Positions 1 to 38,651 of a stretch of DNA of 38,651 bases are shown piece by piece. The stretch lies in the IMG/VR virus record IMGVR_UViG_3300045241_000022, positions 1-38,651 of that record; one strand, 5' to 3'. The position numbers and the translations under genes were made by a program. The notes beneath the pieces are model-generated. The model was given only the letters and a program-made list of their open reading frames with translations. It did no database searches and was not told where the DNA came from. The stretch's first letter is position 1; each line of letters starts with the position of its first letter. The DNA is from a virus.

Positions 1-39
1 CTCAACTTTTACACACACCGCGCAGCGTGACCCTCGGTA

Positions 40-82
40 CTGACTGATGCGTCAGTTGGCGTCCCACGACGTGAAACGAGAT
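40..82. promoter_or_regulatory. Operator-like sites upstream of the terminase operon
   Basis: Positions 66-82 (ACGACGTGAAACGAGAT) match the reverse-strand form of the switch operator at 22318-22334 in 14 of 17 positions and end 5 bases before the terminase small subunit ATG. Positions 45-54 (TGATGCGTCA) are identical to ten bases of the second switch operator (22440-22449) and lie inside a short palindrome CTGAC-N6-GTCAG at 40-55. I infer repressor binding here; no clear -10/-35 pair could be assigned. Confidence 0.5.
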
Positions 83-87
83 CCCAC

Positions 88-468
88 ATGAGCGACAACG
101 CCGGGGCGCTCGAGCGGATGTTGGCGACGCTGAGTTTGGAGCCGGCTGACGCCGCGCTGGTCGAGCTCGCTCGCACTGCCGCTCGGGCGCTCGACGATGA
201 AGAGGTCGCGGCTCCGCTGGTGCGCGAGTACGCCGGTCTGCTCACGAAGCTTCGAGAGGCGGACGCCGGTGCCGACGAAGACGGTCAACGATTCGCGGCA
301 GCAGTGTCAGCCCCGGTTCGCAACCTCGATGACGCCCGGCCGGGCAAGCCTCGGCGCGGCAGCCGCAGCGGTGGCGGAGGAGTTGGGGCAGCCGCTGATG
401 CCGTGGCAACGGCTGGTGGCGGACGTCGGCCTCGAGCTGACGGAGGACGGTCGCCCCGCGTTTCGTGA
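88..468 (+). CDS. Terminase small subunit-like protein
   Basis: This 126-residue protein has an acidic, helix-rich N-terminal part (about residues 1-78) of the kind found in short small terminase subunits of actinobacterial siphoviruses. Such subunits recognise the packaging site and deliver the DNA end to the large subunit. It is the first gene after the genome left end and lies directly before the large subunit. The last 45 or so residues are Gly/Arg-rich and are read from DNA that also encodes the start of the large subunit in another frame, so they probably carry little conserved sequence. No strong ribosome binding site precedes the ATG. The assignment rests on position and composition rather than a diagnostic motif. 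Confidence 0.6.
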   Translation: MSDNAGALERMLATLSLEPADAALVELARTAARALDDEEVAAPLVREYAGLLTKLREADAGADEDGQRFAAAVSAPVRNLDDARPGKPRRGSRSGGGGVGAAADAVATAGGGRRPRADGGRSPRVS

Positions 469-1678
469 AGTGATGCTGACCGTTCCCCGCCAGTCCGGCA
501 AGACTCACGGTCTGCTGGTGGTGAAGGTCCAGCGGGCGCTTGGCTGGTCGACACCGCAACGCATTCTCTACAGCGCGCAGACCGGCAACGACGCCCGCAA
601 GAAGCTCGTCGAGGACTGGTCCCCGGTGCTGGAGCGTTCCCGTCGCTCGCTCGGCATCACGCGCATCCTCCGTGGCATGGGTAATGAGTCCGTCGAGTTC
701 CGCAACGGCTCACGGATCGTGCTCCTCGCCTCGTCGGAGGATTCCGGTCACGGCAAAACGGTGGACCTGGCAGTCCACGACGAGATCTTCGCCGACACCG
801 ACAACCGTCGGGAGCAGGCCACGATCCCGGCGATGGCTACGAAGCCGTCGGCGCAGATGTGGCTGGCCTCCACGATGGGCACTGACGAGTCCGTCTTCCT
901 GAACCGCAAGGTCGACGTCGGCCGGATGGCTGCCGAGCGTGGCCAGACGACTGGGATGGCCTACTTCGAGTGGTCGGCGCCGGAAGACGCGGACATCGAC
1001 GACCCCGAGACGTGGTACGGCTGCATGCCGGCTCTCGGCCACACGATCAACGAGGAAGTCGTCCGCCATGCGCGGCAGACGATGACCGAAGGCGAGTTTC
1101 GGCGGGCGTTCCTCAATCAGCGGACTCACTCCGACGAGCGGGTCATCTCCGCTGCGGTGTGGGACGCGGTGAACGACGACAAGGCCGGCGCCGGTGCGCT
1201 GCCCTGCGTCGGGATAGACGTCAACCCGGAGCGGTCTGCCGCGGCGGTGGCGATGGCGGGTGCGGGAACGGTCGAGCTCGTCGAGCATCGGCCGGGAGTT
1301 GGTTGGTTGGTGGAACGGGCGGCGGGGATCGCGAAGCGCTGGCGCGCTCCGATCCTCGTCGATCCGTACGGCCCGGCTGGCCTGTTCATCCCCGACCTGG
1401 AAGACCAGGGCGCGCGGGTGGTGCCGGTCGGCGGTAACGACATGGCGCAGGCGTGCGGAGCGTTCTACGACGACATTGCCCAGTCGGCGATCGTCATCCG
1501 TCGGGCTCTCCCGCTCGATGTGGCGGTGGCGGCAGCCCGCAAGGGATCGAAGGGCGACGCCTGGGTGTGGGCTCGCAAGACGCCCACCGAGGACGTGTCA
1601 CCGCTGGTGGCCGTCACCCTCGCTTGGTGGGGTCAGCGCAACGAGATGAACCGGGGAGCGGCACATCAGGTTTGGTGA
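269..1678 (+). CDS. terL: Terminase large subunit
   Basis: This is the ATPase/nuclease motor that packages DNA into the prohead. From the GTG at 269 the protein has 469 residues. A Walker A-type segment (PRQSGKT) lies near residues 72-78, a Walker B acidic pair (HDE) at 171-172, and the nuclease domain begins with an Asp at about 317 (GIDVNPE). I prefer GTG 269 over the upstream ATG at 197 for two reasons: GAGAGG stands 9 bases before it, and the residues before it look like an out-of-frame reading of the small subunit. The resulting overlap with the small subunit is 200 bases, unusually long. The portal gene follows after 12 bases. Confidence 0.93.
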   Translation: MPTKTVNDSRQQCQPRFATSMTPGRASLGAAAAAVAEELGQPLMPWQRLVADVGLELTEDGRPAFREVMLTVPRQSGKTHGLLVVKVQRALGWSTPQRILYSAQTGNDARKKLVEDWSPVLERSRRSLGITRILRGMGNESVEFRNGSRIVLLASSEDSGHGKTVDLAVHDEIFADTDNRREQATIPAMATKPSAQMWLASTMGTDESVFLNRKVDVGRMAAERGQTTGMAYFEWSAPEDADIDDPETWYGCMPALGHTINEEVVRHARQTMTEGEFRRAFLNQRTHSDERVISAAVWDAVNDDKAGAGALPCVGIDVNPERSAAAVAMAGAGTVELVEHRPGVGWLVERAAGIAKRWRAPILVDPYGPAGLFIPDLEDQGARVVPVGGNDMAQACGAFYDDIAQSAIVIRRALPLDVAVAAARKGSKGDAWVWARKTPTEDVSPLVAVTLAWWGQRNEMNRGAAHQVW

Positions 1679-1690
1679 GGAGTTTCGCCG

Positions 1691-2956
1691 ATGGAGAAAT
1701 CACGTTGGCGTCGCCTCGCTGAGAAGATGGCACCGGCGGCATTCCCTGGAGAGCAACGTGTCGCATCACTAGGGAACCTGCAGTGGATCATCGACGACCG
1801 TGGCGGGTTCCGTACCGCAGGGCAGCTCGTCACCCCCGATTCCGCGATGCGGTTGTCGACGGTCTGGGGTTGCGTCGCTTTCCTCGCTGACATCGTGGGC
1901 GGCCTGCCGCTCGAGGTGTGGCGCCGGACGGCTGACGGGACGAAGCAGGCGGTCGACCCGCTGCCCCAGTTTCTCCAGTCGCCCTCCGCAATCGTCCCCG
2001 TCGAGGTGTGGCGCTACCAGATGATGCAGTCGCTGCTGTTGCGTGGCAACTGCTATGGGCTCATCACGGCCTTTGATGCTGCCGGCTGGCCGGCGACGTG
2101 CGAGATCGTGAACCCCGACAACGTCCAGGTCCATCAGACCAACCAGCTTGCCCCGCCGACCTACCGCATCTCGAACGTGCCGGTCCCGTCAGAGAACATC
2201 TTGCACATCGCGGCGTGGACGCCGCCCGGTTCCGCGCAGGGCATGTCACCGATCGACTATGCCCGCCGCACCATCGGCATGGGTCTCGCCGCCTCACAGT
2301 ACGCCTCTGACTGGTACAACTCCGACGGGCATCCCACGGCGATCCTCAAGTCAGACAAGAGTCTCGACGACGAAGACGCCAAGGTCATCAAGGCCCGGTT
2401 CAAGGCTGCGGTCGCCGGTGACCAGCTCGCCGTGCTCGGCCAGGATCTCAACTACACGTCGATCCAGATCTCGCCGGCTGAATCCCAGTTCCTCGATGCC
2501 ATGAACGCGACCGGCGCTGACGTGTGCCGCTTCTTCCGCGTCCCACCGGAGTACATGGGCATCGGGATCTCCGGCCAGTCGATCACCTACGCCAACGCTG
2601 AGCAGCGCCAGCTCGACTTCCTGGTTCTTACCGTCCAGTGGTGGATCAGGCGCATCGAAGCTGCGCTGACGCGGCTGCGTCCTCGGCCGCAGTTCGTGAA
2701 GATCCAGACCGACGACCTGTTGCGTGTCGACCAGATGACCCGAGTGCAGACCAACGCGCTGCTCATCCGGTCCGGTCAACGCAACGTCGACGAGATTCGC
2801 CACACCGACGACCTGGCCCCGATCCCCGACGACCAGGGCCAGCGGTACTTGTGGCCTCCGTACGCGGTGAAGGAAGAGGCCACCGCTCCCACCGAGGGAC
2901 CGGCACCCGATCCTGTCGCCGATCCCGAAGCGTCCCCCGCGGGAGTCAAGCCATGA
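1691..2956 (+). CDS. Portal protein (HK97 family)
   Basis: The 421-residue protein matches the HK97-type portal family. It forms the dodecameric ring at one capsid vertex through which DNA is packaged and the tail attached. It has the typical N-terminal segment (a small basic start, then a region around 'STVWGCVAFLADIVGGLPLE'), a central domain ending near 'GQSITYANAEQRQLDFL', and a variable Pro/Glu-rich C-terminus. AGGAG at 1678-1682 sits 8 bases before the ATG. Its stop overlaps the protease start as ATGA (2953-2956), indicating translational coupling. Family assignment is firm. Confidence 0.93.
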   Translation: MEKSRWRRLAEKMAPAAFPGEQRVASLGNLQWIIDDRGGFRTAGQLVTPDSAMRLSTVWGCVAFLADIVGGLPLEVWRRTADGTKQAVDPLPQFLQSPSAIVPVEVWRYQMMQSLLLRGNCYGLITAFDAAGWPATCEIVNPDNVQVHQTNQLAPPTYRISNVPVPSENILHIAAWTPPGSAQGMSPIDYARRTIGMGLAASQYASDWYNSDGHPTAILKSDKSLDDEDAKVIKARFKAAVAGDQLAVLGQDLNYTSIQISPAESQFLDAMNATGADVCRFFRVPPEYMGIGISGQSITYANAEQRQLDFLVLTVQWWIRRIEAALTRLRPRPQFVKIQTDDLLRVDQMTRVQTNALLIRSGQRNVDEIRHTDDLAPIPDDQGQRYLWPPYAVKEEATAPTEGPAPDPVADPEASPAGVKP

Positions 2957-3663
2957 GAGATCGAACCAACCTGCCCGAAGAGGTGCGCGCCCGACTGGAC
3001 GCGAACCATGTCGATCTCGAAGTGGAACGGCTCGCGGTGACGCGGGGCGCCGAACTGCTCGAGTGCCGCGTCCTCGCCGGCAAGCTTGAGGTTCGCAAGA
3101 ACGCCGAAGGTGCCTTCGGATTGACGGGCTACGCCTCGGTGACCGACGTCGCCTACCCCGTCATGGGCGGCTCGAGCTCGGCCTACGGGTGGGACGAGAC
3201 GATCACCTCCGGCGCCTTCGCCAAGGCATTGCAGGAACGTGACAACACGTTCCTACTCATCAACCACGACTCGGACACCGCCGCCGGCATCCCGCTCGCC
3301 TCGACCAAGTCAGGCACGCTCGCCCTCGTCGAGGACGACATCGGTCTGCTATGGGACGCTCCCAGCCTCGACGTGGCTCGCAACGACGTCTTCAACCTCC
3401 GCTCGGCTACCGAGCAAGAGGTCATGGACGCCTGCTCGTTCGCCTTCCGCGTCACTCGCCAAGAGTGGAACGACGACAAGACCGAGCGGACGATCCGCGA
3501 AGTTCGCCTCTACGACGTGTCCGTCGTTGTCTACCCGGCCAACCCGGCCGCATCCTTCGTACCCCGCAGCGCCGAACCCAAGGTTCAGGCCAGCAGCGGT
3601 CTAGATGTCTCGTATGCGGCAGCCGTCGCAGCGAGCCTGCGCCACAAGCGCATCCCGGCCTGA
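2953..3663 (+). CDS. Prohead maturation protease (HK97/U35-like)
   Basis: This 236-residue serine protease would trim the capsid protein N-terminal scaffold during prohead maturation. The expected catalytic pieces are visible: His105 in an INHD motif and Ser162 in an ACSFAF motif, with the usual spacing, and a conserved 'GYASV' strand near residue 59. The start at 2953 is chosen because ATG overlaps the portal stop as ATGA; the open frame extends further upstream, but only as a shadow of portal. The position between portal and major capsid protein is standard. A 127-base non-coding gap follows, holding only the capsid ribosome binding site. Confidence 0.92.
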   Translation: MRDRTNLPEEVRARLDANHVDLEVERLAVTRGAELLECRVLAGKLEVRKNAEGAFGLTGYASVTDVAYPVMGGSSSAYGWDETITSGAFAKALQERDNTFLLINHDSDTAAGIPLASTKSGTLALVEDDIGLLWDAPSLDVARNDVFNLRSATEQEVMDACSFAFRVTRQEWNDDKTERTIREVRLYDVSVVVYPANPAASFVPRSAEPKVQASSGLDVSYAAAVAASLRHKRIPA

Positions 3664-3790
3664 CGCCGCCCACCACGCCGGAACCTGAACCACCACCCGC
3701 CTGAGGGCGCGCCGGAGTTCACGGTCACCACCTGGCAGGCACCTCGCGCCGTCACCCAATTCCCCCCTGTGACGACTCAAGGAGTCCCCC

Positions 3791-5218
3791 ATGTCCGCAC
3801 TTCTGGACGACCTCCGCGCCTCCATCGCTGCCGCGCTCGAGGCCCGCGCCAAGTACCAGGACGAGCTCGACGCCATCGTGGCGTCCGCCGAGGCCCGGTC
3901 CGACAAGAACCTGACCGAAGCCGAGTCGGAGAAGTTCTCCGAGCTTCGTTCCACGCTCATCAAGACCGACGCCGAACTGGCCGAGGCCGCGCAGCGCGCC
4001 GACGCCCTCGCCGACGACGAGGTCCGGGCGAAGAACGCCGCCGACCTCGCCGCCAAGTTCCCGACCGCTCCTGCCGCCCCGACGGGCGGTGCCGTGGTCA
4101 CCCGCGGCGAGCGCACCTACAACCCCGACGACGCCCGCAACGGTCAGTCGTTCATGGCCGACGTCATTGCCAAGTTCATCGACAACGACTTCGGTGCCGG
4201 CCAGCGTCTCGACCAGCACATGCAGGAAGAGCGCATCGAGAACCGGGCACCGCAACAGCGTGAGTCCCGCGCCACGAACACCGGCGCCTTCGCCGGCCTG
4301 ACCGTCCCGCAGTACCTGACGGACATGGTCGCCCCGCTGGCCCGAGCGATGCGGCCCCTCGTCGACATCTGCAACATGCACCCGCTGCCCTCGACGGGCA
4401 TGACGGTCAACATCTCCCGGATCACCACCGGCACCTCCGCTGACGTCCAGTCCTCGGAGAACTCCGCCGTGTCCGAGACCGACGCAGACGACACCCTGCT
4501 GACCGTCAACATCAACACGATCGCCGGCCAGCAGACCATCTCCCGGCAGGCCATCGACCGTTCCATCGGCGCCGACGCGATCACGCTGCAGGACCTGCAG
4601 CGGGCCTACTGGACCAAGCTGGACTCGCAGCTCCTGAACGGCTCCGGTTCCGCCGGCCAGCATCAGGGTCTCGACACGCTCACCGGCCGCATCGACGTCA
4701 CCTACAACGACGGCTCGCCGACGATCCTCGAGGCATACCCCAACATCTTCAACCTGATCAGCCAGGTCCAGTCCGGTGTGTTCATGGGCGTCAACGCGCT
4801 CCTCATGGCGCCTCGCCGGTTCTGGTGGTTCGCCAACGCCGTTGGCACGTCGTTCCCGTTCATGCAGATCCTCCCCGGCGCCGTGCAGCAGATGCCCGGT
4901 CGCGTCGACACCGACGGCTACGGGCAGGGTCCGTCGGGCGTCCTCGCCGGGCTCCCGGTGTACGTCGACGGCAACGTGTCGCTGACGTCGGGCGCCGGTG
5001 CGGAAGACCGCATCTGGGGTGTGACGACCGATGAGCTCCACCTCTGGATGGATTCGTCGGCGCCGCTGCTGATCCGTGCCGAGCAGACCAAGGCCGCCAA
5101 CCTCGGCGTCCTCCTGGTGCTCTACGGGTACTCCGCCTTCACGGCGGGTCGCTACCCCGGAGCCCACGGCAACATCCGCGGCACCGGCCTCACGACCCCG
5201 ACCTTCGTCGGCTCCTGA
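3791..5218 (+). CDS. Major capsid protein (HK97 fold)
   Basis: This is the 475-residue shell subunit. Residues 1 to about 90 are charged, Ala/Glu/Lys-rich and predicted coiled coil, the typical HK97 scaffolding (delta) domain fused to the capsid protein. The upstream protease would be expected to remove it; the exact cleavage site cannot be read from the sequence. The rest matches the Phage_capsid family, including the segment 'LQRAYWTKLDSQLLNGSG' and the C-terminal part with the conserved 'RAEQTKAANLGVLL' region. AAGGAG (3779-3784) lies 6 bases before the ATG. A strong hairpin follows the stop codon. Confidence 0.95.
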   Translation: MSALLDDLRASIAAALEARAKYQDELDAIVASAEARSDKNLTEAESEKFSELRSTLIKTDAELAEAAQRADALADDEVRAKNAADLAAKFPTAPAAPTGGAVVTRGERTYNPDDARNGQSFMADVIAKFIDNDFGAGQRLDQHMQEERIENRAPQQRESRATNTGAFAGLTVPQYLTDMVAPLARAMRPLVDICNMHPLPSTGMTVNISRITTGTSADVQSSENSAVSETDADDTLLTVNINTIAGQQTISRQAIDRSIGADAITLQDLQRAYWTKLDSQLLNGSGSAGQHQGLDTLTGRIDVTYNDGSPTILEAYPNIFNLISQVQSGVFMGVNALLMAPRRFWWFANAVGTSFPFMQILPGAVQQMPGRVDTDGYGQGPSGVLAGLPVYVDGNVSLTSGAGAEDRIWGVTTDELHLWMDSSAPLLIRAEQTKAANLGVLLVLYGYSAFTAGRYPGAHGNIRGTGLTTPTFVGS

Positions 5219-5230
5219 TCCATCTGGTCT

Positions 5231-5263
5231 GTTCCGGGGGGAGGGGTTCTCTCCCCCCGGAAC
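5231..5263 (+). terminator. Perfect 13-bp hairpin after the capsid gene
   Basis: GTTCCGGGGGGAG at 5231-5243 pairs fully with CTCCCCCCGGAAC at 5251-5263 across a 7-base loop. No T-run follows, so this may be a partial terminator/attenuator or an mRNA-stabilising hairpin that helps keep capsid mRNA in excess over downstream genes. Confidence 0.6.
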
Positions 5264-5284
5264 CCCACCCTCCTAGGAGAACTC

Positions 5285-5854
5285 ATGACGAAGCGATCCG
5301 GCGACTACTACAGCTCGCTCTACATCCTCCAGGGTGTCGGGCTCAACTCGCCGCTCTACGAGACGACCCCCCGCAGTGCGGGCATCGGCACCGACAACGC
5401 CATCGCGGCGACTGGCGTCGAACTGGCGGTTGCCATCGCCATCCCCGACCCCGGCACGCTGGTCACGACGATCTCGTTCGTCGTTGGCGCCACCGCGGCG
5501 GGCAGCCCGACGGCCGGCTATGTCGTGCTGCGGGATTCGACCGGCGCCAAGCTGGTCCAGTCCGCCGACTTCGGTTCGACGGCGCGGGCGGCGAACACCG
5601 CCTACAACATCGCGGTGACGACGCCGTATCTGGTGACGTCGCCCGGTCTCTACTACATCGGGATCAGCTTCACCGCCAGCACCGTCCCGACGTTGCGAGG
5701 CATCACCAACGGTAACGCGGCCGTGAACGGTGCTCTCGGGCTGTCCATGCCGATCCTGGCCCAGTCTCACGGCTCGGCCGTGGGTGCGACGGCCCCCGCG
5801 ACGGTGGCGACCCCGACGACGGTGGCAACGATCCCGTGGCTGGCCGTGTCATGA
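5285..5854 (+). CDS. Putative virion decoration/structural protein
   Basis: A 189-residue Thr/Ala/Gly/Val-rich protein with beta-strand character and no recognised domain. It sits directly after the capsid gene and its hairpin, a common place for head decoration or head-fibre proteins in actinobacterial siphoviruses. GGAG at 5276-5279 serves the ATG. Its stop overlaps the next start as ATGA. The similarity in composition to the small virion proteins at 13486 and 17043 supports a structural role, but function is inferred from position only. Confidence 0.6.
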   Translation: MTKRSGDYYSSLYILQGVGLNSPLYETTPRSAGIGTDNAIAATGVELAVAIAIPDPGTLVTTISFVVGATAAGSPTAGYVVLRDSTGAKLVQSADFGSTARAANTAYNIAVTTPYLVTSPGLYYIGISFTASTVPTLRGITNGNAAVNGALGLSMPILAQSHGSAVGATAPATVATPTTVATIPWLAVS

Positions 5855-6057
5855 CCGACCGCACCGAGATCGCCGCCCTGCTCGACGAGCGCGCCGCCCA
5901 GGAGAAGCGCGGCAACAAGGCCCGCTTGGCCGAGATCGACCGCGTACTGGCCGAGGCCGGCTACGAGGACGCTCCGGTGGAAGCCGCCGTGGTCGACGCG
6001 CCTGAGAAGGCCGTCAACGATGGCCCGCGGAAGCGTGGGTCGGCGAGGCCGAAGTAA
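5851..6057 (+). CDS. Small conserved head-region protein
   Basis: A 68-residue charged protein. Its first 40 residues form a likely helical hairpin (pattern ALLDERAAQEKRGNKARLAEID), like the short proteins that often stand between the capsid and connector genes in actinophages; their function is not known to me. The ATG at 5851 is favoured over an upstream one (5836) because it overlaps the preceding stop as ATGA. Its own TAA overlaps the next ATG (TAATG at 6055-6059). Confidence 0.72.
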   Translation: MTDRTEIAALLDERAAQEKRGNKARLAEIDRVLAEAGYEDAPVEAAVVDAPEKAVNDGPRKRGSARPK

Positions 6058-6938
6058 TGGGAACCGCGCTGCCGGTCGCGGACCAGCGTGTCCTGGCTGG
6101 CGTCGCGGCAACCATCAACGTCTCCCTCGTCGATCAAGATGGCGTGGCCGCCGCCGCGGTCGGGACGATCACCGTCACGATCACCCGCGCTGACGGCACC
6201 GTCATCGCTACCGGCCGCTCCACCAGCGCCGGCACCGGTACTGGGGCTTTCACCGCGGCCCTGACGGCGACGGAGACGGCCAGCCTTGACACCCTGACCT
6301 GTTCATGGCTTGACGGTGGCGTGGCTCGTCTGACGACCGTCGTCGAGGTTGTCGGCGGCTACTGGTTCTCTGTCGCTGATGCCCGCAGCGCGGAGGGGTC
6401 CCTACAGGACACCAGCAAGTACCCCACGGCAGCCATCGTGGCGGTCCGCCGCTACGTAGAGGACGAGTTCGAGCGGATCATGGGCGTCGCGGGCGTACCC
6501 CGCTACCGGCGGCTCAGTATCCGAGGCTCCAACCGCAGTGACCTCGTCCTGCCCGATGTCGCCATCCGGGCGCTGCGTGAGGTCACCATCTACGACGGAA
6601 CCACCTTCTCCGTCTCGGAGCGCGCCGCGCTGATACAACGCGACGAAGGCGTCCTCACGATGGTCGGTTCCAACTGGCCGACATGGGATGTCACCGTCGG
6701 CTACGAGCACGGTCTCGACCGGCCTCCCGGCAACGGGAAGGCAATGGCGATCCGCCGTGCCCGGCGTCTCCTCAACCAGGCCCGTTCACCCCTTCCGGAT
6801 GACGTGCAATCCATGCGATTCGTCATGCAGGACGGCCAGACCATCGGCTTGAACACGGCCGGCAAGTGGCGCACCGGTGACGACGTCATCGACTCCTATC
6901 TCGCCTCGTTCGGTCGGCGCACGCCGGGTGTCGGCTGA
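6057..6938 (+). CDS. Head-tail connector with N-terminal Ig-like region
   Basis: This 293-residue protein appears to be a fusion. Residues 1 to about 100 are Thr/Val-rich with alternating strands (LAGVAATINVSLVDQDG), suggestive of an immunoglobulin-like fold. Residues about 115-285 resemble the helical head-tail adaptor family (gp6/gp15-type) that docks onto the portal, with an 'AIVAVRRYVEDEFERIMG' helix and a later 'KAMAIRRARRLLNQ' helix. It follows the capsid block and precedes the tail terminator candidate, as expected for a connector. The Ig-like call is by pattern only. Confidence 0.7.
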   Translation: MGTALPVADQRVLAGVAATINVSLVDQDGVAAAAVGTITVTITRADGTVIATGRSTSAGTGTGAFTAALTATETASLDTLTCSWLDGGVARLTTVVEVVGGYWFSVADARSAEGSLQDTSKYPTAAIVAVRRYVEDEFERIMGVAGVPRYRRLSIRGSNRSDLVLPDVAIRALREVTIYDGTTFSVSERAALIQRDEGVLTMVGSNWPTWDVTVGYEHGLDRPPGNGKAMAIRRARRLLNQARSPLPDDVQSMRFVMQDGQTIGLNTAGKWRTGDDVIDSYLASFGRRTPGVG

Positions 6939-7429
6939 TGGCGGACCCCACCGTTGCCATCCGCCACCTCGTCAAGCAACGCCTCGTCGACATCCTCACC
7001 GGCGTCGCCGATCAGGTGCCGGTCCAGTACACCCGCGATGACCGCACCGCCGAGGACGAGCGCATCTGGCTCTCCGATTGCCGGACCGTGCTCCATGAGA
7101 TCCCCGTCTTCTCAGGGCCACTGCAGCGCGCTCAGCGGCAGGACAACTTCGAGTTCGACGTTCACATAGAAGCGCGCTCGCCCGGTGCGGATACAGGGTT
7201 CGAGGCCGACACACGAGCCATGGAGCTCGCGGCGCTGGTGGAAGACGCCCTGGCCAGCGCGCCCGGCATCGGCCCTGGGGCCATCCCAGGCTCCCTGATG
7301 CCCGGCGTTCAGTGGGCGCAGATCACCGGATTCGAGGGGCCGAGCCAGACCCCGTTCGCTACACAGCAGCTCGAGGGCTACATGTCCTACGTATCGCTCA
7401 CCGTCGAAGTTCACACCCGCCTCCACTGA
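6938..7429 (+). CDS. Tail terminator-like (neck) protein
   Basis: The 163-residue protein has the profile of tail terminator/completion proteins that cap the tail tube at the neck: an N-terminal helix (IRHLVKQRLVDIL), a DRTAEDERIWL strand region, a 'NFEFDVHIEARSPG' strand and a C-terminal 'YVSLTVEVHTRLH' strand. Its ATG overlaps the connector stop (TGATG). A separate head-closure gene is not obvious between the connector and this gene. Confidence 0.7.
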   Translation: MADPTVAIRHLVKQRLVDILTGVADQVPVQYTRDDRTAEDERIWLSDCRTVLHEIPVFSGPLQRAQRQDNFEFDVHIEARSPGADTGFEADTRAMELAALVEDALASAPGIGPGAIPGSLMPGVQWAQITGFEGPSQTPFATQQLEGYMSYVSLTVEVHTRLH

Positions 7430-7438
7430 GGAGCCATC

Positions 7439-7615
7439 GTGCAGATCCGCCTCATCGAAGTCGGCCCCGGCCGCGAGATCGCAGAGACCGGCCAGTACGT
7501 CGCCACCGGCGACGAGGTCGAGGTCGACGACACGCTCGGCAAGTCCCTGTGTCAGCAGTCCGATGTGTGGGAGGCCGTGAAGGTCACCAAGACCGCCGCC
7601 AAGGCGAAGGAGTAA
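7439..7615 (+). CDS. Small structural-region protein, GTG start
   Basis: A short gene of 58 residues starting at GTG 7439, with GAGGAG at 7428-7433 overlapping the preceding stop codon. The product begins MQIRLIEVGPGREIAETGQY and has a middle 'GDEVEVDDTLGKSL' segment followed by a Lys-rich tail. Small proteins of this pattern commonly precede the tail tube gene in actinophages. It is supported by the ribosome binding site, an exact fit between its neighbours and good coding character. Function unknown. Confidence 0.72.
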   Translation: MQIRLIEVGPGREIAETGQYVATGDEVEVDDTLGKSLCQQSDVWEAVKVTKTAAKAKE

Positions 7616-7618
7616 CCG

Positions 7619-8566
7619 ATGGCCATCCCCTCAGGCATCGCCGCCCAGCTCGGCTTCAAGACCGAGGTCACCTACGGCACGGCCGTCACCGTCGATTCGT
7701 TCATCCCGATCGTCAAGGAGACGATCAAGTTCGACATCGACCGGATCAAGTCGAACGCCATCCGCACCGGTCGCACCGTCCGTGACGCCGTCGACTGGAT
7801 GCCCGGCAAGCAGTTCGCGGCGGGCGGTATCTCGCTCGAGCTCGACAACGTGACGATGCAGAAGCTGTTCACGCATGCCTTCGGCGCCGTAGTCACGACC
7901 GGCAGCAACCCCTACACGCACACCTTCACGCCCACCGACATGACCGCCAAGGGCCTCACCGTCCAGATCGGCCTGCCGTCCACCGATGGCACGGTGCGGA
8001 CCAAGACCTATGCCGGCACCAAGATCAAGAAATTGTCGATCAGCGCCAAGGCCGGCGACCTCGCCATGCTGGACCTGGACGTCGTCGCCCAGTCCGAGGT
8101 CACCAACGTCGGCCTCGCCTCGGCTTCGTTCACCTCCGGCATCAACCCCTACACCTTCATCGAGGGCTCGCTGTCGATCGGTGGCTCGTCCATCGCGTAC
8201 TGCAAGGACGTCAAGTTCGACTTCGAGAACGCGCTGGCTGACGACCGGTTCATGATCGGCGCTGCGACGTTCCTGCAGCCCCTGCAGAACGATCTTCGGG
8301 GCATCACGGGGACGGCGACGCTCGAATTCGCCGACCTCACCCAGTACACCCGCTATGTCGCGGGCACGACCGCGGCGCTGGTCCTCGCCTTCTCGGATGG
8401 GGCGAACTCGCTGACGATCACGCTCAACGTCTTCTTCAACGGCGAGACCCCGACCCTGGACGGGCGCGACATCATCACGCTGCCCCTCGGCTTCGAGGCC
8501 GTCGGTACCACCGACGCGGCGGCCTGCACCGTCGCGATCATCAACACCGACTCCTCCGCGGCATGA
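7619..8566 (+). CDS. Major tail tube protein
   Basis: This 315-residue protein polymerises around the tape measure to form the non-contractile tail tube. It has the typical start for the family (AAQLGFKTEVTYGT), a beta-rich core, and a 'RFMIGAATFLQPLQND' segment seen in siphovirus tail tube proteins. AAGGAG at 7607-7612 precedes the ATG. The stop overlaps the next start (ATGA, 8563-8566), coupling it to the tail assembly chaperone, which is the standard order. Confidence 0.88.
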   Translation: MAIPSGIAAQLGFKTEVTYGTAVTVDSFIPIVKETIKFDIDRIKSNAIRTGRTVRDAVDWMPGKQFAAGGISLELDNVTMQKLFTHAFGAVVTTGSNPYTHTFTPTDMTAKGLTVQIGLPSTDGTVRTKTYAGTKIKKLSISAKAGDLAMLDLDVVAQSEVTNVGLASASFTSGINPYTFIEGSLSIGGSSIAYCKDVKFDFENALADDRFMIGAATFLQPLQNDLRGITGTATLEFADLTQYTRYVAGTTAALVLAFSDGANSLTITLNVFFNGETPTLDGRDIITLPLGFEAVGTTDAAACTVAIINTDSSAA

Positions 8567-8832
8567 AGCTCTCCGTCACCTATCTCGACGGGCGGAGCGA
8601 AGAGGTCACCCTCACGCCGGGTGATCTCATCGCCTTCGAGCGCAAGTTCGATCTGTCGTTCGCTGCGGTCGAGAAGGACCCACGTATGGAGCACGTCGTG
8701 TTCCTGGCGTGGAACGGCCTGCGTCGCACCGGCCGCGAGACACGGTCGTTCGACGAGTTCATCGACGACGTAGGCGACTTCAACTCGGGAGGCGAGGGAG
8801 AACGCCCTTTGCCCCCACCGCCCGGCTCCTAG
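8563..8832 (+). CDS. Tail assembly chaperone, short form (gpG-like)
   Basis: This 89-residue protein acts during tail assembly with the tape measure protein and is not expected in the virion. It has a compact N-terminal domain (residues 1 to about 70) and a Pro-rich end. It lies between tail tube and tape measure genes. Near its 3' end the heptamer CCCTTTG (8805-8811) lies in the frame needed for -1 slippage (C CCT TTG), so part of the translation should continue into the overlapping frame to give the long form. Confidence 0.88.
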   Translation: MKLSVTYLDGRSEEVTLTPGDLIAFERKFDLSFAAVEKDPRMEHVVFLAWNGLRRTGRETRSFDEFIDDVGDFNSGGEGERPLPPPPGS

Positions 8833-8936
8833 CGAGTCTGGCGGTCGCCACCGGGATCGGCCCGAATGACCTCGCGAACGCCGACCTGGAGGTGTTCGGC
8901 GAGATGGTGCGAATCGTGACGGAGGCCAACCGGTGA
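8563..8936 (+). CDS. Tail assembly chaperone, frameshifted long form (gpGT-like)
   Basis: A -1 slip on CCCTTTG (8805-8811) joins the first 83 residues of the short form to 41 residues read in the other frame (beginning APTARLLASLAVATGIGPND and ending at the TGA 8934-8936), giving 124 residues. The downstream part lacks a good start of its own, and its 'GIGPNDL...ADLEVF' pattern is typical of the T domain of actinophage tail chaperones. This is the lambda G/GT arrangement; lambda uses GGGAAAG, the same X XXY YYG pattern. Frameshifting itself is inferred, not shown. Confidence 0.85.
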
Positions 8937-9316
8937 GCGGTGAACGCATCGAGGTCGAGGGCCTCAAGGAACTGATCCGCGACTTGAAGAAGGCCGATCA
9001 GGGCATCACGGTGGAGCTCAAGAAGCTTCACAAGGCGGCAGGCGACGAAGTAGCCACGGAGGCGAAGACACTCGTCCCCCGCCGGTCAGGGCGCCTGGCG
9101 AACTCGATCCGAGCCGGCGCCCAGCAGCAAGGCGCCGTCGTCCGCGCTGGCGGCGGCGGAATCCCCTACGCCAAGGTCATTCACTTCGGCTGGCCCCAGC
9201 ACAACATCAGGCCGCAACCGTTCCTCTACGACGCTCTCGACAAGCGACGCGGCGACGTCCAGGCCGCCTACGAGCGTGCCTTACAGAAGCTGGTCGACCG
9301 GACCTTCGGGAGCTGA
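8933..9316 (+). CDS. HK97 gp10-like neck/tail protein
   Basis: The 127-residue protein fits the HK97 gp10 family: a basic helical N-terminus, then 'LVPRRSGRLANSIRAG' and 'PYAKVIHFGWPQHNIRPQPF', both highly characteristic. Members are usually encoded between connector and tail terminator genes. Here the gene stands after the tail chaperones, directly before the tape measure. It starts at a GTG overlapping the chaperone stop (GTGA, 8933-8936). Confidence 0.85.
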   Translation: MSGERIEVEGLKELIRDLKKADQGITVELKKLHKAAGDEVATEAKTLVPRRSGRLANSIRAGAQQQGAVVRAGGGGIPYAKVIHFGWPQHNIRPQPFLYDALDKRRGDVQAAYERALQKLVDRTFGS

Positions 9317-9319
9317 CTT

Positions 9320-11416
9320 ATGGCAGACCCTACCGTCAAGGTCGTCATCACTGGCGACGCCAGCGGCGCCCAGCGTGCCTTCGAGGAGACCGAGAAGTCG
9401 GCCTCTGGGTTCGGTTCCAAGGTCTCCAGTATTCTGTCTGGTGCCGGCGCGGTCGCGCTCGGTGTCTACGGGCCGCAGGCCATCGCGGGCGTGGTCGATT
9501 TCTTCAAGTCGGGCGTCAAGGGCGCGATGGACGACGAGAAGGGGCAGGCCCTTCTTCATCGCACTCTGCGCGATGTCACCGGTGCCACCGACGACCAGGC
9601 CAAGGGCGTGGACAAGTGGATCTCCTCGGTGCAGAACGCCACCGGGACCTTGGACGACGAACTGCGCCCGGCGTTGGACTCGCTCCTGCGTGGCGGCGAG
9701 AACGTCCTCCAGGCCGAGACGGACCTCTCATTGGCGCAGGACATCTCGACGCAGACCGGCAAGCCGCTCATCGACGTTACGAACGCCCTGTCCAAGGCCC
9801 ACAACGGCAACTACAAGGCCCTCAAGGCTCTGTCGCCGGCCCTGACCGGGCTCATCAAGGATGGCGCCTCAGCCGACTCGGTGTTCGGCTCGCTGCACAA
9901 GACTTTCGCCGGGGCGACGGCCGAGTTCGGTGCCACCACCGAGGGCAAGCTCAAGATCCTCAGCGCCAACTTCACCGACCTCAAGGAGAACATCGGCGCC
10001 GCGCTGATCCCTGTCCTGCAAAGCCTGTCCTCGTGGGCGGTGGACTCGTTCCTCCCGGCCATGCAGTCGGCTCAACAGTGGGTAGTGACCAACTGGCCCG
10101 CCATACGTGAAGCGATCCTCGGTGTCCTGCGGCCCGTGGTCGAGTGGGTTCGCACCACGTTCCCGGTCGTGCGCGATGCCGTCGTCGGTGCGCTGAGCGT
10201 CGCGGTCGACTGGGTCCGTACGACGTGGCCTCAGGTGCGCGACACGATCGTAGGGGTGGCCCAGGAGGTCATCACTTGGGTCCGCACGAACTGGCCGCTG
10301 TTCAAGCAGGCCGTCATCGACACCATGCAGCCCATCATCGACTGGATCAAGCTGCACTGGGACGAGATCAAGCAGACGACGATGCAGGTCTGGTCGGACA
10401 TCAAGACCGAGGTCACGGTCGAGATCACCGCCATCAAGACGTGGATCATGATCGAGCTCGCCGCCATCGAGCTGATCTGGCGCAACTTCCACGATCAGAT
10501 CATGGGCATCGTCCGGTCCGTGTGGACCCAGATCGGCGGCGAGGTCAAGGCCGCCATCGAAGCCATCCGGGCCATCATCCAGATCGTCACCGCCCTGATC
10601 CACGGCGACTGGGGCCAGGCGTGGGACGGCATCAAGAATCTGATGGGCGCCATCTGGGATGGCATCTTCGCCCTCGTCTACGGCATGGTGCAGCGCATCC
10701 GCATCGTCATCGAGGCGGCGTGGATCGTCATTCACGGGATCACGGTCGCCGCCTGGGAAGCCATCAAGGGTGCGGTCTCGGCGGGGGTGAGTGCCGTCGT
10801 CTCGTTCGTCGCTGGACTACCGGGCAAAGCGGTCAGCGCGCTGTCGTCGTTCGCCTCGATGCTCGGCGCGGTCGGCCGCTCAGCAATGGACTCGATGAAG
10901 AACGCCATGGTCGAGCAGTTCGGCAATGTCGTCTCGTTCGTCTCCGGCATCCCCGGCCGTGTGGTCAGCGCGATCGGCGACATGAGCCACGTTCTGTTCT
11001 CTGCCGGGCAGAAGGTCATCGGTGGCTTCATCGACGGCATCAAGTCCGCCATCGGCGGGATCAAGGACGCGGTCGGTGGGATCGCCGGCAAGATCGTGAG
11101 CTGGAAGGGTCCGCCCTCCTACGACAGCACGCTCCTGGTCGACAACGGACGGCGCATCATTGGTGGCCTCGTCCGAGGCATCAAGTCAAGTGTGCCTGAC
11201 GTGCGCGACGCGCTCGGCGGATTGACCGGTGACATCCCCGGCATGGCCCTGCCGGTCGGTGGGGGCGGATCGACCGCTTCGAGCGTGGGCGGCGGCGGAG
11301 ACATCCACATCCACGTCGCCGGTTCCATCGTCAGCGAGCGCGGACTGATCGACACCGTCCACGAGGGCCTTCTCCAGAAGCAGAAGCGCCAAGGGTCGCT
11401 TGGCCTGGCGGCATGA
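9320..11416 (+). CDS. Tape measure protein
   Basis: This 698-residue protein sets tail length and spans the tube lumen. The N-terminal third is helical and charged. The centre carries a series of similar segments built on 'WVRTTWPQVRDTIVG'-type units rich in Trp. Hydrophobic Gly/Ala-rich stretches follow (around residues 470-600), and the C-terminus has 'GPPSYDSTLLVDNGRRIIGG', typical for actinophage tape measures. Its length would correspond to a tail of roughly 100 nm by the usual 1.5 Angstrom per residue rule. GGGAG (9308-9312) precedes the ATG, and the stop overlaps the next gene (ATGA). Confidence 0.93.
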   Translation: MADPTVKVVITGDASGAQRAFEETEKSASGFGSKVSSILSGAGAVALGVYGPQAIAGVVDFFKSGVKGAMDDEKGQALLHRTLRDVTGATDDQAKGVDKWISSVQNATGTLDDELRPALDSLLRGGENVLQAETDLSLAQDISTQTGKPLIDVTNALSKAHNGNYKALKALSPALTGLIKDGASADSVFGSLHKTFAGATAEFGATTEGKLKILSANFTDLKENIGAALIPVLQSLSSWAVDSFLPAMQSAQQWVVTNWPAIREAILGVLRPVVEWVRTTFPVVRDAVVGALSVAVDWVRTTWPQVRDTIVGVAQEVITWVRTNWPLFKQAVIDTMQPIIDWIKLHWDEIKQTTMQVWSDIKTEVTVEITAIKTWIMIELAAIELIWRNFHDQIMGIVRSVWTQIGGEVKAAIEAIRAIIQIVTALIHGDWGQAWDGIKNLMGAIWDGIFALVYGMVQRIRIVIEAAWIVIHGITVAAWEAIKGAVSAGVSAVVSFVAGLPGKAVSALSSFASMLGAVGRSAMDSMKNAMVEQFGNVVSFVSGIPGRVVSAIGDMSHVLFSAGQKVIGGFIDGIKSAIGGIKDAVGGIAGKIVSWKGPPSYDSTLLVDNGRRIIGGLVRGIKSSVPDVRDALGGLTGDIPGMALPVGGGGSTASSVGGGGDIHIHVAGSIVSERGLIDTVHEGLLQKQKRQGSLGLAA

Positions 11417-13443
11417 CCACCCGCCCAACCGTCCACTGCGAGTTCACGTTCGGTCAAGGACCGGCCGGTGGGCCGTGGATGACCCTCAACGATCCCCACC
11501 GCGGGATTCTCAACACCGACAAGCTGGCTGACGACACGCTCGGCGTCGGCTTCTGGACCGACCTCATTACGACCGACGGCGTCTACTCGGTGGACACCAA
11601 GCGTGGCCGTCAGCGGCTCCTGCAGTCCACCGAGGCCGGCACCCTCACCGCCGTCATACCGAACCCTACGCGCCGGATCGACCCCACCAACCTCTCCGGT
11701 CCGTTCGTGTCGGCCGGACTGTCGCTCGTCAAGCCCATGCGGCCCGCCCGGCTGCGTGCCGACTGGGGATTCGACGCCGTCAGCCTCCCGACCGGCAACG
11801 TCGCCGACTACATCTCCACCCCCCACAAGTCATCAATGGCGATCACCGACCTCTACTTCGAGTGGACCGGCACCGCCAAGTGGAGCAACAGCGGCACCGA
11901 CACCCTGGCCGCCAAGTACGGCACCGCCGGCAACCGCTCCTGGCGGCTACGGCGAGTCAACCAGACGCTCGAGCTGACCTGGTCCACCAACGGCACCGCC
12001 ACCACGACGGAAAGCCTCGACTTCTCGTCGCTGTTCGGGACGATCCACAACGACGAAGTCTTCTCGTTCTACGTGCTGCTCCACTGCGCCGGTACGGACC
12101 CCAGCGAAGGACTCGCCTACACGGCGGGCCGCTACTTCGTGCAGATCGTCGGCGCCCGTTCCGGTGGCGGCACCTTCACCGCCTCCGTCGTCGGCGCGGC
12201 GTCCACGTCGATCTTCAACGCCACCTCGACCCCCATCACTCTCGGGCAGACCAACTCGGCGAACCCGCTGCAGGGCACCGTTCGCCGGTTCGCGCTGTTC
12301 GACCGGGTACCAGTCCCCATCGACGGGTTCTCCAGCGGTGGGTTCATCGTCGACCCCATCCCGCACCGTGGCCGGTACGTCGCCGTGTTCGACGCCACCT
12401 GGATACCGACCACCGTCGGCACCGGTGTGTCGACGGGCAGCAGCACCGTGACTTCTTATCCGACGCAGGAAATCTGGACGCTTAACGGGGCAGCCGTCGC
12501 GCAGGTCGCGAGCGCCACCCCCAGCTACGACCTGTGGCGCGGCTACGTCGATGAGTGGTCCCTCGCCTGGAGAGATCCTGGCGACGCCCAGACCACCGTC
12601 ACCGCCACCGACGGCTTCAAGATCCTGTCACGAGTCAACAACGTCGCCAGCGGATCGGTTGGTGCCGGCGAGTACACCGGAGCGCGCATCGGGCGGCTTC
12701 TCGACTCGGCAGGGTGGGGCTCGACGGACCGGGCACTGGATACCGGGCAGACCACCGTTCAAGCAACCACGCTCGCTCAGAACGTCCTCACCGAACTGTT
12801 CCTGACGACCGACACGGACCGCGGCGAGTTCCGCATCGAAACGGACGGAACAGCCACCTTCCACGACCGCTTCTGGCGGTACACCTGCGACCGCGGCAAG
12901 CAGCGGGCATGGCTGTTCGGTGACTCCACCGACGGTCTCGAGATCCCGTACTCGAACCTCGACTGCTCCAATGACGACGATCTCATCATCAACGCCACCT
13001 CCATCGCCTGTGTCGGTGGCACGGCCCAGACTTCATCGGATTCCACGTCGCAGGCCGAGTACCTGAAACGGACCTTCAACCGCACCGACCTGATCCACCA
13101 GACCGACGCCGAGTCCGCCTCTTACGCCACGCTGACGATCGCCGAGTTCAAGGACCAGGATCTTCGCTTCGACGCGCTCACCATCGAGTCGTCCAGCGAT
13201 GACCGCATGTGGCCCGTCATCCTCGGTGCCCGCATCGGTGACCGCTGCACGGTCCGTCGTCGCCCGCCTGGTGGCGGGTCGACGATCGAGCGGGACTGCT
13301 TCATCGAAGGCATCACGCATCACATCGAGTCCCCCGTCTACTGGCGCACGACGTTTCAATTGTCGGACGCCTCACGGTGGGGTGGGTTCGTCCTCGACGA
13401 CTCCGCCCTCGGCGTGCTCGATACCAACCGCCTGAACTTCTAG
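11413..13443 (+). CDS. Large minor tail protein (distal tail/baseplate)
   Basis: This 676-residue protein follows the tape measure, where distal tail and tail-tip proteins are encoded. The N-terminal part (1-130) includes 'LADDTLGVGFWTDL' and arginine-rich strands. Residues about 130-300 look like an inserted jelly-roll/laminin-G-type domain (ISTPHKSSMAITDLYFEW, then a strand-rich region ending 'GTVRRFALFDRVPVP'), a fold often used for carbohydrate binding. The remainder resembles siphovirus minor tail proteins. A likely adsorption-apparatus component; the exact role is inferred from order and domain pattern. Confidence 0.78.
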   Translation: MTTRPTVHCEFTFGQGPAGGPWMTLNDPHRGILNTDKLADDTLGVGFWTDLITTDGVYSVDTKRGRQRLLQSTEAGTLTAVIPNPTRRIDPTNLSGPFVSAGLSLVKPMRPARLRADWGFDAVSLPTGNVADYISTPHKSSMAITDLYFEWTGTAKWSNSGTDTLAAKYGTAGNRSWRLRRVNQTLELTWSTNGTATTTESLDFSSLFGTIHNDEVFSFYVLLHCAGTDPSEGLAYTAGRYFVQIVGARSGGGTFTASVVGAASTSIFNATSTPITLGQTNSANPLQGTVRRFALFDRVPVPIDGFSSGGFIVDPIPHRGRYVAVFDATWIPTTVGTGVSTGSSTVTSYPTQEIWTLNGAAVAQVASATPSYDLWRGYVDEWSLAWRDPGDAQTTVTATDGFKILSRVNNVASGSVGAGEYTGARIGRLLDSAGWGSTDRALDTGQTTVQATTLAQNVLTELFLTTDTDRGEFRIETDGTATFHDRFWRYTCDRGKQRAWLFGDSTDGLEIPYSNLDCSNDDDLIINATSIACVGGTAQTSSDSTSQAEYLKRTFNRTDLIHQTDAESASYATLTIAEFKDQDLRFDALTIESSSDDRMWPVILGARIGDRCTVRRRPPGGGSTIERDCFIEGITHHIESPVYWRTTFQLSDASRWGGFVLDDSALGVLDTNRLNF

Positions 13444-13485
13444 CGCCCTAGCGCGCGCTACTCCACCGGACAGGGGAGCACCTTC

Positions 13486-13929
13486 GTGCCGCATACCTAC
13501 GTAGCCGGTGAAACCCTCACCGCCGTCAACATGGAGCTCCTGCCGAAAGGGTCGGTCGGCTATGTGGAGGCCACCGGCGCGCAGACCGGCATCGGGGCGG
13601 CGGCGACGGACATCACGTCGCTGACTCTGACGTTCACCGCGGTGGCGTCGCACCGATACCTGATTCTGTGGAAGGTCATCGTGGCACAGCAGACCTCCAC
13701 CGGCGTGGTGCAGGTGATCCTCACCGACGGTTCCAACGTCCAGAAGGCCGGGTGCGCGGCCACTTTCACCGCGGGTGTGTTCGGGAACATGTCCGGCATG
13801 TGGTCGATCGTGCCGGGTGCGGGCTCGACGACCTACAAGCTGAGGGCGTTCACCTCGGCAGGGACGGTGGACCTCAGCCAGTCGGCCTCGGCGCCCTCGT
13901 CTTTGCAGATCGTGGATATCGGGGCCTGA
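13486..13929 (+). CDS. Small virion (tail-tip/fibre) protein
   Basis: A 147-residue protein starting at GTG 13486 with GGGGAG at 13473-13478. The start 'YVAGETLTAVNMELLPKGSV' is a frequent opening of short phage tail or fibre proteins. The rest is Thr/Ser/Val-rich and likely a beta-sandwich. A small inverted repeat (TAGCGC-N8-GCGCTA, 13441-13460) separates it from the upstream gene. It overlaps the lysin start (TGATG at 13927-13931). Confidence 0.66.
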   Translation: MPHTYVAGETLTAVNMELLPKGSVGYVEATGAQTGIGAAATDITSLTLTFTAVASHRYLILWKVIVAQQTSTGVVQVILTDGSNVQKAGCAATFTAGVFGNMSGMWSIVPGAGSTTYKLRAFTSAGTVDLSQSASAPSSLQIVDIGA

Positions 13930-14819
13930 TGACCCTGGTCATCGACACCATCCACGAGATCCAGGTCTCGGACATCAACCTGCTGCTGTCGCTCGGCGTC
14001 ACCGGCGTCTCGCGCTACATCGCCCGATCGTCGAACTATCCGACGAAGATCATCCGCAAGCCGGAGTTCGATCGGATTGTCAACGACGGCCGGCTGAAGC
14101 TCGTCTTGAACTACGAGGCATCCGGCACCGAATGGGTGCAGGGCTACGCCAAAGGTGCGAGTGACGGCCAGTGGGCCCGTGCCTACGCCACCTCGCTCGG
14201 CTGGCCGACGACCCGGCCGATCACGCAGTCGATCGACCAGACGGTATCCAACGCGCAGCTTCCCATCGCCGCCGAGTACCAGCACGGTTTCAACGTCGGC
14301 AACGGAGGCGCCCCGCAGGGCTGCTACGGCCCCGGCTACGTCATCCAGTACCTCGCCGACCGGGGGCTCATCTCCGTCGGCTGGCAATGGAAAGACGGCA
14401 CCCGAGCCAACGTCAGCGCCGCCCACATCCGCCAGAAGTACGGGACGCTCGCTCTGCCGTTCTCCCATGACACGAACACGCCGCTGACCGTCGACTACGG
14501 ACAGCACCCACTTTTCGCGCTTCCCCCACCGCCGGAGGGCAACATGAACGAAGCCACAATCACCGCTGCCGTATGGGGCCAGCCGTTCACCGGCCCCGAC
14601 GCCCCCGCAAGCGTCTACCTGCACGACACGCGGCTCGTGGTCGGGACCATCGACAGTCGCGTTCAGGACCTGGCTACGACGCTCGGAGTCGTGCTGGACG
14701 GGCTCACCGTCCTGACCAAGAAGGTCGACGCCCTGGCCGCCGCGACCGGTGATCCCGATGCGGTGCGGGCCGTGATCCGCGACGAGCTCAACAAGACGAT
14801 CCTGACCGCCGTCGAATGA
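13929..14819 (+). CDS. DUF1906-type glycoside hydrolase-like lysin
   Basis: The 296-residue protein has an N-terminal domain (about 1-195) like the Rv2525c/DUF1906 glycoside-hydrolase-like TIM barrel: 'SRYIARSSNYPTKII', 'LVLNYEASG', 'WARAYATSLGWP' and an Asp in 'ITQSIDQTV' at the usual active-site position. In phages this domain serves as a peptidoglycan hydrolase (endolysin). The C-terminal 90 residues are predicted helical/coiled coil (LATTLGVVLDGLTVLTKK) and may bind or oligomerise. No signal peptide. It heads a cluster of small membrane-protein genes, which supports a lysis role; a virion-associated lysin cannot be excluded. Confidence 0.75.
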   Translation: MTLVIDTIHEIQVSDINLLLSLGVTGVSRYIARSSNYPTKIIRKPEFDRIVNDGRLKLVLNYEASGTEWVQGYAKGASDGQWARAYATSLGWPTTRPITQSIDQTVSNAQLPIAAEYQHGFNVGNGGAPQGCYGPGYVIQYLADRGLISVGWQWKDGTRANVSAAHIRQKYGTLALPFSHDTNTPLTVDYGQHPLFALPPPPEGNMNEATITAAVWGQPFTGPDAPASVYLHDTRLVVGTIDSRVQDLATTLGVVLDGLTVLTKKVDALAAATGDPDAVRAVIRDELNKTILTAVE

Positions 14820-15184
14820 ACGTCCTCGGCGCCATTGTCCTGACCATCGTCGAGAAGATCGACGAGTTGTGGGAGCGGACCGTCGGCGCGGTCGTCACGG
14901 TCGCCCAGGACGCCGCCTATTCGATTCAAGGGCACCGAAGGCGAAGACGGGTGAGCAAGGCGTTCGACCTCGATGTCCAAGACCTGCCCGACGGGTGGAC
15001 CCCGTTGCGCGTCGCGGCCGTCATCGAATGCCTCGACGAGACCGGGGAACTGGTGCTCGCCACCCGTACCTCTGATGACCTGCCGGCCTGGGCCGCGCTC
15101 GGCCTCTACTCCGTCACCGTCGCCGTGCTCGAGAGAGAGATCGTCGAGAGCTTCGAGGAAGAAGACCAAGGGGAGGACGCATGA
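14816..15184 (+). CDS. Lysis-cluster protein of unknown function
   Basis: A 122-residue protein translationally coupled to the lysin (ATGA at 14816-14819). It has a short hydrophobic N-terminal stretch (LGAIVLTIVEKI), then a basic patch (HRRRRR near residue 40) and an acidic C-terminus. It is not a recognised family. The place between lysin and coiled-coil membrane proteins suggests a lysis accessory or a small structural protein. Confidence 0.6.
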   Translation: MNVLGAIVLTIVEKIDELWERTVGAVVTVAQDAAYSIQGHRRRRRVSKAFDLDVQDLPDGWTPLRVAAVIECLDETGELVLATRTSDDLPAWAALGLYSVTVAVLEREIVESFEEEDQGEDA

Positions 15185-15210
15185 AGTGCACCAGAAGGTG
15201 CCATGAGTGA
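15181..15210 (+). CDS. Nine-codon bridging mini-ORF
   Basis: ATG at 15181 overlaps the preceding stop as ATGA and encodes MKCTRRCHE. Its TGA (15208-15210) overlaps the next GTG start (15207). The mini-ORF would carry terminating ribosomes across the 22-base gap to the next gene. Whether it is translated is unknown; chance is possible. Confidence 0.25.
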   Translation: MKCTRRCHE

Positions 15211-15533
15211 GCATCGCCGTACTGGCCACGCTGCTCGGATCGTTCGCCCTCGTCATATCTGCACTCTCGGCCGTCTATGCAGGTGTGACTCGGAACCGGA
15301 CGGCTCGCTCCGCTGGCAGGGATGACCATTTCACCCGCACGATTGACGGGTTCCAGAAGCTCCTCGACGAGCAGGACGAGAAGATCGCCAAGCAAGGCGA
15401 ACGCATCCTCCAGCTCGAAGCCGACGTGAAGTCGGCCCGGTCCGAGGCCCGTCGCGCCAACCTCCACGCCGCGGACTGTGAGCACGAGTTGCGGGACGCC
15501 CGCCGCCGCATCCTCGAATTGGAGCGGTCATGA
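15207..15533 (+). CDS. Membrane protein with one TM helix and coiled coil
   Basis: This 108-residue protein starts at GTG 15207, with AGAAGG at 15193-15198. Residues 2-24 (IAVLATLLGSFALVISALSA) form a hydrophobic helix. Residues about 45-108 are a long charged heptad-type coiled coil (KLLDEQDEKIAKQGERI). Topology and place resemble spanin-like or holin-accessory proteins in actinophage lysis cassettes. The next gene is coupled by ATGA. Function not proven by any motif. Confidence 0.68.
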   Translation: MSIAVLATLLGSFALVISALSAVYAGVTRNRTARSAGRDDHFTRTIDGFQKLLDEQDEKIAKQGERILQLEADVKSARSEARRANLHAADCEHELRDARRRILELERS

Positions 15534-15949
15534 CCGAGCCCACCCCTGAGCCCGCAGAGCAGTCGCGCACTCTCGTCATCGAGAACAAGGTGTCCAGGGC
15601 GGGCCTCCTCGCCATCGTCTTCCTCGCTCTCGCCGCACTGATCGCGGTCGTCGGGCTGGTGTCTGTGAATCACAGCGCCACCCACGACGTCCACCAGGCC
15701 CAAGCCGCAGTCGCGGCCGCCCGTAGCCAGGTCGATGACCTGACGCTCGAGCAGCGGTGTCGGGCTGACGCTGCCGCCAACGTGTCCCGAGCGACCGGCG
15801 CTCTCATCTCCGGATTCTCCCTCGCTTTCGAGGGCGGCTACGGGACAGACCGAGTCGTCATCCGGTCCCGCCTCTCCGATCTCCGCAACGCCCTCGATGC
15901 CGCCCTCGCCGCCCAGGTGAAGGCGCTCAACAGTTGCAAGTCGAACTAA
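15530..15949 (+). CDS. Single-TM lysis-cluster protein
   Basis: A 139-residue protein with a Pro/Glu-rich N-terminal tail, one strong transmembrane segment (about residues 24-46: LLAIVFLALAALIAVVGLVS) and a C-terminal, mostly helical domain with two Cys (residues 77 and 136) that could form a disulphide outside the membrane. It overlaps the upstream gene (ATGA) and is followed by the two-TM protein. A holin-like or spanin-like role is plausible from arrangement. Confidence 0.66.
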   Translation: MTEPTPEPAEQSRTLVIENKVSRAGLLAIVFLALAALIAVVGLVSVNHSATHDVHQAQAAVAAARSQVDDLTLEQRCRADAAANVSRATGALISGFSLAFEGGYGTDRVVIRSRLSDLRNALDAALAAQVKALNSCKSN

Positions 15950-15961
15950 AGGAGTCCCCAC

Positions 15962-16132
15962 ATGTTTGCCACGATCGTCACCGGCCAGGTTGACCTCGCC
16001 GACGTGTTCTTCCTGGTCGCCGTCATTCTCGCCGTGATCGCCTCGGTCGTTGCGATCGCGCGGGACAACGTCGAAGGCGCACTACTGCCCGCCGCCGTCG
16101 CCTTCGGGTTCCTCGCCCTACTCGTGCTGTGA
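15962..16132 (+). CDS. Two-TM small membrane protein, candidate holin
   Basis: A 56-residue protein starting at 15962 behind a very good ribosome binding site (AAAGGAG, 15948-15954). It has two hydrophobic helices (about residues 15-33 and 39-56) separated by a short charged turn (ARDNVEG), the layout of a class II holin. Holins open the membrane for endolysin release and set lysis timing. It is the last gene of the lysis cluster. Confidence 0.7.
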   Translation: MFATIVTGQVDLADVFFLVAVILAVIASVVAIARDNVEGALLPAAVAFGFLALLVL

Positions 16133-16166
16133 CCGTCTCCTCCACCACCTCAGAAACGGAGTCCCA

Positions 16167-16859
16167 ATGCAGGCCATGAGTGTGACCCGGCCATCGGGCG
16201 AGTTGAACCTCCGCGTCATCCGCGGCGGCCTCGACACGCCAGCGGCCCGCAAGCGACTCCGCGACTACGTCCCCGACTTCATGCCCCGCCTCGGGCTCGG
16301 CGCCGAAGTCAACGAGTACCGCACGAAGAACCTCCCGAACGTCTGGCGTGGCGCGCGCACGCTCGGCCTGGCATCGGTGCTGGGCATCCCCACCTTCTAC
16401 GGCGAGCTGTACCTCAAGGTGCTCCGCGGGTCAGGCGAGACCGTCGACCTCGGCCTGGTGTCGCTCCGTGTGGTCACCAGCGCCGGTGTCAACTATCTCG
16501 CCGCTGACGTTGCTGGCGGCGCCAACGACAGCAACCTGTTCAAGTTCCACGGCTTCGGGACCGGCACCGGTGCCGAAGCGTCGGGTGATACCGCGCTCGG
16601 CACTGAGTTCACGACGGAGTACGCCACCGACTCGACCCGCCCGACCGGTTCGCAAGCGTCGGCGACCAACACCTACACGACGATCGCCACGTTCTCCCCC
16701 GACTCCGGCGGCACGCTCGCGGTGACCGAGCACGGCATCTTCTCCGCGAGCTCAGCCGGCACGCTGTGGGATCGCTCGAAGTTCTCGGCCGTCAACCTCG
16801 TGTCCGGCTCCGACTCGCTGCAGGCCACGTACGTCGCGACGTTCGCCGCCGGTGGCTGA
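16167..16859 (+). CDS. Putative virion/tail structural protein
   Basis: A 230-residue protein starting at ATG 16167 (ACGGAG at 16156-16161). A longer frame to 16050 exists, but that part overlaps the holin gene out of frame. The N-terminal 80 residues are charged; the rest is strand-rich with Gly/Thr/Ser. No known domain. It starts a second block of structural-type genes after the lysis genes, as seen in some actinophages whose fibre genes lie downstream of lysis. Its end overlaps the next GTG by 8 bases. Confidence 0.6.
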   Translation: MQAMSVTRPSGELNLRVIRGGLDTPAARKRLRDYVPDFMPRLGLGAEVNEYRTKNLPNVWRGARTLGLASVLGIPTFYGELYLKVLRGSGETVDLGLVSLRVVTSAGVNYLAADVAGGANDSNLFKFHGFGTGTGAEASGDTALGTEFTTEYATDSTRPTGSQASATNTYTTIATFSPDSGGTLAVTEHGIFSASSAGTLWDRSKFSAVNLVSGSDSLQATYVATFAAGG

Positions 16860-17043
16860 GCCAGTCCCTAGCAAAGCCGCCATGCGTGCCGCACCCGCGG
16901 CGACAACGCTCGACCAGCGGGTCTCCACGCTGGAGAAGCGGGCGAACGTCCTGCGATCCGACTTGGATGCCGTCTCCGTGCTCCTCGACGCTCGCTGCAA
17001 CACGATCAAGGCGATGTTCGCCGGCATAGGAAAGGGTCTCTAA
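16852..17043 (+). CDS. Small helical protein
   Basis: A 63-residue protein beginning at a GTG inside the end of the previous gene (overlap 16852-16859). After a short Ala/Pro-rich start it is a heptad-type helix (TLDQRVSTLEKRANVLRSDL), suitable for trimerisation, as in small fibre or tail-associated proteins. The TAA overlaps the next ATG (17041-17045). Function unknown. Confidence 0.6.
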   Translation: MAEPVPSKAAMRAAPAATTLDQRVSTLEKRANVLRSDLDAVSVLLDARCNTIKAMFAGIGKGL

Positions 17044-17585
17044 TGGCGGTTCAGTACTGGTCGGCTCCGGTCGGCCCGCTCGGCAGTGCGGACGGCACCG
17101 CCTACGCGTCCTCAACCACGATCACCGACGTCTCACCCGGTGGAACGGCCTCCCCGGTCACGCTCCCCGGTCAGGCGTTGCAGCTCGGGACGATCTTGAA
17201 GATCCAGGCTGCGTGGACGGCATCGAACACCAGCACCCCAACCCTGCTCGCCGGCTTCTACTACGGCGGCACCGCTGGCACCGCGCTGGCCGCCACGACG
17301 GCTATCACGACCACCACGGCCATGACGAACTGGCAGTGGTTCATGGACTACGAGGGCGTCGTTCAGACGGTCGGCACCTCAGGCAAGATCATGGGCCGCG
17401 GCGCGATCTACGTCCCGACGTCGCTGACCGCGTGGACGATCCGCCCCATCCCGGAAACAGCGATGGCTCAGGTCACGATCGACACGACGGTCGCCAAGGC
17501 GATCACACTCGGACTGACGTGGGGCACTTCCAACGCATCGAACACTGCCACCTGCAAGCTCTTCTCCGTCGAGACGTTGGCGTGA
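17043..17585 (+). CDS. Putative virion protein, beta-rich
   Basis: A 180-residue Thr/Ala/Gly-rich protein (for example 'AATTAITTTTAMTNWQWFMD') with the composition of phage surface or fibre proteins, similar in style to the products at 5285 and 13486. It has no signal peptide and no catalytic motif. It belongs to the second structural block by spacing and orientation. Function unknown. Confidence 0.6.
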   Translation: MAVQYWSAPVGPLGSADGTAYASSTTITDVSPGGTASPVTLPGQALQLGTILKIQAAWTASNTSTPTLLAGFYYGGTAGTALAATTAITTTTAMTNWQWFMDYEGVVQTVGTSGKIMGRGAIYVPTSLTAWTIRPIPETAMAQVTIDTTVAKAITLGLTWGTSNASNTATCKLFSVETLA

Positions 17586-17626
17586 TGTGGCGGTCCCCCT
17601 TGGCCTGATTTGGAGGCGGTGAACCC

Positions 17627-17866
17627 ATGGCCGCCATTCCGCTTACCCGCGGCACTTGGACCGCCATCCCGATATCGCAAGCGGGAACGCTGTCGATGAC
17701 GAACCCGTCCGCGGCACCGATCTACGTCCGGCTCATGGTCGGCGGAGTCGGGACGAAGTGGATGAAGTGTCAGCCCGGCCAGCCGGCCACCATGGCTGTA
17801 CCGGCTTCCGCCTCGGTCCAGGCGTGCGCAGGGGCCTCCTGCTCGTCCATCTCGACGGTGGCCTAA
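17627..17866 (+). CDS. Small structural-block protein
   Basis: A 79-residue protein preceded by GGAGG (17612-17616). It is hydrophobic-beta in character and has four Cys, three of them in the last 18 residues (VQACAGASCSSISTVA). The TAA is immediately followed by the next gene's ATG at 17867. A small virion or fibre-base protein is plausible; no family recognised. Confidence 0.58.
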   Translation: MAAIPLTRGTWTAIPISQAGTLSMTNPSAAPIYVRLMVGGVGTKWMKCQPGQPATMAVPASASVQACAGASCSSISTVA

Positions 17867-19423
17867 ATGGCGCTCGCCGTCGACGTCGTCTCAGCCGCCA
17901 ACGTCGGCACCACCAAGGCCACGAACACCTCCAGCGACATCACCCACACGGTCAGCGCCTCCGCCACCGGGGTCCTGTTCGTCCTCGAGTTCGGCATCTC
18001 GGGAGACACTGACGCCAACTTCACCGCCTGGGGTCTCACCTGGGGAGGCAGCACCCCGACCCTGGTCTCCGGCTCACGGCGCCACTCCGGGAATGTCGGT
18101 GACACGTTCGGGTTCATCGAGCTCTATTGGCTCGGCACGCTGCCCGGTACCGGCGCTCAGACCTTCCACCTGCAGCCAACGTTCACCGGTGGATCACCCA
18201 ACAGCGACTGGACCGGCTACGCCATCTCGGTCACCGGCGCGCTCGCTGGCTCGCCGCTCGGCACCGCCCAGATCAGCGGCGGCGAGCTGGTCTCGTCCGT
18301 CACCGTCACCGACACGCTCGCCACCGGCGACCTGTTCATAGCCGGGATCGTCAACGGCACCACGGTCCCCGGGGTCACCACCGGCACGTCGCTCGCCTCC
18401 AATGCGGGCGGGGCGCTCACCGGTTCCCACCAGATCCGGATAGCCGACAACACCGGCTCCGGTTCTGTGTCGATAGTTGGCTCGACTGACAACACCGACT
18501 TCTCCGCCATATCGGGCGTCAAGATCATCGCCGCTACGACAACGGCGACAACGGTCCTCGACCAGCGGCTCCTGTGCCCGCCGGGACTCATCTCGCCCTC
18601 TGGTCGCCTCTTCGCCGTCGGCGACCGCACGGCGACCGGCGGGACCATCTTCACCGCTTCTCTGTCCGGCACCGTCACCCCGGCGGGCGCGCTCACGAAG
18701 CAAGCCAACAAGGCACTCGCCGGCACGGTCACGCCGGCAGGGGCGCTGGCCAAGCTCATCGCCAAGCCTCTCGCCGGGACGGTCACACCAGCCGGCGCAC
18801 TGGCGAAGCAAGCCAACAAGGCACTCGCCGGTTCGATGGCGTCGAGCGGCGCGCTGACCAAGGCCGTCAGCAAGGCCCTCGCGGGCACGGTCACCCCGAC
18901 GGGCGCGCTGGCGAAGCTCGTCAACAAGGTGTTCGCCGGGACCGTCACCCCGGCCGGTGTGCTCACGACGATCAAAGTCGTGCTCCGCTCGTTCGCCGGC
19001 ACCCTCACCCCCGCCGGTGCGCTAACCCGCTCCACCGCCAAGGGACTGACGAGCACCACCACACCAGCCGGCGCGCTGGCCAAGGCCGTCAGCAAGCCCC
19101 TGGCGGGCTCTGCGGCCTCGTCTGGCGCGCTAGCCAAACAGACGGGCAAAGCCCTCGCAGGGTCGATGGCATCAAGCGGTACGCTGGTCCGGTTGGTCGG
19201 CAAGGCACTCGCCGGCACGCTCACCCCGACGGGCACGATCGGCAAGCTCGCCCGCAAGGCGCTGACCGGCGCGCTCGCCATCGTCGGGACGCTGGCAACG
19301 ACCGGTGGCGGCGGCACCACGAGCCCCGACCCGTACCCGGAGAAGGCGTACCCGGTCACCCGCTCGAAGATCACTATCAACACCGCCGCGGCCATCTACC
19401 CCGTCACCAGGAGCACCGAATGA
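17867..19423 (+). CDS. Repeat-containing tail fibre-like protein
   Basis: A 518-residue protein. Residues 1-260 are strand-rich and resemble surface-exposed phage proteins. From about residue 266 it carries roughly a dozen tandem 18-residue repeats with the consensus LAG-T-V-T-P-A-G-A-L-A-K followed by seven variable residues, one unit lengthened to 20. A Gly-rich hinge and a short tail with two copies of 'YPVTRS' end the protein. Such repeats occur in phage fibres and probably form an elongated beta structure. The gene is coupled to the next by ATGA (19420-19423). A receptor-binding or fibre role is inferred. Confidence 0.66.
   Translation: MALAVDVVSAANVGTTKATNTSSDITHTVSASATGVLFVLEFGISGDTDANFTAWGLTWGGSTPTLVSGSRRHSGNVGDTFGFIELYWLGTLPGTGAQTFHLQPTFTGGSPNSDWTGYAISVTGALAGSPLGTAQISGGELVSSVTVTDTLATGDLFIAGIVNGTTVPGVTTGTSLASNAGGALTGSHQIRIADNTGSGSVSIVGSTDNTDFSAISGVKIIAATTTATTVLDQRLLCPPGLISPSGRLFAVGDRTATGGTIFTASLSGTVTPAGALTKQANKALAGTVTPAGALAKLIAKPLAGTVTPAGALAKQANKALAGSMASSGALTKAVSKALAGTVTPTGALAKLVNKVFAGTVTPAGVLTTIKVVLRSFAGTLTPAGALTRSTAKGLTSTTTPAGALAKAVSKPLAGSAASSGALAKQTGKALAGSMASSGTLVRLVGKALAGTLTPTGTIGKLARKALTGALAIVGTLATTGGGGTTSPDPYPEKAYPVTRSKITINTAAAIYPVTRSTE
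18662..19315 (+). repeat. Coding tandem repeats, 54-bp unit
   Basis: About twelve 54-bp units encode the 18-residue repeats of the fibre-like protein. One unit (around 18956-19015) is 6 bp longer, and the last is degenerate. Three units carry SMASSG or SAASSG in place of TVTPAG, so two repeat subtypes alternate irregularly. Confidence 0.85.
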
Positions 19424-19767
19424 CCGCCCTACTCCGGCTCGACGACCGCATCGAAGGTGCCCTGGACCCCGACACCTCTATCTACTGGGTGCAGGACGGC
19501 ACCTATCTCGATGGCACGCTCTACGGCTCCGAGACCGTCGAATGTCGCAACGCCGCCACCGGCGTGACGATGTGGACGAAGACCACCGGGATCACACGGG
19601 CCGCCGGATCATCGACCGTCGCCAACTGGGTCATCGCCTGGACGACCGGAGACCTCGGCTCTCTGGTGGCCGGGGACTACGTGCTCGAGTTCTCCGCTAC
19701 GCGCACCTCCGGTTCCAAGCCTCGCAAGACACAGCTCGGAATCAAGATCATCCCGCAGGTCTCCTAG
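19420..19767 (+). CDS. Last gene of the structural block
   Basis: A 115-residue protein coupled to the fibre-like gene by ATGA. It is strand-rich ('SIYWVQDGTYLDGTLYGSET', then 'DYVLEFSATRTSG') and resembles short phage proteins with an Ig-like or fibre-associated fold. No catalytic motif. A strong terminator starts 21 bases after the stop, marking the end of the rightward late operon. Confidence 0.6.
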   Translation: MTALLRLDDRIEGALDPDTSIYWVQDGTYLDGTLYGSETVECRNAATGVTMWTKTTGITRAAGSSTVANWVIAWTTGDLGSLVAGDYVLEFSATRTSGSKPRKTQLGIKIIPQVS

Positions 19768-19787
19768 TCCCCAACCTCACCCCGTTC

Positions 19788-19841
19788 GAGCCCTCGCCGT
19801 CGCGCCTTCCCTTCCCTGGGGCGCACGGCGAGGGCTCTTTT
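19788..19841 (+). terminator. Rho-independent terminator of the late operon
   Basis: GAGCCCTCGCCGT (19788-19800) pairs perfectly over 13 bases with ACGGCGAGGGCTC (19825-19837), with further GC pairing inside the 24-base loop, and is followed by a T-run on the plus strand. It separates the late genes from the minus-strand lipoprotein. Confidence 0.88.
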
Positions 19842-19847
19842 GCGTTC

Positions 19848-20279
19848 TCAGCACGCATCCCAATGCCACGCTCCACCTTCAAGCACCCAAGGCTGAGCTC
19901 GGAAGCTCAGCGACGGTTCGTTCGTCATGTAGGTCGCGGCAGCGTGCGTGTCATCAGCTGGTGCTACTGAGATCGTCGTTACCGCCAACTTAGGAAACTG
20001 CCCATGGGCCGATGTGACGGCCGCGGCGAACGCATCTCGACCAGTCTGGCAACGGGCCGACACCATCGACCATGCGCCCGTGATATCGCCCGCTCCGAAT
20101 GCCGATGTGTATGCCCTCACGGCGTCCTCGATCGACGGAGCGCCCTCAGTTGTTACGGCCACTGGAGAGGTCGGGTTGCTCGGAGCCAACGATGTTGGTG
20201 ATGTTGTTGTCGCAGTTGAATTCGATCCACCACAGGCGGCGAGGGCGACTACGGCGAGCAGAACAACGCTGATCTTCAT
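19848..20279 (-). CDS. Exported lipoprotein, probable lysogenic-conversion gene
   Basis: A 143-residue protein on the strand opposite to its neighbours. It has a classic lipoprotein signal peptide (MKISVVLLAVVALAACGG) with the lipobox Cys at 16, a Ser/Thr/Pro linker and a C-terminal domain of about 95 residues. The 'EDAVRAYTSAFGAGDITGAW' start is typical for NTF2-like/DUF4878-type extracellular domains. Orientation against the late operon, a likely promoter of its own and a place beside attP and int are hallmarks of a gene expressed in the lysogen, for example for superinfection exclusion. The specific role is inference. Confidence 0.8.
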   Translation of the reverse strand: MKISVVLLAVVALAACGGSNSTATTTSPTSLAPSNPTSPVAVTTEGAPSIEDAVRAYTSAFGAGDITGAWSMVSARCQTGRDAFAAAVTSAHGQFPKLAVTTISVAPADDTHAAATYMTNEPSLSFRAQPWVLEGGAWHWDAC

Positions 20280-20287
20280 GGCCCGGC

Positions 20288-20316
20288 AGGATGCGCTCAG
20301 CGCGCGCGGTCGTCAA
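20288..20316 (-). promoter_or_regulatory. Candidate promoter of the lipoprotein gene
   Basis: Read on the minus strand: TTGACG (20316-20311), a 17-base spacer, then CATCCT (20293-20288). The expected transcription start falls at or within a few bases of the ATG at 20279, and no Shine-Dalgarno sequence is visible, so the mRNA may be leaderless. The -35 fits well; the -10 is weak. Confidence 0.45.
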
Positions 20317-20511
20317 GCGAAGCCACCGGCGCGGCGGGGGATCGGGTCGCTTCGTCGTCGGGTCACCACTACGGGTGACGAAGCGGACACCCGAACGGGC
20401 TACCCGTTGGTCAGATGTTGGACTCAATCTCATACAGGCCGAGCGCGCACGCTGGTGCGATGAGAGTCGACCCGAGGCGCGATGGTGCGACATGAGCAGG
20501 ATGGACGGACA
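20317..20511. other. Non-coding stretch between lipoprotein promoter and attP core
   Basis: No convincing gene was seen. The stretch holds an inverted repeat CGCTTCGTC (20348-20356) / GACGAAGCG (20377-20385) and an overlapping GTCACC-N6-GGTGAC (20362-20379). It also holds two direct copies of TGGTGCGA at 20453-20460 and 20483-20490, 30 bp apart, which could be integrase arm sites or regulatory sites. Confidence 0.5.
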
Positions 20512-20553
20512 ATCGCACTGTTGAGGCCAGGGGTTCGATTCCCCTCACCTCCA
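20512..20553 (+). other. attP core matching the 3' half of tRNA-Ala(CGC)
   Basis: From 20512 the sequence is exactly a tRNA 3' half: a 7-base anticodon loop ATCGCAC with anticodon CGC (20514-20516), the anticodon stem 3' strand TGTTG, a 5-base variable loop, a T arm AGGGG-TTCGATT-CCCCT (20529-20545), the acceptor strand CACCTCC (20546-20552) and discriminator A. U70 and A73 fit alanine tRNA identity. The 5' half is absent, so this is not a gene but an attachment core of the kind used by tyrosine integrases, restoring the host tRNA on insertion. The integrase starts 92 bases downstream. Confidence 0.8.
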
Positions 20554-20645
20554 CCCGCAAAGTGCCTGGTAGACGCCTTCGCTGACTGCGGTCGGCGGGG
20601 GCGTCTTGCGTGTCCAGGGTCAGATGTGGTCACAATCATCTCCGC

Positions 20646-21803
20646 ATGGCTGCACGACGTGACTACGGAGCGGGGTCGATCACTGAGCGTTCTCCCAGCG
20701 TGTGGCGGCTGCGAGTCTCCGCCGGGCGGGATCCAGTCACCGGCCGCGTACGGGTGATCTCCGAGACGTTCCACGGCACGAAGAAGGCCGCGATGCGCCG
20801 CCTCGGTGAGCTGGTGGCACAACACGGAGGACGCGCGACCGCAACCTCCGCATCGCTTGCGGTTCTGCTCGAGCGCTGGTTAGAAGTGGCACGCATCCAG
20901 CCGTCCACGGCCGCCAACTACAGGAACGCTCTTCGTCATGTCCCCGACCATCTCCTTGCCACGCCGCTCTCACGCATCGGCCCCCACGAGCTCGACGCCC
21001 TTTACGCGTCGCTCGCTCGCGGCGGCCTTGGTGCGCCCACGATCCGCGTCCTCCACGCCGCGCTGTCCTCGGCGTTCGCCCAGGCGATCAAGTGGCGGTG
21101 GGTCTCGGTGAATCCCGCCACGCTCGCCTCCCCCCCACCTCCCGGCAAACGGCGGACCGATGCCCCGAACGTCGACGCGCTCACCCGACTGCTGGCAGCA
21201 GCGACGGACGACCAGACGGCCCTGTGGCTTCGCCTGGCCGTCGTCACCGGTGCGAGGCGCTCCGAGGTGCTGGCGCTCCGTTGGTGCGACGTGAAGGTCG
21301 ATGCGGGGCAACTCGTCATCTCCGGTTCGCTCGACATTCACCGAGCCCGCAAGGTCACGAAGACGGGAGACGAACGGACGCTGTCCCTTGACCCTGAAAC
21401 TGTCGCGCTGCTGACATCGTGGCAACGCAAGGCGCGGGAGCGCGCACTAACGGTGGGCAAGAAATTGGACACAAGGAGTTACGTCCTGTCGGATGACCCG
21501 GCATCGCGCGCTCCGTGGCGACCAGACACGGCGTCAAAGCGCTTCCGGTATCTCGCCGCGGCAAGTGGCCTCACTGGTGTCAGATTGCACGATCTACGTC
21601 ATGCCCACGCTACGCAGTTACTCGCGGGCGGGGTCGACGTGGCCACGGTCGCTCGCCGGCTCGGGCACTCGCGGACGTCGACCACGCTTGACGTGTACTC
21701 CCATGCGGTGAAGGGCACGGACGAGCGGGCCGCACTGCTGGCGGCGTCGCTGCTTGACGCAGGTAGTTGCAAACGGAATGATGCTGGCGGGCGGAACCAA
21801 TGA
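20646..21803 (+). CDS. int: Tyrosine-type integrase
   Basis: This 385-residue site-specific recombinase integrates the phage at attB. An N-terminal arm-binding region (about 1-50) and a SAM-like core-binding domain (about 60-150: LLERWLEVARIQPSTAANY) precede the catalytic domain. All key residues are visible: Arg204 (TGARRSE), His315-x-x-Arg318 (HDLRH), His341 (LGHSRTSTT) and the nucleophile Tyr351 (DVYSHA). ATG 20646 is chosen because the protein then begins MAARRDYGAGSI, a usual integrase start; an upstream ATG at 20610 adds unlikely residues. attP lies directly upstream. Confidence 0.95.
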   Translation: MAARRDYGAGSITERSPSVWRLRVSAGRDPVTGRVRVISETFHGTKKAAMRRLGELVAQHGGRATATSASLAVLLERWLEVARIQPSTAANYRNALRHVPDHLLATPLSRIGPHELDALYASLARGGLGAPTIRVLHAALSSAFAQAIKWRWVSVNPATLASPPPPGKRRTDAPNVDALTRLLAAATDDQTALWLRLAVVTGARRSEVLALRWCDVKVDAGQLVISGSLDIHRARKVTKTGDERTLSLDPETVALLTSWQRKARERALTVGKKLDTRSYVLSDDPASRAPWRPDTASKRFRYLAAASGLTGVRLHDLRHAHATQLLAGGVDVATVARRLGHSRTSTTLDVYSHAVKGTDERAALLAASLLDAGSCKRNDAGGRNQ

Positions 21804-22051
21804 ACCGAAGCGGGGAGGAACCGGCGGTGGATGAAACGGTGGAGCGCGCGGTTGAGTGGAACGTAACTTCCGACCTAGCGCTGACGCTTAGCGTGCTGCG
21901 TGACGTCGTGTCTGAGATCCGCTCTTTGGCGGAGCAGCTCGCTGATCCAGTGCTACGCGCATCGACTGCGCCACGCCTTGCAGTTCGACGACCAGAGTGC
22001 GCAGCGCTTCCGCGATCTCGCCCCCCTGCGCCGAGGTCAGACCTCCCCTAG
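21800..22051 (+). CDS. Doubtful small ORF after int
   Basis: An 83-residue frame whose ATG overlaps the integrase stop as ATGA. The first 50 residues are plausible (an amphipathic helix 'LALTLSVLRDVVSEIRSLAE'), but the last 33 are Arg/Pro-rich and run antisense to the repressor gene. Either this frame or the repressor's last residues may be the true coding use of 21888-21960. Kept as a low-confidence gene because of the coupled start. Confidence 0.3.
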   Translation: MNRSGEEPAVDETVERAVEWNVTSDLALTLSVLRDVVSEIRSLAEQLADPVLRASTAPRLAVRRPECAALPRSRPPAPRSDLP

Positions 22052-22271
22052 CGTCGCGGGCCGCCTTGTCGCGGTCCCACTCCTCACGGAACGTCTCGTA
22101 GTCCACGCCAGTCCAGTCGGCCAAGGCTCGACGCTTCTCATGAGGCACCAGCCGCTTACCTGACGCCCACTGAGAGAAGGTCGTCCCGGTGCGATCGAAG
22201 AGCGCGCCGGCCTCGTTCACGTTGAGATGATCGCGATCCTTCGCGGCCATCAGCCATTCGGGAATCGTCAT
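21888..22271 (-). CDS. Immunity repressor-like HTH protein
   Basis: A 127-residue protein read leftward, divergent from the Cro-like gene. Residues 1-65 form a helix-turn-helix domain (EWLMAAKDRDHLNVNEAGAL, then 'TTFSQWASGKRLVPHEKRR' as recognition region); the rest is helical and charged and may dimerise. I chose ATG 22271 because GGGGAG stands about 11 bases upstream; a longer frame begins at 22316 but would overlap the operator. Position, orientation and the palindromes in front of it make it the likely lysogeny repressor. Its C-terminal end overlaps a convergent frame after int. Confidence 0.75.
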   Translation of the reverse strand: MTIPEWLMAAKDRDHLNVNEAGALFDRTGTTFSQWASGKRLVPHEKRRALADWTGVDYETFREEWDRDKAARDARGGLTSAQGGEIAEALRTLVVELQGVAQSMRVALDQRAAPPKSGSQTRRHAAR

Positions 22272-22316
22272 GTAGCTCGCTCTCCCCTGCGCTTCCCTGC
22301 CGTCAGCCACCCACAC

Positions 22317-22335
22317 TATGACGTTTCACGTCATA
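22317..22335 (-). promoter_or_regulatory. Operator O1 with repressor-side promoter element
   Basis: TATGACGTTTCACGTCATA is a perfect 8-bp inverted repeat with a 3-base centre. Read on the minus strand it continues into CATAGTGTGGG, giving an element nearly identical to the one around operator O2. CATAGT is a candidate -10 for the repressor transcript. Confidence 0.75.
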
Positions 22336-22424
22336 TGGGGAAGTGGAGCGGATGAACCGCAGCATGCTCCGCTCACGCTCAGTGGTCAAGCACGCCCAAC
22401 CTTGAGATTGTTGCGTATCCCCTA

Positions 22425-22453
22425 TTGCGTCATATGACGTGATGCGTCATAGT
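22425..22453 (+). promoter_or_regulatory. Operator O2 and early rightward promoter
   Basis: ATGACGTGATGCGTCAT (22434-22450) is an imperfect 7-3-7 palindrome matching O1 in 15 of 17 positions. A -35-like TTGCGT (22425-22430), a 17-base spacer and a -10-like CATAGT (22448-22453) surround it. The predicted start is at or next to the ATG at 22461, so the Cro-like mRNA may be leaderless. Repressor bound here would block the early operon. A further perfect palindrome CGTCATATGACG (22428-22439) overlaps. Confidence 0.65.
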
Positions 22454-22460
22454 GCGTGGC

Positions 22461-22679
22461 ATGCCCGACTCAGCCGTGAGGCGCTCTATCGGAGAGCAGA
22501 TCCGGAAAGCTCGGGGCGAAAGGTCACGCGCATGGCTCGCCAACGAGCTCGACGTGCCGTGGAAGTACGTCTGGCGCTGGGAGACCGGCGAGACCGAACC
22601 CCGCCCCGAGACCCGCGCTCGCATCGCAGAGGCGCTCGGAGTCTCCGTCGCCGACCTCTTCACCGAGGAGGCCGCGTGA
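22461..22679 (+). CDS. Cro-like HTH (XRE family) protein
   Basis: A 72-residue DNA-binding protein, the first gene of the early operon and divergent from the repressor. It is a complete XRE/Cro-CI domain: 'SIGEQIRKARGERSRAWLAN' as helices 1-2, a recognition helix around 'VPWKYVWRWETGETEPRP', then 'RIAEALGVSVADLF'. A GTG at 22452 is an alternative start, but ATG 22461 fits the predicted transcription start. No ribosome binding site precedes either, consistent with a leaderless mRNA. It probably controls the lysis-lysogeny choice. The stop overlaps the next ATG (TGATG). Confidence 0.85.
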   Translation: MPDSAVRRSIGEQIRKARGERSRAWLANELDVPWKYVWRWETGETEPRPETRARIAEALGVSVADLFTEEAA

Positions 22680-22948
22680 TGCGAACCATCTACGTCCTGC
22701 GTGATGCGAATGGCGACGTCATCTATGTCGGCTGCACGACTGATCTCAAGATGCGCCTTAAGAACTTGCGCTGCGTCGTTCCCTGGGCACAGGCCATTGC
22801 CGATGTGCGGTCCTACGAAGTGGCCGATCACAGGGCGGCTCGCGAAGAACTTGAGGCGATCGTTGCACTGCATCCAGTGCACAACGTGCAAGGTGTCCGA
22901 CTGCCTTACAACCCGCCAGTCGGGTTGACGCTGGAAGAGGTGGCGTGA
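22679..22948 (+). CDS. GIY-YIG nuclease-domain protein
   Basis: An 89-residue, single-domain GIY-YIG protein. Signature residues are present: Tyr5 (IYV), Tyr16-Val-Gly18 (the YIG equivalent), Arg26 in TTDLKMRL, Glu57 four residues before Ile61, and Asn69 near the end. The family cuts DNA in homing, repair and restriction. There is no second DNA-binding domain, and its place just behind the switch gene is unusual. It could be a free-standing homing-like nuclease or act on host DNA; the target is unknown. Confidence 0.78.
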   Translation: MRTIYVLRDANGDVIYVGCTTDLKMRLKNLRCVVPWAQAIADVRSYEVADHRAAREELEAIVALHPVHNVQGVRLPYNPPVGLTLEEVA

Positions 22949-23136
22949 TGGTCGTCGCCGATGATCTCCCCCGCCTCGCAGCAAACCTGCTCGAGACCGC
23001 CGACATCTTGCGAGTCCACCCGAACACGGTGAAGCGACTCGTCAAGGCCGGGCACCTCCACCCGATCCCGCACACCAAGCGTCTCGTGTTCTCCCTGGCG
23101 GAGATCGAGCGCTACGTCAGCGGTGGTGCGGCATGA
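22948..23136 (+). CDS. Excisionase-like HTH protein
   Basis: A 62-residue protein with a MerR/HTH_17-type winged helix: 'NLLETADILRVHPNTVKRLV' followed by 'GHLHPIPHTKRLVFSLAEI'. These proteins bend DNA and serve as excisionases (Xis) or small regulators. With an integrase nearby and location early in the lytic operon, an excisionase role is likely. It starts at ATG 22948, overlapping the preceding TGA. Confidence 0.78.
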   Translation: MVVADDLPRLAANLLETADILRVHPNTVKRLVKAGHLHPIPHTKRLVFSLAEIERYVSGGAA

Positions 23137-23327
23137 CCACCTACGTCAACCCCCGCATCGGTCACCACGACCACTACAGCGACATCATCCTGACCGTCCA
23201 GCAGCGTCGGGCGATGCTGTTCCAGTACCGGTGGGATCGCACCTACGGGCACGCCACCAAGGCTTCCGCCCGGCACTCCTACTGCGCCCGCGTTCGCCGG
23301 ATGCAAGACCGGGTGCGTGCGGCATGA
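23133..23327 (+). CDS. Small basic hypothetical protein
   Basis: A 64-residue basic protein (many Arg, His and Tyr) coupled to the excisionase gene by ATGA. It has one Cys and no recognised domain. The high charge suggests nucleic-acid binding, but this is only composition. Its stop overlaps the next gene as ATGA. Confidence 0.6.
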   Translation: MTTYVNPRIGHHDHYSDIILTVQQRRAMLFQYRWDRTYGHATKASARHSYCARVRRMQDRVRAA

Positions 23328-23503
23328 GCGCCCGGGACGACTACCCCGACCTGCACACCGAGAGGGACGCCAACGCCGCCTACGCCGAGATCGACCGGTT
23401 GCGGTCAGCGCTGGCGCGCTGCTGCATGGAATTAGACGAAATCAAGATCGCCTGGGGGAAGGCGTCGCGTGCCTACCTCAACTCGCAGGACGGCGCGGCA
23501 TGA
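23324..23503 (+). CDS. Small helical hypothetical protein
   Basis: A 59-residue protein starting at ATG 23324 (ATGA overlap). The sequence 'NAAYAEIDRLRSALARCCME' indicates a single long helix or coiled coil with a CC pair. No family recognised. It is one of a run of small coupled genes at the start of the early operon. Confidence 0.6.
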   Translation: MSARDDYPDLHTERDANAAYAEIDRLRSALARCCMELDEIKIAWGKASRAYLNSQDGAA

Positions 23504-23664
23504 TCCGCCTCTACCAGGTCCGCCGCTTGACGCCCGATGGCCGAGTTGTCGGCTACGTCGGCCATGACTACTTCTTCCGCTGGTTCGCTCAGCGGGCCGC
23601 GGATCGGCGCAACGCCGTCTGTGTCCATTCGGTGTTCGACGTGCGAGAGCGGTACGGACGATGA
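23500..23664 (+). CDS. Small hypothetical protein
   Basis: A 54-residue protein (starts MIRLYQVRRLTPDGRVVGYV) with ATGA overlaps on both sides. Beta-strand start followed by a basic helix with aromatic residues (HDYFFRWFAQRAADRR). Unknown function; coding status supported by coupling and the absence of better frames. Confidence 0.58.
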   Translation: MIRLYQVRRLTPDGRVVGYVGHDYFFRWFAQRAADRRNAVCVHSVFDVRERYGR

Positions 23665-23840
23665 GCGGCGACGTGCTCGATCCGATCTGGATCCCCTGTG
23701 AAGGAAGCGGCTACCCAGGGTGCCTGTTTCGAATGTGCGCTATGTGCGGTGGCGCATTCGACGAGGACGCTCAGGGACGCATCGTCGCTCATGAGCGCCA
23801 GGACATCATCGCCATGGTCGCTCGCGGAGACTTCGGATGA
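23661..23840 (+). CDS. Small zinc-ribbon-like protein
   Basis: A 59-residue gene exactly filling the space between its neighbours, with ATGA overlaps at both ends. The product has Cys13, Cys21, Cys26 and Cys29 (…PCEGSG…GCLFRMCAMCGG), a likely zinc-binding knuckle, followed by an acidic helix. Function unknown. Confidence 0.62.
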   Translation: MSGDVLDPIWIPCEGSGYPGCLFRMCAMCGGAFDEDAQGRIVAHERQDIIAMVARGDFG

Positions 23841-24424
23841 AGCGCGCCGCCCTCCTCGCCGTCCTCGGCGTGATCCTCCTGTGGATCGGGACCGGCTGTG
23901 CCCCGCCGCCGCAGATCGGCGCCCCGGTCGAGCAGTGCGCCGAGGGGCTCACCCGCCAAGGGCCACGCTGCCTCACCCCCGTCGAACTGTTCGAGTCGTG
24001 GGTCGACACGCACGTCACCGTCGTTCAGCTCTCCGGACCCGGCACCGGAGAGATCAGCTCCGGGTACTTCCCGAAGGCCCACACGCTCTACATCAACGCG
24101 GCGGGCTACGCGGCTCGAGGCTGGTCGGCAGACGCCGTCAACTTCATGACTCGCCACGAAGAAGGCCACGTCGTTGGCGTCGCGCTCGGCTTGCACTTCG
24201 TCCCTGACGACGGTGTGACGCTGTCGCCGGTGGCGCCGGGGCTCCCGCCCCGCTGGCCGGGCGAAGAAGAGAAGGCGCAACTCGTCGCCTGTGTCGTCAC
24301 CGGCGACTTGCACTCCCCGCTGTACGGACCGGCGTTCCTGCCGTCCGACGGCTACATCGACTGCGACCCCGCACTGGTCGCCCTGACGCGGGCGGCACTC
24401 ATTGCAGGAGGACTCTGGGCATGA
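23837..24424 (+). CDS. Lipoprotein with HEXXH metalloprotease-like motif
   Basis: A 195-residue protein with a lipoprotein signal peptide (hydrophobic residues 4-17, lipobox ending at Cys21) and four more Cys in the exported part. Residues 107-111 read HEEGH in the context 'FMTRHEEGHVVGVALGL', the HEXXH zinc site of many metallopeptidases in a helical setting. The third ligand cannot be assigned. It would sit outside the membrane, possibly acting on envelope proteins or peptidoglycan. Unlike the other lipoprotein it is inside the lytic early operon, so it may act early in infection. Catalysis is inferred from the motif. Confidence 0.68.
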   Translation: MKRAALLAVLGVILLWIGTGCAPPPQIGAPVEQCAEGLTRQGPRCLTPVELFESWVDTHVTVVQLSGPGTGEISSGYFPKAHTLYINAAGYAARGWSADAVNFMTRHEEGHVVGVALGLHFVPDDGVTLSPVAPGLPPRWPGEEEKAQLVACVVTGDLHSPLYGPAFLPSDGYIDCDPALVALTRAALIAGGLWA

Positions 24425-24930
24425 CGCGTTCGCTGATGCCTCCTGTCGCCGTCGAGGACTGTGACGTCGAAGAAGCCAACGATCTACTCGTTAAGTGGGA
24501 TCACCCGCTCGGACGTTGCGATCGCCCATTCCGCCAGACCGCTCACCTGTTCGTCGTAGATGACGAACCGATAGCTGCGTCAATCTCGGCCTCGACCGTC
24601 TCAGCGACCTGCGGCGGGTGGCCGCGAACGGAGATCGTCGAGCTAGCCCGCATAGGGCGATCACCTGATCACCCATGGGTTCTTCGTGCCTTCCTGCGGA
24701 TCTGGCGGGCCGTGCTGGCTCATCGCTGGTGCTGGCCGGTTCGTGCAGCTGTGTCGTACGCGCTGCCGGGCTACGCCGGGAATCTCTACCGCTTCGACGG
24801 CTGGACTCGCATTGGCGAGGTGAAGCCGTCAAGTGGCGGCGGAACGTGGTCGAACCGGCCGAAGGTTAACGACATCGGCGACGCCCGCAAAACACTCTGG
24901 GTCTACGACTACGGGAAGGCCGCTTCATGA
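24421..24930 (+). CDS. Mom/XF1762-like GNAT-fold protein
   Basis: A 169-residue protein whose features resemble the Mom/XF1762 type, distantly related to GNAT acyltransferases: 'EIVELARIGRSPDHPWVLRA', the helix 'FLRIWRAVLAHRW', then 'SYALPGYAGNLYRFDGWTRIGE' and 'GGTWSNRPK'. In phage Mu, Mom adds a carbamoylmethyl group to adenine to resist restriction. A related DNA-modification or acyl-transfer role is possible here and would pair with the methylase at 28308. The family call is from pattern only. Coupled by ATGA to the lipoprotein upstream. Confidence 0.55.
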   Translation: MTRSLMPPVAVEDCDVEEANDLLVKWDHPLGRCDRPFRQTAHLFVVDDEPIAASISASTVSATCGGWPRTEIVELARIGRSPDHPWVLRAFLRIWRAVLAHRWCWPVRAAVSYALPGYAGNLYRFDGWTRIGEVKPSSGGGTWSNRPKVNDIGDARKTLWVYDYGKAAS

Positions 24931-25172
24931 CCACCGAACCCACCGCCGCCGACGTCGTCCTCCCGCGAGCAGTGATGGAGCAGCTAGCCGATTCGGTGAT
25001 TGATCTCTGCTGGCGTGCGACGCCCTTCGGGGAATCCGCCGAGGGGGATATTGAGTCGTACCTACTGACCGCCGGCTCAGTTCACCGTCTCATCGGTGCT
25101 GCACAGGGCGCCGGGATCGCCGCGGCATTCCGAACTCTCTCATCCCGGCTCGACCCGGAGGCGGCCTCATGA
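24927..25172 (+). CDS. Small hypothetical protein
   Basis: An 81-residue, mostly helical acidic protein (VMEQLADSVIDLCWRATPFG) with ATGA overlaps on both sides. The 'DLCWRA' pattern recurs as 'DICWRAVE' in the next gene, so the two may be distant duplicates. No known domain. Confidence 0.6.
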   Translation: MTTEPTAADVVLPRAVMEQLADSVIDLCWRATPFGESAEGDIESYLLTAGSVHRLIGAAQGAGIAAAFRTLSSRLDPEAAS

Positions 25173-25369
25173 CCCCCGCCGAGGTTCTCGCCGTCATCAC
25201 CGACCTCAACGACACGGCCGCCTGGCACGACTTCCACGAGGACGCCAAGACCGCCGACATCTGCTGGCGGGCCGTCGAGTGCATCCAGCAGCTCCACGCC
25301 GACGTCGTCACCGTGAAGCGCCATTGGGACGAGGCGCTCGCCGCCTGCGACTGGATCGGTGCAGCGTGA
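25169..25369 (+). CDS. Small hypothetical protein, possible paralogue of upstream gene
   Basis: A 66-residue acidic helical protein containing 'TADICWRAVECIQQLHADV', similar in pattern to the helix of the preceding product. Coupled by ATGA upstream and GTGA downstream. Function unknown. Confidence 0.6.
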   Translation: MTPAEVLAVITDLNDTAAWHDFHEDAKTADICWRAVECIQQLHADVVTVKRHWDEALAACDWIGAA

Positions 25370-25566
25370 GCCGCGCTCCGAACCGTCGACCTGATGACCA
25401 TTGGTGGTGGGACCACTACAAGGACAACGACGCCACGCCAGAGAACGTCCAAGCCCACGTCGAGGACCGAGACCCCGACAAGATCATTTACGGGCCGCGC
25501 GGCGAGGTGCTCAAGCGTGTCGCTGATCGTCCGATGCAGGGCTACCGACGCCGACCCAAGACCTAG
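25366..25566 (+). CDS. Small hypothetical protein, GTG start
   Basis: A 66-residue protein starting at GTG 25366, which overlaps the preceding stop (GTGA). It is rich in Trp, Asp and Arg near the start (DDHWWWDHYKDND) and ends basic. The GTG is preferred to an upstream in-frame start that would lie antisense to normal codon use. No family known. Confidence 0.58.
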   Translation: MSRAPNRRPDDHWWWDHYKDNDATPENVQAHVEDRDPDKIIYGPRGEVLKRVADRPMQGYRRRPKT

Positions 25567-25693
25567 ATCGGCGTGAGCGGCGTCGACGTCCCCCCGTCCG
25601 CCGCTCCGCTGCGCCGCCTCCGGTCAACGCACCACGGAGACCGGGGGCGGCACCCAACCGCCACCCGACCAACGAACCGAAAGGACAGGGGAG

Positions 25694-25876
25694 ATGACGC
25701 CGGACAGATTGAAAATAACCGTCTCCGATGCATCAACGGGCGAGGTGCTTGGCGAGCAGGTGATCTACGACGACTACGTCCTCGTATGCGCCGGCCAGCC
25801 GTATCTCGCCAACACGCAGTGCCATGCCAACGGCACGCATGTCCTCACGGTGAAGAACGCCGGAGGAGTCAAGTGA
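25694..25876 (+). CDS. Small hypothetical protein
   Basis: A 60-residue, beta-strand-rich protein (RLKITVSDASTGEVLGEQVI). A 127-base gap separates it from the upstream gene; the gap holds only GC-rich sequence and this gene's ribosome binding site (AAGGA at 25681, GGGGAG just before the ATG), the first break in the chain of overlapping genes. Overlaps the next gene by GTGA. Confidence 0.6.
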   Translation: MTPDRLKITVSDASTGEVLGEQVIYDDYVLVCAGQPYLANTQCHANGTHVLTVKNAGGVK

Positions 25877-26034
25877 CCCCGAACTCCCGCATCCGTCGCC
25901 ACGGCCAGGACGGCACCGTCATCGCCGTCGGCCGCCGCTACCTCACCGTCGACTGGGACGCCCGCCCGACGAAAGCGCCGTGGCTCATCTCCCGGTCCGA
26001 TCCCGCCATCGAAGTCCTCGAGGTGGCGGCGTGA
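25873..26034 (+). CDS. Small hypothetical protein, GTG start
   Basis: A 53-residue protein starting at GTG 25873. The pattern 'GQDGTVIAVGRRYLTVDWD' suggests a small SH3-like barrel, as does the first half of the next product. Coupled by GTGA on both sides. Function unknown. Confidence 0.6.
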   Translation: MTPNSRIRRHGQDGTVIAVGRRYLTVDWDARPTKAPWLISRSDPAIEVLEVAA

Positions 26035-26297
26035 GCGGCGACAACCGCCCCGGCACACTGCGCGGCAAACCTGGGCTCGCCGAGGCGCAGCAGTACATCG
26101 GCCGCCGGATAGTCGCTCCCGATGATGAGGGCGTCGTCACCGGTGTCGTCACCGGGGCCGCGATCCGCGGAGGTGGCTATGTCCGTCTCATCGTCCGGTG
26201 GGACAACGCGCCGGAGTGGTGGACCACAGAGCTCGCCTGCGGCTCGGCCCTGTGGTGGCAGTTCGACGAATCAACCAATCAAGGGGAACACCAATGA
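26031..26297 (+). CDS. Small hypothetical protein, SH3-like pattern
   Basis: An 88-residue protein starting at GTG 26031. 'GRRIVAPDDEGVVTGVVTGA' and 'YVRLIVRWDNAPEWW' again fit a small barrel, similar in outline to the preceding protein, so the pair may be duplicates. No family recognised. The next gene overlaps by ATGA. Confidence 0.6.
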   Translation: MSGDNRPGTLRGKPGLAEAQQYIGRRIVAPDDEGVVTGVVTGAAIRGGGYVRLIVRWDNAPEWWTTELACGSALWWQFDESTNQGEHQ

Positions 26298-27052
26298 ACG
26301 GCATCATTCGCTCCGCCGGTACCGCCGGCCTCATCATCGTCGCCGGCGCCAGCTTCGGCACCATCCTCGGCCACCTCGCACCCGCCGGCGCGCTCCCGGC
26401 CTGCGGCGGTAACAACGCCGCCCCGCACGCCGTCCCCTACGACTGCATCGCCGGGCCGAAGGTCATCGACGGGACGACGTTCTCCGCGCTCGTCCACGCC
26501 GACGGCACCCACGTCACCGTCACCATCGGGCTCCTCACTGCTCGCACCGTCGACACCCCGATCCGCATCATCCACCACGAAGGCAAGTCCGGCGCCGGTG
26601 GCGTAGAGAACGGCGCCGACGGTGTCATCCCCGCCGGAGCTCGCACCGCGGTGCTAGTCGACTCGGCGCCGTGTCGCGTCGGGCAGCTCGACGTGAAGGC
26701 CGTGTTCATCGGCCCCGGTGACGAAGCGGGCCGCATCGGTGGACCGTGGATCGACAACTCGCCGACCGGTGGATGCACGACTGGCGACACGACCACGACG
26801 ACAACGGTCCCCGTGTCGTCTACGACCGTCCCGCCCGTGACGACAACGCCGACGACATCGCGTCCTGGGTCGTCGACGTCCACGACGAAGCCCGCGCCAA
26901 CGGGACCGTCGACCACGGGCGGGACGTCCGTCGCTCACGCCACCGCACTGCCGGCGACCGGCGGCGCTCCACTCCCCGCGCTGGGCCTCGCTCTCGGCAT
27001 GCTCGCCGGTGGCGCTGGCCTCGTCGTCGCCTCCCGTCGGCGGGCATCGTGA
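26294..27052 (+). CDS. LPATG cell-wall-anchored surface protein
   Basis: A 252-residue exported protein. Residues 1-34 form a signal peptide-like segment (GTAGLIIVAGASFGTILG), residues about 35-155 a Cys-containing globular domain, and residues about 160-210 a Thr/Ser/Pro stalk. Then comes LPATG (219-223), a hydrophobic helix and a basic end (SRRRAS): the complete sortase substrate signal. The product should be covalently fixed to the host cell wall. AAGGGG at 26281 and the ATGA overlap support ATG 26294. Phage genes of this type are unusual in an early operon; blocking adsorption or altering the surface are possible roles. Confidence 0.8.
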   Translation: MNGIIRSAGTAGLIIVAGASFGTILGHLAPAGALPACGGNNAAPHAVPYDCIAGPKVIDGTTFSALVHADGTHVTVTIGLLTARTVDTPIRIIHHEGKSGAGGVENGADGVIPAGARTAVLVDSAPCRVGQLDVKAVFIGPGDEAGRIGGPWIDNSPTGGCTTGDTTTTTTVPVSSTTVPPVTTTPTTSRPGSSTSTTKPAPTGPSTTGGTSVAHATALPATGGAPLPALGLALGMLAGGAGLVVASRRRAS

Positions 27053-27282
27053 CCAAACTCCACGTAGCTACTAGCGGACCACTCGTCAGGGATTTGGTGG
27101 CAGCCGTCCTCGAAGAGTTCGACGTGTGGGCAGAGTTCGCGCCACAACAAGCGGCATCTGTCAATCCCTCTAGTCCGATCGACGCCGCTGGCTTCGCGCT
27201 GGCCGATGTCCGAGCGGATCTGATGGACCACCTACAGATCCGGCTCTCGATCACCCTCGCCACGCATGGGGTGGCATCGTGA
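27049..27282 (+). CDS. Small hypothetical protein
   Basis: A 77-residue protein from GTG 27049 (GTGA overlap). Helical and acidic ('VRDLVAAVLEEFDVWAEFAP'). It lacks a signal peptide or motif. Function unknown. Confidence 0.58.
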   Translation: MTKLHVATSGPLVRDLVAAVLEEFDVWAEFAPQQAASVNPSSPIDAAGFALADVRADLMDHLQIRLSITLATHGVAS

Positions 27283-27431
27283 CCGCCGACGATGACCTGA
27301 CCGTCTACTGGTGCAAGCGACGCGACGGGCTGATCGTGGAACACACGACGACGGCCTGGGAGGGTCATCGCGGTCACGTCCGTTGCGTCCCGGTGGGTTA
27401 CGACACGGCGGACCCGGAGGCGGGGACATGA
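27279..27431 (+). CDS. Very small hypothetical protein
   Basis: A 50-residue gene from GTG 27279 with GTGA and ATGA overlaps at its two ends. Product begins MTADDDLTVYWCKRRDGLIV and contains two Cys. No family recognised. Confidence 0.55.
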   Translation: MTADDDLTVYWCKRRDGLIVEHTTTAWEGHRGHVRCVPVGYDTADPEAGT

Positions 27432-27787
27432 CCGTCGATCCCGGAGCGCGAGAGGCGCTAGCGCGGTATCTCCCCCGCGACGCCGCCCAGTACCGGCCCA
27501 TCGCGGAGGCGACCTTTGCCGCTATCGACGCCGACCCCTCCCTGCTGGTGGTCGCCGTCCCTTATTGCGAGACGTGCGGGGGTGACGGCGGTCTGTGGGC
27601 TGGCGTCAAGTGCCGCAACTGCAACTTCACCGGCCGGGAGCCGATGGTCGTCCTCCCACGAGTGGTGGTGGACGCCGTCCTGCGCCACTGCCTCGACGTG
27701 TGTTCGGCGTTCGAGGCGTCAGACAGAGCGATGGTTGACCTGCTCCACGCCGTTCGAGACGCCGACAACCCGGAGGCAGGGACATGA
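27428..27787 (+). CDS. Zinc-ribbon protein, 119 residues
   Basis: The central segment has C-x2-C and C-x2-C pairs (YCETCGGDG … CRNCNFTG), like a DnaJ-type zinc knuckle or rubredoxin-like ribbon, flanked by helices. Such small proteins in phage early regions often bind host complexes or nucleic acid. Coupled by ATGA to its neighbours; the following gene is RuvC. Confidence 0.66.
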   Translation: MTVDPGAREALARYLPRDAAQYRPIAEATFAAIDADPSLLVVAVPYCETCGGDGGLWAGVKCRNCNFTGREPMVVLPRVVVDAVLRHCLDVCSAFEASDRAMVDLLHAVRDADNPEAGT

Positions 27788-28308
27788 CCGCGATACTCGC
27801 TCTGGACCTGGCGCTCAACACCACCGGCGTGGCCGTCTACCGGAGCACCCGCCCGAGCACCGTCGTCGACACTTGGCACTGCTCGTTCACCGGCGACGCC
27901 CGTCTGCGCTGGTTCCGCACGGCGATCGACAGCGCCGCAACACGCGTCGACCTCGTCGTCATCGAGGGTTACAGCTACGCCTCGAAACACCAGGCCCACC
28001 AGGTCGGCGAGATGGGCGGCGTCGTGCGTCTCGCCCTCCACGACCTCGGCGTCCCCTACGTCGTACTACCCCCGATGGTCCGGGCGAAGCTCGCCACCGG
28101 CCGAGGCAACGCCGGTAAGGCCGAGGTACTCGCCGCCGCGATCCGCCGGCTCGGCTACGACGGCCACGACGACAACGAAGCCGACGCCCTCTGGCTCCTC
28201 GAGGCGGCGTTGCAGCACTACGGGCTATCGACCGTCGAGCTCCCGGCGTCGCATCTCGCGGCGTTGGCGAAGGTCGAGTGGCCCGAACTGTCGGCGGAGG
28301 CGGCGTGA
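27784..28308 (+). CDS. ruvC: RuvC-like Holliday junction resolvase
   Basis: This 174-residue nuclease resolves branched DNA, probably during recombination or before packaging. The RNase H-fold acidic residues are visible: Asp8 (LALDLALNTTG), Glu61 (VVIEGYSY) and Asp130/Asp134 (DDNEADALWLL). The motif 'GRGNAGKAEV' before the last acid pair is typical for actinophage and bacterial RuvC. The stop overlaps the methylase ATG (TGATG). Confidence 0.88.
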   Translation: MTAILALDLALNTTGVAVYRSTRPSTVVDTWHCSFTGDARLRWFRTAIDSAATRVDLVVIEGYSYASKHQAHQVGEMGGVVRLALHDLGVPYVVLPPMVRAKLATGRGNAGKAEVLAAAIRRLGYDGHDDNEADALWLLEAALQHYGLSTVELPASHLAALAKVEWPELSAEAA

Positions 28309-28814
28309 TGTTCCCGCCGCCGCTACCGCTGGACGTCCCGGCCCCGCAGTCGCTAGAGAGCGACGAACGGTATACGCCACGCTGGGTATTCGACGGGCTA
28401 GATCTCATCTTCGACCTAGATCCAGCAGCGCCGCTGCACGGAGGCGACTGCGTCCCGGCCCGGCAGCGTTTCACGGTTGATGACGATGGGTTGGTCCAGC
28501 CGTGGCACGGGCTCGTCTGGCTGAACCCGCCGTTCAGCAACGCGACGGCCTGGGCCCGCCGATTCATCAACCACGGCTGCGGCGTCTTCCTCGGTCCCAT
28601 CGCCAATGGTGGATGGTGGACCGACCTCGCTGACGGCGCCGACCTGTTGTGGCTCTGCCGCGACTTCGCCTTCACGCATCCCACCCATGCCGGCCGGCGC
28701 TCGTCCATGCCTCTCGCCTTCGCCGCCTACGGCGAGGCCGCTGCCGCAGGACTGACGCGGCTCGCGCGCTCCGGCGTCCACCGTGGGCTACTCGTCGCCG
28801 AGGTCGCGGCGTGA
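28308..28814 (+). CDS. DNA N6-adenine methyltransferase (phage Dam-type)
   Basis: A 168-residue protein of the small phage Dam family. It has 'ERYTPRWVFDGLDLIFDLDP' as the cofactor-site start and the catalytic NPPF at 73-76, followed by 'WARRFINHG'. It would methylate adenine in phage DNA, probably to escape restriction or control replication. This variant is compact and lacks a separate recognition domain. Coupled to RuvC upstream and to a zinc-ribbon gene downstream (GTGA). Confidence 0.85.
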   Translation: MFPPPLPLDVPAPQSLESDERYTPRWVFDGLDLIFDLDPAAPLHGGDCVPARQRFTVDDDGLVQPWHGLVWLNPPFSNATAWARRFINHGCGVFLGPIANGGWWTDLADGADLLWLCRDFAFTHPTHAGRRSSMPLAFAAYGEAAAAGLTRLARSGVHRGLLVAEVAA

Positions 28815-29005
28815 ACCTCATCGCCTCCCGCCCCCATCACTTCCCCCTGCCGTGCGGCCACTACAAGGTCCGCGTCAGTCCCGGCGACCCGCCCCGACGG
28901 CGCCACTGCCCGATCTGCAAGACGTGGACGACCGTCACCGTCGCCCCCTCCGAACTGCCCTACGGCGGACACCGCGTCGAGTTCACGACGGACCCGACGA
29001 CATGA
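28811..29005 (+). CDS. Zinc-ribbon miniprotein
   Basis: A 64-residue protein from GTG 28811. It has a CGH pair near residue 16 and C-P-I-C near residue 34, a likely zinc-binding ribbon, with strands on both sides. Very similar in build to the other zinc miniproteins of this operon. Function unknown. Confidence 0.62.
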   Translation: MNLIASRPHHFPLPCGHYKVRVSPGDPPRRRHCPICKTWTTVTVAPSELPYGGHRVEFTTDPTT

Positions 29006-29229
29006 CCTTCGCTCCGCCGCCCTCACCCCGCTACCGCAACAGCACCACCGGCCGCTACTGCACCCGCCACGACGGCGGCCCGATCACCTGGCACCGCGAC
29101 GTCGGCGACGACTGCTGGCACTGCGGCCACCCCGGCCTCTACGGCGACCCCTACACCCCAACCCCCGCCACCCCACCAATCCCGTCGCCCTGGCACCTCC
29201 CCCCAACCGAAGCCGAGGCCATCGCATGA
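29002..29229 (+). CDS. Cys/His-rich miniprotein
   Basis: A 75-residue protein (ATGA overlaps on both sides) with CTRH … CWHCGH, a probable zinc-binding site, and a Pro/Thr-rich C-terminal half. No family recognised. It stands between another zinc protein and a membrane protein. Confidence 0.6.
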   Translation: MTFAPPPSPRYRNSTTGRYCTRHDGGPITWHRDVGDDCWHCGHPGLYGDPYTPTPATPPIPSPWHLPPTEAEAIA

Positions 29230-29570
29230 GCCGCCGCACGTTCGTCGTGCTGTGCATCGCGTGGGCCGCCACCTACGTCGCACTCGTCGGCGGCTTCCAC
29301 ATCCTCGGCAAGGCCCTCGGCACGGTGCTCGCCTCCCACAACGACTGGATCACCAACATCTGGCAAGCCACCGCCTGCTCGATACCGGGTGGGATCTACC
29401 TCGTGTGGGCCTGGCGACACCGCTGGTACACGCCCCGGCCCCCGACCGACCCCAGCGGGCAGACCGTCGACGACGACCAGCTCTGGCTCGAGCTCGCCGA
29501 CGACATCGCGGCGCGCAGCCGTGAACTGCATCCGTCTTACCGACCCATCGACAAGGGAGAACCCACATGA
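29226..29570 (+). CDS. Two-TM membrane protein
   Basis: A 114-residue protein with two hydrophobic helices (about residues 5-25: FVVLCIAWAATYVALVGGF; and 45-62: ATACSIPGGIYLVWAW) and a hydrophilic, acidic C-terminal tail. Non-lytic early membrane proteins of this kind can act in superinfection exclusion, but no motif shows this. Coupled by ATGA at both ends. Confidence 0.66.
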   Translation: MSRRTFVVLCIAWAATYVALVGGFHILGKALGTVLASHNDWITNIWQATACSIPGGIYLVWAWRHRWYTPRPPTDPSGQTVDDDQLWLELADDIAARSRELHPSYRPIDKGEPT

Positions 29571-29845
29571 GCACGACAACAATCGAACTCACTGCTGACG
29601 AATTGGCAGTCATCGACAAGACGCCCACTGGCCCCATCGTCACTAACGGCACTCAGCCGTTCGACAAGTCCGCCATCCTCACCAGTGCCCGCAAGAAGCG
29701 CACCGACAACGACCGGCGCATCGCCAAACTCCAAGAGCAGATCAAGGCGAACTTCGCCGAGATCAAGACGCTCCGAGCCGAGAACGCCGATGACCTCGAC
29801 CCCATCATCAAGGCCGCCACGCCGAAGAAGGGGAAGGGAGCGTGA
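29567..29845 (+). CDS. Helical hypothetical protein before the exonuclease
   Basis: A 92-residue protein. After a flexible start it is a charged coiled coil (ARKKRTDNDRRIAKLQEQIK) ending in Lys/Gly. It is coupled to the nuclease gene by GTGA (29842-29845), so it may be a partner of the recombination or replication proteins. No known family. Confidence 0.62.
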   Translation: MSTTTIELTADELAVIDKTPTGPIVTNGTQPFDKSAILTSARKKRTDNDRRIAKLQEQIKANFAEIKTLRAENADDLDPIIKAATPKKGKGA

Positions 29846-31338
29846 CGCTCCTGGAGCCGGCCGAATTCCCCCGCGACCGGTGGGGCCGACCGCGGGTCAA
29901 CGTCGACGGCAAGCTGACGTCCTACGCTCGGCCGTCGTCGTTCGGCGACTGCATCGACAACCGCTACAACCTCGAGCGCTACATCCGGCGCAACATCGTC
30001 ATCGGGCTCAAGGCGGAGCACTCGCTGTGGGCGCGACTCAACGCGGCGGGCGATGACCGTGACGAGCTCAACAAGATCTGCGAAGACGCCCAGGTGGCGG
30101 CCAAGGCCAACAGCAAGGCCGACCTCGGTACCGCCCTGCACAAGATGACCGAGCGAGTGGACCGGGGGGAGACGCTGTCCCTGCCGCCCGAGTTCGCCAA
30201 CGACATCGACGCCTACCAGCGCGCGCTACCTGAGGCGGGGCTGACGGTTGTGCCGGGCATGATCGAGATGCGTTGCGTGTGCGACGAGCTCCAGGCCGCC
30301 GGCACGTTCGACCGCATCGTCGAGGACGCCAGCGGCACCCGCTTCATCGGCGACGTGAAGACCGGCGCCTCCAGCGACTACCCCCACGGCTTCGCCGTGC
30401 AGTTGGCGATCTACGCCCACTCGCTGCTCTACGACCCCGAGACAGGGGAGCGGCGCCCGATGCCCGACAACCTGGATACCGAACGGGGCATCATCATCCA
30501 TTTGCCCGCTGGACAGGCCACCTGCTCGGTCTACTACATCGACCTAGCGGCGGGCTGGGAGGCCGCCCTTCATGCCAAATGGGTGAAGGACACCTGGCAG
30601 AAGCGCAAGGGATTGCTGACGCCGGTGGCGACGGTTGCCAGTGCAACGACGCTGGAGCCCGTCGAGGCCATGCGCCTCACCCGCAGCCCATCGTTGGAGC
30701 AGTTGCGTGCGGAATGCGCCGACTTCGCTGCCCGTCCCGAATCCAAGGCAGCACTACTAGCCGTGTGGCCCAAGGGCATCTCGCTCAAGGCCGACAGCCT
30801 CAGTCCCGGCCAGCGGGCGCTAGTGGCTGCCGCCATCGACAAGGCTGAGGCCGACCTCCTAGAGGCTCTCGCCGATGAACAAGAGTTCATGGAAGACGAC
30901 CCGGCGGTCCCGTTGGTCGACGAGGGCATCGACCTGACCCCCGACGACCTGGAAGCCATCGCTAGGGCGTTCAAGGGGCTCGAGCCCCAGCAGCGTGACG
31001 TGATCTCCCTGTGGATCCAGGAGGGCATCACGGCCGAGCGCGACTGGCGCCTGCGCCCGGAGGCGGGCGGTAAGCCGACGGAACGCCGCTTCGAGATCGC
31101 CCGCGCCGCGGTGGCGTGGGCCGAGTACGACGCCGACATCGTGCGCGCCGCCCTGGCGTTGGTGCTGGGCGACCTCGTGCAGTCGCACCCCATCGGCGCG
31201 CTGCTGGGGTCCCTCACCATCGACGAGGCCAAGGCCCTGGAGCACGCCGCTAGCGCGCTGTGCACCGGCGGGCTCGTCCTCAACTTCGACCGAGGCGGCA
31301 AGCCCGTCCTCGGCGAGCTGCCGCAGACCGCGGCGTAA
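29842..31338 (+). CDS. Cas4/RecB-like PD-(D/E)XK exonuclease
   Basis: A 498-residue protein. Residues about 90-230 hold the nuclease core: 'GTALHKMTERVDRGE', Asp157 (GTFDRI), Asp171-x-Lys173 (IGDVKTG), and Gln187 with Tyr191 (QLAIY), the RecB/Cas4-type motifs. Many actinophages carry such a protein, often called Cas4-like; it probably resects DNA for recombination. The N-terminus and the C-terminal 250 residues are outside the nuclease domain and of unknown function. GTG start at 29842 overlapping the preceding stop. The SSB-like gene follows after 35 bases. Confidence 0.82.
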   Translation: MTLLEPAEFPRDRWGRPRVNVDGKLTSYARPSSFGDCIDNRYNLERYIRRNIVIGLKAEHSLWARLNAAGDDRDELNKICEDAQVAAKANSKADLGTALHKMTERVDRGETLSLPPEFANDIDAYQRALPEAGLTVVPGMIEMRCVCDELQAAGTFDRIVEDASGTRFIGDVKTGASSDYPHGFAVQLAIYAHSLLYDPETGERRPMPDNLDTERGIIIHLPAGQATCSVYYIDLAAGWEAALHAKWVKDTWQKRKGLLTPVATVASATTLEPVEAMRLTRSPSLEQLRAECADFAARPESKAALLAVWPKGISLKADSLSPGQRALVAAAIDKAEADLLEALADEQEFMEDDPAVPLVDEGIDLTPDDLEAIARAFKGLEPQQRDVISLWIQEGITAERDWRLRPEAGGKPTERRFEIARAAVAWAEYDADIVRAALALVLGDLVQSHPIGALLGSLTIDEAKALEHAASALCTGGLVLNFDRGGKPVLGELPQTAA

Positions 31339-31373
31339 CCCCAACCCAACCAACCACCTACGGGAGCAACCAC

Positions 31374-31928
31374 ATGCCCATACCCCTGGAAGAGAACAAG
31401 CCGATCCCCAGCGTCAAGCTGCCCGAGATCGACAACACCGTCAGCTTCGCCATCGGACATACCAAGGTCGTGCCGTGGAACGACATCTCCACCGGCAACG
31501 TCAAGGTTGGCGAGGACGGTAAGGAGCGCACTCAGGACCGAGTCGCTGGTGTCGTCGTCTCCGGTACCGGTGTCGTCGGCACCAAGAAGGACGGCTACGA
31601 GAAGGTCGCCCCCGGCCAAGACGTGACGTTGTACTTCAGCGGTCACCACCGCTGGGAGTACATCCAGGCCAAGAAGGCGCACGGCACCCTCAACGTCGGC
31701 GACATCTGCACCTGCACGTACGTCAGGGATGAGGCGTCGCGGATGGTGGGCGGCAACGCCAAGCACGTCTGGGATGTCTCGATCCGCGCTGCCACCGGCG
31801 ACGAGCAACAGTACGTCGACCAGGCTGAGGCGCTGTACCGACGCCTGTCGTCGCAGGTGCTCGAGCCGGCTGCCTCTGGCGGCTACGGCGGCAGCTCATC
31901 CAGCGCCGACGAGGAAGACCCCTTCTGA
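31374..31928 (+). CDS. SSB-like protein with acidic DEEDPF tip
   Basis: A 184-residue protein starting at ATG 31374 (GGGAG upstream at 31362-31366). A beta-rich N-terminal domain (about 1-140) leads into a Gly/Ser linker and the end SSADEEDPF, which closely imitates the acidic C-terminal tip of bacterial SSB (…DDDIPF) that recruits replication and repair proteins. The N-terminal part is not a recognisable SSB by sequence, but an OB-type fold is plausible. Position after a resection nuclease and before the helicase supports a single-strand-binding role. Confidence 0.68.
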   Translation: MPIPLEENKPIPSVKLPEIDNTVSFAIGHTKVVPWNDISTGNVKVGEDGKERTQDRVAGVVVSGTGVVGTKKDGYEKVAPGQDVTLYFSGHHRWEYIQAKKAHGTLNVGDICTCTYVRDEASRMVGGNAKHVWDVSIRAATGDEQQYVDQAEALYRRLSSQVLEPAASGGYGGSSSSADEEDPF

Positions 31929-31929
31929 C

Positions 31930-32382
31930 GTGACCGACCAGGAAGTTCCGCTTCGCTACCTCTTGCTCTACAGGAACAAGAAGGTGGGCTCGGGGTGGGC
32001 TCTGCCGCGCTCCGAAGGCGATCGCCTGTGGCGGAACTTCTGGTGGTCGATCGAGCGGCCGACGGTCGATTCATCGGCCTATGACGTGGATCTTCGATGC
32101 CGGGTTTGCGGTGCGACGTGGGTCGGTGCGCCGGGGGAGTCGTGTGACTGGTGCGCCCGACGACACGAGAACCTGATCGCCGGGCAGCGGACGTTGGTGC
32201 TCATGGAGCCCGAGATCGACATCGACGCCCACGAGAAGGACCTACGTCTCCAGATGGAGGCATGGCAGGCCCGGCTTCTGGTGGCCATCGAGGCACAGCT
32301 AGTCACCGCGGGCGAGGCGGACAACGTAGTCCAGGTATGGGCGGAGAAGGTGAACCAGTGGTGCTCAACCCAACCCGACTGA
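31930..32382 (+). CDS. Zinc-finger protein between SSB-like protein and helicase
   Basis: A 150-residue protein from GTG 31930. It has a C-x2-C … C-x2-C ribbon (CRVCGATWVGAPGESCDWC, around residues 58-76) and a helical, charged C-terminal part. Its location inside the replication block suggests a loader or accessory role for the helicase or ssDNA, but no family is recognised. It overlaps the next gene's start region by 25 bases. Confidence 0.62.
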   Translation: MTDQEVPLRYLLLYRNKKVGSGWALPRSEGDRLWRNFWWSIERPTVDSSAYDVDLRCRVCGATWVGAPGESCDWCARRHENLIAGQRTLVLMEPEIDIDAHEKDLRLQMEAWQARLLVAIEAQLVTAGEADNVVQVWAEKVNQWCSTQPD

Positions 32383-33389
32383 GCGACCGACTGGCCGTCG
32401 TCTCCACCAACGGAGCCCGCAATGGGCATGCCGAAGAGGAGCAGACAGAGCCGACCGACGTCCGCCAAGCGAAGCTGCGCGCCCGGCTACTCACCCCGTC
32501 ACAGATACGGGAGATGAAGCCGCCGCCGGCCATCGTGCCCGGCTGGCTGTCCAAGGGTGACCTAGCCGTGATCTACGGCTCACCGAAAGCGGGCAAGAGC
32601 CTGGCGGCACAGGAGCTGGCCAACTGCCGGGGAACGGACCGCGAGTGGCTCGGGCTGCCGACCGTACCCGGCTCCTCGCTCTACATGGCAGCCGAAGGCG
32701 TTGGTGGACTCGGCAAGCGCAACGTCGCCTGGGAGGAATACAACGGGGTCGAGATCGACGGCGTCCACTACCTGCCCGGCCGCATGAACCTCCTGGACAA
32801 CCTGATGGTGGGGGACATCGCAGACCTGGCGCTGGAGCTCGGCGTGGACATGGTCGTCGTCGACACGGTGGCGCGCGTGATGATGGGGGCCGACGAGAAC
32901 TCGGCCAAGGACATGGGACGCCTGGTCGACGGGCTTGACTACATCCGAGAGAAGACCGGCGCGCTGGCCCTCGGTGTCCACCACTCCGGCAAGGACGACA
33001 CGAAGGGGATGCGCGGGTCCACCGCGCTACTGGGGGCGGTGGACGGCGTGTTCGTCGCCACCCAGGCCAACAAGCTGCTGACGGTGCAGGCGGAGTACCT
33101 GCGTGACTTCGAGCCCCCGCCCCCGATCCAGGCACGCCTGGTGCCAGTTCTCAACTCGGTGGTGTTGGAGCCGATCACGGCCGCGGCGGCAGCCAACACC
33201 CCTCACCCGGCGCTGGTGTGCCTACGCGAGATCGACGACCCTGCCGGCGTTCCCACGAGCATCTGGCTCAAGGCATCAGGCATGGCCGAGCGGTCGTTCT
33301 ACCGAGCGCGCAAGGACCTCCAGACGGCCGGTCAAGTCATCAACATTGGCTCCGAGAAGCAGCCCCGATACAGGCCCGCGAACCCATGA
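32358..33389 (+). CDS. RepA-like helicase/AAA ATPase, probable replication initiator
   Basis: A 343-residue RecA-fold ATPase of the RepA/AAA_25 type. Walker A spans residues 74-81 (GSPKAGKS), Walker B ends at Asp169 (DMVVVDT), and 'LGVHHSGKDD' plus 'MRGSTALLGAVDGVF' are typical later motifs of the hexameric RepA helicase group. The last 60 residues resemble a winged helix (SIWLKASGMAERSFYRARKD), which could bind DNA. GGAGAAGG (32343-32350) lies 7 bases before GTG 32358. The direct-repeat array begins 4 bases after its stop, so it is the best candidate for the initiator that opens the origin. Confidence 0.8.
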   Translation: MVLNPTRLSDRLAVVSTNGARNGHAEEEQTEPTDVRQAKLRARLLTPSQIREMKPPPAIVPGWLSKGDLAVIYGSPKAGKSLAAQELANCRGTDREWLGLPTVPGSSLYMAAEGVGGLGKRNVAWEEYNGVEIDGVHYLPGRMNLLDNLMVGDIADLALELGVDMVVVDTVARVMMGADENSAKDMGRLVDGLDYIREKTGALALGVHHSGKDDTKGMRGSTALLGAVDGVFVATQANKLLTVQAEYLRDFEPPPPIQARLVPVLNSVVLEPITAAAAANTPHPALVCLREIDDPAGVPTSIWLKASGMAERSFYRARKDLQTAGQVINIGSEKQPRYRPANP

Positions 33390-33562
33390 ACCACTGCCAA
33401 CTGCCAATCACTGCCACACCACTGCCAGCACTGCCATGGCAGCGAGGCAACTACTGCCAAAAACCACTGCCAAACCCCCGCTCTTTAGAGCGGGTGGCAG
33501 TTGTGGCAGTGCCTGACACCTCACCGCGAGTTACTGCCACTGCCAAGGAGCCATCGCGATGA
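33386..33562 (+). CDS. Short ORF read through the repeat array
   Basis: A 58-residue frame whose ATG overlaps the RepA-like stop (ATGA) and whose TGA overlaps the next ATG. The product is made largely from the ACTGCCA repeats (NHCQLPITATPLPALPW) and has no domain. The perfect coupling at both ends suggests ribosomes may pass through the array. The protein itself may be unimportant. Confidence 0.35.
   Translation: MNHCQLPITATPLPALPWQRGNYCQKPLPNPRSLERVAVVAVPDTSPRVTATAKEPSR
33393..33545. repeat. Iteron-like ACTGCCA array, candidate replication origin
   Basis: ACTGCCA occurs nine times on the plus strand (starting at 33393, 33400, 33410, 33421, 33430, 33453, 33466, 33533, 33539) and twice inverted (33495, 33504). 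CTGCCATGGCAG at 33431-33442 is a perfect palindrome. A perfect inverted repeat CCCGCTCT-TT-AGAGCGGG lies at 33477-33494, between direct and inverted copies. Spacings of 7-13 bases between adjacent copies resemble iterons. Position directly after the RepA-like gene suggests an origin; binding is inferred. Confidence 0.75.
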
Positions 33563-33723
33563 CCTTCACCCCCACCCGCTACCTCAACCCCGCCTCCGCC
33601 ATCAGCGCCGTCACCACCCCCGCCGAGCTCGCCCGCTTGCTACGCCGGATCAGCTCGACGCGCGGTCAGGCCGACCGCGACCGCATTGCCTTCCTCGTCG
33701 ACCAGTTGGAGAGGCTGGGATGA
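33559..33723 (+). CDS. Small helical protein after the origin
   Basis: A 54-residue gene starting at ATG 33559, with AAGGAG at 33545-33550. The product (MTFTPTRYLNPASAISAVTT…) has a basic helix followed by an amphipathic one. It overlaps the next gene by ATGA (33720-33723). No family recognised. Confidence 0.6.
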   Translation: MTFTPTRYLNPASAISAVTTPAELARLLRRISSTRGQADRDRIAFLVDQLERLG

Positions 33724-33869
33724 AGCTCCTCGCCTTCCTCGCCGCCACGGTCCTCGTCGCCAACCTCGTCGCCTTCGGCGTCGTCCTGTGGATCGTCGTC
33801 CACGACCACACCGAGATCAGCACCCCGCTCGCCGATGAGGCCGAAGCGTGGCTCGAGGCGCAGACATGA
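33720..33869 (+). CDS. Single-TM miniprotein
   Basis: A 49-residue protein with one transmembrane helix (residues 3-26, LLAFLAATVLVANLVAFGVV) and an acidic tail. Coupled by ATGA at both ends. It and the next small membrane protein precede the translocase, which is itself membrane-anchored; a partnership is possible but unproven. Confidence 0.62.
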   Translation: MKLLAFLAATVLVANLVAFGVVLWIVVHDHTEISTPLADEAEAWLEAQT

Positions 33870-34015
33870 GACGCCACCTCCCGGTCATCCCCGTCCTCGC
33901 CGTCATCCTCGGTCTGGTGTTCAAGTCCGAAGGCCACGGCACCGTCGGTCTCGCCCTGATCGTCGTCGCCCTCACCATCGCCGCCGTCAAGTCAGGGCGG
34001 ATCTCATGGTGGTGA
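33866..34015 (+). CDS. Two-TM miniprotein
   Basis: A 49-residue protein with two short hydrophobic helices (about residues 6-19 and 26-41). It begins MRRHLPVIPVLAVILGLVFK and ends ISWW. ATGA overlap with the preceding gene. Unknown function; the layout resembles other phage membrane miniproteins. Confidence 0.6.
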   Translation: MRRHLPVIPVLAVILGLVFKSEGHGTVGLALIVVALTIAAVKSGRISWW

Positions 34016-34038
34016 CGCTCGTTACGCTGGCCCCGAGT

Positions 34039-34069
34039 GGCGCGGCAGGGATGTACCCCCTGCCGCGCC
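34039..34069 (+). terminator. Perfect 12-bp hairpin upstream of the translocase gene
   Basis: GGCGCGGCAGGG (34039-34050) and CCCTGCCGCGCC (34058-34069) pair completely across a 7-base loop. The sequence TTGTC follows. It may be a terminator/attenuator lowering translocase expression, or a leader structure 15 bases before the ribosome binding site at 34085-34090. Confidence 0.55.
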
Positions 34070-34098
34070 TTGTCCGAGACCCTCAGGAGGTCCTGAAC

Positions 34099-35811
34099 AT
34101 GCCGGATCGTAGATTCCGCGGACCCACCGTCGCACCTGCCCGCCACGTAGGCGGCCCGATCGATCGCCTCAAGCGGCTCGGGCAGATCGACTACCCGCCC
34201 ATCGCCATGTGGGCCGAGATGTCCGAAGCCATGCGCTACGCCAACCTGATCGCCGTTACGGCGCGCTGGTGCGGACGGTGGCGGGAGTACACCGCCCCCG
34301 CCGTGGCGTTCCTCGTGGCGCTCATGTGGCTGCCATGGGGCGCCGCCCTGGTCATCGCCCTACCAGTGGCCGCCACCGCCGGCTGGTTCCACGGCGACCC
34401 CACCCGCCACCGGTTCAACCGACGCAGCCAGCACGCCTTCCTCAGCTGCGGGATCTCACCCATGCCGAAGCTGATCGGCAAGCCCCGCATTGCCGATCAC
34501 GTCATCAGCGCCGTCTACGCCACCTCACCCGGCACCGACCCGCTCCGGCTCGAGCGAGCCTCGCGCCGGCTGCAGACCGTGTACCGGGCGCCATGCAAAC
34601 TCGTCCAGCGCACCGACGGCACATCGAAGCTCCGCATCGACCTCAAGGATCTGCTGGCCGAAGACCACCCGTTCAGCTCCGCCGCATGCACCCCTGACCG
34701 GGTGCTCATGGGCAAGGACCGTGACGGGCTCGCCTTCGAGGTGCCGCTCCTGGGCCATGCCTGGCTCATCGGCGGTGTGCGGGGCTCCGGCAAGTCCGCC
34801 GCCCTCAGCGCGCTCATCGCCCGCATCATCACGATGCCCCACGTCGAGCTCTACATCGTCGACCCCAAGCGGGGCTCGGACTTCGCCGCCTGGTGGCCGT
34901 TCGCCACCGAGGTCGCCGTAGAGCACGTCGACTGCATCGCTCTCATGCGCCGCCTGGCCTCCGAGCTCGATGCCCGCCAGGACGCCCTCACCGAGGCCGG
35001 GATCGAATCGCTCGAAGACGTCGGCCCCTCGGCCCGCTTCCCGATGCGGGTCCTGCTCATCGACGAGCTGGCCGACTTCACCCGCCAGAAGGAACTACGA
35101 GACCAGGTCGTCCCGCTCCTGAGCGCCTACATCGCCAAGGGTCGCAGCTCGGGCGATGTGCTCGTCTGCGCTACCCAGCACCCGTCGACGGCTGTGATCC
35201 CCACGGTCATCTCCGGGCAGTTCACGCAGCGCTTCGGGCTGCGTTGCTCCATCTCCCGCGCCACCAACGTCATCCACGGCGAAGGCGCGCTAGGCGACCA
35301 CTGCAACCTGTCGCACATCAGCCCGAAGCACCCCGGCCGCTGCTGGCACCAGGCCGGCGAGTTCACCGAGGTCGTCCTATTCGGCCTGTGGGGCGACAGG
35401 AAGAAAGCGGAGGTGGAGCGGCTGTCTACGTTGCGCTCTGCCGGTTTGGGAGTGGTGACCCCTGCGAAAACCCCGTCAAACGCCTCTCAGGGCAAATTAG
35501 AGCCCCCTCAGGGCAATTCTGAACCCAGCGACAGTGCTCACAACGGGTCATCCGACGGTTCGTCACCCTCTACGGAAGGCGGCTCAGCCGCGCTTCCTCC
35601 GAGGCGACGTCTCCGCAAGGGTGAAGCAGCCCCCCTCATTCGACAAGCCCTCGTGTCCGTCAACGGCTCCGGTCTCACCATCAAGGAACTCAGCGAGGCA
35701 ACCGGCATCCCTCAGGACACGATCCGAGACAACATCGGGCCCTCCGACGACGCGCCTGTTCCTGTCGTGAAGCTGACGAACTATCGCTACAAGCTCAAGG
35801 TCGGTTCCTGA
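34099..35811 (+). CDS. FtsK/SpoIIIE-TraB-like DNA translocase
   Basis: A 570-residue double-strand DNA pump. Residues about 64-98 carry two transmembrane helices (APAVAFLVALMWLPWG and following). The motor domain has Walker A at 226-233 (GVRGSGKS) and Walker B Asp322-Glu323 (LLIDELAD). Residues 500-570 form a winged helix (LTIKELSEATGIPQDTIRD) after a Ser/Pro linker, in the place of the FtsK gamma domain. The strong AGGAGG (34085-34090) fixes the ATG at 34099. TraB/TraSA proteins of Streptomyces plasmids and integrative elements share this plan and transfer double-stranded DNA between cells. Its role in a phage is unclear. Confidence 0.85.
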   Translation: MPDRRFRGPTVAPARHVGGPIDRLKRLGQIDYPPIAMWAEMSEAMRYANLIAVTARWCGRWREYTAPAVAFLVALMWLPWGAALVIALPVAATAGWFHGDPTRHRFNRRSQHAFLSCGISPMPKLIGKPRIADHVISAVYATSPGTDPLRLERASRRLQTVYRAPCKLVQRTDGTSKLRIDLKDLLAEDHPFSSAACTPDRVLMGKDRDGLAFEVPLLGHAWLIGGVRGSGKSAALSALIARIITMPHVELYIVDPKRGSDFAAWWPFATEVAVEHVDCIALMRRLASELDARQDALTEAGIESLEDVGPSARFPMRVLLIDELADFTRQKELRDQVVPLLSAYIAKGRSSGDVLVCATQHPSTAVIPTVISGQFTQRFGLRCSISRATNVIHGEGALGDHCNLSHISPKHPGRCWHQAGEFTEVVLFGLWGDRKKAEVERLSTLRSAGLGVVTPAKTPSNASQGKLEPPQGNSEPSDSAHNGSSDGSSPSTEGGSAALPPRRRLRKGEAAPLIRQALVSVNGSGLTIKELSEATGIPQDTIRDNIGPSDDAPVPVVKLTNYRYKLKVGS

Positions 35812-35996
35812 TGGACGGGAAGCGGCGAGGCGAGATCCATCGGCATGGCTCCTGCTATCGATGCCATCGTCCGATGCTGTGTGGTGATTGGGCCTGGCTC
35901 GTTGACGTGCCTGCCGTGAGGATCGCTCTAGACGCCACCGTGACGCGGGTTAGCACGTCCGTCCTGATGTGCGACGAGTGCGGGATGGCGGTCTGA
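35811..35996 (+). CDS. Zinc-ribbon miniprotein
   Basis: A 61-residue protein with C-x2-C (CYRCHRP) near residue 15 and C-x2-C (CDECGMAV) at the end, a probable zinc ribbon. The ATG overlaps the translocase stop (TGATG). Function unknown; similar in layout to the other zinc miniproteins of the operon. Confidence 0.62.
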   Translation: MDGKRRGEIHRHGSCYRCHRPMLCGDWAWLVDVPAVRIALDATVTRVSTSVLMCDECGMAV

Positions 35997-36244
35997 TGCC
36001 CGGCCGCTTCGAGGTCTGGCGCTACTCGCCGACGGTGGGCGACCACCCGGTAGCCGTCAACCGGTCCTACGGCAGCCTCGGCAAAGCCAAGCGTCGCGCC
36101 GATGCCTGTGGCGGGTACGTCATCGACAAGGCCGACGGCTGGACGATCCTGCACTCGTCGAAGGCCGACGCGGCGGCTCACAACACGCGCCGACACTCGA
36201 CCAGTGATGCTGATGTGCCTGAGCGGACGGGGTTCTGGTCGTGA
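35996..36244 (+). CDS. Small hypothetical protein
   Basis: An 82-residue protein from ATG 35996 (TGATG overlap). 'MPGRFEVWRYSPTVGDHPVA' and 'YVIDKADGWTILHSSKAD' suggest a small alpha/beta fold. No motif identified. The next gene overlaps as GTGA. Confidence 0.6.
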   Translation: MPGRFEVWRYSPTVGDHPVAVNRSYGSLGKAKRRADACGGYVIDKADGWTILHSSKADAAAHNTRRHSTSDADVPERTGFWS

Positions 36245-36783
36245 GCGTCCGCCGTGGATCACCCGCCAACGCCACCCGCTACGACCGTTGGCCCGAGCGC
36301 CGGGCGCAGTACTGGCGCGAGCACCACGACCGCCGCTGTGTGCGATGCGGGGCTCGACGGATCATGAAGGACGATGCCCCGCTGTGGCTGGCTGCCGGCG
36401 CTTGGTGCGTCCTCGTGTTGCTCGCAATCTGGCTGCATCGCTCGCTGCCCGCCATCGGAGGCACGCTCGTAGTGCTCGGGTGCGCGCTCTTGGCTCGGTA
36501 TCGCAAGCAAGCAGCGAGCGTCGCCATCGTCCTTCACCACGACAACTACCGGATGACGTCGGGCTGGGAGATGGACTCCGAGCTCCACCCGCTGTGCCAG
36601 CCGTGCCACAGGCGCGTGCACCGCTACCACGATCGGCATTGGCCGAAGGACGGGTTCGACCCGCGCAACGGCCGCTTCGACCAGGCGCTCTACCAGCACC
36701 TCGAGACCGCTACCCGTCGCGTCATCCGTCGAGGTCGCTGGCGTTGGCGGCTCGTGCGACGACTACCGGAATGGGGTGGGTGA
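36241..36783 (+). CDS. HNH-type protein interrupted by a transmembrane segment
   Basis: A 180-residue protein that reads like a small HNH nuclease split in two. The first zinc pair is C33-x2-C36 (CVRCGARR). The second half is 'LHHDNYRM…ELHPLCQPCHRRVH', with His99/His100, C119-x2-C122 and His123/His127, in the order expected for HNH. Between them, at about residues 46-86, lie one or two strongly hydrophobic helices (LWLAAGAWCVLVLLAIWL and GGTLVVLGCALLA). The nuclease domain would thus be membrane-tethered or built around a hairpin in the membrane. GTG start with GTGA overlap. Confidence 0.66.
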   Translation: MSVRRGSPANATRYDRWPERRAQYWREHHDRRCVRCGARRIMKDDAPLWLAAGAWCVLVLLAIWLHRSLPAIGGTLVVLGCALLARYRKQAASVAIVLHHDNYRMTSGWEMDSELHPLCQPCHRRVHRYHDRHWPKDGFDPRNGRFDQALYQHLETATRRVIRRGRWRWRLVRRLPEWGG

Positions 36784-36953
36784 TGGACGAGTTTCGTCCC
36801 TTGGCACAATGGCATGAGTCCTACCTACTTGACGCGTGTCCGCGTTGTGGCTTCGCACTCGACGTTCCTGACGACGCACTCAATCGGGCCTGTTCTGCCT
36901 GTGGTGCGATCGTGTATTCCGCGCTGGTCACGTTGGAGATCGAAGACCCATGA
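36783..36953 (+). CDS. Zinc-ribbon miniprotein
   Basis: A 56-residue protein with C-P-R-C and C-S-A-C pairs 15 residues apart, a classic two-knuckle zinc ribbon. The start overlaps the preceding stop (TGATG), and the end overlaps the WhiB start (ATGA), so it is coupled to WhiB. Possibly binds RNA polymerase or DNA; not shown. Confidence 0.66.
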   Translation: MDEFRPLAQWHESYLLDACPRCGFALDVPDDALNRACSACGAIVYSALVTLEIEDP

Positions 36954-37336
36954 CCGCCGTGTTCCCCGGCGACGAGCAGGCCGCCTGCATCGACCAGCCT
37001 CCTGCCGTCTTCTTCCCGCACGGTGCCACCGGGCGTCCACGACGCGGCCAGTACGTCTATGACCGCTACGCCCGAGCCCGCCTCGTGTGCGCCACCTGCC
37101 CCGTCATCGACGCCTGCCGCGCCTACGCCCTCGACGCCGACGAACGCTACGGCATGTGGGGCGGCCTCGACCCCCAGGAACGCTGGGAGATCCGCATTCA
37201 CGAACCACCGCAACGCCAATGCATCGACTGTGCCGAGATGGTCATCGGCCAGGCCCAGCGGTGCCGGCGCTGCGCCCGTGTCCGCGAGACCACGCGGGAC
37301 CGACGACGCAACCTTCAACGACGGCGAGCTTCCTAG
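36950..37336 (+). CDS. WhiB-family regulator with extra zinc ribbon
   Basis: A 128-residue protein with the WhiB iron-sulphur ligands Cys13, Cys47, Cys50 and Cys56 and the family turn GMWGG (68-72). WhiB proteins bind the primary sigma factor and alter transcription; phage versions such as that of TM4 affect host septation and superinfection. Unusually, the C-terminus adds a second C-x2-C-x10-C-x2-C motif (Cys91, 94, 105, 108) and an Arg-rich tail, so it may carry a zinc site as well. It lies near the end of the early operon and could drive the switch to late expression; that is inference. Confidence 0.88.
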   Translation: MTAVFPGDEQAACIDQPPAVFFPHGATGRPRRGQYVYDRYARARLVCATCPVIDACRAYALDADERYGMWGGLDPQERWEIRIHEPPQRQCIDCAEMVIGQAQRCRRCARVRETTRDRRRNLQRRRAS

Positions 37337-37362
37337 ATCCACCACAACCAAAGGGGCAACCA

Positions 37363-37998
37363 TTGGCAACCAAGGCGGGAGACGACATCACCAGGGGTCG
37401 GCTAGCACCCCAGCAACGTAGACACCGTGACGAGGCGGAGCTCCTGCTCCTCCTCGACCCCACCCTCCGATCCGACCTACGACGACTCGGCCACCACGTC
37501 GACCTCGTCGAGATGCACCCAACCGAAACCGACGGCTACAAAGCGAACCACGGCTACGACGGAACCGGATCGGGCGCCAAGTGGACCGTCGTCGAAGGCG
37601 GACAGACCATCACCGTCGACGCCACCAACACCGAAGCGGCCGCCATCAAGCGCACCGCCTACGCCCAACTCGACGAACACACCCGCCACGTCATCCGCGC
37701 CTCACGTCACCGAGCTGAGATGGTCGCCGCCTGGGCCAACATGGTCTACTCCCTCAAGCTCGCAGACCAGGCCCGCGACAACACCGAGGTTCCCGACGAG
37801 AAGACGTGCAGCTCGTGCCGCCGCATCGGTGTCAGCAACCCCGCCGATCACTGGGGCAACGTGGCCGGCAACCTCAAGGACAGCATGTGGACCTGCGCCC
37901 AGTGCTACACGTTCGCCTACCGCAACGGCCGACTACCCACCGCCGACGAGATGGCCCACCACCAGAAGACCGGGCGCTGGAGGTTGAAGGCATCGTGA
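37363..37998 (+). CDS. Zinc-finger hypothetical protein at the end of the early operon
   Basis: A 211-residue protein starting at TTG 37363, chosen because AAAGGGG (37350-37356) lies six bases upstream; the longer open frame overlaps WhiB. A charged helical N-terminus is followed by a mixed region (GYKANHGYDG…) and a helix-rich part. C-x2-C and C-x2-C pairs (CSSCRRIG … CAQCYTFA, about residues 147-187) form a likely zinc ribbon. No family recognised. It ends the early operon; a candidate RNA and a terminator follow. Confidence 0.66.
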   Translation: MATKAGDDITRGRLAPQQRRHRDEAELLLLLDPTLRSDLRRLGHHVDLVEMHPTETDGYKANHGYDGTGSGAKWTVVEGGQTITVDATNTEAAAIKRTAYAQLDEHTRHVIRASRHRAEMVAAWANMVYSLKLADQARDNTEVPDEKTCSSCRRIGVSNPADHWGNVAGNLKDSMWTCAQCYTFAYRNGRLPTADEMAHHQKTGRWRLKAS

Positions 37999-38006
37999 GG
38001 TACACT

Positions 38007-38143
38007 GAGCCAAGCGCTGGCCAGGTTGGCCGTGAAGCCGGGGAGTGGCGCTTCCGGCAAGCGCGGACGCGACCGTCCGAACCTGCGATTCAATGCGGCA
38101 GTGGCGCTCCGCATGAGCCCCGGCTCAGGCCGGGGCTTTCGCT
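38007..38143 (+). ncRNA. Candidate structured small RNA
   Basis: No gene is apparent between 37999 and 38232. A -10-like TACACT at 38001-38006 is followed by three small stems: GGCCA/TGGCC (38019-38031), GCGCTT/AAGCGC (38048-38064) and CGGACG/CGTCCG (38064-38079, four-base loop). A weaker CTGC/GCAG pairing and the terminator hairpin at 38116-38137 complete it. Stacked hairpins ending in a terminator are the plan of a phage small RNA. The promoter lacks a good -35, and read-through from the early operon is equally possible. Confidence 0.4.
38116..38143 (+). terminator. Rho-independent terminator of the early operon
   Basis: AGCCCCGGC (38116-38124) and GCCGGGGCT (38129-38137) form a perfect 9-bp stem with the 4-base loop TCAG, followed by TTCGCTT. 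It separates early transcription from the HNH/terminase region. Confidence 0.72.
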
Positions 38144-38232
38144 TATGCAGCCTCCTGCAAACTGCAAACGCATGGCTGACGTGCATGTTCGCTGCGGATG
38201 TGGTACAAGTACGTCACTGTCGCCCAGAATCC

Positions 38233-38502
38233 ATGGCTAGGGGTGGGGGTGGTTGGCCGTACAACACGGCAGCCTGGCGCTCAGTGCGCCGTCTCGTGCT
38301 GGCCCGCGACGGGTACGCCTGTCAGGTACGGGGCAGCAGATGTAAGGGCAGAGCCACGGACGTGGACCACGTCGTGTCATGGCGTGTCGACCGCAGCCGA
38401 GCGTACGACCCCACCAACCTGCGTGCCTCATGCTCACCGTGCAACGGGCAGCGTGTGCATGGCGACAGTGTCGGTGCATGGTCACCCAGTCGCGACTGGT
38501 AG
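38233..38502 (+). CDS. HNH endonuclease next to the packaging site
   Basis: An 89-residue HNH nuclease: Cys30, Cys37, the DH pair at 45-46 (VDHVVSW), Asn62 (PTNLRASC) and C67-x2-C70. The start at ATG 38233 gives a usual short HNH protein; longer upstream frames run through the terminator. In HK97 and many cos phages an HNH protein beside the terminase is needed for cos cleavage and packaging. With the ends joined it lies just upstream of the terminase genes, separated by the cos region, which fits this role. Confidence 0.85.
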   Translation: MARGGGGWPYNTAAWRSVRRLVLARDGYACQVRGSRCKGRATDVDHVVSWRVDRSRAYDPTNLRASCSPCNGQRVHGDSVGAWSPSRDW

Positions 38503-38651
38503 CTCACACACAGTGATCTAAATATCAGAGGCGGGGGCGGCACCCCACCCCCCGGTACCCCCACCCCCCGCCATGTGTGGTGAAACGTGGCGGGGTAATC
38601 ACTGTGCGTAATCGAACGCCGTTCTTTAGCGCGTACACCCCCCACCAGGAC
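38503..38651. other. Genome right-end non-coding DNA, probable cos region
   Basis: No gene was seen. It holds nested inverted repeats: CACAGTGAT (38509-38517) with ATCACTGTG (38599-38607), and inside it CCCCGCCA (38567-38574) with TGGCGGGG (38589-38596), plus runs of C and G at 38531-38570. Joined to positions 1-87 it forms a non-coding region of 236 bp between HNH and terminase genes. The exact cut site and overhang cannot be read from the sequence. Confidence 0.5.

Follow-up and report, generated by a model that had tools for sequence, protein, structure and literature searches.

A predicted intrinsic terminator at the junction of early and late genes in a presumed actinobacterial phage

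Terminators at the ends of phage operons are well known, and the one described here is a new example. In mycobacteriophages L5 and D29, the late terminator lies in the gap between genes 32 and 33 and is an intrinsic terminator at the end of a phage operon (PMC5712189). L5, D29, and StarStuff also produce an abundant noncoding RNA of about 500 nt at the right end of the genome; it starts from the early promoter, Pleft, and a stem-loop terminator is not evident in it (PMC5712189). In Stx phages, the StxS RNA is made between PR' and tR' (PMC7873438). The locus considered here, positions 38001 to 38143, belongs to a virus record of 38,651 bases, which was analyzed over its whole length and is referred to below as the window. 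The window encodes TerL, a portal protein, a head maturation protease, an HK97-type major head protein, and a tape measure protein, as well as an integrase, a PD-(D/E)XK exonuclease, a RepA-like AAA protein, an FtsK-like protein, and WhiB. It looks like the genome of a temperate phage of an actinobacterium, a host suggested by the presence of WhiB, the G+C content of 67%, and the kin of its TerL.

The stretch sits between the stop codon of the last right-arm gene (TGA, 37996–37998) and the HNH gene, the correct frame of which is the one listed in Table 1 and not the open reading frame at 38198–38521. The HNH, terminase, and capsid genes run on past the genome end. The protein encoded by the last early gene is basic/coiled in its N-terminal part and carries two CxxC pairs at its C terminus. 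It has no family match in Pfam or PHROG; when three sequences were compared, it showed weak similarity (E 3e-4 to 4e-3) to the last early genes of the related contigs L010, L021, and L150. The last early genes of the window, these three contigs, and L141 appear to form a fast-changing protein family with a coil, a GYP/GSG stretch, and CxxC pairs. Because its place at the junction is constant, this family is a candidate late-gene regulator.

Table 1 Features of the junction between the early operon and the HNH gene, with the second strong terminator of the window
Feature	Position	Strand	Details
Second strong terminator, GAGCCCTCGCCGT..ACGGCGAGGGCTC-TTTTGCGT	19788–19837	+	13-bp stem, 24-nt loop, tail TTTTGCGT
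Last gene of the right-arm (early) operon	37369–37998	+	From translation; true start not fixed, open frame from 37087
TACACT, possible -10 box	38001–38006	+	Best -35 TGGAGG at 37978–37983, spacer 17, 3 of 6
Untranslated spacer, read as the 3' untranslated region of early RNA or, should TACACT act as a promoter, as a leader	38007–38115	+	No coding signal; fold z -0.28
Hairpin 1, GGCCA GGT TGGCC	38019–38031	+	5 bp, loop 3; predicted pairing probability ~0.9
Hairpin 2, GCGCTT CCGGC AAGCGC	38048–38064	+	6 bp, loop 5; predicted pairing probability 0.00, outcompeted
Hairpin 3, CGGACG CGAC CGTCCG	38064–38079	+	6 bp, loop 4; predicted pairing probability ~0.9
Weak fourth hairpin	38093–38114	+	6 bp, 10-nt loop; predicted pairing probability ~0.35
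Intrinsic terminator hairpin, AGCCCCGGC TCAG GCCGGGGCT, then TTCGCTTA	38116–38137	+	9 bp, loop 4, -19.4 kcal/mol
Possible 22-codon reading frame, doubtful	38172–38239	+	Overlaps the HNH start; direct reading of sequence
HNH endonuclease gene, first downstream of the terminator	38233–38502	+	PF01844 E 1.2e-6; PHROG 144 and 589

We read this stretch as the place where the early operon ends, made up of an untranslated 3' spacer and an intrinsic terminator at the early-to-late switch point, with a probability of roughly 0.6. RNA polymerase would travel rightward through the right-arm genes, complete the last early gene at 37998, pass about 115 nt of untranslated spacer, and halt at the terminator hairpin, which would shut early transcription off from the HNH-terminase-capsid genes. 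Early transcription presumably reaches this hairpin, which probably works as a terminator in the host, and the hairpins ahead of it are likely to have no role of their own, being incidental or at most protective of the 3' end. The original prediction had offered three readings. A strong terminator at the early/late boundary favors one of them, the 3' end of the early transcript; the other two, a regulatory RNA and an RNA for packaging, went unsupported.

The terminator consists of a GC stem and a four-base loop followed by the tail TTTCGCTT, with a predicted pairing probability of 0.94 to 0.99, the value for the ensemble of 38007–38147 being about 0.99. It is thus a stable, GC-rich, short-loop hairpin of the kind that characterizes intrinsic terminators. 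Its T tract is broken, and the tail TTCGCTTA behind the 9-bp stem contains 4 T in 8, which passes a looser scan but fails a stricter one requiring 5 in 8. Across the genome, a scan allowing loops of up to about 35 nt detects two strong terminators on the plus strand, this one and that at 19788–19837; when loops are restricted to 3 to 8 nt, only the hairpin at the junction appears, the other emerging with longer loops. The minus strand holds three weaker candidates, and shuffled genomes yield 0 to 4 per strand. The second strong terminator lies directly behind the last gene of the structural operon, and the positions of the two, at the early end and behind the structural operon, suggest that each closes one long operon. 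The lowest fold z-score among the sampled windows, -4.4 at 19781, falls at the structural-operon terminator.

All the elements of the original prediction are present where it placed them: three perfect stem-loops of 5 to 6 bp, a weaker fourth, and then the terminator, in a gene-free stretch with a TACACT box separated from the stop codon by GG. No recognizable genes lie in the stretch, where each of the six frames has a negative codon score. The further claim, that such an order of hairpins is unusual for spacer DNA, was not borne out, as only the terminator clearly stands out from chance in 38001–38143. The whole stretch with the terminator folds with z = -1.66 relative to shuffles; once the terminator is removed (38001–38115), z is -0.28 and 36% of shuffles are equally stable. 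Likewise, 38012–38115 gives z = -0.16, so no extra stability lies outside the terminator. Hairpins 2 and 3 have base 38064 in common, and the pairing probabilities of the hairpins in Table 1 refer to the predicted ensemble of 38007–38147. For three nonoverlapping perfect hairpins, shuffling this stretch gives P = 0.012, but at least three occur in 1.4% of the 115-nt windows taken across the whole genome, so that several such windows are expected when the genome is read end to end. The hairpins upstream of the terminator are therefore at about chance level for GC-rich DNA. The spacer also carries a twelve-base direct repeat, GGNAGTGGCGCT, with one mismatch (38041–38052 and 38097–38108, 56 nt apart); sites of this type show no enrichment in the genome.

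Searches for relatives of the spacer gave the following results. Rfam returned no match at the gathering score in the window, and the best subthreshold match, sX6 (E 0.001, 21.3 bits versus a gathering score of 40), covers only the terminator end of the model and was rejected as terminator similarity. When the right arm and the leader were compared with phage records by blastn, nothing or chance pieces were recovered, and blastn and nhmmer searches of the leader against 173 fetched loci gave chance pieces only. The 17-mer of hairpin 2 matched five viral contigs with flanks unlike those of the window, and the pattern of hairpin 3 had zero matches among the viral contigs searched. A search of 396 genomes of one phylum, run without a positive control, revealed no leader match. 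Across Rfam, phage records, fetched relatives, and these genomes, no relative had sequence alignable to the leader of the window. Of the proteins used as queries, TerL recovered relatives; the product of the last early gene, HNH, and FtsK recovered none that were close.

The relatives reached via TerL are viral contigs at 50 to 60% identity. Those that extend to the junction share one order: early genes, often including WhiB, lead up to a last early gene that often encodes CxxC pairs, and beyond a gap come HNH and TerS-TerL. The closest near-complete comparator, L150 (37,468 bases), is near the window in size, has the same kind of end sequence at its start and a right arm related to that of the window, and its gap holds neither a terminator nor a row of hairpins. 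The window (1–20), L032 (1–20), L039 (1–20), and L150 (as AATTTACACAC, contig end) carry a TTTTACACAC-like motif no more than about 10 nt from the start of the contig, and the motif is also found between a small frame and HNH in L008 (470) and L013 (808). The motif probably marks a cohesive genome end, and the window may therefore be a complete linear genome.

No terminator is present at the junctions of the near relatives L150, L010, L028, and L029, so the layout does not always include one, and the idea that a terminator generally precedes HNH was rejected, with 0 of 71 distant junctions having one. The L099 junction has a terminator hairpin (z -2.6) with a tail much like that of the window. 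What tends to fall in the gap after the last early gene in relatives is a promoter-like site. In L013 (TTGACA-18-CAACAT), L008 (TAGACA-17-TAACAT), and L028/L029 (TTGACA-18-CATGAT), these sites are matched by 0 to 4% of shuffles; those of L134 and L010 are weaker (16%), and those of the window (25%) and L099 (68%) are at chance level. All were scored against an E. coli-like consensus, which fits actinobacterial promoters only partly, and the count leaves out two junctions, L021 and L141. Just after the promoter-like site, L008, L013, and L134 each have one hairpin that is stabler than shuffles (z -2.4, -4.4, and -2.5, respectively). Behind this leader hairpin, small frames with a high content of aspartate, glutamate, and proline were observed (L008 ~327–405, L013 ~661–735, and L134 ~1045–1180; MSDVP.., MTDTPQPD..). 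In the window itself, TACACT is the sole copy of this hexamer, compared with an expected 3.75, and a sigma-70 scan of 37000–38651 with the same partly fitting consensus called no promoter, TACACT included.

These observations bear differently on the possible readings. The assignment of the stretch to the 3' end of the early operon is supported by the recurrence of the order of last early gene, HNH, and TerL in relatives, as well as by a spacer that folds like its shuffles, contains a hairpin 2 that is not predicted to form, and gave neither an RNA family at the gathering score nor a leader relative in the searches above. The broken T tract and the lack of a call in the stricter scan count against it, as do the missing terminators of L150, L010, L028, and L029 and the several relatives with a promoter-like site exactly there; such a site would fit a separate transcript. 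Such a transcript is the core of the main rival, a late leader resembling lambda pR'-6S-tR', which we regard as a tentative possibility. TACACT would serve as a promoter with a start near 38012, the resulting RNA of about 130 nt would end at the terminator, and a phage factor, perhaps the product of the last early gene or WhiB, would be needed for read-through into the late genes. The layout fits, with the box lying 2 nt after the last early gene and followed by the leader, the terminator, and the late genes, HNH and terminase being downstream of 38116–38137. The promoter-like sites of L008, L013, and L028/L029 occupy the same place, and the stable hairpins behind the site in L008, L013, and L134 and the terminator hairpin in L099 are consistent with this arrangement. 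However, the best -35 box of the window is poor and readily equaled by shuffles, no promoter was called in the region, and most relatives lack a terminator behind the promoter-like site. Moreover, no antitermination factor was identified in the part of the window's genes that was searched, and the last early gene matches neither Pfam nor PHROG. It is doubtful that the early/late switch of this presumed actinobacterial phage group is an antitermination-style checkpoint, that is, a lambda-like arrangement made from unrelated parts.

A trans-acting small regulatory RNA, whether transcribed from a promoter within the stretch or processed from the 3' end of the early transcript, is unlikely. Both origins have precedents among phage RNAs (StxS, PMC7873438; D29/L5 right-end RNA, PMC5712189), and a distinct regulatory RNA, as originally predicted, would fit the promoter-like site that relatives have at the same spot. 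It is unsupported in the window, where structure outside the terminator is no better than chance, hairpin 2 is not predicted, the -35 box is poor, the searches found no conservation, and the only low-E Rfam match, sX6, is limited to the terminator end of its model. An attenuator is very unlikely. In this case, AGCCGGGG (38036–38043) would pair with CCCCGGCT (38117–38124) in the 5' arm of the terminator and thus create an antiterminator/terminator switch. The two are perfect 8-nt complements with a duplex energy of -18.6 kcal/mol, compared with -19.4 for the terminator, and their pairing appears briefly at 38124–38130 in growing-chain folds, but an equally long complement occurs in 4.5% of shuffled leaders and the equilibrium probability of the pairing is 0.00. 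Finally, it is extremely unlikely that the stretch acts as an RNA or DNA packaging element or contains a short coding frame. The genome end and the terminase genes are nearby, and a 23-codon GTG frame (38045–38116) stops at the terminator. However, packaging RNAs are known from phi29-like phages, whose motor differs, and this phage has an ordinary TerL; coding within the leader was rejected given the negative codon scores, and the purine run of the GTG frame abuts the GTG, too close for a ribosome site.

If the stretch is indeed the terminator and 3' spacer of the early transcript, it marks the end of the early operon and aids annotation of a group of phages that only metagenomes have revealed. 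Were it a late leader instead, the early-to-late gene switch in such phages could be studied simply at this site, and since promoter-like sites and leader hairpins recur at the junction in relatives, that reading is testable by mapping of transcript ends. Compared with described systems, the stretch resembles the right-end RNA of L5, D29, and StarStuff in being untranslated and near the right end of an actinophage-like genome, but no sequence relation was found, and because the L5/D29 RNA starts at an early promoter and lacks a stem-loop terminator, the two are not the same thing. With lambda pR'-6S-tR' and StxS, it shares an arrangement in which the last early gene is followed by a possible promoter, a short stretch that is not translated, a terminator, and the late genes, whereas it differs in its weak promoter match, the lack of a known antiterminator or a sequence relation, the host group, and the absence of the terminator from most of its relatives. 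Although it would end an early operon and has a broken T tract, the predicted terminator of the window resembles the late terminator of L5 and D29 in combining a GC-rich hairpin with a partly T-rich tail and in lying where a long phage operon gives way to a gap without genes.
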